From: Enterococcus asini ATCC 700915
GTDB lineage: Bacteria > Bacillota > Bacilli > Lactobacillales > Enterococcaceae
Assembly (NCBI RefSeq): GCF_000407365.1
Contig: NZ_ASVU01000001.1
Coordinates: 1,831,501-1,895,500, forward strand
Direction of reading: 5' to 3'
DNA length: 64,000 nt
The number at the start of each line of letters is the position of its first letter. Positions within the stretch are counted from its first letter, which is position 1. The notes under the pieces were generated by a model, which was given only the letters and a program-made list of their open reading frames with translations, had not been told where the DNA came from and made no database searches. Both the position numbers and the translations under genes were made by a program. Positions 1-64,000 of this stretch are shown piece after piece.

Positions 1-1
1 C

Positions 2-292
2 ATTAGCAATTCATTGGCTTGGATTTTGTCTGTGCTTTTCGCCTTCGTCACGAATAAGCGTTGGGTTTTTCGTTCTCGCACAGAAGGGGTAGCGGCCTAT
101 TTACAAGAATTTGGTAAGTTCGTGTTTTATCGGGCATTGTCCTACTTCTTGGATATGGGCAGTATGTTGCTTCTCGTTCAAGTTTTTCATTCAGGAGATC
201 TCCTGGCCAAAATTGTCAGCCAAGTGCTAGTAGTAGTAGCAAACTATCTTTTTAGCAAGTGGTTGATCTTTACTGGTGGTCAAGAGGAGTAA
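2..292 (+). CDS. GtrA-like membrane protein, 5'-truncated by the window edge
   Basis: Reading frame open from the first bases of the window to a TAA at 290-292, so the true start lies upstream. The visible 96 or so residues are hydrophobic. An N-terminal helix leads into FVTNKRWVF, which resembles the FxxNRxWxF signature of GtrA-type small membrane proteins, and two further hydrophobic segments follow, ending near SKWLIFTGG. GtrA-like proteins usually have four membrane helices and take part in moving or using lipid-linked sugars for cell-wall polysaccharide or teichoic acid decoration. The partner gene, usually a glycosyltransferase, would lie outside the window. Family assignment is fairly secure; substrate is unknown. 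Confidence 0.7.
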   Translation: MSNSLAWILSVLFAFVTNKRWVFRSRTEGVAAYLQEFGKFVFYRALSYFLDMGSMLLLVQVFHSGDLLAKIVSQVLVVVANYLFSKWLIFTGGQEE

Positions 293-404
293 TACAGTTT
301 GCCACTAAAAAAGAAACATTCCCCTAGGCATATCTTTTGATGAAAGGCCGCTTCTCTGATACTGTTTACATGTAAGGAAAATAAACTATTTCGGAGGGGT
401 TCAC

Positions 405-1004
405 ATGACGTTTACAGTACCAGATCTACCTTATGCTTACGATGCTTTAGAACCGTATTTTGATACAGAAACGATGCACTTGCATCATGACAAGCATCAC
501 GCAACCTATGTTTCTAACTTAAACGCAGCCATTGAAAAACACCCAGAATTAGGGGACAAATCAGTGGAAGCATTGATTGCTGATCTTGACAGCTTACCAG
601 AAGACATTAAGACTGCCGTACGCAACAATGGTGGTGGCCATGCGAACCACAGCTTCTTCTGGGAAATCCTCGCACCAAATGCCGGTGGAGCACCTACTGG
701 ACCTGTGAAAGACGCAATCGACGCGGCTTTTGGGGATTTCGATACCATGAAAGCGGAGTTCAAAACAGCAGCTACTGGACGTTTTGGTTCCGGTTGGGCA
801 TGGTTAGTTAAAGACGGTGACAAATTAGCGATCATGTCAACGGCTAATCAAGATTCACCTTTATCTGAAGGCAAAAAGCCAATTTTAGGTTTAGACGTGT
901 GGGAACACGCGTATTACTTGAAATACAAAAATGTTCGTCCTGATTATATCGAAGCTTTCTGGAACTTGGTTAACTGGGATAAAGTTAACGAACTCTTTGC
1001 TTAA
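405..1004 (+). CDS. sodA: Superoxide dismutase, Mn/Fe type
   Basis: A 199-residue cytoplasmic superoxide dismutase that converts superoxide to peroxide and oxygen. The start follows a strong SD (GGAGGGG at about 393-399). The four metal ligands are in place: His27 in MHLHHDKHH, His82 in [10 protein letters not shown], and Asp164 and His168 in DVWEHAYYL. Gly77-Gly78 in the NNGGGHAN segment and the overall length fit the MnSOD branch typical of lactic acid bacteria and enterococci. It stands alone and is closed by a perfect-palindrome terminator. Metal choice (Mn versus Fe or cambialistic) cannot be settled by eye, though Mn is usual in this group. Confidence 0.96.
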
Positions 1005-1028
1005 GCCTAAAAATCGATTAAACTAAAG

Positions 1029-1060
1029 TGGTGGAAAACAATTGTTTTCCACCATTTTTT
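1029..1060 (+). terminator. Rho-independent terminator of sodA
   Basis: A perfect palindrome (arms TGGTGGAAAACAA and its complement, 1029-1054) is followed by six T. It separates sodA from the acetyltransferase gene. Confidence 0.9.
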
Positions 1061-1080
1061 ATTTTGGGGGAGTGAAAGGG

Positions 1081-1569
1081 ATGTTAAAGCGGGTACCGGT
1101 GACAAATCAAGCTCAGGTGATGGAATTATTTCCTTTAGTAGCGGAAATCTGGCGGGAGGTATTCACTGGGATGATTGGGGCAAAACAAGTGGAGCAGATG
1201 TTACAAGAATATCAATCACCAGGGACAATTTGGGTAGAGATTCAAGCGGGAGCGCGGTATTTTACCTTGGTTCAAGAAGATGGAAAGATGGTAGGGTATA
1301 CGGCGTATTCCTTGGTGAAACCGGGAATTTTGTATATCAGCAAACTCTACTTACATGAAAAAGCGCGGGGGCAAGGTTTTATGCGGGAAATCTTTACTTG
1401 GTATGATGATTTGGCTAAAGAAAGCAATCGCCGCCAGCAACTTCGAGTAAATCAGAATAACGCCAATGCCATCGCTGTTTATCAGCATCAAAGCTTTCAA
1501 ATTGTGGGCCAAGAAGAAGTGATGATTGCCCCGGGTTTAGTGATGGCAGATTATATTTTCGAAAAATAA
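1081..1569 (+). CDS. GNAT-family N-acetyltransferase
   Basis: A 162-residue acetyltransferase of the GNAT superfamily, which moves an acetyl group from acetyl-CoA to an amine. The acetyl-CoA binding motif A is visible as [17 protein letters not shown] (R/Q-x-x-G-x-G/A type), and a motif B-like segment [14 protein letters not shown] is typical of enzymes acting on small molecules or protein N-termini. The start at ATG 1081 is chosen because GGGGGAG lies just upstream. The longer frame from TTG 1042 would begin inside the sodA terminator. The substrate cannot be told from sequence; no partner gene suggests one. Confidence 0.85.
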
Positions 1570-1598
1570 TTGTCATCGCTTCCAAGATTCGATATAAT
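1570..1598 (+). promoter_or_regulatory. Promoter of the cold-shock gene
   Basis: TTGTCA (1570-1575), 17 bp, TATAAT (1593-1598). It abuts the stop codon of the upstream acetyltransferase gene and gives a predicted 5' UTR of about 40 nt. Confidence 0.85.
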
Positions 1599-1646
1599 AA
1601 TAGCACCGGTGAAAATCGGACATTATTTTTTTGGAGGCTACACGCA

Positions 1647-1847
1647 ATGGAACACGGAAAAGTGAAATGGTTCAACAACGAAAAAGGGTTTGGTTTTATC
1701 ACTACCGATGGGGGCGACGATGTATTCGTACATTTCTCAGCAATCCAAGGTGATGGCTTCAAATCTCTTGAAGAAGGTCAAGACGTAGAATTCACAATCG
1801 TTGAAGGCGAACGGGGACCTCAAGCTGCTGAAGTGACGAAATTATAA
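1647..1847 (+). CDS. Cold-shock protein, CspA/CspB family
   Basis: A 66-residue single cold-shock domain, a small beta-barrel that binds single-stranded RNA and DNA and keeps mRNA unfolded. RNP1 (KGFGFI) and RNP2 (VFVHF) are intact, and the first residues [16 protein letters not shown] are typical. SD TTGGAGG sits about 10 nt ahead of ATG. The gene has its own near-consensus promoter and a terminator, so it is monocistronic. Enterococci carry several paralogues, so the exact letter (cspA, B, C) is left open. The short leader contains CCG-gtgaaaat-CGG followed by a T-run, which may fold but is not clearly a thermosensor. Confidence 0.95.
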
Positions 1848-1880
1848 TCAAAAGTTGACAGGTTTCGACAAATCAGCTGG

Positions 1881-1915
1881 AGAGGGGACTTTTGAAAAGT
1901 TTCCTCTCTTTTTTT
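1881..1915 (+). terminator. Terminator of the cold-shock gene
   Basis: AGAGGGGACTTTT pairs with AAAAGTTTCCTCT, with some G-U pairs, and is followed by TTTTTTT. Confidence 0.8.
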
Positions 1916-2066
1916 AAGAGTAAAAGAAGGGTTGTTCTGTTTCATTCCTATTTCAAAAGTGTTAAGATTCTGTAATAAAGACAAGTTGCAATTGCTGACG
2001 GTGGCGAAGTGTGGCAAAATTTAAACGTTATTCAGATAATTTACAATTAAGCAGATGAGGTGTCCT

Positions 2067-3317
2067 ATGCGTACATGGCAAAAAGTCATCATTGGGATTT
2101 TAGGTGTGATCACACTGGTGGTTGCCGGAGTCACAGCCTATGGATTAAAAGTCTATTATGATGCAAACTCCACCTTTGACAATATCGTCGAAGAAATTGA
2201 TCGGGATTCAACTAAGCGGAAAACTGCCGTGAACATTGATGCCACTGATCCTTTTTCCATCCTTCTTTTAGGGTTGGATACTGGGGCAAAGGGTCGAACT
2301 GAGCAGGGACGTTCGGATACCATGATTGTGGTCACCGTTAATCCAAAGAAAAAGCAAACAACCATGCTGAGTTTGGACCGCGATATTTATACGAAAATCG
2401 TCGGGCACCAAGGCGGCGCTATGGATAAGCTAAACCACGCCTATGCATTTGGTGGTGTGGAAATGGCCATGGATTCCGTGGAAAATCTTTTGGATATTCC
2501 CTTGGATCATTATGTGACCATTAACATGCAAGGGTTAAGTGATTTGATCGATGCCGTGGGTGGGATTAAAGTCCATAACCAATATCACTTCGAATTGGAT
2601 GGGGTGGAACTCCAAGCGGATACGGACTATACGCTAAATGGGGAAACCGGCTTGGCTTACTCCCGCTTTAGAAAGTATGATGAAGCAACCGGCATGGGAG
2701 ACCCAGACGGTGATATCGGTCGCCAAAAACGGCAACGGGAAGTAATCGAGAAGATCGTCAATAAAGTGATGTCTTTAGATACCGTTACAAACTATCAAAA
2801 AATCTTGAAGGCCGTGGAAAAGAACACCAAGACCGACTTAACCTGGGATGATATGCTAGATGTGGCCAACGGGTATCAAAATGCCTTGAAAAATGTCGTA
2901 CCGTTGCAGTTGCAAGGAGAAGGACAATTATACAACAGCATTTACTATCAATTCTTAAGTGCTTCAAGCTTACTTGAAACCCAAAATACTTTAAAAGAAC
3001 AATTAGGAATTGCCACTAGTGAAGCTTTGCCAGTAGGTGACGAATACACTTCAGGTTATGCAGATTACATGTTTTACAATGAAGACACAGGAACCATGGA
3101 GTATTATGGAAATGCTGCGGGCTACTCCGGGGATTCAGAGGAGAGCTACAGTGACTATGATGAAGAATCCAGTACTGATTACGCCGCTGATTACGATTCC
3201 GATTATTCCGAGGACTATGATAGTGATTACGACACGGACTACAATGAGGGTTATACAGAAGATCAGTATACCGATGATCAATACGACGAGGGCAATCAAT
3301 ACAGTGAAGCCTACTAG
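2067..3317 (+). CDS. LytR-CpsA-Psr (LCP) family cell-wall polymer ligase
   Basis: A 416-residue membrane-anchored enzyme of the LCP family, which attaches teichoic acids or polysaccharides to peptidoglycan from polyprenyl-pyrophosphate donors. There is one N-terminal helix (about residues 6-27), then the LCP domain. Residues expected to hold Mg2+ and pyrophosphate are visible: Arg82/Asp84 in GRSDTM and Asp104-Arg105-Asp106 in LSLDRDIY. The start ATG 2067 is preferred over ATG 2055 because GAGGTG (2057-2062) is correctly spaced for it. The last 65 or so residues form an unusual acidic Asp/Tyr/Ser/Glu-rich tail with repeated DYDSDY-like units, which would lie outside the membrane. The substrate polymer is unknown. 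Confidence 0.92.
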   Translation: MRTWQKVIIGILGVITLVVAGVTAYGLKVYYDANSTFDNIVEEIDRDSTKRKTAVNIDATDPFSILLLGLDTGAKGRTEQGRSDTMIVVTVNPKKKQTTMLSLDRDIYTKIVGHQGGAMDKLNHAYAFGGVEMAMDSVENLLDIPLDHYVTINMQGLSDLIDAVGGIKVHNQYHFELDGVELQADTDYTLNGETGLAYSRFRKYDEATGMGDPDGDIGRQKRQREVIEKIVNKVMSLDTVTNYQKILKAVEKNTKTDLTWDDMLDVANGYQNALKNVVPLQLQGEGQLYNSIYYQFLSASSLLETQNTLKEQLGIATSEALPVGDEYTSGYADYMFYNEDTGTMEYYGNAAGYSGDSEESYSDYDEESSTDYAADYDSDYSEDYDSDYDTDYNEGYTEDQYTDDQYDEGNQYSEAY

Positions 3318-3323
3318 GAAGAG

Positions 3324-3350
3324 AAGACAGTGCTGCGGCCTGTCTTTTTT
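3324..3350 (+). terminator. Terminator of the LCP gene
   Basis: AAGACAG (3324-3330) pairs with CTGTCTT (3340-3346), followed by a T-rich tract. Confidence 0.8.
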
Positions 3351-3361
3351 CTTTGCCTCGG

Positions 3362-3384
3362 TTCTCCACAGGAAGTTGTCCACA
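3362..3384 (+). other. Two DnaA-box-like 9-mers upstream of the PBP gene
   Basis: TTCTCCACA (3362-3370) and TTGTCCACA (3376-3384) each differ from the TTATCCACA DnaA box at one position, share orientation and start 14 bp apart. An AT-rich stretch follows. The function is unproven; this may be chance. Confidence 0.3.
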
Positions 3385-3607
3385 ATTTTTGATTTATCTA
3401 GGGATGTTTCACGGAAGATGAAAATGAAACCATGATGAAAACAAGGAAGTGGTCCTTTTTGGAGAAGATAAATGAGATTTCTCATCTGTTCTGTGAAACA
3501 AGTAGCGGAAAGTTTAAAAGAATTTCTATAGATGGGGATTTTTACTGCGCGAATGGTGGAACTTTGATAGAATGATACGAAGAAACTCTGTTTGGAAGGA
3601 AATGGGC

Positions 3608-5734
3608 ATGGATAAAAAGCGATTAAATTTTTTACGAAAAAATGGCAACGGCACAAAAAATGAGCAAGGAGCAGGCGGTCGTCGCTCACATATTCCCTTC
3701 CGTTTAAATTTTTTGTTTTTTATAATTTTTGCGTTGTTCATTGCACTGATTGGACAGCTAGGGTATTTGCAAATCGTTAATGGGGAAAATATTACCCATC
3801 AACTGAAATCTTCTTCTACGATTACGGTGAGCAATTCTAGTCCTAGGGGGATCATTTATGATGCCACGGGAAAAGCCTTGGTGACCAATAAAGCCAATGC
3901 GGCGATTACTTTTACTCGAGGCAACCAAATGACCGCGCAAGATTTGCGGGACTTGGCGGTGAAGTTGAACAAGTTGATTGCCATTGAGATTCCGGCAAAA
4001 CTAAGAGATGCGGAATTGGGAAAACGGGATAAAGCCGATTTCTGGTTGGCGGATAAGGACAATTTCCAAAAAGCCTACAAACGCTTGAGCGATGAAGACT
4101 TAAAGAAAATCGCCAGTGACAACAGCCAGGAATACGCTTTGGTATTAGCCCAAGTGAAGGATGAAGAACTGGCTTTTGATGAGGAAGCATTGAAAGAAAC
4201 CACAATTTTTACGACCATGAACAGTGCGACGGCTCTGAACACGGTGTTTATCAAAAATAGTGGAGTCACCGACGAGGAATTGGCGACGGTGGCAGAACAT
4301 TCCGCTGAACTGGCCGGAGTCTCCACGGGAACAGACTGGTCCAGAGAGTACACCGCTGACGGCTCCATTAAAAGTATCTTGGGGACGGTCTCGACAAACG
4401 GCCTGCAAAAAGAAGATGCGGAAGAATATCTGGCAAAAGGATATGCTAGCAATGACCGAGTGGGAACTAGTTATTTAGAAAAGCAATACGAAGACGTCTT
4501 GCAAGGTACCAAGTCCCAAGCGGAAATCACCTTGGATCGCAGTGGCAATGTTTCTTCTCAAAAAGAAACCTTTGCCGGTGCTAAAGGGAATAACTTGGTT
4601 TTGACGATTAATACGGAGTTCCAGAAAAAAGTCGAAGAAATCTTGCAACGAAATTACCAAGTGTTAATCGAAAATGGAAAAGCGGCGGTATCTCCTGGGG
4701 TCTACGCAGTGGCGATGGATCCCAAAACCGGGGGTGTCTTAGCCATGGCCGGTTTCACCCACGAAAAAGACTCCAAAGAATTATCCGAAAATGCGCTGGG
4801 CACGATTACTTCTGCCTTTGTTCCCGGGTCCGTCGTGAAGGCAGGGACGTTAGCGGCCGGTTGGCAAAGTGGGGCATTAAACGGCAATGAGGTCTTGTAC
4901 GATCAGCCGTTATACATCCAAGGTACTCCGGTGAAAGCGTCCATCTACAACAAAGATGGCTCGGCTAACCGTAGTTTAAATGCCCAAAAAGCCTTGGAAA
5001 TTTCCTCCAACTCGTACATGGTGCAAGTAGTCTTAAAGATGATGAACACTAGCTACTCCAATAACATGAGTATCATGAGTACCTCTCAACAAGGTCCAAT
5101 TTACGCTGAATTGCGCAATGCCATGGCAGAATTTGGCCTGGGACAAAAGACTGGAATCGATTTGCCAAATGAATCACCAGGGATTCAAACAGCAGTCCGA
5201 AATTTGGATCCGGTAGAAGACGGGGGGAAAATCCTGGATACGGCCTTTGGGCAGTTTGATACCTATACGCCGATGCAACTGGCTCAATACGTGTCAACGA
5301 TTGCCAATGGGGGCAAGAAAGTCCAACCTCACGTGGTACGAGGAATTTATGGCAATGATGAGGAAGGCAACTTAGGTTCATTGATCAAATCCATTGAACC
5401 CACTGTTCAAGATACTGTGGATTTAAGTAGTGATCAGATGAAAATCATCCAAGACGGGTTTTATGATGCAGTTCACGGACATGATGCCTTTACTACGGCG
5501 ACCAAATTGGCTTCGGCCAAGATGACCTTGGCAGCTAAGACCGGGACGGCGGAAACCACGGCCTATGGTGTGACGACAATTAATAGTAACATCGTGGCAT
5601 ACGGTCCCGTGGAAGACCCGCAAATTGCCATTAGCGTGGTCCTACCGTTCTTAAGCGGGGAAGACCAACACATCAACTCTGATATCGCTAAAGAAATCAT
5701 GGATGCCTATTATGATACTTTTATGGCAAACTAA
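3608..5734 (+). CDS. Class B penicillin-binding protein, PBP2B/PbpB-type peptidoglycan transpeptidase
   Basis: A 708-residue class B PBP, a D,D-transpeptidase that cross-links peptidoglycan, most like the division/septal PBP2B group of enterococci and streptococci. A basic cytoplasmic N-terminus and one membrane helix (about residues 35-57) lead into the dimerisation domain and then the transpeptidase domain. Motifs: S408-V-V-K411 (in FVPGSVVKAG), S466-S-N468, and K644-T-G. Having SVVK rather than the common STxK is notable and could matter for beta-lactam affinity. Start ATG 3608 is chosen because GGAAGGA (3594-3600) is well spaced for it and too close to ATG 3602. Monocistronic, with a strong terminator. 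Confidence 0.93.
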   Translation: MDKKRLNFLRKNGNGTKNEQGAGGRRSHIPFRLNFLFFIIFALFIALIGQLGYLQIVNGENITHQLKSSSTITVSNSSPRGIIYDATGKALVTNKANAAITFTRGNQMTAQDLRDLAVKLNKLIAIEIPAKLRDAELGKRDKADFWLADKDNFQKAYKRLSDEDLKKIASDNSQEYALVLAQVKDEELAFDEEALKETTIFTTMNSATALNTVFIKNSGVTDEELATVAEHSAELAGVSTGTDWSREYTADGSIKSILGTVSTNGLQKEDAEEYLAKGYASNDRVGTSYLEKQYEDVLQGTKSQAEITLDRSGNVSSQKETFAGAKGNNLVLTINTEFQKKVEEILQRNYQVLIENGKAAVSPGVYAVAMDPKTGGVLAMAGFTHEKDSKELSENALGTITSAFVPGSVVKAGTLAAGWQSGALNGNEVLYDQPLYIQGTPVKASIYNKDGSANRSLNAQKALEISSNSYMVQVVLKMMNTSYSNNMSIMSTSQQGPIYAELRNAMAEFGLGQKTGIDLPNESPGIQTAVRNLDPVEDGGKILDTAFGQFDTYTPMQLAQYVSTIANGGKKVQPHVVRGIYGNDEEGNLGSLIKSIEPTVQDTVDLSSDQMKIIQDGFYDAVHGHDAFTTATKLASAKMTLAAKTGTAETTAYGVTTINSNIVAYGPVEDPQIAISVVLPFLSGEDQHINSDIAKEIMDAYYDTFMAN

Positions 5735-5779
5735 AAAGGTGAGTGCTCCACTCAGTAAGTTACAAAATTAGCACAACAA

Positions 5780-5827
5780 AGACTCAAGATTACCCGAGAT
5801 AATTCGGGTGGCTTGAGTCTTTTTTTG
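5780..5827 (+). terminator. Terminator of the PBP gene
   Basis: AGACTCAAG (5780-5788) and CTTGAGTCT (5812-5820) form the outer stem, with ACCCGA/TCGGGT inside, followed by seven T. Confidence 0.93.
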
Positions 5828-5949
5828 AGCGTTTAACTTTTGGGTTTATGGCAATCAGGCTGGCAGCTTTGCTTTTTATTGTATGGTGTGACAGGCAGGC
5901 TTTGTGTTACAATAACCCAAGTGAATAAAAGCGAAGGATGGCGGAATCA

Positions 5950-7848
5950 ATGCAGGAATTGAAAGTAATCGGTCTGACAAAAACCTATGGGGAAAAGACA
6001 CTTTTTCAGGATATCTCCTTTTTGATTCATGAAAAAGATCGTATCGGCTTGATTGGGGTCAATGGTACGGGAAAATCGAGCTTATTAAAAATCTTGGCGG
6101 AACTAGATGCCGGTGATGGAGATGTGACCTATATTCAAAAAGCCGGGGACTATCAAATTGGTTATTTGACCCAGGAAACTGATTTTCCCGAAGAGCTCAC
6201 GGTTTTGGAAAGTGTCTTTCAAGGGGACGCGCCGATGATTCAAACGGTACGGCGCTACGAACAGGCGTTACTCGCTTTAGCTGAAGCCGGGGATAATCCG
6301 GAAAATCAAAAGGCCTATGCCAGAGCCGAAGAAGCTATGAATGAGCAAGACGCCTGGCTAGTGGATACCAATGCCAAGACGATTTTGCAAAAACTGGGCA
6401 TTACCCAGATCAATCAGAAGATCAAAGAACTTTCTGGGGGCCAAAAGAAACGGGTGGGTCTGGCACAAGTTTTGATTCAAGAGCCGGATCTTTTACTCTT
6501 AGATGAGCCTACGAACCATCTGGACTATCAGGCGATTCAATGGTTAGAAGGGTATTTGCGCCAATATCGCGGGGCTTTATTAATGGTGACTCACGATCGC
6601 TACTTCTTGGATCGAGTGACCAATCGCATTTTTGAACTTTCCCATGGACAATTGATCGAATACAAAGGTAACTACGAGGACTATGTAGTGGCCAAAGCCG
6701 AGAGAGAACGCCAAGCGATCCAACAAGAAGAAAAACGACAACAGTTGTACAAGCAAGAATTAGCCTGGATGCGAGCAGGAGCCAAAGCTCGGACCACGAA
6801 ACAACAAGCCCGGATTCATCGCTTTGAAGACTTGAAGGAAAACTTAAATCAAGTCCAAACCGACGAGCAAGTGGCAATGGAATTGACGACGAAACGGTTG
6901 GGGAAACAAGTTCTAGAAATCAAAGAGGGCAACTATCGTTTTGATGAAAAAGTTATTTTAAAAAACTTTGACCTACTGGTTCAAGCCCGGGATCGTATTG
7001 GGATTACCGGGGAAAACGGCGCCGGCAAGTCCACACTCTTGAATATTTTGGCAGGCCAACTGGCTTTAGATAGTGGGACTTTAATCGTGGGAGAAACCGT
7101 ACGAATCGCCTACTATACCCAATTGACGGAACCGATTAAAGAGGATCAGCGGGTGATCGCCTATCTTCAAGAAGTGGCAGAAGAAGCGAAGCAAAAAGAT
7201 GGCACCAGTATTTCTGTGGCCGAGCTGTTGGAACGTTTCTTATTTCCACGCCATACTCATGGAAGTCTGATCAGCAAGCTTTCCGGTGGGGAACGTCGAC
7301 GGTTATTCTTGCTGAAGCTATTGATCAGCCAGCCAAATGTGCTCTTACTGGATGAGCCGACGAATGACTTAGATATCGCGACGCTGACGATTTTGGAAGA
7401 CTATTTGCAAAACTTCCCTGGGGCAGTGATTACGGTCAGCCATGATCGCTACTTTTTGGATAAGGTGGCAGAAAAACTCTTGATCTTTGAAGGCCAAGGG
7501 GAAATCGACCGCTATTACGGTTCGATTATGGATTATTTGGAAAAAGCGCCGGAAGTAACGCCAGAAGTAGCAAAACCGACACCAGTTAAAACCGTAGAAG
7601 CAGCTGCACCGGCTGCCAATAAACCAAAGCAAAAACTCACATACATGGAGCAAAAGGAATGGGCTACCATAGAAGATGAGATTGCTGACTTAGAAGCACA
7701 AGTTGAGACGCTCACGGCGGGGATGAATAACCAAGGTTCTGATTTTACCAAACTACAAGAGTTGCAAAATCAACTGAACACAGTGGAGACCCAACTAGAA
7801 GAAAAGATGAATCGCTGGGAGTACTTAAGCGAATTTGCCGAAGATTGA
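5950..7848 (+). CDS. ABC-F family ATPase, Uup/YfmR type
   Basis: A soluble tandem-ABC protein (632 residues from ATG 5950) with no membrane domain, therefore of the ABC-F class that acts on ribosomes. First cassette: Walker [10 protein letters not shown], signature LSGGQKK, Walker [13 protein letters not shown]. Second: [17 protein letters not shown] and [11 protein letters not shown]. The inter-domain linker is rich in Arg/Lys/Glu, and a C-terminal coiled coil of about 80 residues follows an Ala/Pro/Lys linker. That layout matches Uup/YfmR housekeeping factors rather than antibiotic-resistance ABC-F proteins. ATG 5938 is an in-frame alternative, but GAAGG abuts it, while [15 protein letters not shown] from 5950 resembles the family start. 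An extended -10 (TGTTACAAT, 5905-5913) lies upstream. Confidence 0.9.
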
Positions 7849-7867
7849 TTGGAAGGGACGAAATAAA

Positions 7868-8815
7868 ATGGAGCAAGCATATTTGGATTTAGGCGCAAAA
7901 TTAATCGAGGAAGGCCACGTGAAAGAAGACCGTACGGGGACAGGGACCCATAGTATCTTTGGTTATCAAATGCGTTTTAACTTGACGGAAGGCTTTCCTT
8001 TATTGACCACTAAGCGGGTACCGTTTGGTTTGATTAAAAGCGAGTTGTTATGGTTTTTAAAAGGAGATACCAATATCCGTTATCTCTTACAGCACAATAA
8101 CCACATTTGGGATGAATGGGCCTTTCAACGTTATGTGGCAAGTGATGATTACCAAGGGCCAGACATGACAGACTTTGGTCGTCGTTCATTAGTCGATCCA
8201 GAGTTCAATGAAAAATATCAAGCAGAGAGCAAGCGGTTCTGTGAGAAAATCTTAGCCGATGAAGATTTTGCCCAAAAATATGGGGATTTAGGGAATATTT
8301 ACGGCTCCCAGTGGCGTCATTGGGAAACAAAAGATGGCGGTTTTATCGATCAGTTGCAAAATGTCATCGAGATGATCAAAACCACACCTGATTCTCGGCG
8401 CTTAATCGTCTCTGCTTGGAATCCCGAAGACGTTCCTTCTATGGCATTGCCACCTTGTCATACAATGTTCCAATTTTATGTAAATGACGGCAAACTTTCT
8501 TGCCAATTGTATCAACGAAGCGGGGATGTTTTTCTAGGGGTGCCCTTTAATATCGCTAGTTATGCGCTATTGACCCACTTAATCGCCCGGGAAACTGGTC
8601 TAGAAGTAGGCGAGTTTATCCATACTTTGGGAGACGCTCATTTGTATAACAATCACTTGGACCAAATGAAAGAGCAATTGAGCCGGACACCTCGGGCTTT
8701 GCCAAAACTGGTCTTGAATGAGGAAAAACACTCTGTCTTTGATTTTGAGATGGAAGATATTACGATCGAAGGCTACGATCCATATCCAAGTATCAAAGCC
8801 CCGATTGCGGTATAA
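7868..8815 (+). CDS. thyA: Thymidylate synthase
   Basis: A 315-residue thymidylate synthase that methylates dUMP to dTMP using methylenetetrahydrofolate. Nucleophile Cys197 lies in [12 protein letters not shown], followed by the dUMP-binding segment [19 protein letters not shown]. The length and the insert around residues 90-135 match the long Lactobacillus-type enzyme. Start ATG 7868 follows GGAAGGGACGAAATAAA; a longer frame from 7835 would overlap the ABC-F gene end without its own SD. It is followed 13 bp later by dfrA, which recycles the dihydrofolate that ThyA produces, the usual pairing. Confidence 0.97.
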
Positions 8816-8828
8816 GGAGGAATTTGGG

Positions 8829-9323
8829 ATGTTGATTGCCATTTGGGCCCAAGCAGAAGACGGCTTAATCGGCCAAGCAGGACATTTGCCTTGGCATTTG
8901 CCTGCGGACTTACAGTACTTTAAAGAGCAAACCTTGGGCAAGACCATCGTCATGGGACGAAAATCCTTTGAAGGCATGGGCAGTCGCGCACTACCCAAGC
9001 GCAAGACGCTTTTGTTGACCAGTGACCACTCCTATCAAGTAACCGATGCTAATGTTCAAGTCATGCATCAGATAAGCGAAGTTTTAGATTATGCAAAAGC
9101 CGCTGAAACACCGGTTTACATTGCTGGTGGGGCGCAAGTATACAAAGCTTTTGAACCTTATTACGATGTGCTTTTGCGCACGGTGATTGAAGGGGAATTT
9201 CAAGGGGATACTTATTTCCCGGATTTTGATTTTAGTGGCTATCGCTTGGTGGAAACACGACCAGGGGCAGTCGACGAGAAGAACCATTATCCCCATCATT
9301 TTGAAATGTGGCAAAAAAGATAG
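8829..9323 (+). CDS. dfrA: Dihydrofolate reductase
   Basis: A 164-residue dihydrofolate reductase that reduces dihydrofolate to tetrahydrofolate with NADPH; the target of trimethoprim. The N-terminus MLIAIWAQAEDGLIG, the LPWHLPADLQYFK segment with the substrate-binding acidic residue, the TIVMGRKSFEGMG cofactor site and the YIAGGAQVYKAF segment are all typical of chromosomal folA/dfrA. The start follows AAGGAGGAATTTGGG and is 13 bp after thyA, indicating co-transcription. A shared terminator follows. Nothing suggests an acquired resistant allele, though resistance cannot be judged by eye. Confidence 0.95.
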   Translation: MLIAIWAQAEDGLIGQAGHLPWHLPADLQYFKEQTLGKTIVMGRKSFEGMGSRALPKRKTLLLTSDHSYQVTDANVQVMHQISEVLDYAKAAETPVYIAGGAQVYKAFEPYYDVLLRTVIEGEFQGDTYFPDFDFSGYRLVETRPGAVDEKNHYPHHFEMWQKR

Positions 9324-9347
9324 TTGTTATTGGCTTAAATAATGCAC

Positions 9348-9381
9348 AAAAAAACTCGAACTAGTCAGCTCGAGTTTTTTT
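9348..9381. terminator. Bidirectional terminator between dfrA and the TrhA-like gene
   Basis: AAAAAAACTCGA and TCGAGTTTTTTT flank a 10-nt loop, giving an A-rich and a T-rich side so it can end transcripts from both converging genes. Confidence 0.9.
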
Positions 9382-9390
9382 ATCTGTCTT

Positions 9391-10041
9391 TTAGGTATAA
9401 AGCAAAATCGAGAAGTACATAAAGCCGGCGCCTAACATAACGAACAAATGCCAGATCACATGGTTAAAGGGAATCGTTTTAATGCTGTAAATCACAGCGC
9501 CTAAGGTATAAGAAACGCCCCCGGCAACCAGTAACCAAAAGCCCACACTGCCCAATGAAGCGTAAAGACTCGGTCCGGCGGCCAAACATAGCCACCCCAT
9601 AAAGATATAAATAGTAGTGGAAATCTTCGAGACTGTTTCTTTTTTGTGTAAGGTAAGGGACTTGTAAACAATGCCCCCAATGGCCATGGCCCAAATAGCA
9701 CCAAACAAGGTCCAGCCCAGCCACCCTCTGACACTTAAGAGACAGTAAGGGGTGTAGCTGCCGGCTATTAAAAGAAAGATCGAGTCGTGATCAAAAACTT
9801 GAAAGACTTTTTTTGCCTTGGTAAAAATCAGACTGTGAAACAAGGTGGAGAACAAAAATAAAAGGATCATCATCGAGCCGTAGACGGCGTAAGAAACCAC
9901 GTGCACGGCTGAACCGAGGCGCGCCCCTTTGATTAGTAAAATCACTAACCCCGCCACGCTTAAGCCAAAGCCGATGCCGTGGGTCACTGCATTGAGCACT
10001 TCATTGAGGATCTGATACTTCCGCGAATGGATTTTTTTCAT
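9391..10041 (-). CDS. Hemolysin III / TrhA family membrane protein
   Basis: A 216-residue membrane protein of the hemolysin III (YqfA/TrhA) family, related to PAQR receptors, with about seven helices. Recognisable are the N-terminal EVLNAVTHGIGF, the STLFHSL and FDHDSIFLLIAGSYTP segments, and a histidine near the C-terminus in FNHVIWHLFVMLGA. Together these form the likely metal-binding Ser/His/Asp set of the superfamily. The start is the second ATG (10041) because GGAGGC stands 7 nt ahead of it; ATG 10056 overlaps that SD. Despite the name, a role in membrane energetics or lipid homeostasis is more likely than haemolysis. It is divergent from degV. Confidence 0.88.
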   Translation of the reverse strand: MKKIHSRKYQILNEVLNAVTHGIGFGLSVAGLVILLIKGARLGSAVHVVSYAVYGSMMILLFLFSTLFHSLIFTKAKKVFQVFDHDSIFLLIAGSYTPYCLLSVRGWLGWTLFGAIWAMAIGGIVYKSLTLHKKETVSKISTTIYIFMGWLCLAAGPSLYASLGSVGFWLLVAGGVSYTLGAVIYSIKTIPFNHVIWHLFVMLGAGFMYFSILLYT

Positions 10042-10066
10042 TTGCGTAGCCTCCATTATTTTTTGG

Positions 10067-10096
10067 TTGGTGAAAAGCCAATCACTCTGTTATACT
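10067..10096 (+). promoter_or_regulatory. Promoter of degV
   Basis: TTGGTG (10067-10072), 18 bp, TATACT (10091-10096), with TG one base before the -10 (extended -10). Confidence 0.7.
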
Positions 10097-10164
10097 GAAT
10101 TATATCAACCTGCTACCCGCATTATACACTATTCGGGGGCTTTTTTAAAGGAAGAGTGAATGAA

Positions 10165-11007
10165 ATGACATCAATTAAAATTGTTACGGATTCCTCCTGC
10201 ACCATGGAAACGGAAGTCCGTGATCGTTTGCATATCCATGTGGTACCTTTATCAGTGATGATCGACGGCGTCTTGTATCGGGACGATGATGACTTGTCTG
10301 GCGCTCGTTTTATGGAAATGATGAGTAGCGCCAAAGAACTGCCGAAGACGAGCCAACCACCGATTGGCGAGTTTGTGGAATTGTACGACGAACTGGGCAA
10401 AGATGGCAGTCAGGTAATTTCGATTCACATGACCAAAGGCTTAAGTGGTACGGTGGAAGCCGCTCGTCAAGCAAGCAACTTAAGTAAAACCAATGTAACC
10501 ATTTTAGATAGCGATACCACGGACCAAGGCTTGTCCTTCCAAGTGATTCGAGCAGCGGAAATGGCGCTAGCTGGGGCTGAATTGCCAGAAATTTTGGCAA
10601 AAGTCAAAGAAATTTCCGACAATACGAAATTGTTTATCGGCTTGTCTTCTTTAAATAATCTGGTGAAAGGCGGGCGCATTAGCCGGGCGACAGGCTTACT
10701 TTCTAGTTTCCTCAACATGCGCATTGTAATGGACTTTGACCATTCTGAATTGATTCCTGTGGTGAAAGGCCGCGGTAACAAGACCTTCACCAACTGGTTT
10801 GAGAGTTTCAAAGCAGAACTGACAAAACTACCGAATGTAAAACAAATCGGCATTTCTCATGCGGATGCCTGGGAATTAGCAGAAGGCTTTAAAAAAGAAT
10901 TAGAAGCCTTGTTCCCGGGGATGCACATTCCGGTGTTGCAGACGACGCCAATCATTGCTACCCATACTGGTAAAGGTGCTTTTGCCATTACCTACTACTT
11001 AGATTAA
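10165..11007 (+). CDS. DegV family fatty-acid-binding protein
   Basis: A 280-residue DegV (FakB-like) protein. Family features are the N-terminal IKIVTDSSCTM, the SQPPIGEF segment, IHMTKGLSGTVEAA near residues 90-110, and GLSSLNNLVKGGRISR in the middle. These proteins bind a fatty acid in a tunnel between two alpha/beta domains and present it to the FakA kinase for phospholipid synthesis; no fakA is nearby. ATG 10165 has AAGGAAGA 9 nt upstream and is preferred to GTG 10156. It has its own promoter and terminator. Whether it serves as a FakB cannot be told from sequence. Confidence 0.9.
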   Translation: MTSIKIVTDSSCTMETEVRDRLHIHVVPLSVMIDGVLYRDDDDLSGARFMEMMSSAKELPKTSQPPIGEFVELYDELGKDGSQVISIHMTKGLSGTVEAARQASNLSKTNVTILDSDTTDQGLSFQVIRAAEMALAGAELPEILAKVKEISDNTKLFIGLSSLNNLVKGGRISRATGLLSSFLNMRIVMDFDHSELIPVVKGRGNKTFTNWFESFKAELTKLPNVKQIGISHADAWELAEGFKKELEALFPGMHIPVLQTTPIIATHTGKGAFAITYYLD

Positions 11008-11027
11008 TTTTCCTTTTTAAAGGGAAA

Positions 11028-11056
11028 AACCGAAGCCTTGGTGCTTCGGTTTTTTA
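11028..11056 (+). terminator. Terminator of degV
   Basis: AACCGAAGC pairs with GCTTCGGTT across a short loop, then T-rich. Confidence 0.9.
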
Positions 11057-11183
11057 CTACTTCAATTTGTCATTCTTTAAAGTAATTTCTCTGAAAAATT
11101 TTCGAAAAAGGACCCAAAACCCACGCTTTTTTTGCTACACTAACAACAAACTATTAAGCTGAATAGCCGAAAGGAGGCGCCCC

Positions 11184-12086
11184 ATGAAGCGCTTGACAGC
11201 AAACCGAGTTTTCAACTGGCTTTGGCAAGGGATTTTAGTCGTCATTGCCGTTATTTTAGTGTATGCCACCCTCAACCGATTGTTTCCCGCGGCGCAACCG
11301 ATTTTGGAACCAACGAAAAAAGCAGAGGCCGGGGCGATTCATCTCCATTATGTGGCCTTAGGGGATTCGCTAACAGAAGGAGTTGGTGATCAAAGTGAAC
11401 GAGGGGGCTTTGTCCCAATCGTGGCCGAAGATCTCCAGTCTCGCTACAATCTAAGTAGCATTGAAGTAGATAACTATGGCGTCTCAGGAGATCGTAGCAC
11501 CCAGATTTTAAAGCGCCTGAGAGAAGACGAGAAGCTTCGCAAGAGTTTGAAGGATGCCGACTTTATCTCTTTAACCGTGGGGGGCAATGACTTGATGAAA
11601 GTCTTCCAAGACAATTTCTTTTCGTTAACGGTGAAAAAATTTGTCAAACCTCGCACCAAATACACCCAGCGCATTGAAACATTGCTGACCGAGATTCGCG
11701 ACTTAAATGCCAGTGCTCCAATTTACATGATGGGCATTTACAATCCTTTTTATTTGAATTTCCCTGATATTGAGGACATGCAAACTATCGTGGATGATTG
11801 GAATGAAGCGACCAAAGAAACCGTGGAAAGCTTTGAACACACGTATTTTATCCCGATAAACGACTTGCTTTACCAAGGCTTAGATCAAAAAGTGGGAATC
11901 GAGAGCAACTTGGACAAAACAACGAGCACCACGGATTCAAGTGGGGGTAGTGAGCTGGGTTTGGCAAACAACGTGCTCTATGAAGAGGACAATTTCCACC
12001 CAAACAACATTGGCTATCAATTAATGGCCAACGCACTGCGGGATGAACTGATTAAAACCCAAGCAGATTGGCTAGAAAAGGACTGA
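11184..12086 (+). CDS. SGNH/GDSL-family lipase/esterase, YpmR-like
   Basis: A 300-residue protein with one N-terminal membrane helix (about residues 14-35) and an extracellular SGNH hydrolase domain. Block I is YVALGDSLTEGVGD (nucleophile Ser), block III is TVGGNDL with Gly/Asn of the oxyanion hole, and block V is DNFHPNNIGYQLMA with catalytic Asp and His. The closest named relative is YpmR of Bacillus, which also sits next to ypmS and msrA. It probably deacylates a lipid or cell-wall component; the natural substrate is unknown. SD AAGGAGGCGCCCC precedes ATG. It heads a run ypmR-ypmS-msrA-yozE with 5-bp gaps or overlaps. Confidence 0.92.
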   Translation: MKRLTANRVFNWLWQGILVVIAVILVYATLNRLFPAAQPILEPTKKAEAGAIHLHYVALGDSLTEGVGDQSERGGFVPIVAEDLQSRYNLSSIEVDNYGVSGDRSTQILKRLREDEKLRKSLKDADFISLTVGGNDLMKVFQDNFFSLTVKKFVKPRTKYTQRIETLLTEIRDLNASAPIYMMGIYNPFYLNFPDIEDMQTIVDDWNEATKETVESFEHTYFIPINDLLYQGLDQKVGIESNLDKTTSTTDSSGGSELGLANNVLYEEDNFHPNNIGYQLMANALRDELIKTQADWLEKD

Positions 12087-12091
12087 AGACC

Positions 12092-12745
12092 ATGAAAAAG
12101 ACAAATTGGCAAGACTTCTTTGCCACAATTAAGAAGAAAATCCGACAGCTCAATTTCTGGAAAGTGGCCTTTTTCACTTTGCTCGTGTTGATTTTGGGAA
12201 CCGGAGCCTTTTTTACTAGTCGTATCTTTGCAATCCGGGAACCAAATTACAAAGCAGCGCCGGAAGTGGTTCGCACCGGGGATCCGATCTTAACCATTTC
12301 TACCAATAAAGAAAAGGTCAACCAAGTGATTGCCTATTACTTGGAGGAATACTTGGACAACTCGGATATCCAATATCATTTTACTTTGGAAAATGAAGCC
12401 ATGTTGACCGGAGAATTTGAAATTTTAACCTTCCCAGTGACCTTTTACTTGTATTTTGATCCTTATGTGATGGAAAATGGCAATGTCCAGCTACGGGCAA
12501 AAAGTCTTTCTGTCGGCACTCTGAATCTGCCAGTGAGTGAAGTCATGAAGATGGTCAAGCGAAACTTTAAGTTGCCGGAATGGATTGAAGTCAATAGCGA
12601 AGAGCAAAACATCATGATTCGTTTGGATAAATTCCAAATGGCGAACGGTTTGTTTATGAAAGCCAACCGAATTAATCTGTTGGACGACGACATTCAATTT
12701 AGTTTATACTTGCCCAAAGACAAGTCAGACAAGGAAGAAGAGTGA
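12092..12745 (+). CDS. YpmS/DUF2140 family membrane-anchored protein
   Basis: A 217-residue protein with a basic N-terminus, one membrane helix (about residues 23-42) and an extracellular domain. The domain fits the DUF2140/YpmS family, with [18 protein letters not shown]-like and [19 protein letters not shown] segments. The function is unknown. Conserved linkage to the ypmR-type lipase suggests a shared task at the membrane surface. ATG 12092 is preferred because AAAGGA is 9 nt upstream and it lies 5 bp after the ypmR stop. The frame could be extended to 12068, but that would overlap ypmR without an SD. Confidence 0.85.
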
Positions 12746-12750
12746 GCATA

Positions 12751-13266
12751 ATGGAACGAGCAATTTTTGCAGGAGGCTGTTTTTGGTGTATGGTACAGCC
12801 CTTCGATGAAACTCCGGGAGTGTATAGCATCGTCTCTGGCTACACTGGAGGCACTACGGTCAACCCGACTTATGAAGATGTGTTAACCCATACCACCGGT
12901 CATACGGAGGCTGTGGAAATCATTTTTGATCCCGAAAAACTGCCTTACGAAACCCTGCTAGATATTTATTGGCAACAAACTGACCCCACGGATGCTTTTG
13001 GTCAGTTTCAGGATCGAGGGGACAATTATCGTCCGGTGATTTTTTACACCACGGAAGAACAGAAGAACATGGCTTTGACCAGTCGCAAAAAATTAGCCGA
13101 TAGCGGTCGGTTCGACAAGCCAATTGTTACCACTATTGAGCCGGCTCAAACGTTTTATCCCGCAGAAGATTACCATCAAGAATACTATAAGAAACATCCG
13201 GAAAATTTTGCCCGCAATCACGCACGGCGGGGTGCTTTTTTACAGGAACATTGGGAGGATATGTAA
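12751..13266 (+). CDS. msrA: Peptide methionine sulfoxide reductase MsrA
   Basis: A 171-residue MsrA that reduces the S-epimer of methionine sulfoxide in proteins and free methionine, repairing oxidative damage. Catalytic Cys10 is in FAGGCFWCM, followed by SGYTGG and the GHTEAVEI segment; [12 protein letters not shown] near residue 140 is also typical. ATG 12751 follows a GGAAGAAGAG SD; GTG 12742 would overlap ypmS. No msrB is fused or adjacent here. Its stop codon overlaps the start of yozE in the string TAATG, so the two are translationally coupled. Confidence 0.96.
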
Positions 13267-13487
13267 TGCGCAAAAGCTTTTACCAATATTTACAAGCCAT
13301 CAAAGGACCAAGTCACAAAGATCAGGAACAGATTTTTGCGACCAATGCCAGTCACGATATTCAATTTCCTAAGCACAGTGAAGATTATCATGAATTGTCC
13401 TCTTACTTAGAAATGAATGCAGACTACCTGCCTTCCATGGATATTTTTGATCAAGTTTGGGAAAAATATTTAGAGAATAACAAATGA
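13266..13487 (+). CDS. YozE family (UPF0346) small protein
   Basis: A 73-residue protein matching the YozE/UPF0346 family, a SAM-like helical fold found in Firmicutes. Features are the RKSFYQYL start and the LSSYLEMNADYLPSMDIFDQVWEKYL end. Start ATG 13266 overlaps the msrA stop (TAATG), with GGGAGG 10 nt upstream. Function is unknown in all species. It completes the ypmR-ypmS-msrA-yozE cluster, which suggests a connection to envelope maintenance or oxidative repair, but this is inference from position only. Confidence 0.88.
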   Translation: MRKSFYQYLQAIKGPSHKDQEQIFATNASHDIQFPKHSEDYHELSSYLEMNADYLPSMDIFDQVWEKYLENNK

Positions 13488-13518
13488 GCGCCAAAAAAGC
13501 CTGTTTCAAGGAGAGTCA

Positions 13519-14952
13519 ATGGTGAAAAAAACGATAAAAATAAGTGTCCCACAGCTAGTAATCAGCTTAATCCTGGTAGCCGGGCTTTTTGCTGGGGGCG
13601 GCTTTTGGCTTGCTAAAAATGACAGTCCAAAGTCTGAGACGAGTCAAGTTCAGAAAGAAAATGCGGAGGACCTTACTGCCGTCTACCAACTCTATCAGAC
13701 AATCCAGCAAAACTACTATGATGATGTGGACAAAGAAACCTTGGTTCAAGGGGCCTTAAAAGGCATGACAGAAGCTTTAGACGATCCGTATTCCACGTAT
13801 TTGGATGCCACGGGTTCGGCGGCATTAAATGAGTCTTTGGCCGACTCTTTCGAAGGCATCGGCGCTACATTGATCCTCCAAGAAGAGTGGCCGGCTATCG
13901 CCCAAACCCCGATTAAGGAGACACCAGCTGCGAAAGCCGGCTTAAAAGTAGAAGATAGGATTACCGCTGTGGACGGGGACACCACCAAAGGATTAAGCTT
14001 AGATGAGGTGGTAGCCAAGATTCGCGGGGAGAAAGGGACCGAAGTAACCTTGACAATCCAACGAGGACAAGACACGTTTGATGTTGCGGTAACCCGGGAT
14101 GTGATTCCCGTGGAGACCGTTCATGGCCAGTTGGACGAAACTAACGAAACAGTGGGCTACGTTCAAATTACTACTTTTGGCACAGGTACGGCGAAGGAAC
14201 TAAAGGAAACGATTAAAGATTTGCGCAAGGCTGGGGCGAAAAGCTTTATCCTAGATGTGCGCCAGAATCCCGGTGGCCTACTGGAAACCGTGCAAGAGAT
14301 GGCTAGCATGTTCTTAGACGATGGAAAAGTAATCGTGCAATTTGAGGACAGTCAAGGAGCCCGCACGAAAACGGTAGCTAGTTCAGAGCTAGACGGTGGT
14401 TTTAAAGTAACGGAGCCGGTGGTGGTCTTAGTGGATGGCAATTCTGCCTCGGCTGCGGAAATCTTTGCGGCAGCTTTAAAAGAATCTGCGAATCGCCCAG
14501 TAATTGGGACCAAAACCTTTGGGAAGGGGACCATGCAACAAGTAGCCGATTTGGACGAGGACAGTGAATTGAAATTAACGGTGGCCAAATGGTTGACTCC
14601 TAAAGGCACGTGGGTCAACGAAAAGGGCCTCGCTCCAACGATTGAGGCGGATTATCCTAGCTTTGCGTATTTGACACCGATTTCCCGGAGTGCGAATTAT
14701 CAGCTAGGGGATCGCGGACAAGAAATCGACTATTTGAATCAATTTCTAGCAGCTTTGGATTATCCGACTTCTGGGGACAGCTTTAATGAGGCGACACAAG
14801 CAGCACTAAAAGAGATCCAAGCAAAAAATAACTTGCCGGTTACTGGTACGTTAGATGGGGAAACCGCCGATGCCATTGAGCTGGCGTTAAATGCTAGCTT
14901 GAAAGGACAAGACTTTGCTTATCAAAAAGGAATAGAAGAATTGACAAATTAA
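13519..14952 (+). CDS. C-terminal processing peptidase, S41 family (CtpA-like)
   Basis: A 477-residue membrane-anchored carboxy-terminal processing protease. Order: N-terminal helix (about 9-30), PDZ domain (about 105-190), S41 catalytic domain, and a C-terminal PG_binding_1-type domain (about 395-465, including LGDRGQEIDYLNQFLAALDY). The Ser-Lys catalytic pair is Ser311 in NSASAAEIF and Lys336 in TFGKGTMQQ, with Gln340. The peptidoglycan-binding domain places the enzyme at the cell wall, where it trims protein C-termini. SD AAGGAGAGTCA precedes ATG. It is followed 13 bp later by a signal peptidase gene, so a joint role in protein export and maturation is plausible. Confidence 0.92.
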   Translation: MVKKTIKISVPQLVISLILVAGLFAGGGFWLAKNDSPKSETSQVQKENAEDLTAVYQLYQTIQQNYYDDVDKETLVQGALKGMTEALDDPYSTYLDATGSAALNESLADSFEGIGATLILQEEWPAIAQTPIKETPAAKAGLKVEDRITAVDGDTTKGLSLDEVVAKIRGEKGTEVTLTIQRGQDTFDVAVTRDVIPVETVHGQLDETNETVGYVQITTFGTGTAKELKETIKDLRKAGAKSFILDVRQNPGGLLETVQEMASMFLDDGKVIVQFEDSQGARTKTVASSELDGGFKVTEPVVVLVDGNSASAAEIFAAALKESANRPVIGTKTFGKGTMQQVADLDEDSELKLTVAKWLTPKGTWVNEKGLAPTIEADYPSFAYLTPISRSANYQLGDRGQEIDYLNQFLAALDYPTSGDSFNEATQAALKEIQAKNNLPVTGTLDGETADAIELALNASLKGQDFAYQKGIEELTN

Positions 14953-14965
14953 GGAGGGATGCCCA

Positions 14966-15511
14966 GTGACGAAAAAAGAACGCCTGGATTTGTTTTGGCT
15001 AGGGGTCAAATACCTAGTAGTCGCTGCGGCGATTGCCGTGGTGGTACGGGGCTTTCTTTTGATTCCAGTACCCGTGGTGGGCAACTCCATGGAAAATAGC
15101 CTTCATCAAGGGGACATGGTGGTCATGGAACGCATGACGAAAATCAAGCGATTCGATGTGGTAGTCTTTCGCCTTTCCAGTGGTACTACTTATATTAAGC
15201 GAGTCATCGGTATGCCCGGAGACACCTTGCGTTATGAAGACGATCAGTTGTATATCAATGACAAACCCGTGGCAGAACCGTTCTTAAAAGAATTGTTGGC
15301 CGAAGATCATTCGGAAAATGATTTCACCAATGATTTTTCTTTAACGGAATTAACCGGGGAACAAAAACTAGGAAAAAATAGTTACTTTGTCTTAGGGGAC
15401 AATCGTCGTACGTCAAAGGATAGCCGCTCTTTTGGGGCCATTCAAGGGGAAAACATCATCGGCAAAGCGCGATTTGTTTATTACCCACTGAAACATTGGC
15501 ATTTGATTTAA
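14966..15511 (+). CDS. lepB: Signal peptidase I
   Basis: A 181-residue type I signal peptidase with a single N-terminal membrane helix. It removes signal peptides from exported proteins on the outer face of the membrane. Catalytic Ser41 is in VVGNSMENSL and Lys78 in TTYIKRVIGMPGD; GDNRRTSKDSRSFG is box E. The start is GTG (14966) with an AAGGAGGG SD 9 nt upstream. It is co-transcribed with the S41 protease gene and closed by a strong terminator. Gram-positive genomes often carry several paralogues (sip genes), so the gene name is generic. Confidence 0.94.
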   Translation: MTKKERLDLFWLGVKYLVVAAAIAVVVRGFLLIPVPVVGNSMENSLHQGDMVVMERMTKIKRFDVVVFRLSSGTTYIKRVIGMPGDTLRYEDDQLYINDKPVAEPFLKELLAEDHSENDFTNDFSLTELTGEQKLGKNSYFVLGDNRRTSKDSRSFGAIQGENIIGKARFVYYPLKHWHLI

Positions 15512-15547
15512 AAAAGTGTTAGCCAGTTCTGGCTAACGCTTTTTTTA
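15511..15547 (+). terminator. Terminator of lepB
   Basis: AGTGTTAGCC (15515-15524) pairs with GGCTAACGCT (15531-15540), flanked by A-run and T-run. Confidence 0.92.
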
Positions 15548-15733
15548 TGCATTACAACCCCAATAGGACTGTAAGCGTGAATTATTAAAAATTTCACTAA
15601 ATCCAGAGGTTTTTATTAGTACCTATTTTCCATAGAAGTCTATACTGAGGATAAGTGGTACGGGCAAAAGAAAAGTGGCCATATTCTTTTGTTCTTGCCA
15701 ATAGATTAGTTGGATTAGATTGAGGGTATGGGT

Positions 15734-16375
15734 ATGGAATTAGTCAATCGTTATGGTTTTTACTTTTTGATTTTGGCTGTCATTAGCGAGTTAGCATTGC
15801 CTTTTGTCCTGGGGCACTATGTTAAAGGGTACAGCCAAACGGAGATGTTGATTTCTAGTTTTGGAGAAACGGGCATGAGGACGAAAACCGCCTTTCAAGT
15901 GTGGGAAATCGTCAATGGTGTGTTGTTTATTTTGGCAGCACCGGCTTTTTATCACCATTTTGTGGATACCAATCCGAATGTGGCATTGATCTTGGCCCTC
16001 TTTATTGTGGCCTTTGGTATCGGGGACTGTATCATTACGGGCTTAGTTTCCCGGGCAAAAAACAGCGAGGAAGTGGGCTTTGCCAGCTTGCTCCATAACT
16101 ATGCTTCTGGGGCTGGCTTTGTAGCACTCTTATTGGGAACTCTCTTATTGATTTGGTTGTATTATCAAGAGCACAATCAAGTCATGGTTATTGCCATGCT
16201 GGTAATCTTCCTCTTAGCCGGGGTGTTCATGTTGCTGTTTGCAATGCCTAAAATTCCCATCATCAAAGCGTTTCAAGTTTCTCATCGAGGATTATGGCAA
16301 CGGCTGAACTTGCTTTTCTTGTACTTGCCTTATGTATTGGTGAGCGTGAGTACCATTGCAAAGGGCAGAGGATAA
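15734..16375 (+). CDS. DUF998-like integral membrane protein
   Basis: A 213-residue protein with about six hydrophobic segments. A GIGDCIITGLVSRAK segment is followed by LLHNYASGAGF, resembling the conserved loop and His of DUF998 membrane proteins. Function is unknown. The GAGGGT SD (15721-15727) is correctly spaced for ATG 15734 but too close to ATG 15728. Upstream (15548-15733) I see no convincing sigma-A promoter. It is followed by an unusual 150-nt non-coding segment with a terminator, so it is probably transcribed separately from the next gene. Confidence 0.75.
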   Translation: MELVNRYGFYFLILAVISELALPFVLGHYVKGYSQTEMLISSFGETGMRTKTAFQVWEIVNGVLFILAAPAFYHHFVDTNPNVALILALFIVAFGIGDCIITGLVSRAKNSEEVGFASLLHNYASGAGFVALLLGTLLLIWLYYQEHNQVMVIAMLVIFLLAGVFMLLFAMPKIPIIKAFQVSHRGLWQRLNLLFLYLPYVLVSVSTIAKGRG

Positions 16376-16639
16376 TTCAGCGTCACCCTTGCATCTCGGT
16401 TAGCGGGCTGGAGCGTGTAGATCGGTTTCACTAGTAAAGAACCAAGACAATTACCGCCATTAAAGGAAAGGGCTGACTGGATGAAAAAAAGCAGTTCCGC
16501 CAGCTTCACCGTAAAAAATAGCAATTAAAAGAGATACAGCTGTAATTAAAAAAATACGGCTGCGTCTTTTTTGGGTTTTCGTAGCCAAAATTGAAAGGAA
16601 GCAAGAAAATGAACTGAATATAGGGGAGGGTTTCATGAA
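16376..16639 (+). other. Intergenic region without a convincing gene
   Basis: 264 nt between the DUF998-like gene and the next membrane-anchored protein. It holds a good terminator at 16532-16572 about 160 nt after the upstream stop, so either a long 3' UTR or a small RNA ends there. The segment 16400-16530 has no clear promoter. GCTGACTG and CAGT/CAGC can pair weakly around 16470-16505. A minus-strand frame across it has no SD and is not called. Confidence 0.5.
16532..16572 (+). terminator. Terminator in the 16.4-16.6 kb intergenic region
   Basis: GATACAGCTGTA (16532-16543) pairs with TACGGCTGCGTC (16555-16566) with one mismatch, followed by TTTTTT. Confidence 0.8.
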
Positions 16640-17836
16640 ATGAAAAGAAAACGAGTTGTTTTAATCGTAGTTGGTATACTTGTTCTGGTTGGGGTGGTTC
16701 TCACCGGAATGTATGTAAAAAATAAGCAAGGTTATGAGAGTTTGATTGATAAGGCTAGTGAGGTACCGAAGTGGGAAGCTGATCCACGGCCACTTCAATC
16801 AGAAAATGTCGTACTTAAGAAGCTAAAAAAACTCAACCGGAAAAACGATAACAAGGATGTTTCATTAACCGATGGCAAATTAATTGTGATTCCCGGACTG
16901 CGAGGGGCTTGGTCCATTGATCACAAAACCAAAAAAGCGGCTTTTGGAACAGGTTGGGTTCCCCAGGGATTGACCCAATCAAAGGATCATTATTATGTGA
17001 GCGCCTATGATGGGGAACATCGGCTGAACTCGGTGATTTTTCAAATTGATAAGCAAAGTAAAAAGTATGTCAAAACGTTGATTTTGAGCTCTAAAGCCCA
17101 TGTGGGGGGGATCACCTATGAAGATGAGCATCAAAGATTGATCTATTCGGATGATACGAATCAGGTGGCCGGTTTTGGGTATATCGATCAGGCAGTAATC
17201 GATGAGTATCAGGCGAGTGTTTTGAAAAAACCGATTGAAAGCCAAAAGAAAGAGTGGAAGATTGGCTTGCGTACCTCGGCGATTACCACGTATCAAAATC
17301 AACTAGTAGTCGCCAAATATGGTTTTCATCCTAATGAGCGATCGATTGTTACGATTCCTTTGAATCAAGCCGGTTATCCACCAAAAATCACGGATCGTGG
17401 AAGTCAATTGTTGGCAGATGCAATCGGTACGGCGGATAAAAAAGAATTGGAGAAAGTTTTTATTGAGGCCTTACTTGAAGAAGGTTATATCAGTTCTTTT
17501 AATCATGGTTGGGATCGTATGCAAGGTATTTCCCTGTCAAAATCCGGCATGATGATTGTCAGTCAATCCAATGGCTTGAAGCCAGGAAAGCTGTTGATTC
17601 GCTACCGGGTACCTGATCTTAAGAACTGGCGAAAAAGCAATGTCACCAAGGATTTTACCGGACCGGATGCGGTGACTATCCCGCGCTCGGTGGAAGAAGT
17701 TAGTATCAACGATGAGGAGACGGAGCTGGCAATGATCTTTGAAAGTGGCGCAAAAAAATACCGGGAAGCGCCCAGTGTCCTTTTACCAGGAAACTACATG
17801 GACCGTATTTTAGTCTTACCAATGGAGATCCAATAA
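16640..17836 (+). CDS. Membrane-anchored extracellular protein of unknown function, upstream of mprF
   Basis: A 398-residue protein I do not recognise. A basic MKRKR start and one membrane helix (about residues 6-26) are followed by about 370 residues predicted to be outside the cell. The exported part is beta-rich with repeated short patterns such as VIPGLRGAWSID, HYYVSAYDG, LIYSDDTNQ and MMIVSQSNG, suggestive of a beta-propeller-like fold. There is no obvious catalytic motif, LPXTG or lipobox. The SD GGGAGGG is 9 nt upstream of ATG 16640; ATG 16635 is a dead frame (ATG AAA TGA). It lies 82 bp ahead of mprF in the same direction with no terminator between, so co-expression and a related envelope role are likely but inferred. 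Confidence 0.8.
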   Translation: MKRKRVVLIVVGILVLVGVVLTGMYVKNKQGYESLIDKASEVPKWEADPRPLQSENVVLKKLKKLNRKNDNKDVSLTDGKLIVIPGLRGAWSIDHKTKKAAFGTGWVPQGLTQSKDHYYVSAYDGEHRLNSVIFQIDKQSKKYVKTLILSSKAHVGGITYEDEHQRLIYSDDTNQVAGFGYIDQAVIDEYQASVLKKPIESQKKEWKIGLRTSAITTYQNQLVVAKYGFHPNERSIVTIPLNQAGYPPKITDRGSQLLADAIGTADKKELEKVFIEALLEEGYISSFNHGWDRMQGISLSKSGMMIVSQSNGLKPGKLLIRYRVPDLKNWRKSNVTKDFTGPDAVTIPRSVEEVSINDEETELAMIFESGAKKYREAPSVLLPGNYMDRILVLPMEIQ

Positions 17837-17918
17837 GCGTAAACCACATTAAAATCTGGGGTTCTCTAGGCAAATAGCAATGAAAAAGTGAAATACGAAA
17901 TTATGAGGAAAGTTGTAG

Positions 17919-20492
17919 GTGTTATTGATGCAAGACGCTGTTTTATGGGTAAAAAAACACAGCAAAATTTTTAAGAACATTTTCTTAATGGCGGTTGTCG
18001 TCATTGTGGCTCGAGAGTTACTGTCCATTGGCAAAACCATTTCAATGGAGCAATTGAAGGAAAGTTTTAAAGAAATCGCTCCCTATAAGATGGGGATAAT
18101 GGCTTTAGTGGGGATCCTTGCCGTATTGCCAATGACGGGCTACGACTTCATCTTGAATAAGATGCTCAATTTGGACCATAAACTAGGTTACATCATAGAA
18201 ACGAGTTGGTTGGTAAACACGATTAATAACTTAGCCGGTTTTGGGGGCTTAGTCAGCATCGGGTTGCGTTCAGAATTTTATACAAAAGACAGAGAAGGCA
18301 AAGAAGTTCTGGGCGCGTTGTCCAAAATCTTGCTGTTTTTAGAAGCAGGTCTGTCCCTGTTTGGCTTGATCAGTTTCTTTATGGTCCTAACCGACAAGGC
18401 TTCCCCCTTTGTACAACAGTATTGGCCTTGGTTAATCGGCGGGGGGCTTTATTTCCCTGTTGTATATCTCGTGACTTTTTTGAAGAAGAAGGGGATTCTC
18501 GGAGGTTTGACGCCGAAGTATCGCTTGGCCCTAACCGCTACTTCTTTTTTGGAGTGGTTGGGAGTGGTCGTCACCTTTTGTGTGATCGGTTGGTTAATGG
18601 GGATTGAAGTTTCCTTGTGGGATTTGGTGCCACTCTTTATCGCGTCTTCGATTATCGGGATTGTCTCGATGATTCCTGGGGCATTGGGTTCCTTTGATGT
18701 GATGATGATTTTAGGCTTGACTAGTCTAGGCGTGCCTCGGGCCGATGTGGTCGTGTGGCTCTTGTTTTTCCGCTTATTCTATTATTTGGTGCCCTTTGTT
18801 ATCGGCTTGGTCTTATTTTTCAAGAATATCTGGAGTCAAGTCAACGACCGTTATTCCGGCATTCCCCGCAATCTGACCTTGGAAGTATTTCATAAAGTAG
18901 AAGTTTTTCTGATGTACTTTTCCGGTATTATGATTGTGCTTTTGGCGACGATTCCCCAAGGATTTACGGAGATTCAGTGGCTTAAAAGTTTGAACATCTT
19001 CCATTATCATCTGGTGGCCCAATTTCCGAATATTATTTTAGGCTTTTCCCTATTGATCATGGGGCGAGGAATCGCCGCCCAAGTCAAACGGGCGTATTTC
19101 CCGACAATTTTCTTACTAGTAGTGGCGATTGTGTATACTATCTTCTTTTCTTCTAGCATCTTTGCTTCCGTAGTTTTAGGTATTATCTTGATAATGATCA
19201 TCTTCTCTCGCAGTGAGCTGTATCGCGAACAGCTAGTTTATTCTTGGCAATGGATGACGGTGGATGGGCTGATTATCGGTGCTTTAGCCATCCTTTATGT
19301 GACTATCGGGGTCTACAACTCCCCGGTCTTTCCCCATCATCATCGGGGACCACAGCTCTCATTCATGGTTTTTCCCTCTGAGAGACTCTGGCTCTTTGGT
19401 TTACTAGGAATTTTTGTCATTGCCTTTTTCATGTTACTTTTCTTACGGTATTTGGAAGGGAAGAAACAAGAAATCGGTACGGATTTGGACGAAGCACGGA
19501 TTCTGCATATTTTGGAAACCTATGGGGGCAATATTACCAGTCAATTGGCCTTTCTCGGGGACAAGTCGATTTATATCTACAATGACGGAGCAGACGACAC
19601 GGTATTCCTTCAGTTTGTCACTTATAACAACAAATGCGTGGTTATGGGGGATCCCTCTGGTAAGGAGAGTGATTTCAAGGCCGCCTTGGAACAATTTATT
19701 AACGAAGCCGATGTGTGGTGCTACCAAGCCATTTTCTATGAATGTGATGCCAAAAGCGTGACGGTTTTACACGAGCTGGGCTATGACTTTATTAAAATGG
19801 GGGAAGAAGCCTACGTCGACTTGGAGAATTTCACCACCTCTGGGAAAAAGATGAAAGGTACCCGGGCGGTTATCAATAAAATCAGTCGCGAGGGCTATCG
19901 CTTTGATGTGCTTCAGCCACCCTTTGATGCAGCTACCATGGCCAGTTTAAAAGAAATTTCCGATTCTTGGTTAAAAGGTCGCAAAGAAAAAGGTTTTTCC
20001 ATGGGCTTCTTTTCCGAGTCTTACTTACAACGAGGGCCGATTGCCGTGGTTTTCAACCAAGAGGATGAAATCGTCTCTTTTGCCAATTTGATGCCCACGT
20101 ATTCAAAAGACGTGGGTACGATTGATTTAATGCGTCATCATAGTGAAAAGGCCCCTTCAGGCTGTATGGACTTCTTATTTATCAATCTCTTTGACTATTT
20201 AAAGGAAGCTGGCGTCCGTTATTTCGATTTAGGTATGGCGCCTTTGGCCAATGTGGGCCACTCCCGTAAGAGTTTCACCCAAGAGCGAATCGCCAATCTG
20301 GTTTACGAGTTTGGTTCTCATTTTTACTCTTTCCAAGGCTTGCGAGAATACAAGGAAAAATACGCCAGCAAATGGGTCCCACGTTACACTTTGTATCATC
20401 GGGATAGTTGGATTGCTTATGTGATGATCGCGATCTTATTAGTGGACAACCAGTCTGTCACAATAAGTGAAAAACGGGGAAAAATGTCGTAA
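17919..20492 (+). CDS. mprF: Phosphatidylglycerol lysyltransferase MprF (aminoacyl-lipid synthase/flippase)
   Basis: An 857-residue two-part membrane protein. The N-terminal half has about 14 membrane helices and acts as flippase. The C-terminal soluble domain (from about residue 510) transfers lysine or another amino acid from aminoacyl-tRNA to phosphatidylglycerol; it shows QFVTYNNKCVVMGDPSG, GRKEKGFSMGFF and FDLGMAPLANVG, typical of the synthase domain. The modified lipid lowers surface negative charge and protects against cationic peptides and daptomycin. GTG 17919 has TGAGGAAAG about 7 nt upstream; TTG 17925 and ATG 17928 are in-frame alternatives. Enterococci often carry two mprF paralogues; which one this is cannot be told. 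Confidence 0.95.
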   Translation: MLLMQDAVLWVKKHSKIFKNIFLMAVVVIVARELLSIGKTISMEQLKESFKEIAPYKMGIMALVGILAVLPMTGYDFILNKMLNLDHKLGYIIETSWLVNTINNLAGFGGLVSIGLRSEFYTKDREGKEVLGALSKILLFLEAGLSLFGLISFFMVLTDKASPFVQQYWPWLIGGGLYFPVVYLVTFLKKKGILGGLTPKYRLALTATSFLEWLGVVVTFCVIGWLMGIEVSLWDLVPLFIASSIIGIVSMIPGALGSFDVMMILGLTSLGVPRADVVVWLLFFRLFYYLVPFVIGLVLFFKNIWSQVNDRYSGIPRNLTLEVFHKVEVFLMYFSGIMIVLLATIPQGFTEIQWLKSLNIFHYHLVAQFPNIILGFSLLIMGRGIAAQVKRAYFPTIFLLVVAIVYTIFFSSSIFASVVLGIILIMIIFSRSELYREQLVYSWQWMTVDGLIIGALAILYVTIGVYNSPVFPHHHRGPQLSFMVFPSERLWLFGLLGIFVIAFFMLLFLRYLEGKKQEIGTDLDEARILHILETYGGNITSQLAFLGDKSIYIYNDGADDTVFLQFVTYNNKCVVMGDPSGKESDFKAALEQFINEADVWCYQAIFYECDAKSVTVLHELGYDFIKMGEEAYVDLENFTTSGKKMKGTRAVINKISREGYRFDVLQPPFDAATMASLKEISDSWLKGRKEKGFSMGFFSESYLQRGPIAVVFNQEDEIVSFANLMPTYSKDVGTIDLMRHHSEKAPSGCMDFLFINLFDYLKEAGVRYFDLGMAPLANVGHSRKSFTQERIANLVYEFGSHFYSFQGLREYKEKYASKWVPRYTLYHRDSWIAYVMIAILLVDNQSVTISEKRGKMS

Positions 20493-20498
20493 ATAGTC

Positions 20499-20535
20499 AA
20501 AAAACAGACGAAGGCTAAGTGTTCGTCTGTTTTTT
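20499..20535 (+). terminator. Terminator of mprF
   Basis: AAAAAACAGACGAA pairs with TTCGTCTGTTTTTT across a 9-nt loop. Confidence 0.93.
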
Positions 20536-20632
20536 GAGTCCTGTGAGTGACTTAGACTTCAGAAAAAGGCCAATTTAGTGGAGGAATTAGCAGAAAAGAA
20601 GTAAAGAAAACCTCTTATCCTGGGAGTTGGCA

Positions 20633-20661
20633 TTTCAAATTCACAAAATTCGTGCTAAAAT
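20633..20661 (+). promoter_or_regulatory. Candidate promoter of rbgA-rnhB
   Basis: TTTCAA (20633-20638), 17 bp, TAAAAT (20656-20661) with TG one base upstream (extended -10). The weak -35 lowers confidence. Confidence 0.5.
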
Positions 20662-20667
20662 CATAAG

Positions 20668-20754
20668 ATGCTTGGCCCTGCCTGCTAGAAAGTTCCACCA
20701 GAGTGGTTTTTCAAAGCCGAGAAGCTAGGCCAAACACTAGGAGGAAGTATTTAC
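20668..20754 (+). ncRNA. Structured 5' leader of rbgA (candidate)
   Basis: About 87 nt of leader would follow the predicted start site. TTGGCC (20672-20677) pairs with GGCCAA (20728-20733), enclosing an inner hairpin CCAC-cag-a-GTGG. The SD TAGGAGGAAG lies just beyond. No known riboswitch is recognised, so this is a structural candidate only. Confidence 0.35.
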
Positions 20755-21621
20755 ATGAGCTCAGTCATCCAATGGTTCCCGGGGCATATGAATAAAGCCA
20801 AAAGGGAAGTAAGTGAAAAACTAAAATATGTGGATATCGTCTTTGAATTGGTGGACGCCCGTCTGCCTTTATCTTCACGTAATCCTTTATTAGATCAGAT
20901 TTTGCAACAAAAACCTCGCTTAATTATTTTAAATAAGACGGATTTAGCCGATCCTCAGCAAACGAAATTGTGGCAAGGCTGGTTTCAAAGCCAAGGTTTC
21001 TTAACTGTGGCCATCAATGCCCACAACAACAGCACCAGTAAACAAGTGGTTCAAGCAGCCAAAGAAGTCCTGAAAGAAAAGCGGGCCAAGGATAAAACCC
21101 GAGGACTGAAACCGCGGAGTATCCGAGCGATGGTAGTGGGCATCCCCAATGTGGGCAAATCCACTTTGATGAATCGCTTAGTGGGAAAGAAAATCGCGCA
21201 AACTGGCAACAAACCTGGCGTCACCAAAGGACAACAGTGGTTGAAGTCGGGCAATGATTTAGAACTTTTGGATACCCCAGGGATTTTGTGGCCTCGCTTT
21301 GAAGATCCCGCAGTCGGTAAGAAATTGGCCTTAACCGGGGCGATTAAAGACCAACTGCTTCATTTGGATGACATTGCCATTTATGGGTTGTCTTTCTTTT
21401 GCAAATACTATCCCGGTAAAGTGGCTCAGCGCTATAAATTACCAGATTCGGCAGAAGAATCGCCAGCTAATGAACTGTTAATGGAAATCACCGCCAAACG
21501 GGGCTATAAAGACGACTACGAACGGGGAAGTGAGTTAGTAGTGGTGGAAATCCGCCAAAACAAATTAGGGGCTTTCACTTTGGATCGTTTCGGGGAAGGA
21601 AGCGAAGAGGCCCATGAGTGA
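20755..21621 (+). CDS. rbgA: Ribosome biogenesis GTPase RbgA (YlqF)
   Basis: A 288-residue circularly permuted GTPase needed for late assembly of the 50S subunit. The permuted order is visible: G4 N60-K-T-D63 comes before G1 GIPNVGKST (about residue 129), and G3 DTPG follows at about 167. The N-terminal IQWFPGHMNKAKRE is typical of YlqF. The SD AGGAGGAAG is 7 nt or so upstream. It overlaps the rnhB start by 8 nt, so the two form an operon, as in Bacillus. A structured leader may precede it. Confidence 0.96.
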   Translation: MSSVIQWFPGHMNKAKREVSEKLKYVDIVFELVDARLPLSSRNPLLDQILQQKPRLIILNKTDLADPQQTKLWQGWFQSQGFLTVAINAHNNSTSKQVVQAAKEVLKEKRAKDKTRGLKPRSIRAMVVGIPNVGKSTLMNRLVGKKIAQTGNKPGVTKGQQWLKSGNDLELLDTPGILWPRFEDPAVGKKLALTGAIKDQLLHLDDIAIYGLSFFCKYYPGKVAQRYKLPDSAEESPANELLMEITAKRGYKDDYERGSELVVVEIRQNKLGAFTLDRFGEGSEEAHE

Positions 21622-22381
21622 TTCCTTAAAAACAATCAAAGAGCGCTTGCTGCTAATTCAAGAGGAGAATGATCCTTATTTGGAATTGCTCCGGCAAGAT
21701 TCTCGCGTTGGGGTACAAAAGCTACTTTCTCAATGGGAAAAACGCTTGGCCAAGGAAGCGGCACAAGTGGCGAAATACCAAGAGATGATGGTGTTTGAAC
21801 AGGCCTTTTACGAGCAGGGCCATCGTTTTATTGCCGGTATCGACGAGGTTGGTCGAGGACCGTTAGCAGGACCAGTGGTGGCCTGTGCGGTGATCTTGTC
21901 CCCAGATCATCCGATTTACGGTTTGGATGATTCCAAAAAACTCTCAGCCAAACGGCGGGGAGAGCTTTTCACTCAGATTCAGGAAAATGCGCTAGGCATC
22001 GGCATCGGCGTGGTGGAACCCAGTGAGATTGATCGAGTGAACATTTATCAGGCCAGTCGCCAAGCGATGTTATTAGCAGTGGAGGAATTGCCCTTTCCTC
22101 CTAGCGCCTTGCTTTTGGATGCGATGACCATTGATTCTCCATTGCCCCAAGAAAAAATCATCAAAGGGGACGCGCGCTCGGTTTCGATTGCGGCGGCCAG
22201 TATCGTGGCCAAAGAATTGCGAGATTCTCTGATGAAGGAGTATCACGAACAATATCCTCACTACGGCTTCGATAAAAATGCCGGCTATGGAACCAAAGTA
22301 CATTTAGAAGGGCTGGAAAAATATGGCCCTTGTGACATACACAGACGCACTTTTTCTCCCGTAGCAGCCGTAATAAAATAA
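21614..22381 (+). CDS. rnhB: Ribonuclease HII
   Basis: A 255-residue RNase HII that removes RNA from RNA-DNA hybrids and single ribonucleotides from DNA. The catalytic acidic residues start with Asp77-Glu78 in AGIDEVGRGPLAGPVVA; LLLDAM and the KGDARSVSIAAASIVAK segment supply the others. The N-terminal 65-residue extension is usual in Gram-positive RnhB. Its start overlaps the end of rbgA by 8 nt, indicating translational coupling. The stop is followed at once by a hairpin that also covers the dprA SD. Confidence 0.96.
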   Translation: MSDSLKTIKERLLLIQEENDPYLELLRQDSRVGVQKLLSQWEKRLAKEAAQVAKYQEMMVFEQAFYEQGHRFIAGIDEVGRGPLAGPVVACAVILSPDHPIYGLDDSKKLSAKRRGELFTQIQENALGIGIGVVEPSEIDRVNIYQASRQAMLLAVEELPFPPSALLLDAMTIDSPLPQEKIIKGDARSVSIAAASIVAKELRDSLMKEYHEQYPHYGFDKNAGYGTKVHLEGLEKYGPCDIHRRTFSPVAAVIK

Positions 22382-22388
22382 ATTTTTT

Positions 22389-22440
22389 ACCTTCTTTTCA
22401 CGAACTTTCTAGTAGATTGTTTAGGGAAGAAGGTTTTTTT
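22389..22440 (+). terminator. Terminator-like hairpin that also covers the dprA SD
   Basis: ACCTTCTT (22389-22396) pairs with AAGAAGGT (22427-22434), directly followed by TTTTTT and the ATG of dprA at 22441. The right arm contains the only SD (AAGAAGG) for dprA, so the structure can act both as rnhB terminator and as a translational mask. Confidence 0.55.
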
Positions 22441-23298
22441 ATGAATCGAGATCTTTTATTGCGCTTGGCTTTATGCCAGGAATTAGGGATTCAAAAAAAG
22501 TGGTGGGTACTATCCTATGCGAAAAAATACGGGCGTGAGACGTTGACCTTTGGGGATCTGCAGAGATTATTTGGTTATCAGCGTTTTTCACCACGTCTAG
22601 AGAGCAGTTGGCAAGCATTGGCAGGGGATGGCTTGGCCGAAGCACTTACAGGGCAAGATTACTTAACCATTGATTCTCCTTTGTATCCGGAGCAGCTGCG
22701 ACAATTGCATTACCCACCTTTGGCCTTGTTTTATGCTGGGCGCCGGGAGCTTTTGCAAAAGCGGCTTTTAGGTTTTGTGGGAGCTCGGGACGCTTCTTCT
22801 TATGGGCGTCAAGTGGTGGCCAAGTTTATCCCGGAGATGGTAGCGGCAAATTACGTTATTGTCAGCGGTTTGGCTCGAGGAATCGACAGCTATGCCCACA
22901 TGGCGACTTTAGCGAGTAGTGGCTTTACCATTGGCGTCTTAGGCAATGGCTTAGACGTTTGCTATCCAGCGGAAAATCGGCGCCTTTATGAAATTTTACA
23001 AAAGGAACATTTGGTGATCACGGAATATCCTTTAGGCACGCCACCGAAAAAATATCATTTTCCTCAACGAAATCGCATCATTGCCGGTTTATGTAAAGGT
23101 CTCTGTGTGGTGGAAGCCAAGGCCCGCAGTGGTTCTTTGATTACCGCACAACAAGCTTTAGAAGCCGGTCGAGAAGTCTTCGCCGTGCCTGGAGAGATTT
23201 TAAGTGGCCGCCAAGACGGTTGTCATAGCCTGATTCAAGATGGAGCGAAATGCGTATATCGTCCGCAAGATTTGCTTGAAGAGTTGCCGGAATTTTAG
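22441..23298 (+). CDS. dprA: DNA-processing protein DprA/Smf
   Basis: A 285-residue DprA. In transformable bacteria it binds incoming single-stranded DNA and loads RecA. Most Firmicutes keep it even where transformation is unknown. The Rossmann-like core shows VGARDASSYGRQVV, SGLARGIDSYAH, GVLGNGLDVCYP and PQRNRIIAGL, and the N-terminal helical part is present. ATG 22441 follows AAGAAGG, whose complement lies 30 nt upstream in the rnhB trailer. A longer frame exists from 22417 but has no SD. No other competence genes are in this window. Confidence 0.94.
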   Translation: MNRDLLLRLALCQELGIQKKWWVLSYAKKYGRETLTFGDLQRLFGYQRFSPRLESSWQALAGDGLAEALTGQDYLTIDSPLYPEQLRQLHYPPLALFYAGRRELLQKRLLGFVGARDASSYGRQVVAKFIPEMVAANYVIVSGLARGIDSYAHMATLASSGFTIGVLGNGLDVCYPAENRRLYEILQKEHLVITEYPLGTPPKKYHFPQRNRIIAGLCKGLCVVEAKARSGSLITAQQALEAGREVFAVPGEILSGRQDGCHSLIQDGAKCVYRPQDLLEELPEF

Positions 23299-23316
23299 AA
23301 ATTTACTAGCCCTTCC

Positions 23317-23345
23317 TTGACAAAGTATTTTTGAATCGATATAGT
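23317..23345 (+). promoter_or_regulatory. Promoter of topA
   Basis: TTGACA (23317-23322), 17 bp, TATAGT (23340-23345): a near-consensus sigma-A promoter about 80 bp ahead of topA. Confidence 0.88.
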
Positions 23346-23425
23346 TAGCTACGATTATTGGTTCACGAAAACAGACCATACTATAGTAGGAAATAGTCCT
23401 AGAGGAAGGAGCCATTCGTTTTTTT

Positions 23426-25504
23426 ATGGCATATAAATATTTAGTAATTGTAGAGTCTCCTGCAAAAGCGAAGACAATTGAGAAGTACCTCGGCCGTAAT
23501 TACAAAGTGGTTGCCAGTGTCGGCCACATTCGCGATTTACCGAAAAGTAAGATGGGTATCGATACCGAAAACAACTACGAACCCCACTACATCTCCATTC
23601 GTGGGAAAGGTGACGTGATTAAGAGTTTGCGTAGCGCCGCCAAAAAAGCGCAAAAAGTCTTTCTCGCAAGTGACCCGGATAGAGAAGGGGAAGCCATTGC
23701 TTGGCACTTGGCTTTTCTATTAAACTTGGATTTAAATGACAAAAACCGTGTTGTCTTCAATGAAATCACAAAAGATGCGGTCAAAGCAGCCTTTAAAGAA
23801 CCTCGTAGTATTGATTTGGATCTTGTGGATGCTCAACAAGCTCGCCGGATTTTGGACCGTTTAGTTGGGTATTCCATTAGTCCGATTTTATGGCGGAAGG
23901 TCAAAAAAGGCTTGAGTGCTGGCCGTGTTCAGTCCATTGCCGTGAAGATGATCATCGATCGGGAAAAAGAAATTCGTGCCTTTATTCCAGAAGAATATTG
24001 GAGTATCGATGGGAACTTCAAGAAAAACAGCAAGAAATTTAAAGCCAATTTCTGGGGTGTGGACGGCAAGAAAAAGAAATTGCCTCATGGTGAAAGCATC
24101 AAAGAAATCACGGATCGTTTGGCTACCAAAGATTTCGATGTTACCAAAGTCGAAAAAAAGGAACGCAAACGCAATCCAGCACCACCATTTACCACTTCTA
24201 GCTTGCAACAAGAAGCGGCCCGGAAGCTTAACTTCCGGACACGTAAGACCATGATGGTAGCCCAACAACTCTATGAAGGGATTCCATTAGGCAAGCAAGG
24301 CACAGTAGGTTTGATTACCTACATGCGGACGGACTCCAAGCGAATCGCGGATTCTGCTAAGGCGGAAGCGGCGGACTTTATCACGGATACTTACGGTCCG
24401 GAGTTCTCCGCCCATGGAAAAGCCAAAGTGAAAAATGCCCAAGGCGCACAAGATGCCCATGAAGCGGTACGTCCAACGAGTATCTTGCGCACGCCAGAAG
24501 CTATGAAGCAATATTTAGATAAAGATCAATTGAAGCTTTACACGTTGATTTGGTCGCGTTTTGTGGCTAGCCAAATGACCCCGGCGGTTTTAGACACCAT
24601 GAAAGTGACTTTGGAGCAAAACGGCGTGATTTTTATCGCCAATGGTTCTAAGATTAAATTCAAAGGGTTTATGTCGGTTTACATTGAAGGAACAGACGAT
24701 GGCAAAGAAGAAAAAGAAAATCTTTTGCCGGAATTAGCCGTGGGAGATGTGGTTCAATCCGTCTCCATCGAACCGAAACAACACTTCACTCAGCCTCCTG
24801 CTCGGTATTCCGAAGCTACCTTGATTCGCACCTTGGAAGAAAAAGGGGTAGGCCGGCCGTCGACTTACGCACCAACGCTAGAAACCATTCAACGGCGCTA
24901 TTACGTGAAGTTGCAACAAAAACGCTTTGAACCGACAGAACTTGGGGAAATCGTCAACACCATTATGGAAGACTTCTTCCCGCAAGTCATCAATACCAGC
25001 TTTACGGCAGAGATGGAAAACGATCTGGACAAGGTGGGAGCCGGTCAAGAGGACTGGATTTCTGTAGTGGATCGTTTCTATAAGCCTTTTGAAAAAGAGC
25101 TGAAAGATGCAGAAGAAAAAATCGAAAAAATTCAAATCAAGGATGAACCAGCAGGCTTTGACTGTGAACTGTGTGGTCATCCTATGGTGATTAAGTTAGG
25201 CCGCTTTGGGAAATTCTATGCGTGTAGTAACTTCCCAGACTGTCGTAACACCAAGCCAATCGTTAAAGAAATCGGCGTGACTTGTCCAGTATGCCATGAA
25301 GGCCAAGTCATTGAACGAAAATCCAAGAAAAATCGCTTGTTCTACGGGTGTTCTCGTTATCCGGACTGCGACTTTACTTCTTGGGATAAACCAGTCGGCC
25401 GGGATTGTCCAAAATGTGGCAAATACTTGGTGGAAAAGAAAGTCAAAGGTGGCAAACAAGTGGTCTGCATTAATGGGGACTACGAGGAAGCCGTTCAAAA
25501 ATAA
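23426..25504 (+). CDS. topA: DNA topoisomerase I
   Basis: A 692-residue type IA topoisomerase that relaxes negative supercoils. The TOPRIM domain begins with [17 protein letters not shown] and contains [15 protein letters not shown]; active-site Tyr299 is in [11 protein letters not shown]. The C-terminus has zinc-finger units: two are complete (CELCGHPM...CSNFPDC and CPVCHEG...CSRYPDC), while the third starts CPKCGKY but retains only one later Cys (VVCINGD), so it is degenerate. It has its own strong promoter. SD GAGGAAGGAGCC lies about 15 nt upstream of ATG, slightly far. Confidence 0.97.
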
Positions 25505-25508
25505 TCGT

Positions 25509-25537
25509 GAAGCTGTCCGTTTTTAGGGCAGCTTTTC
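25509..25537 (+). terminator. Weak terminator between topA and trmFO
   Basis: GAAGCTGTCC pairs with GGGCAGCTTTTC (25526-25537) across GTTTTTA; the T-run is short and interrupted. Confidence 0.5.
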
Positions 25538-25561
25538 AATCTTAAAGAAAAGAGGAATTTC

Positions 25562-26860
25562 ATGAGTCAATCAGTCAACGTAATCGGTGCCGGTTTGGCA
25601 GGTAGTGAAGCCGCTTGGCAAATTGCCCAAGCCGGAGTTGCCGTGAATTTATATGAAATGCGTCCGGTAAAATCTACGGAAGCCCATCATACGGAAAACT
25701 TTGCCGAGTTAGTCTGCTCCAATTCACTGCGAGGCAATAGCTTAGCCAATGCCGTAGGGGTATTAAAAGAAGAAATGCGCCGTTTAAACTCCGTAGTAAT
25801 CACTTCGGCAGACGAAACCGCAGTACCGGCAGGGGGCGCTTTGGCCGTGGACCGGGATATTTTTTCTGCCTTAATCACCAAGAAAGTCAAAGAACATCCT
25901 TTGGTAACGGTAATTCACGAAGAAGTTACCGAAATTCCAGAAGGGATCACCGTGATTGCTTCCGGGCCTTTGACCAGCTCAGCTCTAGCTCAAGCCATTC
26001 AAGATTTCAATGGTTCAGAAGGGTTTTATTTCTACGATGCCGCAGCGCCAATCATTGAAAAAAGCTCCATTGATATGAACAAGGTTTATTTAAAATCCCG
26101 CTATGACAAAGGGGAAGCAGCATACTTGAACTGTCCTATGAACAAAGAAGAGTTCGAAGCTTTCCGGGATGCTTTGATTACGGCAGAAGTGGCTCCGTTA
26201 AAGGAATTCGAAAAAGAAAAATACTTCGAAGGCTGTATGCCCATTGAAGTCATGGCAGCAAGAGGCCCGAAAACCATGCTCTTTGGCCCTATGAAACCTG
26301 TAGGCTTGGAAGATCCTAAAACCGATAAACGTCCTTACGCCGTGATTCAACTACGGCAAGACAATGCGGCAGCTTCCTTGTACAACATCGTTGGTTTCCA
26401 AACTCATTTGAAATGGGGGGAACAAAAGCGCGTCTTCCAAATGATTCCTGGCTTGGAAAATGCCGAGTTTGTCCGCTACGGTGTGATGCACCGCAATAGC
26501 TTTATGAATTCTCCTGAATTACTGGAACAGACCTATGCTTCCAAAAAACGCAGCGATGTCTTTTTCGCCGGTCAAATGACGGGAGTCGAAGGCTATGTGG
26601 AAAGTGCCGCTAGTGGTTTAGTGGCTGGCTTGAACGCAGCGAAATTGGCGAAAGCCGAAGACCCTGTGATTTTCCCTCAAGAAACGGTAATCGGTAGCAT
26701 GGCGTACTACATCACTCATGCAGCCGGGAAACATTTCCAACCAATGAATGCCAACTTTGGTTTGTTGCCAGAATTACCAGAACGAATCAAAGATAAAAAA
26801 CTTCGCTATGAAACATTAGCCAACCGAGCGTTGACTGCCTTAGCGGACACAAGCTTTTAA
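25562..26860 (+). CDS. trmFO: Methylenetetrahydrofolate-tRNA-(uracil-5-)-methyltransferase TrmFO
   Basis: A 432-residue flavoprotein, formerly Gid, that forms m5U54 in the tRNA T-loop using methylenetetrahydrofolate and FADH2. The FAD-binding [14 protein letters not shown] is at residue 8, followed by [17 protein letters not shown] and [12 protein letters not shown] with the conserved Cys. The C-terminal part has [36 protein letters not shown] precedes ATG. The topA-trmFO-xerC order is widely conserved in Firmicutes. The gene ends in a terminator. Confidence 0.97.
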
Positions 26861-26865
26861 GCTGT

Positions 26866-26896
26866 ACGGTCGAGTCGTTACTCGGCCGTTTTTTTG
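26866..26896 (+). terminator. Terminator of trmFO
   Basis: ACGGTCGAG (26866-26874) pairs with CTCGGCCGT (26881-26889), one G-U pair, followed by seven T. Confidence 0.9.
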
Positions 26897-27004
26897 CGGG
26901 GAAATCGCTTTAATGAAAAAGCTATCGTCTAAATAGTAAGAATTGTTAAAAAAGAATGAGGAGTCCGAGTTTCTTTACCTAAAATTCCGTCACTCGTGTT
27001 ATAG

Positions 27005-27088
27005 TTTTACAGGCGCCAAAAGCCTTGGAAACTGTAAGGGTAGGCGTTTTTGTACGCACTGGAAAAGGCGCGACTTCCAGTGTCTTTT
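27005..27088 (+). ncRNA. Candidate small RNA or attenuated leader between trmFO and xerC
   Basis: An 84-nt segment that folds into consecutive hairpins. TTACAG (27007-27012) pairs with CTGTAA, enclosing CCAA-aagcc-TTGG; next GCGT-ttttgt-ACGC; then CACTGGAA pairs with TTCCAGTG, followed by a T-run (the terminator). An extended -10 (TGTTATAGT, 26997-27005) lies just upstream, though its -35 is poor. No coding sequence with an SD is present. It does not match a riboswitch class I can name. Confidence 0.5.
27056..27088 (+). terminator. Intrinsic terminator upstream of the xerC promoter
   Basis: GCACTGGAA pairs with TTCCAGTGT, followed by C and TTTTTT. There is no gene directly upstream for it to serve; trmFO already has its own terminator. 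Confidence 0.85.
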
Positions 27089-27157
27089 TTCCGCGCAAGA
27101 AAGTACCAGTAAATTGGACGAATTTTATGAATTGTGAACGAACATTGAAATATTAGC

Positions 27158-27172
27158 TAAATTCTGACAATT
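27158..27172 (+). promoter_or_regulatory. Candidate CodY-binding box
   Basis: TAAATTCTGACAATT matches 11 of 15 positions of the CodY consensus AATTTTCWGAAAATT, including the CTGA core and right arm. It ends 3 bp before the -35 of the promoter for the operon that encodes CodY itself. Confidence 0.45.
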
Positions 27173-27175
27173 AAA

Positions 27176-27204
27176 TTGTTTTTTTGAATTTGTTATGTTA
27201 CAGT
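27176..27204 (+). promoter_or_regulatory. Promoter of xerC-hslV-hslU-codY
   Basis: TTGTTT (27176-27181), 17 bp, TACAGT (27199-27204) with TG one base upstream. It lies 34 bp before the xerC start codon and beyond the upstream terminator. Confidence 0.7.
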
Positions 27205-27237
27205 ATTCTCGTGCCAAAGGAAGGTGAGGTTTTTGCC

Positions 27238-28122
27238 ATGGATTGGCCCAGTGAATTTTATCGTTATTTAGAGGTTGAAAGGGGATACTCAAAAAAAACC
27301 GTTGAAGCCTACAGTCGCGATTTTCATGATTTTCAGATGTTTTTAAATGATACCGGAAGTCCTGACTATTTAGCTGTAGATCATCGGGATGTCCGAATTT
27401 ATCTGGCCTTTTTAAACGATCAGAACTACAGTCGTAATACCATTAGTCGTAAAATTGCCAGCTTGCGTTCTTTTTATCAGTATTTATTGCGAGAAGAAGC
27501 CATCGAGGAAAATCCTTTTACCTATGTTCACTTGAAAAAGAAAACGGCTAAATTGCCCCGCTTTTTTTATGAACAAGAAATGCAAGCCTTGTTTGACGCT
27601 GTTGCTGGTGAGGAACCTTTGCAACAACGGAATCGCAGTTTGCTAGAAGTTCTCTATGGTTCTGGCTTACGGGTCAGCGAATGTGCCAATCTAAAACTAG
27701 GGGACATCGACTGGTCGGCAGAAGTTTTACTTGTCCTGGGAAAAGGTAACAAAGAGCGCTATGCTCCTTTTAGTCGCCATGCAAAGGATGCTTTGCAAGA
27801 GTATATAGCCAATGGGCGCAAAGCTTTGATGAAAAAGACGGATCATGACTTTGTTTTCGTCAACAATCGAGGAGGGCCGGTGACCGCGCGAGGCATCGCC
27901 TACATTTTGGATCAAATTATCAAACGCAGTAGTCTCGACAGTCAGATTCATCCTCATATGTTGCGGCACACGTTTGCTACTCACTTATTAAACAACGGGG
28001 CGGATATGCGAACCGTCCAAGAACTTTTAGGCCATGTGAATCTTTCGTCAACGCAAATTTACACTCACGTGACCAAAGAAAGTTTGCAAAAAAATTATCG
28101 CCACTTTCACCCCCGAGCATAA
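27238..28122 (+). CDS. xerC: Tyrosine recombinase XerC
   Basis: A 294-residue tyrosine recombinase that, with XerD/XerS-type partners, resolves chromosome dimers at dif. The N-terminal SAM-like core-binding domain begins [20 protein letters not shown]. The catalytic residues are Arg145 (GSGLRVSE), His240 and Arg243 ([10 protein letters not shown]), His266 (LGHVNLS) and nucleophile Tyr275 (QIYTHV). ATG 27238 follows AAAGGAAGGTGAGG. The gene heads an operon with hslV, hslU and codY, an order well conserved in Firmicutes. Confidence 0.96.
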
Positions 28123-28172
28123 TTTGCTCACTAAGGGAAGTTGATTTTTACACAAAACGGAGGCAGTTATTT

Positions 28173-28718
28173 ATGGAATCACAATTTCACTCCACTACGA
28201 TTTGCGCGGTGGAAAAAGATGGACACTTTGCTATGGCCGGGGACGGTCAGGTAACGATGGGAGAATCCGTCGTTATGAAAGGTACCGCTCGTAAAGTTCG
28301 CCGGATTTATAATGGCGAAGTCGTGGTTGGCTTTGCCGGTAGTGTCGCAGACGCATTTACTTTAGAAGAAAAATTTGAAGGCAAGCTCAATGAATATAAC
28401 GGCAACTTGCAACGAGCCGCTGTGGAGTTGGCCCAAGAATGGCGGACCCAACAGTCCATGCAAAAACTAGAAGCCATGTTAATTGTCATGAATGACAAAG
28501 AAATGCTTTTGGTTTCTGGAACCGGGGAAGTCATCACTCCAGACGATGGTATTTTGGCTATCGGCTCTGGTGGAAACTACGCTCTAGCGGCAGCTCGAGC
28601 AATGAAACAATACGGAGGCGATTTGTCAGCGAAAGAAATCGCCGAAAACTCCTTGAATATCGCAGCGGATATTTGTGTCTTTACCAATCACAATATCATC
28701 GTGGAAGAAACCAAGTAA
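28173..28718 (+). CDS. hslV: ATP-dependent protease subunit HslV (ClpQ)
   Basis: A 181-residue proteolytic subunit of the HslUV (ClpQY) complex, a proteasome-like N-terminal-nucleophile peptidase forming two stacked hexamers. The block [27 protein letters not shown] contains the TT pair that supplies the catalytic threonine in family members; seven residues precede it, so the active form should be trimmed, or another N-terminal residue used as in Bacillus Clp[15 protein letters not shown] is also typical. SD ACGGAGG is upstream. It is followed by hslU 11 bp later. Confidence 0.96.
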
Positions 28719-28729
28719 GGAGAGAAACT

Positions 28730-30124
28730 ATGTCAACCATGAATCAAACCCCAAGAGAAATTGTCAAAGAGCTCGATCAGTACATTGTCGGGCAAAAAGA
28801 TGCTAAAAAAGCCGTAGCCGTAGCTTTGCGCAATCGCTATCGCCGGCAACAATTGGATGACGAAATGCAACAAGAAGTCACCCCCAAAAATATGCTCATG
28901 ATCGGGCCTACCGGTGTCGGAAAAACGGAAATCGCCCGCCGCTTAGCAAAAATCGTGGATGCACCTTTTGTGAAGGTAGAAGCAACTAAATTTACCGAAG
29001 TCGGCTATGTGGGCCGCGATGTGGAATCCATGGTGCGAGATTTGGTGGAAAATGCTATCCAAATCGTGCGGAAACAACAATACAGTCGGGTCTATGCCCG
29101 TGCGGTGAAAAAAGCCAATCGCCGGTTAGTAAAAGTCTTAGTTCCCGGCATTAAAAAGGAACAAAAGAAATCTAGTAATCCTTACGAACAAATGATGAAT
29201 ATGTTCAATGGAGGCAATCAACCGGAAGAACCAAAAGAAGAATTGACAGAAGAAATCAAAGTCAATCGCCAGACGGTTTTCGAACAACTGGAAAAAGGTC
29301 TTTTGGACAATCGGGAAGTCACTATTGAAATCGAAGAACCGAAAGTCGTACCACCGATGAATAACGGCTTGGAACAAATGGGCATTGATTTAAATGAAAC
29401 ATTAGGTGCTTTGCGTCCGGCTCAAAAGCAAGAACGGACAGTCACAGTGAAAGAAGCGCGGGAGCTTTTAGTTCAAGAAGAATCAGCGAAGTTGGTCAAC
29501 GATGGGGATATCCACAGTGAAGCCATCGCCTTGGCTGGTTCCAACGGGATTATTTTTATCGATGAAATCGACAAGATCACTTCTAAGTCACAGCAATCTG
29601 CGGATGTTTCTAGAGAAGGGGTCCAGCGAGATATCTTGCCTATCGTGGAAGGTTCTCAGGTCAACACGAAGTACGGCGTGATTCAAACCGATCATATCTT
29701 GTTTATCGCATCCGGTGCCTTTCACGTGTCCAAACCTAGTGATCTGATTCCCGAATTACAAGGGCGTTTCCCGATTCGCGTGGAATTAAATGACTTAACG
29801 GCAGAAGACTTTACTAAGATTTTGACGGAACCAAACAATGCTTTGATTAAGCAATACGTGGCATTGTTAGCAACAGAAAATGTCCAAGTAACCTTTACCC
29901 AAGAAGCATTGGCAAAGATTGCGCAAATCGCTTTTGATGTGAACCGGGACACGGACAATATCGGAGCACGACGGTTGCACACGATTTTGGAAAAACTGTT
30001 AGAAGACTTGTTGTTTGAAGCACCAGAGATGCAAATGGCGGAAATCACGATTACGGAAAGTTATGTCAATGACAAATTAGCTGCAATTGTTTCCGATCAA
30101 GACCTTAGTCGGTTTATTTTGTAA
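28730..30124 (+). CDS. hslU: ATP-dependent protease ATPase subunit HslU (ClpY)
   Basis: A 464-residue AAA+ unfoldase partner of HslV. Walker [10 protein letters not shown] (about residue 60), Walker B IIFIDEID, the pore-loop region [15 protein letters not shown] and the I domain insert (about 110-240) are recognisable. The C-terminal LSRFIL tail is the part that inserts into HslV and activates it. ATG 28730 follows AAGGAGAGAAACT, 11 bp after hslV. It is followed directly by codY, consistent with a single transcript. Confidence 0.96.
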
Positions 30125-30142
30125 GAGAGAGTGGAGAAGAAG

Positions 30143-30934
30143 ATGGAATCCTTATTAGAAAAAACGCGTCAAATCAATGAATTGTTGCAACAAAAAAACA
30201 CCTTTGATATGAAGTCAGACCTACCTTATGACAAGATGGCGATGATTTTAGGGGATGTGTTGGATGCCAACAGTTACATCATTAATAATGAAGGGACCTT
30301 GCTCGGCTTCAATGAAAAGCATGACGTGAACAACCAGCGAGTGAAGAGCATGTTTGTGGAAAAACAATTTCCAAAACAATACACGGATGCTTTGGATCAT
30401 TTAGGCAAAACCGAAGCCAACATCTCCATTGATAGCGATATGACTGCTTTTCCAGTGGAAAGCCGGGAACAATACCCTAACGGTGTGACCACAGTGGTGC
30501 CGATGTTCGGTGCTGGAGAACGCTTGGGAACGATTATTTTGGCTCGGGTGGATGCGCCTTTTACCGAAGAAGACCTTGTCTTGGCGGAATACAGTGCCAC
30601 AGTAGTTGGGATGCAATTCTTGTATCAAAAATCTCGTCATATTGAAGAAGATGTCCGCAGTGCCACAGCAGTCCAAATGGCAATCAATACGTTGTCTTAC
30701 AGTGAATTAAAAGCAGTCCAAGCGATTTTTGAAGCTTTGGATGGGGATGAAGGACGATTGACGGCATCGAATATCGCTGATAAAATTGGAATTACCCGTT
30801 CCGTTATCGTAAATGCTTTGCGCAAACTGGAATCTGCTGGAATTATCGAATCACGTTCTCTCGGGATGAAAGGTACGTATTTACGCGTGTTAAACGGACG
30901 TTTCAAAGAAGAATTGGAAAAACATAACTATTAA
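30143..30934 (+). CDS. codY: GTP-sensing pleiotropic transcriptional regulator CodY
   Basis: A 263-residue CodY. It senses branched-chain amino acids through an N-terminal GAF domain, and GTP in many species, and represses nutrient-scavenging and metabolic genes. The C-terminal winged helix-turn-helix reads ASNIADKIGITRSVIVNALRKLE followed by SRSLGMKGTYLRVLN. ATG 30143 is chosen with GGAG 6 nt upstream; GTG 30131 is an in-frame alternative. It is last in xerC-hslVU-codY, and a CodY-like box sits at the operon promoter, suggesting autoregulation. Confidence 0.97.
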   Translation: MESLLEKTRQINELLQQKNTFDMKSDLPYDKMAMILGDVLDANSYIINNEGTLLGFNEKHDVNNQRVKSMFVEKQFPKQYTDALDHLGKTEANISIDSDMTAFPVESREQYPNGVTTVVPMFGAGERLGTIILARVDAPFTEEDLVLAEYSATVVGMQFLYQKSRHIEEDVRSATAVQMAINTLSYSELKAVQAIFEALDGDEGRLTASNIADKIGITRSVIVNALRKLESAGIIESRSLGMKGTYLRVLNGRFKEELEKHNY

Positions 30935-31013
30935 AATCTGCTGGCGGATAATGTGAGAAGTCTGTGGCACTGGAAGTACAGTCAGGTTAGCAGAAAAGCA
31001 GGAGGCCGATGGT

Positions 31014-31889
31014 ATGACAGTAACGATTGAAAATGGACAGTTGATTGCCAAGATTGCCGAAAAAGGCGCGGAGTTGCAAAGTTTGCAAAGCCGTGACACA
31101 AGTCGGGAGTATATTTGGCAAGCCGACCCCGAATACTGGGGCAAGCATGCGCCGATTCTCTTTCCGATTGTGGGGGCGCTAAAGGATGGTCGCTACCGCT
31201 ACGAAGGGCAAGAATACGAATTGCCTCGTCATGGTTTTGCCCGGGACCGAGAGTTTACCGTGATTGAGCAAACCCAAGATTCGGTAACTTTGCAACTAGT
31301 GGCTGATGAAGCGACGCGGACAGTTTATCCCTTTGATTTTGCCTTAAATGTTCATTACGAATTAGGCGGGGAAGGCTTGCAAGTCCGCTACGAGGTGCAT
31401 AATCCTAGTCAAAAAGAACTGTTCTTTTCCATCGGTGGGCATCCCGCTTTTAACGTACCTTTAGAGGATAACTTAACCTTTGAAGATTATTACTTGGCTT
31501 TTTCACCGATGAAATCACGGATTGAATTACCCCTATCTGGTAATTTCATCGATATGAGTCAGCGGACGCTTGGTGCAACCAATACTAACTTGCGTTTGAC
31601 CCATGATCTCTTTCAAAATGATGCTTTGATCTATGAGACCAAAGGCTTGACCAGCGTGACCATTGCCAGTGAAAAATCGCCTCACAGTGTCCGCGTGGCC
31701 TTTAATGATATGGCTTACGTGGGTATTTGGACACCTTATCCCAAAGCGGCTCCTTTCTTATGTATTGAGCCTTGGGCTGGGGTGGCGGACACCACAGATG
31801 CTACCGGTGAGTTAACGGAAAAATTAGGCATTCAAAAATTAGCTCCCGGAGCCACATTCCGGACCAAATACGCGATTATCGTGAAGTAG
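31014..31889 (+). CDS. Aldose 1-epimerase family protein (LacX/YihR-like)
   Basis: A 291-residue galactose-mutarotase-fold protein of the group related to LacX and hexose-6-phosphate epimerases. The segments APILFPIVGALKDGRYRYEG, LPRHGFARDREF, SIGGHPAFNVP and CIEPWAGVADT carry the usual His, Asp and Glu residues of the active cleft. It would interconvert anomers of a sugar or sugar phosphate. SD AGGAGGCCGATGGT lies upstream. It is isolated from sugar-transport genes and shares a bidirectional terminator with plsY, so the substrate cannot be inferred from context. Confidence 0.9.
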   Translation: MTVTIENGQLIAKIAEKGAELQSLQSRDTSREYIWQADPEYWGKHAPILFPIVGALKDGRYRYEGQEYELPRHGFARDREFTVIEQTQDSVTLQLVADEATRTVYPFDFALNVHYELGGEGLQVRYEVHNPSQKELFFSIGGHPAFNVPLEDNLTFEDYYLAFSPMKSRIELPLSGNFIDMSQRTLGATNTNLRLTHDLFQNDALIYETKGLTSVTIASEKSPHSVRVAFNDMAYVGIWTPYPKAAPFLCIEPWAGVADTTDATGELTEKLGIQKLAPGATFRTKYAIIVK

Positions 31890-31910
31890 GCTCGGGAAAA
31901 ATCAGCAATT

Positions 31911-31965
31911 AAAAAAGCTACTCTCAACTTTCGCTAAAGGAAAGTGAGAGTAGCTCTTATTTTTG
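31911..31965. terminator. Bidirectional terminator between the epimerase gene and plsY
   Basis: GCTACTCTCAACTTTC pairs with GAAAGTGAGAGTAGC, with an A-run before it and a T-rich stretch after it, serving both converging genes. Confidence 0.92.
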
Positions 31966-32583
31966 ATTTAAACCAAAAGGCACGCGGTTTTCGGTACCGG
32001 CTTTGATGCGCTTGATATTTTCTCGATGGCGAATGAAGATGAAAATCGTCACACCAGCTGCAATCAAGGTCAAAAGCCAGTTGTGCTCGGGTAAGATGGT
32101 CGGCCAGACATAAGGCAAGATGATCGTAGAGAGGGTCACTAGTACAGCAGCAATCATACTGGATAAAGAAACCATGCTACTGATAAAGAGACAAACCAAA
32201 AAGAGCACAACGGAATAAAGAAAGAATAAAGGGCTGTAAGCTAATAACATCCCGGCGCTGGTGGCCACGGCTTTGCCCCCTTTAAAACCGGCGAATACCG
32301 GGAAGGTGTGGCCGAGAATCGCAAAAACCCCAAACCACAAAGGATTGACATTATCCAAGTGAAAAAGGGTCGGCAACAAGGTGGCTAAGGTTCCTTTTAA
32401 GATGTCCATGAGTAAGACGACGATGCCCGCTGGTTTGCCTAAGACGCGAAAGGTGTTGGTAGTGCCAGAATTGCCACTGCCAAATTGGCGAATGTCTTTG
32501 CCGTAGAAGAGTTTGCCAATCCAGACTCCGGAAGGTATCGAGCCCAAGAGATAGGCCACGGCTAATAAAATAACAATTTTCAT
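31957..32583 (-). CDS. plsY: Acyl-phosphate glycerol-3-phosphate acyltransferase PlsY
   Basis: A 208-residue membrane enzyme that acylates glycerol-3-phosphate from acyl-phosphate, the first step of phospholipid synthesis. The three conserved motifs are seen: [14 protein letters not shown] with [17 protein letters not shown], then [12 protein letters not shown], and the C-terminal [12 protein letters not shown]. About five membrane helices are expected. It is divergent from parE, as in many Gram-positive genomes. The SD on the minus strand is AAGAGGT, about 6 nt before ATG. Confidence 0.96.
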
Positions 32584-32684
32584 ATAATACCTCTTTTCTA
32601 AACTAGGGCAATTTTAGCATGAATCCAGAAAGGGGACAATACAATTTCAGGTTTTCTCTTTTTTTCCCGAGGAATTTGAAGTAT

Positions 32685-32690
32685 TATAAT
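32685..32690 (+). promoter_or_regulatory. -10 element of the parE-parC promoter
   Basis: Exact TATAAT about 43 bp before the TTG start of parE. The -35 region is a T-rich tract (TTTTTC or TTTTCC) rather than TTGACA. Confidence 0.55.
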
Positions 32691-32732
32691 ATGTGGCCTT
32701 TTGGCGCATTTCCAGATAAAGGAGAGTTTGCT

Positions 32733-34787
32733 TTGGCGAAATCAACGAACAAAAACGAATACAACGACGCTTCGATCCAGGTGCTAGAGGGATTAGAAGC
32801 CGTACGAAAACGGCCGGGAATGTACATTGGTTCCACGGACGGCCGAGGCTTACATCATTTAGTTTATGAGATTGTGGACAATGCCGTGGACGAAGCTTTG
32901 TCCGGTTTTGGCAATCATATTGAAGTAACTTTAAACAAAGACAACAGTGTCACCGTCGTGGATAGTGGTCGGGGGATGCCAGTGGGGATGCATGCTTCCG
33001 GGATTCCTACGGTGGAAGTCATCTTCACTGTGCTCCATGCCGGTGGGAAATTCGGGCAAGGGGGCTACAAGACCTCTGGTGGTCTTCACGGGGTGGGGGC
33101 CAGCGTGGTTAACGCCTTGTCCAAGTGGCTAACGGTAAACATCGTCCGTGATGGCGTGGAGTATGAAGAACGCTTTATCAATGGTGGCAAACCTCAAGGG
33201 ACGCTGAAAAAAATCGGCAAGACCAAACGCCCGAATGGAACCAAAGTGACCTTTTTACCTGATGATAGCATCTTTACCACGGTGCATTTTTCTTACGATA
33301 CGTTGGCCGAACGTTTGCGGGAATCTGCCTTTTTACTGCGAGGCGTCAAGATTACATTGACCGACTTGCGGGAAGCAGAACACAAAACCGAGGTTTTCCA
33401 TTACGAAGAAGGCATCAAGGAGTTCGTGGATTATTTAAATGAAGAAAAAGACACGCTAACACCGGTGATGTACTTCAGTGGGGAAAAAGAAGGCATCGAA
33501 GTGGAAATCGCCTTCCAATATAACGATGGGTATTCCGAAAACATCCTGTCTTTCGTCAATAACGTGCGCACAAAAGACGGCGGGACTCACGAAGCCGGGA
33601 TGAAAGCTTCCATGACCAAGGCTTTTAATGAATACGCCCGGAAAGTGGGCTTGTTGAAAGAAAAAGACCGGAACTTAGAAGGCTCTGATTTCCGCGAAGG
33701 GTTGGCGGCGGTGCTCTCCTTGCGCATCCCGGAAAACCTATTGCAATTTGAAGGCCAAACAAAGGAGAAACTTGGTACGCCGATTGCTCGGAATGCCGTG
33801 GACGGTGTCCTTGGGGAACAGCTGGGCTTTTTCCTACAAGAAAATAGTGAAATGAGCCAAATGTTAGTGCGAAAAGCGGTGAAGGCTCGGGAAGCCCGGG
33901 AAGCTGCCAGAAAAGCTCGAGAAGAAAGTCGCAATGGCAAGAAGCGCAAAAAAGGCGAGTCCTTATTGTCCGGAAAACTAACACCGGCCCAATCTCGTAA
34001 CCCGAAGAAAAATGAACTGTTCCTAGTGGAAGGTGATTCCGCCGGGGGCAGTGCCAAGCAAGGACGGGATCGGAAATTCCAAGCGATTTTGCCTTTGCGG
34101 GGGAAAGTCATCAATACGGAAAAAGCCAAGATGCAAGACATCTTGAAAAACGAAGAGATCAATACCGTGATTTACACCATTGGCGCCGGTGTGGGACCGG
34201 AGTTTGCGATTGAAGATGCCAATTACGACAAAGTCATTATCATGACGGATGCGGATACCGATGGGGCCCACATTCAAGTGTTGCTTTTGACGTTCTTCTA
34301 TCGTTATATGAAACCATTGATCGAAGCTGGTCGGGTTTACATTGCCTTGCCTCCTTTGTATAAAGTATCGAAAGGCACTGGGAAAAAAGCGGTATTAGAA
34401 TACGCTTGGACGGATGAAGAGTTGCAAAGTGTGATTCAAAAAGTTGGCAAAGGCTATATGCTACAACGCTACAAAGGTCTCGGGGAAATGAACGCGGAAC
34501 AACTATGGGAAACCACTATGGATCCAGAAACTCGGACTTTGGTGCGGGTGCGTATTGACGATGCGGCTCAAGCAGAACGCCGGGTAACGACCTTAATGGG
34601 GGACAAAGTCGAACCCCGCCGTCGTTGGATTGAATCCCATGTGCAGTTCACATTGGAAGAAGACGGTAGCATTTTGGAGAACAAAGAAACCGATAACGGT
34701 ACCTTTGAAACTGTCTCAGAAGCAGTCACACCGGAAGCTAATTCCGAAGCAGCAACCGACGAAATCAGCTTATTCGATTTGGAATAG
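32733..34787 (+). CDS. parE: DNA topoisomerase IV subunit B
   Basis: A 684-residue ATPase subunit of topoisomerase IV, which decatenates daughter chromosomes. GHKL ATP-binding motifs VDNAVDEAL, DSGRGMPVG and GGLHGVGASVVNALS are present, as is the TOPRIM EGDSAGGSAKQGRDRKFQ with PLRGKVINTEKA and MTDADTDGAH. INTEKAKMQ and pairing with parC mark it as ParE rather than GyrB. The start is TTG at 32733: AAAGGAGAG lies 6 nt upstream and LAKSTNKNEYNDASIQVLEGLE aligns with the family start. The upstream extension overlaps the promoter. The C-terminal 45 residues are Glu/Thr-rich. Confidence 0.95.
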   Translation: MAKSTNKNEYNDASIQVLEGLEAVRKRPGMYIGSTDGRGLHHLVYEIVDNAVDEALSGFGNHIEVTLNKDNSVTVVDSGRGMPVGMHASGIPTVEVIFTVLHAGGKFGQGGYKTSGGLHGVGASVVNALSKWLTVNIVRDGVEYEERFINGGKPQGTLKKIGKTKRPNGTKVTFLPDDSIFTTVHFSYDTLAERLRESAFLLRGVKITLTDLREAEHKTEVFHYEEGIKEFVDYLNEEKDTLTPVMYFSGEKEGIEVEIAFQYNDGYSENILSFVNNVRTKDGGTHEAGMKASMTKAFNEYARKVGLLKEKDRNLEGSDFREGLAAVLSLRIPENLLQFEGQTKEKLGTPIARNAVDGVLGEQLGFFLQENSEMSQMLVRKAVKAREAREAARKAREESRNGKKRKKGESLLSGKLTPAQSRNPKKNELFLVEGDSAGGSAKQGRDRKFQAILPLRGKVINTEKAKMQDILKNEEINTVIYTIGAGVGPEFAIEDANYDKVIIMTDADTDGAHIQVLLLTFFYRYMKPLIEAGRVYIALPPLYKVSKGTGKKAVLEYAWTDEELQSVIQKVGKGYMLQRYKGLGEMNAEQLWETTMDPETRTLVRVRIDDAAQAERRVTTLMGDKVEPRRRWIESHVQFTLEEDGSILENKETDNGTFETVSEAVTPEANSEAATDEISLFDLE

Positions 34788-34820
34788 GTCAGATTCCTGG
34801 CTAGAAATGGAGGAGCTTTT

Positions 34821-37286
34821 TTGGAACACAATCACAACATTCAAGAGTTGACGCTAGAAGAGGTCATGGGTGATCGCTTCGGGCGCTATTCAAAATACAT
34901 CATTCAAGAACGGGCTTTGCCAGATATCCGTGACGGACTAAAACCGGTACAACGGCGGATTTTATTTGCCATGAACAAGGACGGCAATACGTACGATAAA
35001 GCCTTTCGGAAATCGGCTAAGTCTGTAGGGAACATCATGGGGAATTACCATCCCCATGGAGATAGCAGTATTTACGAAGCCATGGTGCGCCTAAGTCAAG
35101 ACTGGAAACTACGGGAAGTCTTGATTGAAATGCACGGGAACAACGGGAGCATGGACGGGGATCCGCCGGCAGCTATGCGGTATACGGAAGCACGCTTGTC
35201 CAAAGTCAGCGAAGAGTTGTTGGCGGATATCGAAAAAGAAACCGTGGACTTAGTCTGGAACTTTGACGACACGGAAAAAGAGCCCACGGTTTTACCCGCA
35301 CGATTTCCCAATCTTTTGGTCAATGGTTCCACCGGGATTTCCGCCGGTTATGCCACTGAGATTCCTACCCACAATCTAGGAGAAGTCATTGATGGCACGA
35401 TTTATTTGATTGACCATCCTAATGCTTCTTTGGATAAATTGATGGACTTCATCCCTGGACCGGATTTTCCCACTGGGGGAATCTTGCAAGGGGCGGCAGA
35501 GATCAAAAAAGCTTACGAAACCGGTAAAGGCAAAGTCATTTTGCGTTCGGTGACGGACATTGAAACACTAAAAGGCGGCAAAGAACAAATCGTCATCACG
35601 GAAATTCCTTACGAAGTCAACAAAGCCAGCCTGGTGAAGAAGATGGACGAGGTGCGCTTGAATAAGAAAATCGACGGTATCGCCGAAGTCCGAGATGAAT
35701 CCGACCGGACCGGCTTGCGCATTGTGGTGGAATTAAAGAAAGAAGCCAACGCAGAAGGTATCTTGAATTACCTTTACAAAAATACCGACTTGCAGATTAA
35801 TTACAACTTTAATATGGTAGCAATCGACGAAATGCGCCCCCAACAAGTTGGACTTTTGCGCATTTTAAATAGCTATATCGCTCACCGTAAAGATGTCATC
35901 ACTCGCCGCAGTCGCTTTGAGTTGGAAAAAGCCAAAAAACGTCAGCATATCGTGGAAGGCTTGATTAAAGCTCTGTCGATTTTAGACGAAGTAATTGCTA
36001 CGATTAGAGGAAGTAAGGACAAACGGGACGCTAAGAACAACTTAGTATTAGAGCACGGCTTTACAGAAGAACAAGCGGAAGCCATTGTGAATTTGCAATT
36101 GTATCGTTTGACCAATACGGATATTACCGCTTTACGGGCGGAGGCAGAAGAACTGGCGGCGACCCTTTTGCGTTTGCGGAAGATTTTAGATGACGAACAA
36201 GAGTTGTTGAAAGTCATTAAAGCAGAATTGCGCAGTGTGAAAAAGCAATACGGCAATCCTCGTTTGACTAAAATTGAAGCGGAAATCAGCGAAATCAAGA
36301 TTGAAACGGAAGTCTTGATTGCTTCTGAGGATGTAGTTGTTACCGTGACCCATGATGGCTACTTGAAGCGCAGTAGTCTGCGGAGTTACCAGGCCTCAAA
36401 ACCGGAAGAAGTGGGGATGAAAGAAGGGGACCGGCTCTTGTACACGGGAGCGGTGAATACCTTGGATCATCTCTTGTTAGTGACCAATAAGGGCAATGTC
36501 ATCTATCGCCCGGTGCATGAATTAGCAGATCTAAAATGGAAGGAAATCGGGGAGCATATTAGCCAAACCATGCTCAGCTTAGCCATTGATGAGTCGATTC
36601 TAGCGGTCTTTACCTATAAAGAACTCGATCCGGCGAAACGCTTTGTTTTGATTACAAAAAATGGTCAGATCAAACAATCTCTGATGACGGACTTTGAACC
36701 TTGGCGGACCTATAAGAGTCGGCCTTTGACCATGATCAAGTTAAAAGCCGACGAAGATGAATTGGTTGCGGTCTACCTTGTTTCAGAGGACGAACCTTTG
36801 GATGTCTTCTTAGTGAGCCATCGTGGCTTTGGCTTGCGCTATGACTTAAATGAAGTGCCGGTGGTCGGTCCGAAAGCTGCTGGGGTGAAAGCAATGAATC
36901 TAAAAGACAATGACTTTGTAGTCAATGGTCTTTTGGTACTGGCAGAAGGGGACACGCTTGTGGTGATTGTGACCCAACGCGGTGCGGTAAAACGCATGCT
37001 CGCACAAGAGTTGAATGCTTTAGGGAGAGCCAAGAGAGGTCTGATGGTCTTACGGGAGTTAAAGAAAAATCCTCATCGCGTATTGTACATGGGGCCTGGG
37101 GAAGATCGTATACTCTTATTGCAAAATCAAAAGGGGCAATTACGAGAAGTGGCTACCAATCAGGTACCAATCGGTGAGCGGACCTCTAATGGTTCCTTCG
37201 TCCTGGACGAAAAAGAAGGGGGCACGGTGATCAGTGTCCACGAAATCATCGAGGCAGGATTACCGAAAGAAGATTCTGTTATATAA
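34821..37286 (+). CDS. parC: DNA topoisomerase IV subunit A
   Basis: An 821-residue breakage-reunion subunit of topoisomerase IV. Active-site Tyr121 is in AAMRYTEARLS. The quinolone-resistance-determining region reads HPHGDSSIYEAMVR, so the positions equivalent to E. coli Ser80 and Glu84 are Ser82 and Glu86, both wild type. The C-terminal part is a beta-pinwheel with degenerate repeats. The start is TTG (34821) behind ATGGAGGAG; the gene follows parE by 33 bp. A good terminator ends the operon. Confidence 0.96.
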   Translation: MEHNHNIQELTLEEVMGDRFGRYSKYIIQERALPDIRDGLKPVQRRILFAMNKDGNTYDKAFRKSAKSVGNIMGNYHPHGDSSIYEAMVRLSQDWKLREVLIEMHGNNGSMDGDPPAAMRYTEARLSKVSEELLADIEKETVDLVWNFDDTEKEPTVLPARFPNLLVNGSTGISAGYATEIPTHNLGEVIDGTIYLIDHPNASLDKLMDFIPGPDFPTGGILQGAAEIKKAYETGKGKVILRSVTDIETLKGGKEQIVITEIPYEVNKASLVKKMDEVRLNKKIDGIAEVRDESDRTGLRIVVELKKEANAEGILNYLYKNTDLQINYNFNMVAIDEMRPQQVGLLRILNSYIAHRKDVITRRSRFELEKAKKRQHIVEGLIKALSILDEVIATIRGSKDKRDAKNNLVLEHGFTEEQAEAIVNLQLYRLTNTDITALRAEAEELAATLLRLRKILDDEQELLKVIKAELRSVKKQYGNPRLTKIEAEISEIKIETEVLIASEDVVVTVTHDGYLKRSSLRSYQASKPEEVGMKEGDRLLYTGAVNTLDHLLLVTNKGNVIYRPVHELADLKWKEIGEHISQTMLSLAIDESILAVFTYKELDPAKRFVLITKNGQIKQSLMTDFEPWRTYKSRPLTMIKLKADEDELVAVYLVSEDEPLDVFLVSHRGFGLRYDLNEVPVVGPKAAGVKAMNLKDNDFVVNGLLVLAEGDTLVVIVTQRGAVKRMLAQELNALGRAKRGLMVLRELKKNPHRVLYMGPGEDRILLLQNQKGQLREVATNQVPIGERTSNGSFVLDEKEGGTVISVHEIIEAGLPKEDSVI

Positions 37287-37299
37287 ATTTCAACACACT

Positions 37300-37333
37300 C
37301 GTCCGTCTGTATTGATACAGACGGGCGTTTTTT
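37300..37333 (+). terminator. Terminator of parE-parC
   Basis: CGTCCGTCTGTA pairs with TACAGACGGGCG, one G-U pair, 4-nt loop, then T-rich. Confidence 0.9.
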
Positions 37334-37473
37334 GATGCTCATGTGAAAAGGGTTTCGAGAAATGGCACACCTAAAAATTAAGAATATCACAAGCTGTAAG
37401 TGTTGTTCTTAAGCGGTTTATGAAATTCAAGAGGAATGTTCCGTGTTTTTTTGAACAACTTTTGGGAAAATGC

Positions 37474-37501
37474 TTGCAATGGGTTTGAGATGTGTTATAC
37501 T
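37474..37501 (+). promoter_or_regulatory. Promoter of pflB
   Basis: TTGCAA (37474-37479), 16 bp, TATACT (37496-37501) with TG one base before the -10. The 140 bp upstream is AT-rich and without a gene. GTGTTTTTTTGAACAA (37443-37458) is an imperfect dyad that could be an operator. Confidence 0.75.
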
Positions 37502-37556
37502 AATCCCGTAAAGCTGTTACATATCGTCAACGGCAAAACTAAGGAGGTTTCATTCA

Positions 37557-39836
37557 ATGGCAACTGCGACAAATATTGAAGAAATGAATAAAACTGCGTG
37601 GGCAGGTTTTAACGGTCGTCTTTGGAAAGAAGGCATCGACACCCGTGATTTTATCCAAACAAACTACACTCCATACGAAGGTAGCGCTGATTTCTTAGCT
37701 GAACCAACAGAAGCTACTAACGAACTATGGGGCAAATTGCAACAACTACAAAAACAAGAACGGGAAAACGGCGGCGTGCTAGACATGGAAGCTGACGTGG
37801 TTTCTTCCGCAAACGCTTATGGCGCTGGCTACATCGACGAAAGCTCTAAAGACAAAGAAGCAGTCGTTGGTTTGCAAACTGACAAACCTTTGAAACGTGC
37901 TTTCATGCCTTACGGTGGGATTCGCATGGCTGAAGAAGCATTAGAAAGCTATGGTTACACTCCAAACCCTAAATACACTGAAATTTTCAATGACTACCAC
38001 AAAACACATAACCAAGGTGTATTCGACGTTTACACTCCTGAAATCCGGGCAGCACGTCGTAACAAAATCATCACTGGTCTTCCTGATACTTACGGCCGTG
38101 GCCGGATCGTCGGTGACTACCGTCGGGTTGCATTATACGGTATCGATTACTTGATGGCTGAAAAATTAAAAGACCACACGAACTGTGGCCATGGTCAATT
38201 CACTGAAGAAGATATCCGTCTTCGTGAAGAAATCAACGACCAATACAAAGCATTAAAACGCATGAAAGAAATGGCTGCCGCTTACGGTTACGATATTTCA
38301 AAACCAGCTACTAACGCAAAAGAAGCAGTTCAATGGACTTACTTCGGTTACTTAGCAGCAATTAAAGAACAAAACGGTGCTGCAATGTCTATCGGCCGTA
38401 TTTCTACATTCTTGGATATCTACATCCAACGGGACTTGAAGAACGGTACTTTGACTGAAGAACAAGCACAAGAATTGATTGACCATTTGGTTATGAAATT
38501 GCGTATGGTGAAATTTGCTCGTATCCCTAGCTACAACGAATTGTTCTCTGGTGACCCAGTTTGGGCAACCTTGTCTATCGCTGGTATGGGTATGGACGGC
38601 CGTACTTTGGTAACGAAGAATGACTTCCGTTTCTTGCGTACATTGCAAAACATGGGACCTTCTCCAGAACCAAACTTGACAGTCTTGTATTCTTCTCGTT
38701 TGCCTCAAGGCTTCAAAGACTACGCTGCAAAAATCTCTATCGAGACTTCTTCTATCCAATACGAAAACGACGATGTTATGCGTCCAGTATGGAAAGATGA
38801 CTATGCAATCTGCTGCTGTGTATCCGCAACAGAAACTGGTAAAGAAATGCAATTCTTCGGCGCTCGTGCAAACTTGGCAAAAGCTTTGTTGTACGCAATC
38901 AACGGTGGCGTGGATGAAAAGAGCAAAACACAAGTTGGACCTAAATACCGTGGTATCGAAGGCGACGGCGTTCTAGATTTCGACGAAGTTATGGAAAAAT
39001 ATGACGACATGATGGAATGGTTAGCAGGTATGTATGTAAATACTTTGAACTGCATCCACTACATGCATGACAAATATTTCTACGAAGCAGCTGAACTTGC
39101 TTTGATGGATACAAACTTGAAACGTACTTTTGCAACTGGTATCGCTGGTTTCTCTCACGTAGTTGACTCCTTGTCCGCTATTAAATATGCAAAAGTTACA
39201 CCAATTCGTGACGAAGATGGTTTGGCTATCGACTACAAGATCGAAGGCGACTTCCCTAAATATGGTAACGACGATGACCGTGCCGATGACTTGGCTGTTT
39301 GGTTGCTACAAACATTCATGGAAAAATTGGAACACTACCACACTTACCGTAACTCTGAACCAACAACTTCAATCCTAACAATCACTTCTAACGTGGTTTA
39401 TGGTAAAGCTACTGGGGCTCTTCCTGACGGTCGGGCTGCTGGCGAACCTTTGGCACCAGGTGCTAACCCATCTTACGGCGCTGAAACTCACGGATTGTTG
39501 GCTTCCTTGAATTCCTTGACTAAATTGCCTTACGAATTGGCTTTGGATGGTATCTCTAACACTCAAAGTATCAACCCTGAAGCATTAGGTCATGACGAAG
39601 AAGAACAAATCGATTCCTTGACTCACGTCTTGGATGGTTACTTCAACCAAGGAGCACACCACTTGAACGTGAACGTGTTCAACAAAGAAAAATTGTTGGA
39701 TGCTATGGAACACCCAGAAAAAGAAGAATATGCTAACTTCACTATCCGGGTTTCTGGATATGCAGTTAAATTTATCGACCTTACTCGTGAACAACAAATG
39801 GACGTTATTAGCCGGACATTCCACGATCACATGTAA
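37557..39836 (+). CDS. pflB: Formate acetyltransferase (pyruvate formate-lyase)
   Basis: A 759-residue glycyl-radical enzyme that cleaves pyruvate with CoA to acetyl-CoA and formate under anaerobic conditions. Gly734 in [10 protein letters not shown] carries the radical. The active-site cysteine pair lies in [10 protein letters not shown] (Cys420-Cys421, with an extra Cys419). Codon use is visibly more biased than in neighbours (uniform TTG, AAC, CAA, GGT, GAA), fitting a highly expressed glycolytic-end enzyme. AAGGAGGTTTC precedes ATG. A strong promoter drives it, and pflA follows after a moderate terminator. Confidence 0.98.
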
Positions 39837-39861
39837 GAAGATAACACAATAGGCAATACAG

Positions 39862-39890
39862 GGCGGATGGACGGTGTTCATCCGCCTTTT
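39862..39890 (+). terminator. Moderate terminator between pflB and pflA
   Basis: GGCGGATG (39862-39869) pairs with CATCCGCC (39879-39886), followed by only four T. It may partly reduce pflA relative to pflB. Confidence 0.7.
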
Positions 39891-39970
39891 GCCACTTATT
39901 CGTGGGAGTTTTCCGACAATAAGCACTCTTTGGCAAGGATCGAATGTGTACCAGAAAGGAAGATCAACCA

Positions 39971-40744
39971 ATGGCAGAAACAGAAGAATTATACGGCATT
40001 GTCCACTCTACAGAAAGCTTTGGCTCAGTAGATGGACCGGGTGTCCGGTTTATCGTATTTATGCAAGGATGTCGCATGCGTTGTCAATTTTGTCACAATC
40101 CGGATACTTGGATGTTGCAAAATCCGAAAGCGCGGAAACGCACGGCGGATGATGTTTTAGAAGAAGCTTTGCACTACCGTAGTTACTGGGGACAAAAAGG
40201 TGGGATCACTGTTAGTGGTGGGGAACCATTGTTGCAAATTGACTTTTTGATTGATCTTTTCAAAAAGGCCAAAGCCATGGGAATTACCACGACAATCGAT
40301 ACTTGTGGTCAACCTTTCACCCGGGAAGAACCCTTCTTCAGCAAGTTCAATGAATTGATGGAATACACGGACCTCTTGTTGTTTGATATTAAACACATTG
40401 ATGAAGAAGCCCATAAAAAATTAACCCGTCAATCCAACACACCGATTTTGGAAATGGCAAAATACTTGTCTGAAATCGGGAAACCTGTCTGGATTCGTCA
40501 CGTCTTGGTTCCTGAACGAAGCGACTACGATGAATACTTGATTCGCTTGGATACATTTATCAAGAGCTTGAACAATGTGGACAAAGTGGAAATCTTGCCT
40601 TACCACACCATGGGGCGCTACAAATGGGAAGAGTTAAACTTGACCTATCCCCTAAAAGGAATCAAGCCGCCAACGGAAGAACGGGTGGAAAATGCCAAAC
40701 GCTTGCTTCACACTAGTGAGTACACCGGTTATTTGACCCGCTAA
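39971..40744 (+). CDS. pflA: Pyruvate formate-lyase activating enzyme
   Basis: A 257-residue radical-SAM enzyme that installs the glycyl radical on PflB. The 4Fe-4S binding CxxxCxxC motif is CRMRCQFC, near residue 38, and VSGGEPLLQ is the GGE motif contacting S-adenosylmethionine. ATG 39971 is set by AAGGAAG about 12 nt upstream; the frame extends to 39944 without an SD. It lies downstream of pflB in the same direction, the standard arrangement, with a terminator-like hairpin between that may tune the activator below its target. Confidence 0.97.
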
Positions 40745-40758
40745 AAAAGCGTCACGAG

Positions 40759-40791
40759 AACAGGAAAGAAGTGATTTCTTTCCTGTTTTTT
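40759..40791 (+). terminator. Terminator of pflA
   Basis: AACAGGAAAGAA pairs with TTTCTTTCCTGTT, 4-nt loop, followed by T-run. Confidence 0.92.
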
Positions 40792-40833
40792 GTTATTATG
40801 GAAAGGAATCTAATCAAAGGAGCGAATCGACTT

Positions 40834-41763
40834 ATGTCAAAAGTTTTAGTATTTGGTCACCAAAATCCTGATACGGATGCAATTGGGGCAGCGATTGCCT
40901 TTGCCAACTTACAACAAGTATTAGAGGTGGATGCAGAAGCCGTGGCTTTAGGCACACCTTCTGAAGAAACCCAGTTTGCTTTGGATCATTTCGGTCTAGC
41001 AGCACCTCGGGTTATTGAAGCGGTAAAACCAGAAACCGACACTGTAATGTTAGTGGATCACAATGAATTCCAACAAAGTGTTTCTGATATTGCGGATGTT
41101 ACTGTCTTGGCAGTGGTAGACCATCACCGGATTGCTAATTTTGAAACAGCGAACCCTTTATACTACCGAGCAGAACCAGTGGGCTGCACGAGCACCATCA
41201 TTTACAAATTGTATCAAGAATATGAAGCGGAAATTCCTCAAGCAATTGCCGGAATCATGTTATCTGCAATTATTTCCGATACCTTGTTGTTCAAATCACC
41301 AACTTGCACACCTGAAGATATCAATGCGGCAGAAAAATTAGCCGACATCGCGAAGGTGGACTTAAACAGCTATGGCTTGGAAATGTTAAAAGCCGGCACT
41401 AATTTAGGCGACAAGTCAGCGGCAGAACTTTTGGACTTAGATGCGAAAAGTTTCCCAATGGGGGGCAAAACAGTCCGTATCGCCCAAGTGAACACCGTAG
41501 ACTTAAAAGAAGTCTTTAACCGTCAGCAAGAATTAGAAGCTGCCATGGTAGCGGAAAATGCGGCGAAAGGGTATGACTTGTTCCTGTTGATTGCTACTGA
41601 CATTCTAGACAGTAACTCGGAATTATTGGCAGTGGGTGCGCCTCTTGAAGTGGTGGAAACGGCTTTTGCTACGACTTTAACCGATAACCGGGCTTTCTTA
41701 CCAGGCGTTGTCTCCCGTAAGAAACAAGTGGTTCCTCAATTAACCGTAGCTTTCGAAGGATAA
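40834..41763 (+). CDS. ppaC: Manganese-dependent inorganic pyrophosphatase, family II
   Basis: A 309-residue family II pyrophosphatase of the DHH superfamily, which hydrolyses pyrophosphate released by biosynthesis. Metal-binding segments [21 protein letters not shown] and [10 protein letters not shown] are present, and the C-terminal DHHA2 domain ends with [10 protein letters not shown], the substrate-binding SRKKQ signature. ATG 40834 has AAAGGAG about 13 nt upstream; a longer frame from 40771 overlaps the pflA terminator. Single gene with a strong terminator. Confidence 0.97.
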
Positions 41764-41769
41764 AAATGG

Positions 41770-41830
41770 AGACTTGTTTCCTTAAGAGTGCCAGCTAAGC
41801 CGCTCTCTTTTGGGAAACAAGTCTTTTTTT
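41770..41830 (+). terminator. Terminator of ppaC
   Basis: AGACTTGTTTCC (41770-41781) pairs with GGAAACAAGTCT (41813-41824), with an inner AGAG/CTCT stem, then T-run. Confidence 0.92.
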
Positions 41831-41841
41831 GAGGTGAAGAC

Positions 41842-42681
41842 ATGAAGATTTATTACGATACGAGAAAATCGAAACTGTATGAGCTCCAAGCTAAGGTGTT
41901 TTTTACCCCTTTGATGACCTTTTTACAAGCACGACCTAACTGTACCTTGCGGGAGCTGAATCAGCAGTTTTCTGAAAAAGGCTTTGTGAAATACTTGGAG
42001 TCTTGCATCGAAGTGGGCTGGATTGAGCGTGCCGATCGGCGTTATCAACTGAACTTGCCGTTTTATACGCAAGAAGATCAACAACAAGTCGGAAAAGAAG
42101 CAGCGGTGCAAGAGTTGTTACAGGATTTATTACACTTATCACAAGAGGAGTTAGCTACTTTTTTGCAACCTTTTGTGACGTGTCAGCCAGAGACTGCTTA
42201 TTTGGTAGCTGACGATGTGCCTATGGGTAGGCTTCAGGAAGCTGGATTACCAGGAGATTTACAGGCTTTTAGTTTGGTAACAAAACCTGACGCCTCAGAT
42301 TTAGCGGGGTATTTTGTAGCAAATCGTCATTTGGAGGAGCCGGTTATTTACAGTCAGCTTGCTCAGTTGATTGGGGATGTGGATGAGGAGTATTACTTTC
42401 AGCAAGTTCAGTGGATTTTAAGTCGTGTGGGAAAAGGCAAAGCGCCAAAAGCAAACATCTTTTATGAGAGTCTTTTGCGGACTGGAATCTTAACAAAGGA
42501 GAATCAATTGACGATTCTCTATCTACGGAATCTCTCAGAAACGACTGAATTAAAAACAAAAATCATGAAGTTAAATCATTTTGAAATAAGTGTTTTACTA
42601 GGTTTTCTATGTGAAAACCGCTTTAAAGGGCTGTTTCGATGGTTTTATAAAGAAAAGACTATCCTTGCAAATAAAAGATAA
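41842..42681 (+). CDS. DUF1803-like hypothetical protein
   Basis: A 279-residue soluble protein. The start (MKIYYDTRKSKLYELQ) and the CTLRELNQQF...KYLESCIEVGWIERADRRYQLNLP region resemble DUF1803 proteins of streptococci and enterococci. That part looks like a helix-turn-helix-type helical module, from the leader of a small winged domain. The C-terminal 80 residues are helical and charged. Function is unknown in the family. SD TTGAGGTGAAGAC precedes ATG 41842. There is no terminator or clear promoter around it besides the ppaC terminator immediately upstream. The DUF assignment is from memory and tentative. Confidence 0.7.
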   Translation: MKIYYDTRKSKLYELQAKVFFTPLMTFLQARPNCTLRELNQQFSEKGFVKYLESCIEVGWIERADRRYQLNLPFYTQEDQQQVGKEAAVQELLQDLLHLSQEELATFLQPFVTCQPETAYLVADDVPMGRLQEAGLPGDLQAFSLVTKPDASDLAGYFVANRHLEEPVIYSQLAQLIGDVDEEYYFQQVQWILSRVGKGKAPKANIFYESLLRTGILTKENQLTILYLRNLSETTELKTKIMKLNHFEISVLLGFLCENRFKGLFRWFYKEKTILANKR

Positions 42682-42709
42682 AATAATTAGAAAATAATAA
42701 ATGTTATGA

Positions 42710-42738
42710 TTGTGAAAATTTTTCATGCGTGTTACACT
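42710..42738 (+). promoter_or_regulatory. Promoter of the 148-residue hypothetical gene
   Basis: TTGTGA (42710-42715), 17 bp, TACACT (42733-42738) with TG one base before the -10. It excludes a start codon at 42725, which would lie upstream of the transcript. Confidence 0.8.
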
Positions 42739-42763
42739 CTTTTTAGAAGATCAAAAGGAGGAC

Positions 42764-43210
42764 ATGAAATTGGAAAATTATCAGGATATAACTGTACCGC
42801 AGCAAGCAAAAACCGTCGGCGAAGTCGTAACGTTTGTTTCCATGGTGGAGGTGGAACGTGCCCGAAAAGAGTTGAAGTTGAGCCAAATTGATGAGAGTCA
42901 CTTTTCTGATGCCGAGATGATCCTTGCCATTCAAAAGCAAAAAGAAGTCGCTGCGTCTACAGTGGTTCCGGTGATTTTAGACTGGTTGGTGGACTCGAAC
43001 TTCATTCTTTCCCCATCTCAAGCTTCGGCATTTATTCGTGATGAAGAGAAATATGCCGGTAATGGCTATCAGTACAAGACCATTGGGGAGTTGGACTTTG
43101 ATAGCAATGGGAACTATTACTTGGTGGTAGCTTCTAGTCCGCAAAAGAAAGTTGCTTCAATCTACAAGGTGTATACCAGTGGTTCCATTCAAGAACTCGT
43201 AGTGCAATAA
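42764..43210 (+). CDS. Hypothetical protein of 148 residues
   Basis: I do not recognise this protein. It starts at ATG 42764 behind AAAAGGAGGAC and has its own near-consensus promoter and a perfect palindromic terminator, so it is a real, probably well expressed gene. There is no signal peptide or membrane helix. The first half is helical and charged (VEVERARKELKLSQIDESHFSDAEMILAIQ is split by turns). The second half is beta-like, with KTIGELDFDSNGNYYLVVASS resembling a small repeat strand pair. The N-terminal QAKTVGEVVTFVSMVEVERA could be a coiled element. No neighbouring gene indicates its role. Confidence 0.75.
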   Translation: MKLENYQDITVPQQAKTVGEVVTFVSMVEVERARKELKLSQIDESHFSDAEMILAIQKQKEVAASTVVPVILDWLVDSNFILSPSQASAFIRDEEKYAGNGYQYKTIGELDFDSNGNYYLVVASSPQKKVASIYKVYTSGSIQELVVQ

Positions 43211-43235
43211 GTCGTAAATCAAATCTGAGTAAACT

Positions 43236-43269
43236 AAAAGGAGCTTGAGAATTCTCAAGCTCCTTTTTT
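43236..43269. terminator. Bidirectional terminator
   Basis: A perfect palindrome, AAAAGGAGCTTGAGAA and its complement, with a T-run on the plus side and A-run on the other. It serves both the 148-residue gene and the minus-strand membrane gene. Confidence 0.93.
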
Positions 43270-43282
43270 GATGTCTTTTTCT

Positions 43283-43921
43283 TTAAGAAGGAGTGTTTTC
43301 CAGTTCTTGTGTAAGAGCGTCTTTTTTCAAAGCCCAGTAAAAGAACAAGCTGATAATGCTCACATTGGCAACCGTCACCAGTAAGGTGCCGAAGTTTGGC
43401 AAGATAAACTCGGTACTGAAGACGCTAAAAAGAACACTGAGCAAATAGAGCATCATATCCATGCCTAAGAGAAAGGCCATCGGGTGTGCTTTTGGATTTG
43501 AGATAAACGTAATCAGGTAAAAGAGCATGCCCACTAAAGCCACTAAGACTTGCACACCAGCTGTCAAAATATAGTATAAGGATTGGGTGTCAAAAATCAG
43601 TAAAAAGGTTCGCAGAAATAAAAAGGCATAGCCAATGAAAGTGAAAAGCGTGGCTTCCCGAAATTCCACCCAATGATTGACCCGAGCAAACCGACAAACT
43701 AAGCCGCTAAAGACTACCAACATCAAGATGAAAAGATGGTAAAACAAAGCGGAAATCGGACCACCATTGGCGAAGTCTGTATGGAGGGGCAAAGGGGTGG
43801 AATAAAAAACAGTCTGTTGATCTAAAAAAAGCAAACACAAGATAAAAAACAAAACGGTGATAAAGCCGCTGAAGACTGCTATCTTCCCGGACTTTCTATT
43901 TGTAAATAACGGCTGACCCAT
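43283..43921 (-). CDS. Polytopic membrane protein of unknown function
   Basis: A 212-residue protein with about six membrane helices and a short polar loop (TPLPLHTDFANGGP) after helix 1. No family motif is recognised. Start ATG 43921 is chosen because AAGAGGAG stands 7 nt upstream on the minus strand; the frame could extend to 44068, but that reaches into the insertion sequence. The IS lies about 90 bp upstream of this start, inside what was its promoter region, so its expression may have changed. Confidence 0.7.
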   Translation of the reverse strand: MGQPLFTNRKSGKIAVFSGFITVLFFILCLLFLDQQTVFYSTPLPLHTDFANGGPISALFYHLFILMLVVFSGLVCRFARVNHWVEFREATLFTFIGYAFLFLRTFLLIFDTQSLYYILTAGVQVLVALVGMLFYLITFISNPKAHPMAFLLGMDMMLYLLSVLFSVFSTEFILPNFGTLLVTVANVSIISLFFYWALKKDALTQELENTPS

Positions 43922-44002
43922 TAAAAAACTCCTCTTCATTTGATTATCATATAAGAATAGTAACAAAATAATAAGTAAATGTCGAATGAATCTCATAAGA
44001 AA

Positions 44003-44010
44003 ATCTAATT
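44003..44010 (+). repeat. Target-site duplication, left copy
   Basis: ATCTAATT immediately outside the left inverted repeat; an identical 8-mer is at 45339-45346. Confidence 0.93.
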
Positions 44011-44038
44011 GATAGCGTAAAATATTTTGTGTAAATAG
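44011..44038 (+). repeat. Left terminal inverted repeat of the IS
   Basis: 28-bp terminus starting GATAGCGT; pairs with the right terminus at 45311-45338. Confidence 0.85.
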
Positions 44039-44117
44039 AAATTTAGGGTAGAAAAAGAGAAAGTCCATTCTGTAAAATTAAAGTTACGACACCGAAATTT
44101 TATAGGAGGACTTTCTC

Positions 44118-45287
44118 ATGACTAATTTTACTACAGAAATTATGCAAACACTACTCAATAAAGGCGATTTAGATGAATTATTTCGGGATCATTTAGAACG
44201 AGCGATTAATTCACTTCTACAAGCAGAGCTAACTGCTTTTTTAGACTACGAAAAATATGATCGAAATGGATTCAATTCAGGAAATTCCCGTAACGGGAAT
44301 TATTCACGTACATTTAAAACAGAATATGGAGAGCTAAATTTAACTATTCCTAGAGATCGGAATGGCGAATTTTCTCAACAAACACTCCCAGCATATAAGA
44401 GAACCAATGATTCGTTAGAAACGACCGTTATCCAATTATTTCAAAAAGGCATTACGATGGCTGAAATTTCCGAATTAATTGAAAAAATGTATGGGCATCA
44501 CTATACGCCACAAACGATCTCCAACATGAGTAAACTCGTGTCTGAAGACGTTTTAGCATTTAAAGAAAGAACGTTAGAAGCCAGTTATTCCGTTATCTTT
44601 ATGGATGCGACACATATTCCTTTGAAGAGACAAACCGTTTCAAAAGAAGCCGTGTACATTACGATTGGTATCCGATTGGATGGAACCAAAGAAGTTCTTG
44701 GGTTCACTATCGCCCCAACGGAATCCGCGTATATTTGGAAAGAAGTTCTTCAAGATCTTAAAAACCGTGGGTTAGAAGAGGTTTTATTAGTGGTAACCGA
44801 TGGTTTAAGTGGTATCGAAGAAAGTATCCATAGTGTGTATCCGAATGCACAATTTCAACAATGCTGTGTACATGTATCTAGAAATATCGCACATAAAGTG
44901 CGTATTCGAGATCGAAAAGAAATTTGTGAGGAGTTCAAAGCGGTTTACCAAGCAACGTCTAAAGAAGAGGCATTGGCTCAAGTGGACTTTATGGTCAAAA
45001 AATGGGGAAAGCAGTATCCAAGAGTTGTCAATCTGCTCTTGAATCCTGCCATAGTCACATTTTATAATTTTCCTCCCACTATCAGACGAACCATCTATTC
45101 AACGAACTTAATCGAAGGATTTAATAAACAATTAAAACGGTATACTCGAAGAAAAGAACAATTTCCAAATGAAGACTCTTTAGAAAGATTTTTAGTGTCG
45201 CAATTTAATCAATATAACCAAAAATTTTTAGGCAGGATTCACAAAGGATTTAAAGAAATTCAGGATACATTAGAGTCAATGATTTAA
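44118..45287 (+). CDS. IS256-family transposase
   Basis: A 389-residue mutator-type (IS256) transposase. The DDE acidic residues appear as Asp in FMDATHIPL, Asp in LLVVTDGLSG, and Glu in STNLIEGFNKQ. Other family marks are YNSGNSRNG-like GFNSGNSRNGNYSR and IPRDRNGEF near the N-terminus, and QQCCVHVSRNI in the middle. The frame is intact with no internal stop. SD ATAGGAGGA precedes ATG. The gene is more AT-rich than the surrounding core genes, fitting its mobile origin. Confidence 0.96.
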   Translation: MTNFTTEIMQTLLNKGDLDELFRDHLERAINSLLQAELTAFLDYEKYDRNGFNSGNSRNGNYSRTFKTEYGELNLTIPRDRNGEFSQQTLPAYKRTNDSLETTVIQLFQKGITMAEISELIEKMYGHHYTPQTISNMSKLVSEDVLAFKERTLEASYSVIFMDATHIPLKRQTVSKEAVYITIGIRLDGTKEVLGFTIAPTESAYIWKEVLQDLKNRGLEEVLLVVTDGLSGIEESIHSVYPNAQFQQCCVHVSRNIAHKVRIRDRKEICEEFKAVYQATSKEEALAQVDFMVKKWGKQYPRVVNLLLNPAIVTFYNFPPTIRRTIYSTNLIEGFNKQLKRYTRRKEQFPNEDSLERFLVSQFNQYNQKFLGRIHKGFKEIQDTLESMI

Positions 45288-45310
45288 CTGTAATTAACGG
45301 AATGGATTTT

Positions 45311-45338
45311 CCATTTACACATAATTCTTGACGCTACC
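45311..45338 (+). repeat. Right terminal inverted repeat of the IS
   Basis: 28-bp terminus ending GACGCTACC. It contains TTGACG (45328-45333), an outward-facing -35-like hexamer. Confidence 0.85.
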
Positions 45339-45346
45339 ATCTAATT
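45339..45346 (+). repeat. Target-site duplication, right copy
   Basis: ATCTAATT, identical to 44003-44010. Confidence 0.93.
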
Positions 45347-45902
45347 GTTAGCATTTTTCTTTGAAGAAAATCTATTTTCAATTTTTACTTTTGTTGAAAA
45401 ATCCAATAAACACGAGTTTTCATGAGTTTCTGTCTTTTTTTTGAATCCTCTCAATTTATTGGAAAAAAATGAAAAAGCTTGTGATAGGTGTACTTTTCAA
45501 TTTCTAGAATTGAAAAGGAGGTCTGTTTTCGTTAAAAGTGTCTCAAACGGATTTTTTCTTTTTTAGAGAATGGTCCGGTTCTGAGCAAAAAATTGAAAGC
45601 AAATACATTTTATTGGTGAATTATTCTTGCTAGGAAAACAACTGTCCTTTTTGTTAGGTGAGTGTTATTTTCTTATAAAACAAAAGTAATTTTATCTGAT
45701 CTCTCATTTTATGATGGATAACTTAAAAAAACGATCATTATGAATGTTTTTTTGTAAATTACTGTAAAATGTCTATACAAAAAGAATGTAAGCGCGATAA
45801 AAAACAAGAGAAAGAAAATGAGCGAAAGAAAACACGAAAAAAGATGATAAGAACTCAATTTTTTTGTGATTAACTGCTTTCGAATCATTAAGGTTGTGTT
45901 AT
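45347..45902 (+). other. Long AT-rich intergenic region upstream of the glycogen operon
   Basis: About 550 nt with no convincing gene. It holds: a 12-codon frame at 45469-45507 (MKKLVIGVLFNF, signal-peptide-like and cut short); an inverted repeat TTTTCAATT-tctag-AATTGAAAA at 45494-45516; a perfect SD (AAAAGGAGGT, 45513-45522) with no start codon at normal distance, only a GTG at 45538 opening a 31-codon frame; and a catabolite-responsive-like element at 45787-45800. It may be a large regulatory region, or a decayed gene. Confidence 0.5.
45787..45800 (+). promoter_or_regulatory. Candidate catabolite-responsive element (cre)
   Basis: TGTAAGCGCGATAA fits 12 of 14 positions of the cre consensus TGWAARCGYTWWCW. 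It lies about 115 bp before the predicted glgB transcription start, where CcpA commonly acts. Confidence 0.45.
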
Positions 45903-45908
45903 TATAAT
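45880..45908 (+). promoter_or_regulatory. Predicted promoter of the glycogen operon
   Basis: Exact -10 TATAAT (45903-45908); the -35 at 17-bp spacing is TCGAAT, poor, which would fit a promoter needing an activator. Predicted start about 45915. Confidence 0.55.
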
Positions 45909-45914
45909 ATTAGA

Positions 45915-45999
45915 AAACTCTGGTGCCTAGAAAACCTGCTTTCGATGAGGTTTTTTTGCGTTTGCCAGAGTGGCTAAGATTAGTGAAAAGGAAAGGACA
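45915..45999 (+). ncRNA. Nested-hairpin leader of the glg operon
   Basis: The predicted transcript begins with a 7-bp outer stem, ACTCTGG (45917-45923) with CCAGAGT (45965-45971). Inside it is a terminator-like hairpin, AAAACCT (45931-45937) with AGGTTTT (45948-45954) running into TTTTTTT. The glgB SD follows at 45991. No known riboswitch class is recognised. Confidence 0.5.
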
Positions 46000-46004
46000 A
46001 TGGT

Positions 46005-47915
46005 ATGGCTGACGAGGTAGCAACAGCAGTAGAAGCCGCAAAAACGCGGTTTCTCACAGGGGAAAACTTCTATGCTCAACATTTTTTAGGGGCACATCAA
46101 AGTAGCCAGGGCTATGTTTTTCGTGTTTGGGCACCAAATGCGCAACAGGTTTGGCTCGTAGGGGATTTTAATGATTGGGACGATACATTGCCCATGACTG
46201 TTTCCAGTGAATCCGGTATCTGGGAGGTGACCACGAAACTTCCAAAAGAAGGGGACTTGTACAAGTTTAAAGTCCGGCAACAAGATGGACGGGAGATTTT
46301 CAAAATTGATCCCTTTGCGATTTACTTTGAAAAGCGTCCAGGAAACGCTGCGGTGGTTCATACCATTCCAGAAAAGAAATGGCGAGATGGGTTGTGGCAA
46401 GGACGGAAGAAACGCTCGAATCAATTTAAGCGGCCTTTGAATATTTACGAGGTTCATGCTAGTTCTTGGAAACATCATGAAGATGGCACACCTTACAGCT
46501 TTGCCGATTTGACCCGGGAGTTGGTGCCTTATTTAAAAGAGATGAATTACACACATGTGGAGTTCATGCCTTTAATGGAGCATCCTTTGGGAAGAAGCTG
46601 GGGCTATCAATTAATCGGGTATTTTGCATTGAGTTCCTATTATGGTACGCCAGAAGAGTTTCAAGATTTTGTAGAGGCTTGTCACTTAAACAATATCGGC
46701 GTCTTCGTGGATTGGGTGCCAGGGCATTTCTGTATCAATGATGATACTTTGCCTTATTACGATGGAACGCCTACCTTTGAGTACACGGATCCAGATCGAG
46801 CTAACAATGTACGTTGGGGTTCTTTGAATTTCGACTTAGGGAAACCGCAAGTTCAGAGCTTCTTGATTTCCAGCGCCATGTTTTGGATTGAGATGTATCA
46901 TTTGGACGGCATTCGTGTGGATGCGGTATCCAATATGATCTATCGGGATTACGATGAAGGACCATGGACGCCGAATCATGAAGGGGGCAATCGGAACTTC
47001 GAAGGCTATTATTTCTTACAAAAATTAAATGCGGTGATTAAGCTCGCTCATCCAGAAGTCATCATGGTGGCAGAAGAAAGTTCTTCGGAAACGAAGATTA
47101 CCGGCATGATTGAAACCGGCTCTCTAGGTTTTGACTACAAGTGGAATATGGGCTGGATGAATGATGTCTTGCGCTTCTTTGAAATGGATCCACTTTTTCG
47201 TCAACACCACTTCAACCTGTTGACCTTTTCTTTCATGTACATGATGGATGAAAACTATATTTTGCCACTGTCCCACGATGAAGTGGTCCATGGGAAGAAA
47301 AGCTTGATGCACAAAATGTGGGGGGATCGCTACAAGCAGTTTGCTCAATTGCGCACCTTGTTCACTTATTTGATTACCCATCCTGGGAAGAAATTAACCT
47401 TTATGGGGAGTGAATGGGGACAATTTTTAGAGTGGAAGTTTGATGAAGGCCTTGAATGGGTGGATCTTGAGGATGATATGAACCACAAGATGCAGCATTT
47501 TACCCAAACCTTAAATGAATTTTACCGCAGCGAAAAAGCTTTGTGGGAGTTAGAGGGCACTTGGGATACGATTGAAGTCATTGACGCAGATAATACTGCA
47601 GATAGTGTGCTGACATTTATCCGCCAAGGGAAAACAAAAAAAGACTTTTTAATCGTCGTGCTGAATCTGGCACCGGTGGAACGGCAAAGCTTCGCCATTG
47701 GGGTACCTTATCCCGGAACCTATCAAGAAGTTCTGAATACGGAGATGGTGGAGTTTGGTGGGACTTGGACAAAGCACAATGACGTTTGTGAGTCACTGCC
47801 GATTGCCTTTAAACAATTTGACCAACAGATTCAAACGATTGTACCAGCCTTAGGAACATTGATTATCCGTCCTGAGCAGATTAATACACGAAAAGCTAAA
47901 AAAGTTTCTAAGTGA
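46005..47915 (+). CDS. glgB: 1,4-alpha-glucan branching enzyme
   Basis: A 636-residue GH13 branching enzyme that creates alpha-1,6 branches in glycogen. An N-terminal CBM48-like domain ([21 protein letters not shown]) precedes the (beta/alpha)8 barrel with nucleophile Asp306 ([12 protein letters not shown]), acid/base Glu in MVAEESSS, and [14 protein letters not shown] with the third Asp. Length fits the shorter Bacillus-type enzyme. ATG 46005 has GAAAGGA 7 nt upstream. It is first in glgB-C-D-A-P; the gap to glgC is 34 bp and contains a hairpin. Confidence 0.97.
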
Positions 47916-47917
47916 AA

Positions 47918-47949
47918 GGGGGAGAAGGTGAGATTTTTTCACCGTCTAA
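47918..47949 (+). promoter_or_regulatory. Hairpin between the SD and start codon of glgC
   Basis: The only strong SD (GGGGGAG, 47918-47924) is 25 nt from ATG 47950. Between them GGTGA (47927-47931) and TCACC (47939-47943) form a hairpin; when folded, the effective SD-to-ATG distance is about 8 nt. TAA lies in frame just before ATG, excluding an upstream start. Confidence 0.6.
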
Positions 47950-49092
47950 ATGAAAACTGAAATGTTAGCCATGATCCTAGCAGGAGGGCAAGGGACCCGT
48001 CTAGGAAAACTTACTAAAAACATCGCCAAACCGGCAGTTCCCTTTGGTGGTCGGTACCGCATTATCGATTTTACTTTGAGTAATTGTGCCAATTCTGGGA
48101 TTCGTAATGTCGGGGTTGTGACACAGTACCAACCCTTGACATTGAATAGTCATATCGGCAATGGGGCAAGCTGGGGCTTGGATCGGATTAATTCCGGGGT
48201 TACCATTTTGCAGCCTTACTCCAGCTCGGAAGGAAGCAAGTGGTTTGAAGGAACCGCCCATGCGATTTACCAAAACATCGATTATATCGATGAAATGGAC
48301 CCTCAATATGTGTTGATTCTATCCGGGGACCACATTTACAAGATGGACTATGAAGAAATGTTGGAAACTCACAAACAGAACAATGCTTCTTTATCGGTAG
48401 CGGTAATCGAAGTTCCTATGGATGAAGCATCGCGTTTTGGAATTATGAATACGGACGAAAACGACCGGATTATTGAATTTGAAGAAAAACCAGAACAGCC
48501 GAAAAACAACTTGGCTTCCATGGGGATTTACATCTTTAACTGGGGCCGTCTGCGCAATGTCTTGATGAACAGCTACACCAAAGACGGTCAGATGATCGAC
48601 TTTGGGAAACACGTGATTCCTTCTTATTTGGATAGTGGGGAAAACGTCTATGCCTATCGCTTCCAAGGCTATTGGAAAGACGTGGGTACGATTGATTCCT
48701 TGTGGGAAGCCAATATGGAATTTATCGAACCAGAGATGGACTTGGATATTCGGGACAAATCTTGGCGAGTGTATTCCAAAAATCCGATTTCACCACCGCA
48801 TTTCTTAACGGAAACCGGTTCGGTGAATGACTCCTTAATCTCAGACGGCTGCTACATCGCTGGAGCCATTGAACATTCGATTTTATCCGAGGATGTTCAG
48901 ATTAAGAGTGGTTCTGAAGTGAGTGACTCCGTGATTATGTCTGGAGCGACCATTGGGAAAAATGTCCGCATTCATCGGGCAATTATTGGCGAAAATGCCA
49001 TTATCGGCGACAATGCCGTAATCGACGGCAGCGAAGAAATCGAAGTCGTTGGGTATTCTGAAGTGATTGGGGTGTCTGTAGATGAGAACTAA
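47950..49092 (+). CDS. glgC: Glucose-1-phosphate adenylyltransferase, catalytic subunit
   Basis: A 380-residue ADP-glucose pyrophosphorylase subunit that makes ADP-glucose from glucose-1-phosphate and ATP, the committed step of glycogen synthesis. The nucleotide-binding start [20 protein letters not shown] and [11 protein letters not shown] are complete; the C-terminal left-handed beta-helix has repeated hexapeptides ([14 protein letters not shown]). Homologues start at the same position. In Gram-positive bacteria it works with GlgD, encoded next with an 11-nt overlap. Its SD arrangement is unusual. Confidence 0.97.
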
Positions 49093-50227
49093 TAAAATGT
49101 GTGCCATTATGGGGAATTTGACCCGTTTTAAAGAATTATTGCCGTTAACGGAAAACCGGCCAATCGCCACCTTACCTTTTGACTGCAAATATCGCTTAAT
49201 CGACTTTAACTTATCCAGTATTGTCAATGCGAATATCAATACCATCTTCATGGTCTTTAATGATGATGAAACTCAGTCGGTCTTTGATCATATCGGTGGG
49301 GGCAAAGAGTGGAATTTAGACGGTGTACAAAACCGTTTCTTTATCAATGTTTACCAAGATTTGTTAAAACAAAAAGCGGAACACAAAGCTTACTATGAAA
49401 AGGTCATCGACTATTTGAAAAAATCAAAGTCGGAATACGTGGTCTTTATGGGTAGCAAGATGCTGTGCAACATCGACTTGCGGGCGGTGCTGAAAATCCA
49501 CCAAATGCAAAAAAATGATATGACCGTAGTCTACAAACGAGTGGGCAAAGACAACATTCACCCAAGCGATCTGCTGCTAGATGTGGCAGCAGATGGCAAA
49601 ATCACCGAAACGATGATTGCCAAAGATACGACCCTTGGAGAAAAGAACAACTTGGCCATGGATATCTACATTATGCAAACCCAAGCTTTGATTGAAGCAT
49701 TATCCGTAGGGCAAAATACCAATGCTTCGGTGAACTTGGAAACTTTCTTCCGTAACTTAGTGGGTACGGTAAACAGCTCTAGCTACGAATACACCGGCTA
49801 TTTGAGCAATATTTACGATGTGGAAACCTACTTCCAAGCAAACATGGACATGTTGGATCCGAAGAAATTCAACTCCTTGTTGTATTCCAATCAAAAAATC
49901 TACACCAAGTTGAAAAACGAAGTGCCAACGTATTACTCCGATAGTTCTCAGGTAGAAAATAGCCAGTTTGCTTCCGGAAGCATTATCGAAGGCACGGTGA
50001 AAGACTCCTTGGTATCTCGTCAAGCCTTCGTACATCCCGATGCAGTAGTGGAAAATGCCATTCTTTTGGCCAACAACAATATTGGAGAAGGCGCCGTGGT
50101 TCGCCATGCGATTCTAGATAAAAATGTTGCCGTTGAAGCCGGCGTGAAAGTCATCGGTACACCAACCCATCCAGTAGTCTTGAAAAAAGATAGCTATGTA
50201 ATTTCGGATATTTATGGAGGAGAGTAA
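49082..50227 (+). CDS. glgD: Glucose-1-phosphate adenylyltransferase, regulatory subunit GlgD
   Basis: A 381-residue GlgC paralogue. It lacks the GGxGTRL pyrophosphorylase signature (here [16 protein letters not shown]-like, starting [13 protein letters not shown]) but keeps [11 protein letters not shown] and the C-terminal beta-helix. In Firmicutes GlgD is a catalytically weak partner that modulates GlgC in a GlgCD complex. The start ATG 49082 overlaps the glgC end by 11 nt, and its own end overlaps the upstream part of the glgA SD. Confident as glgD from position and divergence. Confidence 0.95.
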
Positions 50228-50228
50228 T

Positions 50229-51659
50229 TTGAAGATACTCTTTGCAGCAGCGGAATGTGCACCATTTTTTAAAACCGGGGGCTTAGGAGACGTGGCCGCC
50301 GCCTTACCAAAGGAATTGGTGAAAAAAGGCTTGGACTGTCGTGTGGTCCTGCCTTTTCACCACAAAATGTCACCAGAACTACGGGAGCAATGTGAAGATT
50401 TGTTTCATTTTACGGTGTCCGTAGGCTGGCGCAATCAATACTGTGGCATTAAGCGCCTAGTCTATGCTGGGGTGACCTATTATTTTATCGACAATGAGTA
50501 TTACTTTGCTCGGGATGGGCTGTATGGGTACGACGATGATGGGGAACGCTTTGCTTTCTTCCAGTTGGCAATTATGGAGATGATGGAACGGGTACACTTT
50601 ATCCCAGATGTCCTCCATGCCAATGACTATCACACTGCTTTGTTGCCATTTTTGGTGAAAGAAAAGTACCGTTGGATTCAATCCTACAATGAAATCAAGA
50701 CCATCTTGACGATTCACAATATTGAATTTCAAGGATGGTATGCTGGGGATAAGTTGGCGGATTGGTTCGGTGTGGGAATGGAACGCTATGAAGACGGCAC
50801 ACTGCGCATGAACAACTGCCTGAATTATATGAAAGGTGGCATTTTGTACGCAGACCGAGTGAATACCGTTAGCCCAACTTATGCCCAAGAGATTCAAACA
50901 CCGGAATTTGGTGCAGGCCTGGATGTAATCTTGCGCATGGAATCCGGCAAGTTATCCGGTATTGTTAATGGCATTGATTACGACGCAAACAATCCAGAAA
51001 CCGATCCTTTGATTGCCCATCATTTTACGGCTAGTGATTTGACTGGCAAAAAGGCTAACAAAGCAGACTTACAAAAAGCCATGGGACTACCGGTAAAAGA
51101 TGTGCCTTTACTAGCGGTGGTTAGTCGTTTGACCCGTCAAAAAGGCTTCCATCTTTTATTAGAGGAATTGCCAAGTCTCTTGCAACAAGAGATGCAGCTG
51201 GTATTGTTAGGTACCGGGGATTATGACTTTGAGCAAGCCTTTAAAGGGTATGCCCAAGCCTTTCCGGACAAAATTTCTGCCAATATCACTTTTGACGTGG
51301 CCTTAGCTCAAAGAATGTATGCGGGGGCGGATATCTTCTTGATGCCATCTGCATTTGAGCCTTGTGGACTTTCTCAGATGATGGCTATGCGTTATGGCAC
51401 CTTACCAGTGGTTCATGAAATCGGTGGCTTACGGGATACGGTGACGCCGTTTAATCCGGTAACTGGTAGGGGGACAGGTTTCGGCTTCCAAGATTTCAGT
51501 GGCTATCAGTTTATGAAAGCTATGGAGAAAGCCGTAACCTTGTATCGGGACAAACCGGTTTGGCAACAAGTGATGAAACAAGCCATGGAGCAAGATTTTA
51601 GCTGGCAGACCGCTTGCAATGCTTACTTGGCTTTGTATGAAGAAGTAGTGACAAATTAA
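50229..51659 (+). CDS. glgA: Glycogen synthase (ADP-glucose type)
   Basis: A 476-residue GT5 glycogen synthase that elongates alpha-1,4 chains from ADP-glucose. The N-terminal donor-binding [13 protein letters not shown], the [12 protein letters not shown] segment and C-terminal [18 protein letters not shown] are typical. The start is TTG at 50229, giving [13 protein letters not shown], which matches the family start; GGAGGAG lies about 6 nt upstream. ATG 50214 is in frame but would overlap glgD and contain the SD inside the gene. It is followed by a 134-nt gap with a large hairpin before glgP. Confidence 0.96.
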
Positions 51660-51664
51660 TGAAG

Positions 51665-51768
51665 GGCTGTGCGTCAAACCCCAGCAGTTTGGTGTCGACT
51701 TTGTCTCTTTTAACAAGATGAAGTGCGATGCGACAAGATACCTGCTGGGGATTGACCGCAGTCTTTTT
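51665..51768 (+). ncRNA. Large imperfect hairpin with U-tract between glgA and glgP
   Basis: GTCAAACCCCAGCAG (51673-51687) pairs with CTGCTGGGGATTGAC (51742-51756), one A/A mismatch. The stem extends outward with 51665-51671 against 51757-51763 (one bulged C) and inward with GGTGTC/GATACC and TTGTC/GACAA. TTTTT follows immediately (51764-51768), the geometry of an intrinsic terminator or attenuator. No known RNA family is recognised. Confidence 0.75.
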
Positions 51769-51793
51769 CCAATATAAAGGGGAGTATTTGTAA

Positions 51794-54217
51794 ATGGAGA
51801 TGACGAAGGAAGAATTTAAAAAAGAACTGCAACAACGACTAAAGGAAAAGTACGCCATGGACATCAATGACGCTTCCTCTCAGGAACTGTACAATGTCTT
51901 AGGGAGCGTGGTAAAAGCGTATTATTCCGATGCTTGGAGCAATACCTGGAAAGATTATTTGGAAGATGGCCAGAAGCAAGCCTATTATTTTTCCATTGAA
52001 TTTTTACCAGGGAAAATGCTAAAAAGTAACCTTTTGAATATGGGAATTTTAGAGACAGTGGAAGCTGGTTTGGCTGATCTTGGCGTCTCTTTGGATGAGT
52101 TAGCCCAAGTGGAGCAGGATATGGCCTTAGGAAACGGCGGGCTAGGACGACTGGCTTCTTGTTTCATGGACTCCATTGCTTCTTGTGGCTTGCCGGGTAA
52201 TGGCAATGGGATTCGTTACGATTATGGCTTATTTAAGCAGCGGTTTGTGGATGGGTACCAAGTGGAGTTGCCAGACGAGTGGTTGCGTAATGGCAATACC
52301 TGGGAAGTCCGGAAAGAATCCAAAGCAGTGGATGTGCTGTTTGGGGGCAATGTCTATTTAGCAGAAGACACTGACGGTCAGTTGCGTCCGGTCTATGAAG
52401 GAGCTCGTCGTTTGCGGGCAGTGCCTTATGACACGGCGGTTTTAGGGTATCAAAATCACTTGGTAAACACGTTGCGTCTGTGGAGTGTGGAAATTCCTGA
52501 ATCGGAAGAAGACCATTACCGCAGCATTGAAGACCGGCGAGCATTTGAGGATTTGACCGCGGTCTTGTATCCAGATGATTCCAATGAACGGGGCCGGCAA
52601 ACGCGCCTGTGGCAGGAATATTTCTTTGTTTCGGCAGGCGTTCAGAGTATCATTCGCTATTATTTGCGCTTAAATAAACCACTGGACGTTTTAAATGAGT
52701 ACGTGGCGATTCACATTAATGATACCCATCCAGCTCTATGTATCCCGGAAATGATGCGAATTTTAATGGACGAGCACGGCATGTCTTGGGAAAAGGCCTT
52801 CAATGTAACAGTGAAAGTCATGAGCTACACCAATCACACCATTATGGCAGAAGCACTGGAAAAATGGCCGGTGGCTTTAATGAAAGAAAATCTACCTCGG
52901 ATGTACCAAATTATCGAAGAACTCGACCGTCGCTTTGTAAATGAATTGACCATTTGCTATCCGGAAAATCCTGAGTTGATTCAACGGACTCGGATCATTC
53001 AAAATGAGCAAGTACACATGGCCCATTTGGCGATTATTTGTAGCCATAGCACCAATGGCGTGGCGAAACTTCACTCAGACCTTTTGAAAGAAGTCGTGCT
53101 TCATGACTTTTATCAATTGTTCCCAGAACGCTTCAATAATAAGACCAATGGAATTGCCCAACGACGCTGGTTGCAATTGGCAAATCCCAAATTATCCAAA
53201 GTCTTGGATCAGACCATTGGCACCACTTGGCGGAAAACTCCAGGGGATTTGAAGTTGTTGCAAAACTATGTGGAGGATCAGACGGTTCTTGATCAGTTAG
53301 CAGAGGCTAAGAAAAGCAACAAACAGCGATTGGCCAGCTATATCGAAGAGACAACGGGGATTACCGTTTCCCCAGAGGCGATTTTCGATGTGCAAATCAA
53401 ACGATTGCACGCCTATAAGCGTCAGTTGTTAAATCTTTTGCATATCTTGAAACTCTACTTCGACTTGAAAGACGATCCGAAGAAAGTCCAAGAATCTCGG
53501 CTCTTCATTTTTGGGGCAAAAGCGGCACCAAGCTATACTTACGCTAAATCTATCATTAAAGCTATCAATGAAGTGGCAAATCTAATCAACAACGATCCAG
53601 ACATTAACGGACGCATTAAAGTGGTCTTCTTGGAAAACTACAACGTGCATTTGGCAGAGCTAATCATTCCGGCGGCAGATGTCAGTGAGCAGATTTCCCT
53701 AGCGTCTAAGGAAGCTTCCGGCACTAGTAATATGAAGCTAATGCTAAATGGTGCAATTACCTTAGCAACCTTAGATGGGGCCAATGTGGAAATCCGGGAT
53801 GCCGTGGGAGATGACAATGTGGTAATCTTTGGCATGACCGAACGGGAAGTTTACCAGTATTACGAGCGTCAAGATTATGTAGCGAAGGATTATTATGACC
53901 AGTCCCCAGTGCTACAACGAATTTTAAACGCCTTTGTGGATGGCACGATTCCAAATATTTACTTTGAAGGCCGGGAAATTTTCGATTCCTTACTCAAACA
54001 CAATGACGAATATTTTGTCTTGCGAGACTTTGATGCCTACGTGAAAGCCCAAGAAAAAATTGACGGCTTGTACCGGGATCAACACCATTGGCAGCAAATG
54101 AGCTTGATGAACATTGCCAACGCTGGGCGTTTTTCCGCAGACGATACGATGATGCGTTACGCCGAAGAGATTTGGCACATTGAACCAGTGGAACAATATT
54201 CGAAAAAGAAGGGGTAA
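51794..54217 (+). CDS. glgP: Glycogen/maltodextrin phosphorylase
   Basis: An 807-residue GT35 phosphorylase that releases glucose-1-phosphate from alpha-1,4-glucan ends. The pyridoxal-phosphate lysine lies in EASGTSNMKLMLNGA; GNGGLGRLASCFMDS is the N-terminal signature and VFLENYNVHLAELIIPAADVSEQ the phosphate region. SD GGGGAG is 9 nt before ATG 51794. A long hairpin with a U-tract in the 134 bp ahead of it could make glgP expression separately adjustable from the synthetic genes. Confidence 0.96.
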   Translation: MEMTKEEFKKELQQRLKEKYAMDINDASSQELYNVLGSVVKAYYSDAWSNTWKDYLEDGQKQAYYFSIEFLPGKMLKSNLLNMGILETVEAGLADLGVSLDELAQVEQDMALGNGGLGRLASCFMDSIASCGLPGNGNGIRYDYGLFKQRFVDGYQVELPDEWLRNGNTWEVRKESKAVDVLFGGNVYLAEDTDGQLRPVYEGARRLRAVPYDTAVLGYQNHLVNTLRLWSVEIPESEEDHYRSIEDRRAFEDLTAVLYPDDSNERGRQTRLWQEYFFVSAGVQSIIRYYLRLNKPLDVLNEYVAIHINDTHPALCIPEMMRILMDEHGMSWEKAFNVTVKVMSYTNHTIMAEALEKWPVALMKENLPRMYQIIEELDRRFVNELTICYPENPELIQRTRIIQNEQVHMAHLAIICSHSTNGVAKLHSDLLKEVVLHDFYQLFPERFNNKTNGIAQRRWLQLANPKLSKVLDQTIGTTWRKTPGDLKLLQNYVEDQTVLDQLAEAKKSNKQRLASYIEETTGITVSPEAIFDVQIKRLHAYKRQLLNLLHILKLYFDLKDDPKKVQESRLFIFGAKAAPSYTYAKSIIKAINEVANLINNDPDINGRIKVVFLENYNVHLAELIIPAADVSEQISLASKEASGTSNMKLMLNGAITLATLDGANVEIRDAVGDDNVVIFGMTEREVYQYYERQDYVAKDYYDQSPVLQRILNAFVDGTIPNIYFEGREIFDSLLKHNDEYFVLRDFDAYVKAQEKIDGLYRDQHHWQQMSLMNIANAGRFSADDTMMRYAEEIWHIEPVEQYSKKKG

Positions 54218-54223
54218 TGGGCA

Positions 54224-56050
54224 ATGGGGGAAATTTATTACAATCCATGGAAATCAGCGTATAAGTCTCCCTTTGGCGCGATTCAAGAAGGACAGAGTGC
54301 CCGTTTTGGTTTTTTAGGTGCTGATTCGGGAATTGATCAAGTCTATCTGGTGATAGAACCAGAAGGGCAAAAGGCTTATCGCATTAAGATGACACCACAA
54401 GAGAATGGCTTTTTTCAGACGGAGTTTGCCTTTACTGATGGGAAGGGCTTGTACTTTTACCACTTTGAACTGGAGTACCTTTCGGCCAATCAGCAACGTT
54501 TTACCCGTTATTATGGCTGGAGCGGGGAAAATGGCCATGGGGAAGTGCGGGATTATTTGAAGGAATGCATGAATTATCAAGTAACGTGCTATCAGAAGGC
54601 CGAAAAAGCCCCAGACTGGTATCGTCAGGCGGTTTTTTATCAGATTTTCCCAGATCGGTTCTTCAATGGCAATCCGGACGGTCACGTGAACAATCCCAAA
54701 GAGAATACCTTCTTATACGGGGATTTACGGGACGATCCTATGTATATTAAAGATGCCCAAGGAGAAGTTTTACGGTGGGATTTTTATGGTGGGAATTTCG
54801 CCGGGATTCAGGCGAAGATTCCGTATTTGAAAGAACTAGGAGTCAATGCCTTGTATCTAAATCCCATCTTTGAGGCTCGTAGTAATCATCGCTATGATAC
54901 GGCGGATTATTTGAAGGTCGATCCGATTTTAGGGACGGAAGCGGAGTTTCAAGAGCTACTGGATACTTTGCATCAAGAAGGCTTTCGTGTGATTTTGGAC
55001 GGAGTCTTTAGCCACGTGGGGCGCCACAGCCGCTACTTCAACTACGATGGTGCGTACGGCCCTGGAGTCGGCGCTTATCAAGACATTAAGAGTCCGTATT
55101 TTCCTTGGTTTACCTTTTTGAACTATCCCAATGAGTATCGCTCCTGGTGGGGAGTCAAAGACTTACCAGAAGTCAATAAGGAGAATGAAGAGTTTCAGCG
55201 CTTTATCTATGGGGCTAAGGGTGTCTTAAGTAAGTGGAATCAAATGGGCTTAGACGGTTGGCGATTGGATGTGGCAGACGAATTACCGGATGAATTTATC
55301 GCCGGGATTCGCAACAATCTGGATCACTATGAAGACAAGGTTTTGTTAGGAGAAGTCTGGGAAGATGCTTCAAACAAAGTTTCCTATGGCGTTCGACGGC
55401 AATACATTTTAGGGGACCATTTGCATGGGGTGATGAATTATCCTTTGCGTAGTGCGACCATTGACTTCTTAATGGAAAATTGTAGTCCGGAAGACATCGC
55501 CTTGGTTTTCACCCGGTTGCAGGAAAATTATCCCCGAGAAGTCTTCTACAATAGTCTGAATAATATCGGTACTCATGATACGGAGCGAATTTTATCTCAG
55601 TTAGAGGGAGATTATGAGAAGCTTTCCTTAGCTTTCGCGCTTTTGGTGACTTTTCCTGGCGTACCGTGTATTTATTACGGGGATGAAGCAGGGCTTACGG
55701 GAGGTAAAGACCCGGACAATCGGAAGTTCTTTCCGTGGGGGCGAGTGGATGAGACTTGCTATCGAGAGTGTCGCAAGTGGTTGGCTTTGCGCAAGGAAAA
55801 TCACTTGCTTCAAGGAGGAGAATTCGGCTTGATTTACAGTGAGCGCCTACTAGGCGTTTTGCGCTACGATGAGACGCAGTTTATTCTCACCGTGCTTAAT
55901 CCTTTAGGGGTGGAAGTCATCGTGTCGGCAAAGGACTTTGCGGCTTTTCGGGAGTTGCCACTGACCAGAGAACGCTTGGCCGAACTTTTGGAAGGACAGC
56001 GCATTCGGGCTCATGGTTCTTATGTAATCGAAGGAGAATTGTCAGAATAA
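54224..56050 (+). CDS. GH13 alpha-glucan hydrolase (neopullulanase / amylopullulanase-like)
   Basis: A 608-residue GH13 enzyme with an N-terminal beta-sandwich (about residues 1-125, CBM34-like) and the (beta/alpha)8 barrel. Catalytic residues: Asp in DGWRLDVADEL, Glu in LLGEVWEDAS, Asp in NIGTHDTERI; YQIFPDRFFNG and IYYGDEAGLTGG are typical of the neopullulanase/cyclomaltodextrinase group. It follows glgP by 6 bp, matching the glgBCDAP-amy layout known in Lactobacillus acidophilus. It is probably intracellular and acts on branched limit dextrins; there is no signal peptide. Exact specificity (pullulan, cyclodextrin or alpha-1,6 links) is not decided. Confidence 0.9.
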   Translation: MGEIYYNPWKSAYKSPFGAIQEGQSARFGFLGADSGIDQVYLVIEPEGQKAYRIKMTPQENGFFQTEFAFTDGKGLYFYHFELEYLSANQQRFTRYYGWSGENGHGEVRDYLKECMNYQVTCYQKAEKAPDWYRQAVFYQIFPDRFFNGNPDGHVNNPKENTFLYGDLRDDPMYIKDAQGEVLRWDFYGGNFAGIQAKIPYLKELGVNALYLNPIFEARSNHRYDTADYLKVDPILGTEAEFQELLDTLHQEGFRVILDGVFSHVGRHSRYFNYDGAYGPGVGAYQDIKSPYFPWFTFLNYPNEYRSWWGVKDLPEVNKENEEFQRFIYGAKGVLSKWNQMGLDGWRLDVADELPDEFIAGIRNNLDHYEDKVLLGEVWEDASNKVSYGVRRQYILGDHLHGVMNYPLRSATIDFLMENCSPEDIALVFTRLQENYPREVFYNSLNNIGTHDTERILSQLEGDYEKLSLAFALLVTFPGVPCIYYGDEAGLTGGKDPDNRKFFPWGRVDETCYRECRKWLALRKENHLLQGGEFGLIYSERLLGVLRYDETQFILTVLNPLGVEVIVSAKDFAAFRELPLTRERLAELLEGQRIRAHGSYVIEGELSE

Positions 56051-56052
56051 AG

Positions 56053-56074
56053 AGGAGAGTTCTCCTGATTTTGC
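56053..56074 (+). terminator. Weak terminator at the end of the glycogen operon
   Basis: AGGAGA-gt-TCTCCT hairpin followed by GATTTT; short stem and T-run. Confidence 0.5.
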
Positions 56075-56120
56075 ATTTTGTGGTAGAATAAGGCAAAGCC
56101 AGAAACAAAGGATGAGACTT

Positions 56121-56888
56121 ATGAGTAACTACAATGAGATCAAGCGGAAAAACTACCGCTTTCCAGCTTATGATGACAACGAAGGGGTAAAACTGCACCG
56201 AGAAGGCAAGCGCAATCTCTTCGCCAACGACCGCAGTTGGTTGACCCCAAATACTGCTGCAAGCTCGAAACCAGCAAATACCGTAGCTGATACGACGAAT
56301 AGCCGTAGCACTGACAATCAAGACGAACGCACTTTGCGCCGTTCTCGAAAAGAAACTTTGGACAAGCAAGGTTTGACGATTCGTCAACAGACTGAATTAC
56401 AAAAACACCGGGACAATTTACCGGATTACAGCAAAAAAATCACTACGGAAACCGATGCGGTGGGGCGAACTTCTCTGTTTGGGAAAGACCCTCGGAAATC
56501 GGCTTTGCGCAATCCAGCGACACCGAAGAAAACCGATGATTCCCTAAAACGGGAGTATTCTGGTCGTTCTTACTTCGTGCCTAAGTATATTCCGGCTTCT
56601 GTTCTTCCAGATGAGTCTAATAGTAAAGATTCTGGAGTCACTTCGGAGGAACTGTTAACTTCTTTGAAAAAGCCTCAAGACAGCTATTTGATGTTTGATC
56701 AAGAGGTCTCTGCGTATCAAGAAAAGCGCAAGGAAGACCCCACGGTGAAGAAATTCCCAGCAACCGAGGTCAATGAGGAAGAACCAGCAACGAAACGTAA
56801 AGGAATTTTAGAGCGTGGCTTGCAAGGTTTGATTCATGACGAAACGGTGAATCCAAAGAATAAGGGTTACTTTACGAAGAAGGGATAA
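56121..56888 (+). CDS. Hypothetical, charged, probably disordered protein
   Basis: A 255-residue protein I do not recognise. It is rich in Lys, Arg, Asp, Glu, Ser and Thr, with no membrane helix, signal peptide or globular motif. There are short ordered-looking islands: EIKRKNYRFPAYDDNEGVK at the start, RSYFVPKYIPASVLP in the middle, and KGILERGLQGLIHDETV near the end, spaced by low-complexity linkers. This resembles a scaffold or adaptor with short binding motifs. Start ATG 56121 is favoured by AAAGGATGAGA upstream; ATG 56112 lies inside that SD. A TGGTAGAAT extended -10 lies at 56081-56089. It is followed by a small gene 5 bp later, probably co-expressed. Confidence 0.7.
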   Translation: MSNYNEIKRKNYRFPAYDDNEGVKLHREGKRNLFANDRSWLTPNTAASSKPANTVADTTNSRSTDNQDERTLRRSRKETLDKQGLTIRQQTELQKHRDNLPDYSKKITTETDAVGRTSLFGKDPRKSALRNPATPKKTDDSLKREYSGRSYFVPKYIPASVLPDESNSKDSGVTSEELLTSLKKPQDSYLMFDQEVSAYQEKRKEDPTVKKFPATEVNEEEPATKRKGILERGLQGLIHDETVNPKNKGYFTKKG

Positions 56889-56893
56889 GGCAG

Positions 56894-57079
56894 ATGGAAG
56901 CATACGAAACGCAGTTGGATAAGCTTAAATCTGGCGAAATCGAGAAAATCGAAGTGAGTCTGGAACAATTCATGTTGTTTCGGGAAGTTTGGTTAACCAG
57001 AGAAGATCGCAAATACTTTGTAGGCGAAGCACATCATAACGGGAGTGTCACCTATCGTTACGATCCTACTGTTCTATAG
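56894..57079 (+). CDS. Small conserved-looking hypothetical protein, 61 residues
   Basis: A 61-residue soluble acidic protein with SD AAGGGATAAGGCAG just before ATG 56894, 5 bp after the disordered-protein gene and ended by a strong terminator, so it is likely translated. An N-terminal helix (ETQLDKLKSGEIEKIEVSLE) leads to a beta-like end (KYFVGEAHHNGSVTYRYD). Function is not recognised. Co-transcription with the preceding gene suggests a shared function. Confidence 0.7.
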   Translation: MEAYETQLDKLKSGEIEKIEVSLEQFMLFREVWLTREDRKYFVGEAHHNGSVTYRYDPTVL

Positions 57080-57080
57080 A

Positions 57081-57114
57081 AAAACTCCGAGGCAAAGAGG
57101 CCTCGGAGTTTTTT
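57081..57114. terminator. Bidirectional terminator
   Basis: ACTCCGAGGC and GCCTCGGAGT form a 10-bp stem with A-run and T-run on its two sides. It serves the 61-residue gene and the minus-strand small gene. Confidence 0.93.
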
Positions 57115-57145
57115 ATTCTTCAGGGGTACTTACGAGCAGCAGTGT

Positions 57146-57316
57146 TTATTTTTGATTGCGCCACAGGATAAATAGGTTTCCTAGCCAGTCTAGGGCAATG
57201 CCAATGACGATGCCAATCACAAAGCCAAAGACCAAGTTGTCCTTCACAAGACCGATACAGATGCCGATTAAGAGCCCTAGGGCGGTAAACTCGCCATCAA
57301 AGTGTTCTTTTTCCAT
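57146..57316 (-). CDS. Small membrane protein, 56 residues
   Basis: A 56-residue protein with a short polar N-terminus (MEKEHFDGEFTA) and two closely spaced helices rich in Gly/Ile/Val (LGLLIGICIGLV and FGFVIGIVIGIALDWLGNL), resembling glycine-zipper small membrane proteins. GGAG precedes ATG 57316 at normal distance; the frame could extend to 57352 but has no SD there. It is divergent from tRNA-Leu, whose -35 lies about 30 bp from this start. Function unknown. Confidence 0.65.
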   Translation of the reverse strand: MEKEHFDGEFTALGLLIGICIGLVKDNLVFGFVIGIVIGIALDWLGNLFILWRNQK

Positions 57317-57346
57317 CGTGCAGACTCCTTTTTCTTGAAATGTTAT

Positions 57347-57374
57347 TGACAAATAAAGGGGGGATTGGTACGAT
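57347..57374 (+). promoter_or_regulatory. Promoter of tRNA-Leu
   Basis: TTGACA (57347-57352), 16 bp, TACGAT (57369-57374) with TG one base upstream. Confidence 0.8.
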
Positions 57375-57396
57375 TAAACAGTCGCCAGTGGCACAT

Positions 57397-57479
57397 GCGG
57401 AAGTGGCGGAATGGCAGACGCGCAACGTTGAGGTCGTTGTGAGCAATAGCTCGTGTGGGTTCGACTCCCATCTTCCGCA
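57397..57479 (+). tRNA. tRNA-Leu, anticodon GAG
   Basis: 83 nt. The acceptor stem is GCGGAAG with CTTCCGC and discriminator A. The anticodon stem CAACG/CGTTG holds the loop TTGAGGT, anticodon GAG, reading CUC and CUU. A long variable arm, as expected for leucine, follows, and the T-loop is GGTTCGACTCC. CCA is not encoded. It stands alone with its own promoter and terminator. Confidence 0.96.
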
Positions 57480-57487
57480 TTTCTTTT

Positions 57488-57518
57488 GAGGTTTCCTGAT
57501 CAGGGAACCTCTTTTTTT
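57488..57518 (+). terminator. Terminator of tRNA-Leu
   Basis: GAGGTTTCC pairs with GGGAACCTC across TGATCA, followed by seven T. Confidence 0.92.
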
Positions 57519-57652
57519 GTGCCTTTTTTTCAATGAATTGAAAAAGGTAAAGAAAATCTAATGAAAACACCAAGATTTGCCGGAAAAATGACTTCTATAA
57601 GTCATTGGAAAATGTTGCTAAATACTATTATATCAGGATTTCTTGAGAAAAG

Positions 57653-57666
57653 TGACAAAACTGAAA
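57653..57666 (+). promoter_or_regulatory. Candidate BceR-type operator upstream of the YxeA-BceAB module
   Basis: TGACA-aaac-TGAAA matches 9 of the 10 positions of the known TNACA-N4-TGTAA pattern, with N counted as matching. It lies about 80 bp ahead of the yxeA-like start. The rest of 57520-57744 has no gene and no certain promoter. Confidence 0.35.
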
Positions 57667-57744
57667 GACTAATGTCAGTCATATCATTCTGATTGTAACA
57701 AGAATATCTCGTAGAATGTAGTCAAAGAAGCGGAGGGAATTTTC

Positions 57745-58101
57745 ATGAAAAAAGTAATGATTACATTAGGTGTACTAGCAGTCCTCATAATCGGAGGCAT
57801 TTCTGTGGCCCAAAAGGTCATTATGGGGGGCACACCTTATTATGTTCAGATCACCACAGACGGAGAGAAGATTGACGAAAAAGACGATGCAGGAAAGCCT
57901 ATGGTTACCTATCGTTACCAACTGACCGGTTACGATAAAGAAGGGAGTGGTAAAGAATTGACCTTTGATTCTTTTCAAGCACGGCCATTGAGAAAAGAAG
58001 CCTACCTAAAAGTTATCTGGAATAAAAACAAAGGGGTAACCAGCTGGGAAGAAGTTCAAAAAGATGAAATCCCTAGTAAAGCCCAAGCAAAACTGGATTA
58101 G
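57745..58101 (+). CDS. YxeA family (DUF1093) exported protein
   Basis: A 118-residue protein with an N-terminal signal or membrane helix (about residues 4-22), then an OB-fold-like domain with the pattern TPYYVQITTDGEKI, YRYQLTGYDKEGSGKELTFDS, LRKEAYLKVIW and KGVTSWEEVQKDEIP. This is the YxeA/DUF1093 family, which in Bacillus and enterococci is commonly found next to BceAB-type transporters. Its function is unknown. SD AGCGGAGGG precedes ATG, and the ABC ATPase gene follows within 14 bp. Confidence 0.85.
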   Translation: MKKVMITLGVLAVLIIGGISVAQKVIMGGTPYYVQITTDGEKIDEKDDAGKPMVTYRYQLTGYDKEGSGKELTFDSFQARPLRKEAYLKVIWNKNKGVTSWEEVQKDEIPSKAQAKLD

Positions 58102-58115
58102 AAAGGATGAAAGAA

Positions 58116-58868
58116 ATGGAAACGGTCATTAGTGTAAAAGACGTCAAGAAAAGCTACGGTACAACCAAAGAAAAAATCACGGAGGCCCTAAAAGGGATTA
58201 CCTTCGATGTATCTAAGGGAGACTTTATCGGGATTATGGGGGCTTCCGGTTCAGGGAAATCAACCCTTTTGAATCTTTTGTCCACAATCGACAAACCAAC
58301 CTCTGGCGAAATTTTTATCAACCAAAGAGACGTAACTACTTTAAAGGGGGATGAACTATCGGATTTTCGAGGCCGGGAAATCGGCTTCGTCTTTCAAGAG
58401 TTTAATTTATTGGAAAACTTAACTGCTTATGAAAATATTGCGGTGCCATTATCCTTACAAGGGGAAAAGCCTAAAACGATTCGCAAAAAAATCATGGCCG
58501 TAGCCAAACGTTTGTCCATTGAAGCCATTTTGGATCAATACCCAGCGGCTTTGTCCGGGGGGCAAAAACAGCGAGTGGCCTCTGCCCGGGCTTTGGTAGG
58601 GGAACCGACGATTTTGTTTGGGGATGAGCCAACCGGGGCATTGGACTCCAACAGCGCCAAAGACTTGCTCAACATGATGAAAGACTTAAACGAAAATGAT
58701 CACGTGTCAATTTTACTAGTAACCCATGACCCATTGTCCGCTAGTTATTGTCAAAAGATCTTGTTTATCAAAGATGGCATGATTCACCAGGAACTTCGTC
58801 GCGAAAACCAGTCTCAAACGGACTTTTATCGGCAAATCCTGAATATCTTAGGCAATTTGGAACAATAA
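58116..58868 (+). CDS. ABC transporter ATP-binding protein, BceA/YxdL type
   Basis: A 250-residue ATPase. Walker A GASGSGKST, Q-loop FQEFNLLENLT, signature LSGGQKQRVASARAL, Walker B ILFGDEPTGALDS and the H-loop LVTHDP are all intact. The GEPTILFGDEPTGALDSNSA pattern and the partner permease place it in the peptide-detoxification (BceAB) branch. ATG 58116 is chosen over 58107 because AAAGG abuts the latter. It forms an operon with the yxeA-like gene and the permease, which follows by 12 bp. There is no sensor kinase or regulator beside it. Confidence 0.93.
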   Translation: METVISVKDVKKSYGTTKEKITEALKGITFDVSKGDFIGIMGASGSGKSTLLNLLSTIDKPTSGEIFINQRDVTTLKGDELSDFRGREIGFVFQEFNLLENLTAYENIAVPLSLQGEKPKTIRKKIMAVAKRLSIEAILDQYPAALSGGQKQRVASARALVGEPTILFGDEPTGALDSNSAKDLLNMMKDLNENDHVSILLVTHDPLSASYCQKILFIKDGMIHQELRRENQSQTDFYRQILNILGNLEQ

Positions 58869-58880
58869 GGAGGATTTGCA

Positions 58881-60674
58881 ATGCTTTTGAAACTTTCGAT
58901 TAGCGGAATTAAAGCTCGTCTGCGGGATTATCTCGTTTTGTTTTCCGGCTTATTAGTAGCTTCCGGGATCTTTTATATGTTTGAGTCACTGGCTAGTAAC
59001 AAAGCCTTTTTGGAGGCCAATACCACTGTTTCTTATGTGGTCATCATCTTTCGACTAGGCTCGGTTTTATTGGCAATCATTACCTTTGTCTACATCCTTT
59101 ATGCCAATTCCTTCTTACTGAATATGCGGCAAAAAGAGTACGGGATGTTTCTGATGTTGGGGGCAAAGGTTAAAAAGATTGCACAATTAATCTTTTTAGA
59201 GACTTTTTTAGTGGGCTTTTTGGCAACCTTGATGGGCTCTTTAGTAGGAATTGCACTGACGAAAGGCGTCAGTCTGATTTTAATCAATCAACTGCAACTG
59301 AGTTTGACCCATTTCCAACCAGTTAGTCCAAAGGCGTTATTGGAGACCATCGTCTTCTTTAGCATCCTGTTTTTCTTAGCGGCGGTCTTCAATGCCCAGC
59401 AGATTCGCAAAAAAACTTTACTCAGTCTTTTAAAAGACGGCAGTACGCCGGCTCCGGGAAAACGGAATTTGTTCGGCTTGTTGTTACAATCATTGATTGG
59501 GATTGGGTTATTAGCAGCGGGCTATTACCTAATGAGCGATTTAGTTCGTTTTCAAATAGCGGGAATCTTTGGGGCACTCTTCACCATTTTAGGGGGGACG
59601 TTTCTAATCTTCCATGCGCTCTTGTTGGTCTTTGTAAATGGCTTAAAAAACCGGCCAAACGTAGCGTTTCGCAGACTGAATAACTTTACTCTTTCCCAGT
59701 TAAACTTTCGTTTGCAAGACTACAGTCGCGTGCTCTCTTTAGTAGCCATGCTTTTTGCCTTGGCCCTAGGTGCCTTGACCGTGGGGATTGGGTTTAAAAA
59801 TGACATTATGAAAATCACGAAGCAAAGTACCGCCTATGACTTGGTGTTAAACAATTCCCAAGCTGTATCTGCTGGGGAATTGAGTAAGCTGGACATTACC
59901 AAAGAAGCTACCTATCAGCAAAAAAGCGATGGCACAACACTGTACTATAACCAGGCTGATTTCGATCAAGAACCTTTATTAATCACGGATTATGGGGTGA
60001 AAGGGTATCAACGAGTCTCTGGGGAAGAACTGGTAAAAGACCTTAACAAGCAAGATGAACTACGGAATTTAGAGACTCCTGAGCGCCAAGCTTTAAATCT
60101 TCAAATTCTGAGTCCTAGTGATTTTGCGGCCTTAAACTTACCCACGACTGAGTTAAAAGTGATTCAAGTAAAAGACTTTGCCGACTCAATTCCGCAATTG
60201 AAGAAGTTGGTAAAAATCAACGAGAAAAACAATCCTGGACTAAACTCAGAACAAGGCTATACCCAACGAGTGGTGGTTTACGAGTTGTTTAACAGTTTTT
60301 ATTCTGGCTTTGAATTCATGGGCTTCTTCTTAGGGATTGCCTTTTTGACCATGCTGGCTAGTTGCTTGATGTTCAAAATCTTATCTGGAGCGAGTCAAGA
60401 CATTCAACGCTACCAAATGCTGCAAAAAATCGGTGCTCGCCAAAAACTTTTAAAAGGCTCCATCAAAAAAGAACTAGGCTTGCTCTTTTTAGCACCAGGA
60501 ATTGTCGGTGCCATTCACGTACTGTTTGGTTTGAAGATGTTTACTACATTACTGCAAAATCCTTACAATGGGATCGTGTTACCCTTTGCCTTGTTCGGAA
60601 TCATCTATGCCGGCTACTATCTGTTAACGGTCAAATTATATGAAAAAATTGTCTTGCCACCACTTAAAAAATAA
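58881..60674 (+). CDS. ABC transporter permease, BceB/YxdM type (FtsX-like)
   Basis: A 597-residue membrane protein with about ten helices and a large extracellular domain (about residues 310-470) between helices 7 and 8, the layout of BceB-type permeases that remove or shield antimicrobial peptides such as bacitracin or lantibiotics. The FtsX-like segments MRQKEYGMFLMLGAKVKKI and IQRYQMLQKIGARQKLLKGS are seen in both halves. It is a little shorter than many BceB proteins (about 650). AAGGAGGATTTGC precedes ATG. The inducer and target peptide are unknown. Confidence 0.92.
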   Translation: MLLKLSISGIKARLRDYLVLFSGLLVASGIFYMFESLASNKAFLEANTTVSYVVIIFRLGSVLLAIITFVYILYANSFLLNMRQKEYGMFLMLGAKVKKIAQLIFLETFLVGFLATLMGSLVGIALTKGVSLILINQLQLSLTHFQPVSPKALLETIVFFSILFFLAAVFNAQQIRKKTLLSLLKDGSTPAPGKRNLFGLLLQSLIGIGLLAAGYYLMSDLVRFQIAGIFGALFTILGGTFLIFHALLLVFVNGLKNRPNVAFRRLNNFTLSQLNFRLQDYSRVLSLVAMLFALALGALTVGIGFKNDIMKITKQSTAYDLVLNNSQAVSAGELSKLDITKEATYQQKSDGTTLYYNQADFDQEPLLITDYGVKGYQRVSGEELVKDLNKQDELRNLETPERQALNLQILSPSDFAALNLPTTELKVIQVKDFADSIPQLKKLVKINEKNNPGLNSEQGYTQRVVVYELFNSFYSGFEFMGFFLGIAFLTMLASCLMFKILSGASQDIQRYQMLQKIGARQKLLKGSIKKELGLLFLAPGIVGAIHVLFGLKMFTTLLQNPYNGIVLPFALFGIIYAGYYLLTVKLYEKIVLPPLKK

Positions 60675-60763
60675 GCGTTCTTCTGAGCAATTTTCTGTTG
60701 CAATTTCCGATTTCCTCGATTAAAGTTGTTGATAACATCTGTAAAAGAAAAGGAGTGGGCGCC

Positions 60764-61984
60764 ATGCGGCAATACGAAAAATCACAAAAGCTAGAAGGGG
60801 TCAGCTATGATGTGCGAGGGCCCGTGTTGGAAGAAGCGGAGCGGATGCAAGAAGAGGGGATTAGCATCTTAAAGCTAAACACCGGCAATCCCGCTCCCTT
60901 TGGTTTTGAGGCGCCCAACGAGATTATTCGCGATTTAATCTTAAACGTTCGGGAATCAGAAGGTTACTCCGAGTCTAAGGGCATCTTTGCCGCTAGAAAA
61001 GCGATTCAGCAAGATTGCCAGTTAAAAGGATTTCCAAATGTCGATATTAACGATATCTATACTGGAAATGGCGTGAGCGAACTGATCACCATGTCCATGC
61101 AAGGATTGTGTAACAATGGGGACGAAGTTTTGGTTCCCATGCCTGATTACCCCTTGTGGACGGCTTCCGTCTCCTTAGCCGGGGGCAAGCCGGTGCACTA
61201 TGTCTGTGACGAGGAAAGTGAATGGTATCCAGACCTTGCAGATATGCGAAAGAAAATCACCCCGAAAACAAAAGCCATTGTGGTAATCAATCCTAACAAT
61301 CCAACCGGGGCTCTGTATCCTCGAGAAATTTTGGAAGGGATTGTGGAGTTGGCCCGGGAGTTTGACCTCTTGCTATTCTCTGATGAAATCTATGATCGTT
61401 TGATTATGGATGGCCTAACGCATATTCCTTTGGCGACACTGGCACCAGATCGAATGGTGGTTACTTTAAACGGTTTGTCTAAGTCGCACCGAGTGGCAGG
61501 CTTTAGAGTGGGCTGGATGGTACTTTCCGGTGACAAATCTGGAGCAAAAGACTATATTGAAGGCTTAAACATGCTGTCTTCCATGCGGTTGTGTTCTAAT
61601 GTCTTAAGCCAGCAGATTATTCAAACGGCTTTAGGCGGCTATCAAAGTGTGGATGAACTGCTCTTGCCAGGGGGGCGGATTTATGAGCAGCGGGAATACA
61701 TCTACCAAGCGATTAACGATATTCCTGGATTATCGGCGGTAAAACCGAAAGCAGCCTTTTACATCTTCCCGAAAATCGATACCAAGCGTTTTAATATTGT
61801 GAACGATGAGCAGTTTGTTTTAGACTTCTTACACGAGCATCATATCCTTTTGGTACACGGCGGGGGCTTTAATTGGCAACAGCCGGATCATTTCCGCATT
61901 GTGTACTTGCCTAAAATGGATGATTTGAAGACTACTACGGCAGCTATGCGGGAGTTTTTGGCAACCTATCGCCAAAAGCCGTAA
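60764..61984 (+). CDS. Pyridoxal-phosphate aminotransferase, AlaA-like
   Basis: A 406-residue class I/II aminotransferase most like AlaA-type glutamate-pyruvate transaminases. The cofactor lysine is in LNGLSKSHRVAGFRVGW; other marks are NTGNPAPFGFEAP, YTGNGVSELITM, INPNNPTGALYP and SDEIYDR. It would interconvert pyruvate and alanine with glutamate/oxoglutarate. ATG 60764 follows AAAGGAGTGGGCGCC; the frame extends to 60698 without an SD. Its place beside alsS puts two pyruvate-consuming functions next to each other, although each has its own signals. Confidence 0.9.
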   Translation: MRQYEKSQKLEGVSYDVRGPVLEEAERMQEEGISILKLNTGNPAPFGFEAPNEIIRDLILNVRESEGYSESKGIFAARKAIQQDCQLKGFPNVDINDIYTGNGVSELITMSMQGLCNNGDEVLVPMPDYPLWTASVSLAGGKPVHYVCDEESEWYPDLADMRKKITPKTKAIVVINPNNPTGALYPREILEGIVELAREFDLLLFSDEIYDRLIMDGLTHIPLATLAPDRMVVTLNGLSKSHRVAGFRVGWMVLSGDKSGAKDYIEGLNMLSSMRLCSNVLSQQIIQTALGGYQSVDELLLPGGRIYEQREYIYQAINDIPGLSAVKPKAAFYIFPKIDTKRFNIVNDEQFVLDFLHEHHILLVHGGGFNWQQPDHFRIVYLPKMDDLKTTTAAMREFLATYRQKP

Positions 61985-62030
61985 ACAATCAAATAAGAAA
62001 GACAAGACTGTCACACAATATTTATTGAAT

Positions 62031-62071
62031 AAGCACAGAAACGTGGGGAAGCCCCTGTTTCTGTGCTTTTT
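62031..62071 (+). terminator. Terminator of the aminotransferase gene
   Basis: AAGCACAGAAAC (62031-62042) pairs with GTTTCTGTGCTT (62057-62068), with inner GGGG/CCCC, then T-run. Confidence 0.94.
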
Positions 62072-62212
62072 GCTGTGTCCAGCAATTTTTAGATTCTTTC
62101 GATTGGGGTGAAGCCTTCTATTTGAGGGGCGAGGAAAGGATTATGAAGAGGGCACTATAATGAAAATTACAATCTATTTTCATATAAAACAATCATTAAT
62201 GGTGTTTCATTG

Positions 62213-62241
62213 TTGATAAAATCAGGAATACATGCTATATT
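62213..62241 (+). promoter_or_regulatory. Promoter of alsS
   Basis: TTGATA (62213-62218), 17 bp, TATATT (62236-62241) with TG one base upstream (extended -10). Confidence 0.8.
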
Positions 62242-62282
62242 CACAAATGTAAGTGATACAGAATTTAAGGAGATGTAGTACA

Positions 62283-63935
62283 GTGAGCGCAAAAGGTTCT
62301 GAAATTATTGTTAATACATTGGAAAATCATAACGTCCCTTTTATCTTCGGTATTCCCGGAGCTAAAATTGATGGGGTATTCGATACATTGGAAGATCACG
62401 GGCCACAATTGATTCTAGCTCGTCATGAACAAAACGCGGCATTTATGGCCCAAGCAATTGGCCGTTTGACCGGAGAACCTGGCGTCGTGATCGCTACTAG
62501 CGGACCGGGAGCAAGTAATTTGGCCACAGGCTTAGTTACGGCTACGGCAGAAGGCGATCCTGTCGTGGCACTGGCCGGGCAAGTAAAACGGGCGGATTTA
62601 TCGAAATTAACCCACCAAAGTATGGACAATGCGGCACTCTTTGCGCCAATTACCAAATACAGCTCTGAGATTCAAGATCCAGAAAATTTATCAGAAAGTA
62701 TCGCCAATGCTTTTCGAATTGCGAAAACGGCTAAAAAAGGAGCCAGTTTTCTTTCTATTCCCCAAGATGTGACCGATGGGGAAGTTAATGGAGCGGCGAT
62801 TAAACCCTTGTCAGCACCGATTTTAGGGGCCCCTGCCGATGCAGCAATCGATGACTTAATTCAAAGGATTCAAGAAGCGAAACTGCCCACTTTGTTAGTA
62901 GGGATGCGCGCATCCAGTGAAAAAGAAACTCAAGCAATCCGCCAATTGGTTGCCAAAACAGGCTTACCCGTGGTGGAAACTTTCCAAGGGGCCGGGATTA
63001 TTTCCCGAGATTTGGAAGAACACTTCTTTGGTCGAGTAGGTTTGTTCCGAAATCAACCGGGGGATATGTTGTTGAAGCGCAGTGACTTGGTAATCGCCGT
63101 GGGTTATGATCCCATTGAATATGAGGCACGGAACTGGAATGCAGAGAAAGACGCTCGTATCGTAGTCATCGATGAAGTCCCTATGGAAATCGACCAATAT
63201 ATGCAGCCGGAAGTGGAACTAATTGGGAGCATCGCGCAAACCATTGAAAAATTAAGTGAAAGAATCATGGACTATCATTTATCAGGGGACGTGGCGGATT
63301 ACTTGGCTACGCTTCAAGAAAAACTCTCAAACGGAGATAAAAATTTTGAAGCGGTAGCCGGCCGTGTGCATCCACTGGAAGTCATTGACGTGCTTCAAAA
63401 AGCAGTTACCGATGAAATGACCGTTACCGTGGATGTGGGAAGTCACTATATTTGGATGGCACGCCATTTTCGCAGTTATGAACCGCGGCATTTGCTGTTT
63501 AGTAATGGGATGCAAACCTTAGGCGTGGCTCTCCCATGGGCGATTTCTGCGGCTTTGGTTCGGCCTAATACGCAAATCTTCTCCGTTTCTGGTGATGGCG
63601 GCTTCCTTTTTTCCGCCCAAGAGTTGGAAACCGCGGTTCGTTTGAAACAAAACATTATTCATTTGGTTTGGAATGACGGCAGTTATAACATGGTGGAATT
63701 CCAAGAAGAGATGAAATACAATCGTTCTTCTGGTGTTCATTTTGGCCCGGTGGATTTCGTGAAATACGCCGAAGCCTTTGGTGCCAAGGGGCTCAGAGCG
63801 ACTACGAAAGCTGAGTTGGAAGCGGCGATTCAAGAAGGCTTAGCGACAGAAGGTCCGGTAATCATCGATATTCCAATCGATTATTCGGATAACAAAGAAC
63901 TAGGCAAGACGATTTTACCGGATCAATTTTATTAA
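62283..63935 (+). CDS. alsS: Acetolactate synthase, catabolic
   Basis: A 550-residue thiamine-diphosphate enzyme condensing two pyruvate into alpha-acetolactate, first step to acetoin. HEQNAAFMA carries the catalytic Glu. The ThDP-binding block runs from [16 protein letters not shown] to WNDGSYNMV. Absence of a nearby small regulatory subunit and of ilv genes supports the catabolic AlsS type rather than IlvB. The start is GTG 62283 with AAGGAG about 11 nt upstream; the longer frame from 62253 lies at the predicted transcription start. alsD, the usual next gene, may begin at the window's right edge. Confidence 0.94.
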
Positions 63936-63986
63936 GAAATGGCCGCTAAAAGTTCGACGAATGTCTTGAAGTGAGAGGGAAGATTC

Positions 63987-64000
63987 ATGATAGTCAAAGA
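63987..64000 (+). CDS. Possible start of the next gene, cut by the window end
   Basis: ATG at 63987 preceded by GAGAGGGA at proper distance; only four codons (M-I-V-K) are visible. By position it could be alsD (acetolactate decarboxylase), but the sequence shown is too short to confirm. Confidence 0.35.

Follow-up and report, generated by a model that had tools for sequence, protein, structure and literature searches.

Results

Organization of the glg operon

The window, meaning the entire 64,000 nt stretch of Enterococcus asini DNA analysed here, contains a glg operon in the order glgB, glgC, glgD, glgA, glgP and a GH13 alpha-amylase-family gene. The features of the operon and of the glgA-glgP junction are as follows.

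46005-47915, + strand: glgB (NCBIfam), synthesis gene upstream of the hairpin
47950-49092, + strand: glgC (NCBIfam), synthesis gene upstream of the hairpin
49082-50227, + strand: glgD (NCBIfam), synthesis gene upstream of the hairpin
50214-51659, + strand: glgA, glycogen synthase (NCBIfam NF001898, above cut-off), last gene ahead of the hairpin
51661-51767, + strand: long hairpin, MFE -54.2 kcal/mol, 44 pairs, 9-nt apical loop
51764-51768, + strand: U-tract TTTTT, the first four U able to pair with GAAG at 51661-51664
51776-51784, + strand: probable Shine-Dalgarno sequence of glgP, AAAGGGGAG, judged from its letters and lying outside the hairpin
51794-54217, + strand: glgP, glycogen/alpha-glucan phosphorylase (NCBIfam TIGR02093, 1116 bits)
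54224-56050, + strand: GH13 alpha-amylase-family protein (Pfam PF00128), 6 nt past glgP

The original prediction described this operon as tightly packed except for 134 nt between glgA and glgP, and the five intergenic gaps of the window agree with that description, measuring 34 nt (glgB-glgC), -11 nt (glgC-glgD), -14 nt (glgD-glgA), 134 nt (glgA-glgP) and 6 nt (glgP-GH13). The hairpin begins at the second nucleotide past the glgA stop codon (TAA, 51657-51659) and occupies most of the glgA-glgP gap, flanked by the co-directional glgA and glgP genes, which are presumably carried on a single transcript.

Several other elements were observed in the neighbourhood. A Mutator-family transposase gene (Pfam PF00872) is located upstream of the operon at 44118-45287. 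TATAAT is present in the glgB leader (45903-46004), as is a small hairpin, AAAACCT/AGGTTTT, with a T-run after it; an analogous small hairpin with a T-run, of -5.3 kcal/mol, is present upstream of glgB in a sister species (L132). This leader hairpin is weak, as the hairpin scorer finds nothing in the window or in the other eight genus mates. A promoter-like stretch resembling GTGTTATTATTATATTAGAAAA is observed upstream of glgB in the window and in L132-L140, being common to the genus with variations. Past the GH13 gene, a 258-aa reading frame (56112-56888) has no Pfam match at E 0.001, and an 856-nt gap contains both a 96-nt terminator-like hairpin (57049-57144, -34.3 kcal/mol) and a tRNA-Leu(GAG) gene (57396-57480).

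Structure and stability of the hairpin

Folding reproduced much of the pairing originally proposed: a core in which 51673-51687 pairs with 51742-51756 at 14 of 15 positions, seven outer pairs (51665-51671 with 51757-51763) set off by one bulge (C51672), and TTTTT immediately 3' of the stem at 51764-51768. In the MFE structure four outermost pairs join 51661-51664 with 51764-51767, extending the stem into the U-tract and bringing the hairpin to 107 nt. The TTTTT at the hairpin 3' end lies 25 nt ahead of the glgP start codon, a distance of 30 nt from the U-tract start to the ATG. The interior of the hairpin, in contrast, differs from that proposed, as the inner pairs GGTGTC/GATACC and TTGTC/GACAA have a pairing probability of 0.0 (two decimals) and the 28-nt apical loop is absent from the predicted structure. 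Rather, 51688-51706 is paired with 51716-51737, leaving a loop of 9 nt, and the defects in the stem consist of an A-A mismatch (51678/51751) and small internal loops. The earlier structure, encoded with five of the six GGTGTC/GATACC pairs as 51742 is already part of the core, scores -41.5 compared with -54.2 kcal/mol for the MFE structure. The minus strand of the same stretch is less stable (-40.2 kcal/mol) and its hairpin is followed by TTCATTAATTT, with no clear U-run; a simple scan lists a small sub-hairpin there.

The region is more stable than expected by chance. The MFE of 51640-51790 is -55.5 kcal/mol versus -34.8 +/- 3.8 kcal/mol for 200 dinucleotide shuffles (z -5.38), with 0/200 shuffles matching it. 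Among 25,556 overlapping 110-nt stretches, taken every 5 nt on both strands of the window, the hairpin is the most stable at -53.8 kcal/mol, the next place reaching -46.8. The hairpin was also compared with 144 terminator-like hairpins detected by the strict scorer (defined below) in the intergenic parts of a 264-kb sample of this genome, consisting of the window and ten 20-kb stretches. At 99 nt by the same scorer it is the longest of the 144 and has the lowest energy among the 25 longest listed. The original description of the element as far longer than an ordinary terminator thus holds as regards rank but not as regards a separate size class, since other hairpins in the sample reach 83-96 nt and the window hairpin is the end of a length continuum. 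The element has the composition of an intrinsic terminator, a stable G+C-containing hairpin with a U-run (T5) directly after it. A simple terminator scan with allowed loops of 3-8 nt did not list the hairpin, whose predicted loop is 9 nt.

The hairpin is single copy and has no match in Rfam

Only one copy of the spacer was detected in its own genome by blastn, the sole second match there being 18 nt in length (E 0.71), and there were no plasmid matches. A search of nine genus mates gave only 16-21-nt matches to the hairpin (E 0.4 or worse), and the best other match to the spacer query, 19 nt with E 0.009, corresponds to the glgA end at the query start. The 148-nt hairpin of a sister species, described below, is also single copy. 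The concern, expressed along with the original prediction, that the segment might be a dispersed repeat element is therefore not borne out in the own genome, the nine genus mates or plasmids. A dispersed palindromic repeat (MITE, EFAR-like) was rejected on the same grounds, the sequence being present once rather than in multiple copies. If a palindromic mobile element of the type of the E. faecalis EFAR repeats had inserted into the spacer and since decayed, this would account for a long intergenic palindrome that greatly exceeds the 38-nt median of the family. Such an origin is barely credible, however, when both this hairpin and that of the sister species are single copy, genus matches are this short and plasmids yield none.

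Rfam searches of the whole window at gathering level detected only a tRNA, and a permissive search (E up to 5) of 51500-51900 gave no match over the hairpin, in line with the original statement that no known riboswitch or leader family was recognized. Two permissive matches within 51500-51900 lie outside the hairpin, score below half the gathering scores and were taken as chance. Both arms were searched for an antiterminator partner in 200 nt upstream (glgA) and 132 nt downstream, and duplex energies were within those of plain shuffles, with 65, 145, 72 and 33 of 200 shuffles as good as the real duplexes. A riboswitch or leader attenuator is not supported, there being no conserved aptamer or known family and no alternative pairing beyond shuffles. 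The proposal that the apical loop could bind a ligand or protein is likewise unsupported, as the 28-nt loop is absent, the hairpins of the two nearest relatives are unrelated and no antiterminator partner was found.

These searches bear on whether the element is a conditional switch, that is, a terminator bypassed in starvation, whether by a protein, by a metabolite or by coupling to ribosomes at the glgA stop, with glgP increasing when the cell has to draw on glycogen. The location makes biological sense and, given the size of the ribosome footprint, a ribosome terminating on glgA would cover the outer pairs of a 5' arm that starts at the second nucleotide past the stop. A switch of this kind is nevertheless distinctly unlikely, as no conserved sequence or aptamer is observed, the hairpins of the nearest species are unrelated, neither arm has an upstream or downstream partner beyond shuffles and the hairpin lacks an Rfam match.

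Hairpins recur at the glgA-glgP junction across the family

The family to which the window belongs, Enterococcaceae judging by its named members, was examined in the genome collection. Of 105 family genomes searched, 79 contained GlgA, and all of these but G066, which yielded no locus, were examined (78); a glgP match was absent from the stretch taken downstream of glgA in 16 of the 78, leaving 62 gaps, one row per genome, with the glgP starts of relatives taken from alignment to that of the window. A first, loose scorer, which allowed long branched hairpins, passed 65/77 glgA-glgP gaps at -8 kcal/mol but also 39% of shuffles, against 3/87 glgB-glgC and 0/11 glgP-GH13 gaps, and was replaced as too loose. 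The strict scorer required a single hairpin of at most -10 kcal/mol and at most -0.33 kcal/mol per nt, plus a U-tract. Left out of the strict count were 15 gaps of the loose set, from streptococci, Vagococcus, Pilibacter, one MAG and L022, the last having a gap equal to that of L116. Since shuffles often pass the loose scorer, the family result depends on requiring a compact hairpin.

With the strict scorer, a hairpin plus U-tract was detected in 45/62 family glgA-glgP gaps compared with 3/620 dinucleotide shuffles (10 per gap), although the 45 are not 45 independent events, as the genomes are related and the L137 and L138 gaps are identical. For the gap of the window itself, one of its 10 shuffles passed the strict scorer too. 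Control gaps were negative by the same scorer, at 0/10 for glgB-glgC and 0/9 for glgP-GH13. No terminator was scored in 17/62 gaps, four of which are short (9-31 nt), indicating that some lineages do without a glgA-glgP hairpin terminator.

The site itself is distinctive. The glgA-glgP gap ranges from 9 to 390 nt and is at least 57 nt in 58/62 family gaps, whereas the glgC-glgD junction is -11 or -14 nt in 119/119 rows, glgD-glgA overlaps in all rows but one (L021, +114) and the glgP-GH13 gap is -4 to 35 nt in 12/12 rows, these junction rows including some loci present twice. Enlargement is thus specific to the glgA-glgP gap, because the glgC-glgD and glgD-glgA junctions overlap almost everywhere. 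Within the gap the hairpin starts no more than 25 nt from the glgA stop in 40/45 cases. Median hairpin length in the family is 38 nt, with at least 65 nt in 10/45.

Hairpin length and the associated U-tracts are informative with respect to mRNA stability or processing, in which the duplex would block 3'-5' exonucleases or be cut by RNase III, with little true termination, leaving glgBCDA on a stable mRNA of its own and glgP on another. RNase III acts on long duplexes and the window stem is very long and stable, with few defects. Stabilization of upstream transcripts by long internal hairpins is, moreover, raised in a clostridial study (PMC9045158). However, neither T5 nor the U-tracts that follow unrelated hairpins in relatives would be needed for stability alone, and a median of 38 nt in relatives is short for such an element, making this explanation unlikely.

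Hairpin sequence is not conserved

The family junction hairpins are of unrelated sequence and range from 26 to 148 nt at the same site. Even the two species with the most similar GlgA (77-78% identity) have spacers unrelated to that of the window: in G004 there is a hairpin of 148 nt and -68 kcal/mol with T6, in G002 one of 36 nt with a T-run. Five genus mates (G001, G003, G006, G007 and G008) share a glgA-adjacent hairpin with a poor U-tail and also have a small GAAGAAG/CTTCTTC hairpin plus T5 before the glgP ribosome-binding site. In genus g5, hairpins of 68-79 nt with T5-T7 are detected in 6/6 genomes by the loose and 5/6 by the strict scorer. Another locus (L143, genome G021) has two hairpins in its glgA-glgP gap: a small one close to glgA, and one of 105 nt with a T-run beginning 21 nt ahead of glgP.

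No alignable relative of the window hairpin was found, and the covariation counts therefore come from other hairpins. In genus g3 (19 of 20 genomes aligned), changes on both sides were observed in 5/14 pairs and 12/266 cells were unpaired, a count which leans towards the structure, as RNAalifold had derived the fold from these 19 rows. Four of the five genus mates with the glgA-adjacent hairpin showed 1/27 pairs with a both-side change and 6/108 unpaired cells. The six g5 loci were compared as three species pairs, MAFFT having misaligned the subgroups, giving 1, 1 and 0 pairs with both-side changes.

Stem conservation in relatives, named originally as a point on which the prediction would turn, was observed in part: sequence is not conserved, while the presence and place of the hairpin are kept. 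The position of the hairpin is conserved in the family although its sequence is not. A hairpin and U-run directly after a reading frame, constant in place but not in sequence, are in keeping with selection acting on termination rather than on ligand binding.

Transcription of glgP

The U-tract starts at most 46 nt ahead of the glgP ATG in 24/45 gaps and 57-108 nt ahead in 21/45. A promoter behind the U-tract hardly fits in the 30 nt available in the window or in the up to 46 nt of these 24 gaps. With hardly room for a promoter, glgP would be read through from upstream, implying that the terminator is leaky or conditional. A consensus promoter scan revealed no + strand promoter-like site in 45,510-51,867, with low power (21 sites versus 19.4 in shuffles), and the 490 nt preceding glgB are likewise without a listed site. 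The alternative, in which termination is complete and glgP-GH13 has a promoter of its own, has enough room in the 21 gaps with longer spacing and is compatible with so weak a scan. It is very improbable, as the window and the 24 shorter gaps offer so little space and a promoter inside glgA would still need read-through of the hairpin.

Discussion

A proposed role for the hairpin in operon expression

We consider it likely that the hairpin is a leaky intrinsic terminator inside the glg operon, setting expression of glgBCDA above that of glgP-GH13. The terminator geometry and the split between synthesis and breakdown genes suggested in the original prediction are supported, with the addition that the position is conserved in the family. 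From the structure, place and single copy of the hairpin, and its recurrence in the family with changing sequence, we infer termination and an effect on enzyme ratio, and from the shortage of room for a promoter behind it, leakiness. A share of the polymerases past glgBCDA would stop at the U-tract, at approximately 51764-51768, while the remainder would read through into glgP and the GH13 gene, so that the breakdown enzymes would be set at a lower fraction of the synthesis enzymes. By analogy with the measured clostridial terminators discussed below, termination would be partial at a U-run of 5 nt that follows so strong a stem. The shorter mRNA would retain the hairpin at its 3' end, which should additionally shield the glgBCDA message from 3' exonucleases.

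In a broader form of this proposal, the glgA-glgP junction would serve, in much of the family, as a valve by which transcription is adjusted, its leakiness conditional, set for example by ribosome coupling at the glgA stop or by NusA/NusG, and glgP would be released when growth slows. We regard this extension as speculative and unlikely.

Genes for glycogen synthesis and breakdown are here contained in one operon, and how such opposing enzymes are held at unequal levels is a question of general relevance. A terminator that stays in place as its sequence changes would provide a natural variant series, within one family, for measuring the tuning of enzyme ratios.

Comparison with known systems

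Lalanne et al. 2018 reportedly described terminator-tuned enzyme ratios in bacterial operons; leaky internal terminators that keep their position while changing sequence would be the same principle. A published glgA-glgP terminator was not found among the matches listed, as judged from titles and abstract starts.

Internal intrinsic terminators that end part of the transcripts have been measured in the ABC-importer operons of Ruminiclostridium cellulolyticum, where efficiency depends on U-run and stem length and can be influenced by pairing between the U-run and the 5' side (PMC9045158). What the two have in common is a hairpin with a U-tract located within an operon, immediately past the gene that is to be expressed in excess. 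The long stem, partly paired U-tract and unpaired mid-stem site described in the text of that study are shared with the window hairpin, the latter two having counterparts in the 51661-51664/U-tract pairs and the A-A mismatch at 51678/51751. The R. cellulolyticum terminators, however, belong to another operon in another bacterial group, and termination was measured there whereas it is predicted for the window. In addition, the tested series of one hairpin given in that text spans -9.7 to -30.3 kcal/mol, weaker than the hairpin of the window at 99-107 nt and -49 to -54 kcal/mol.

The glgBCDAP-amy-pgm cluster of Lactobacillus acidophilus has the same glgB-C-D-A-P-amylase gene order as the window, but the available text reports predicted terminators at the cluster flanks, following trxB and pgm, and mentions none between glgA and glgP (PMC4282360). 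With terminators placed at the cluster flanks in that portion of the report, a glgA-glgP terminator may not be universal. Internal terminators as such are known, and it is the family-wide recurrence of a putative one at the glgA-glgP junction, accompanied by turnover of its sequence, that is the interesting part.
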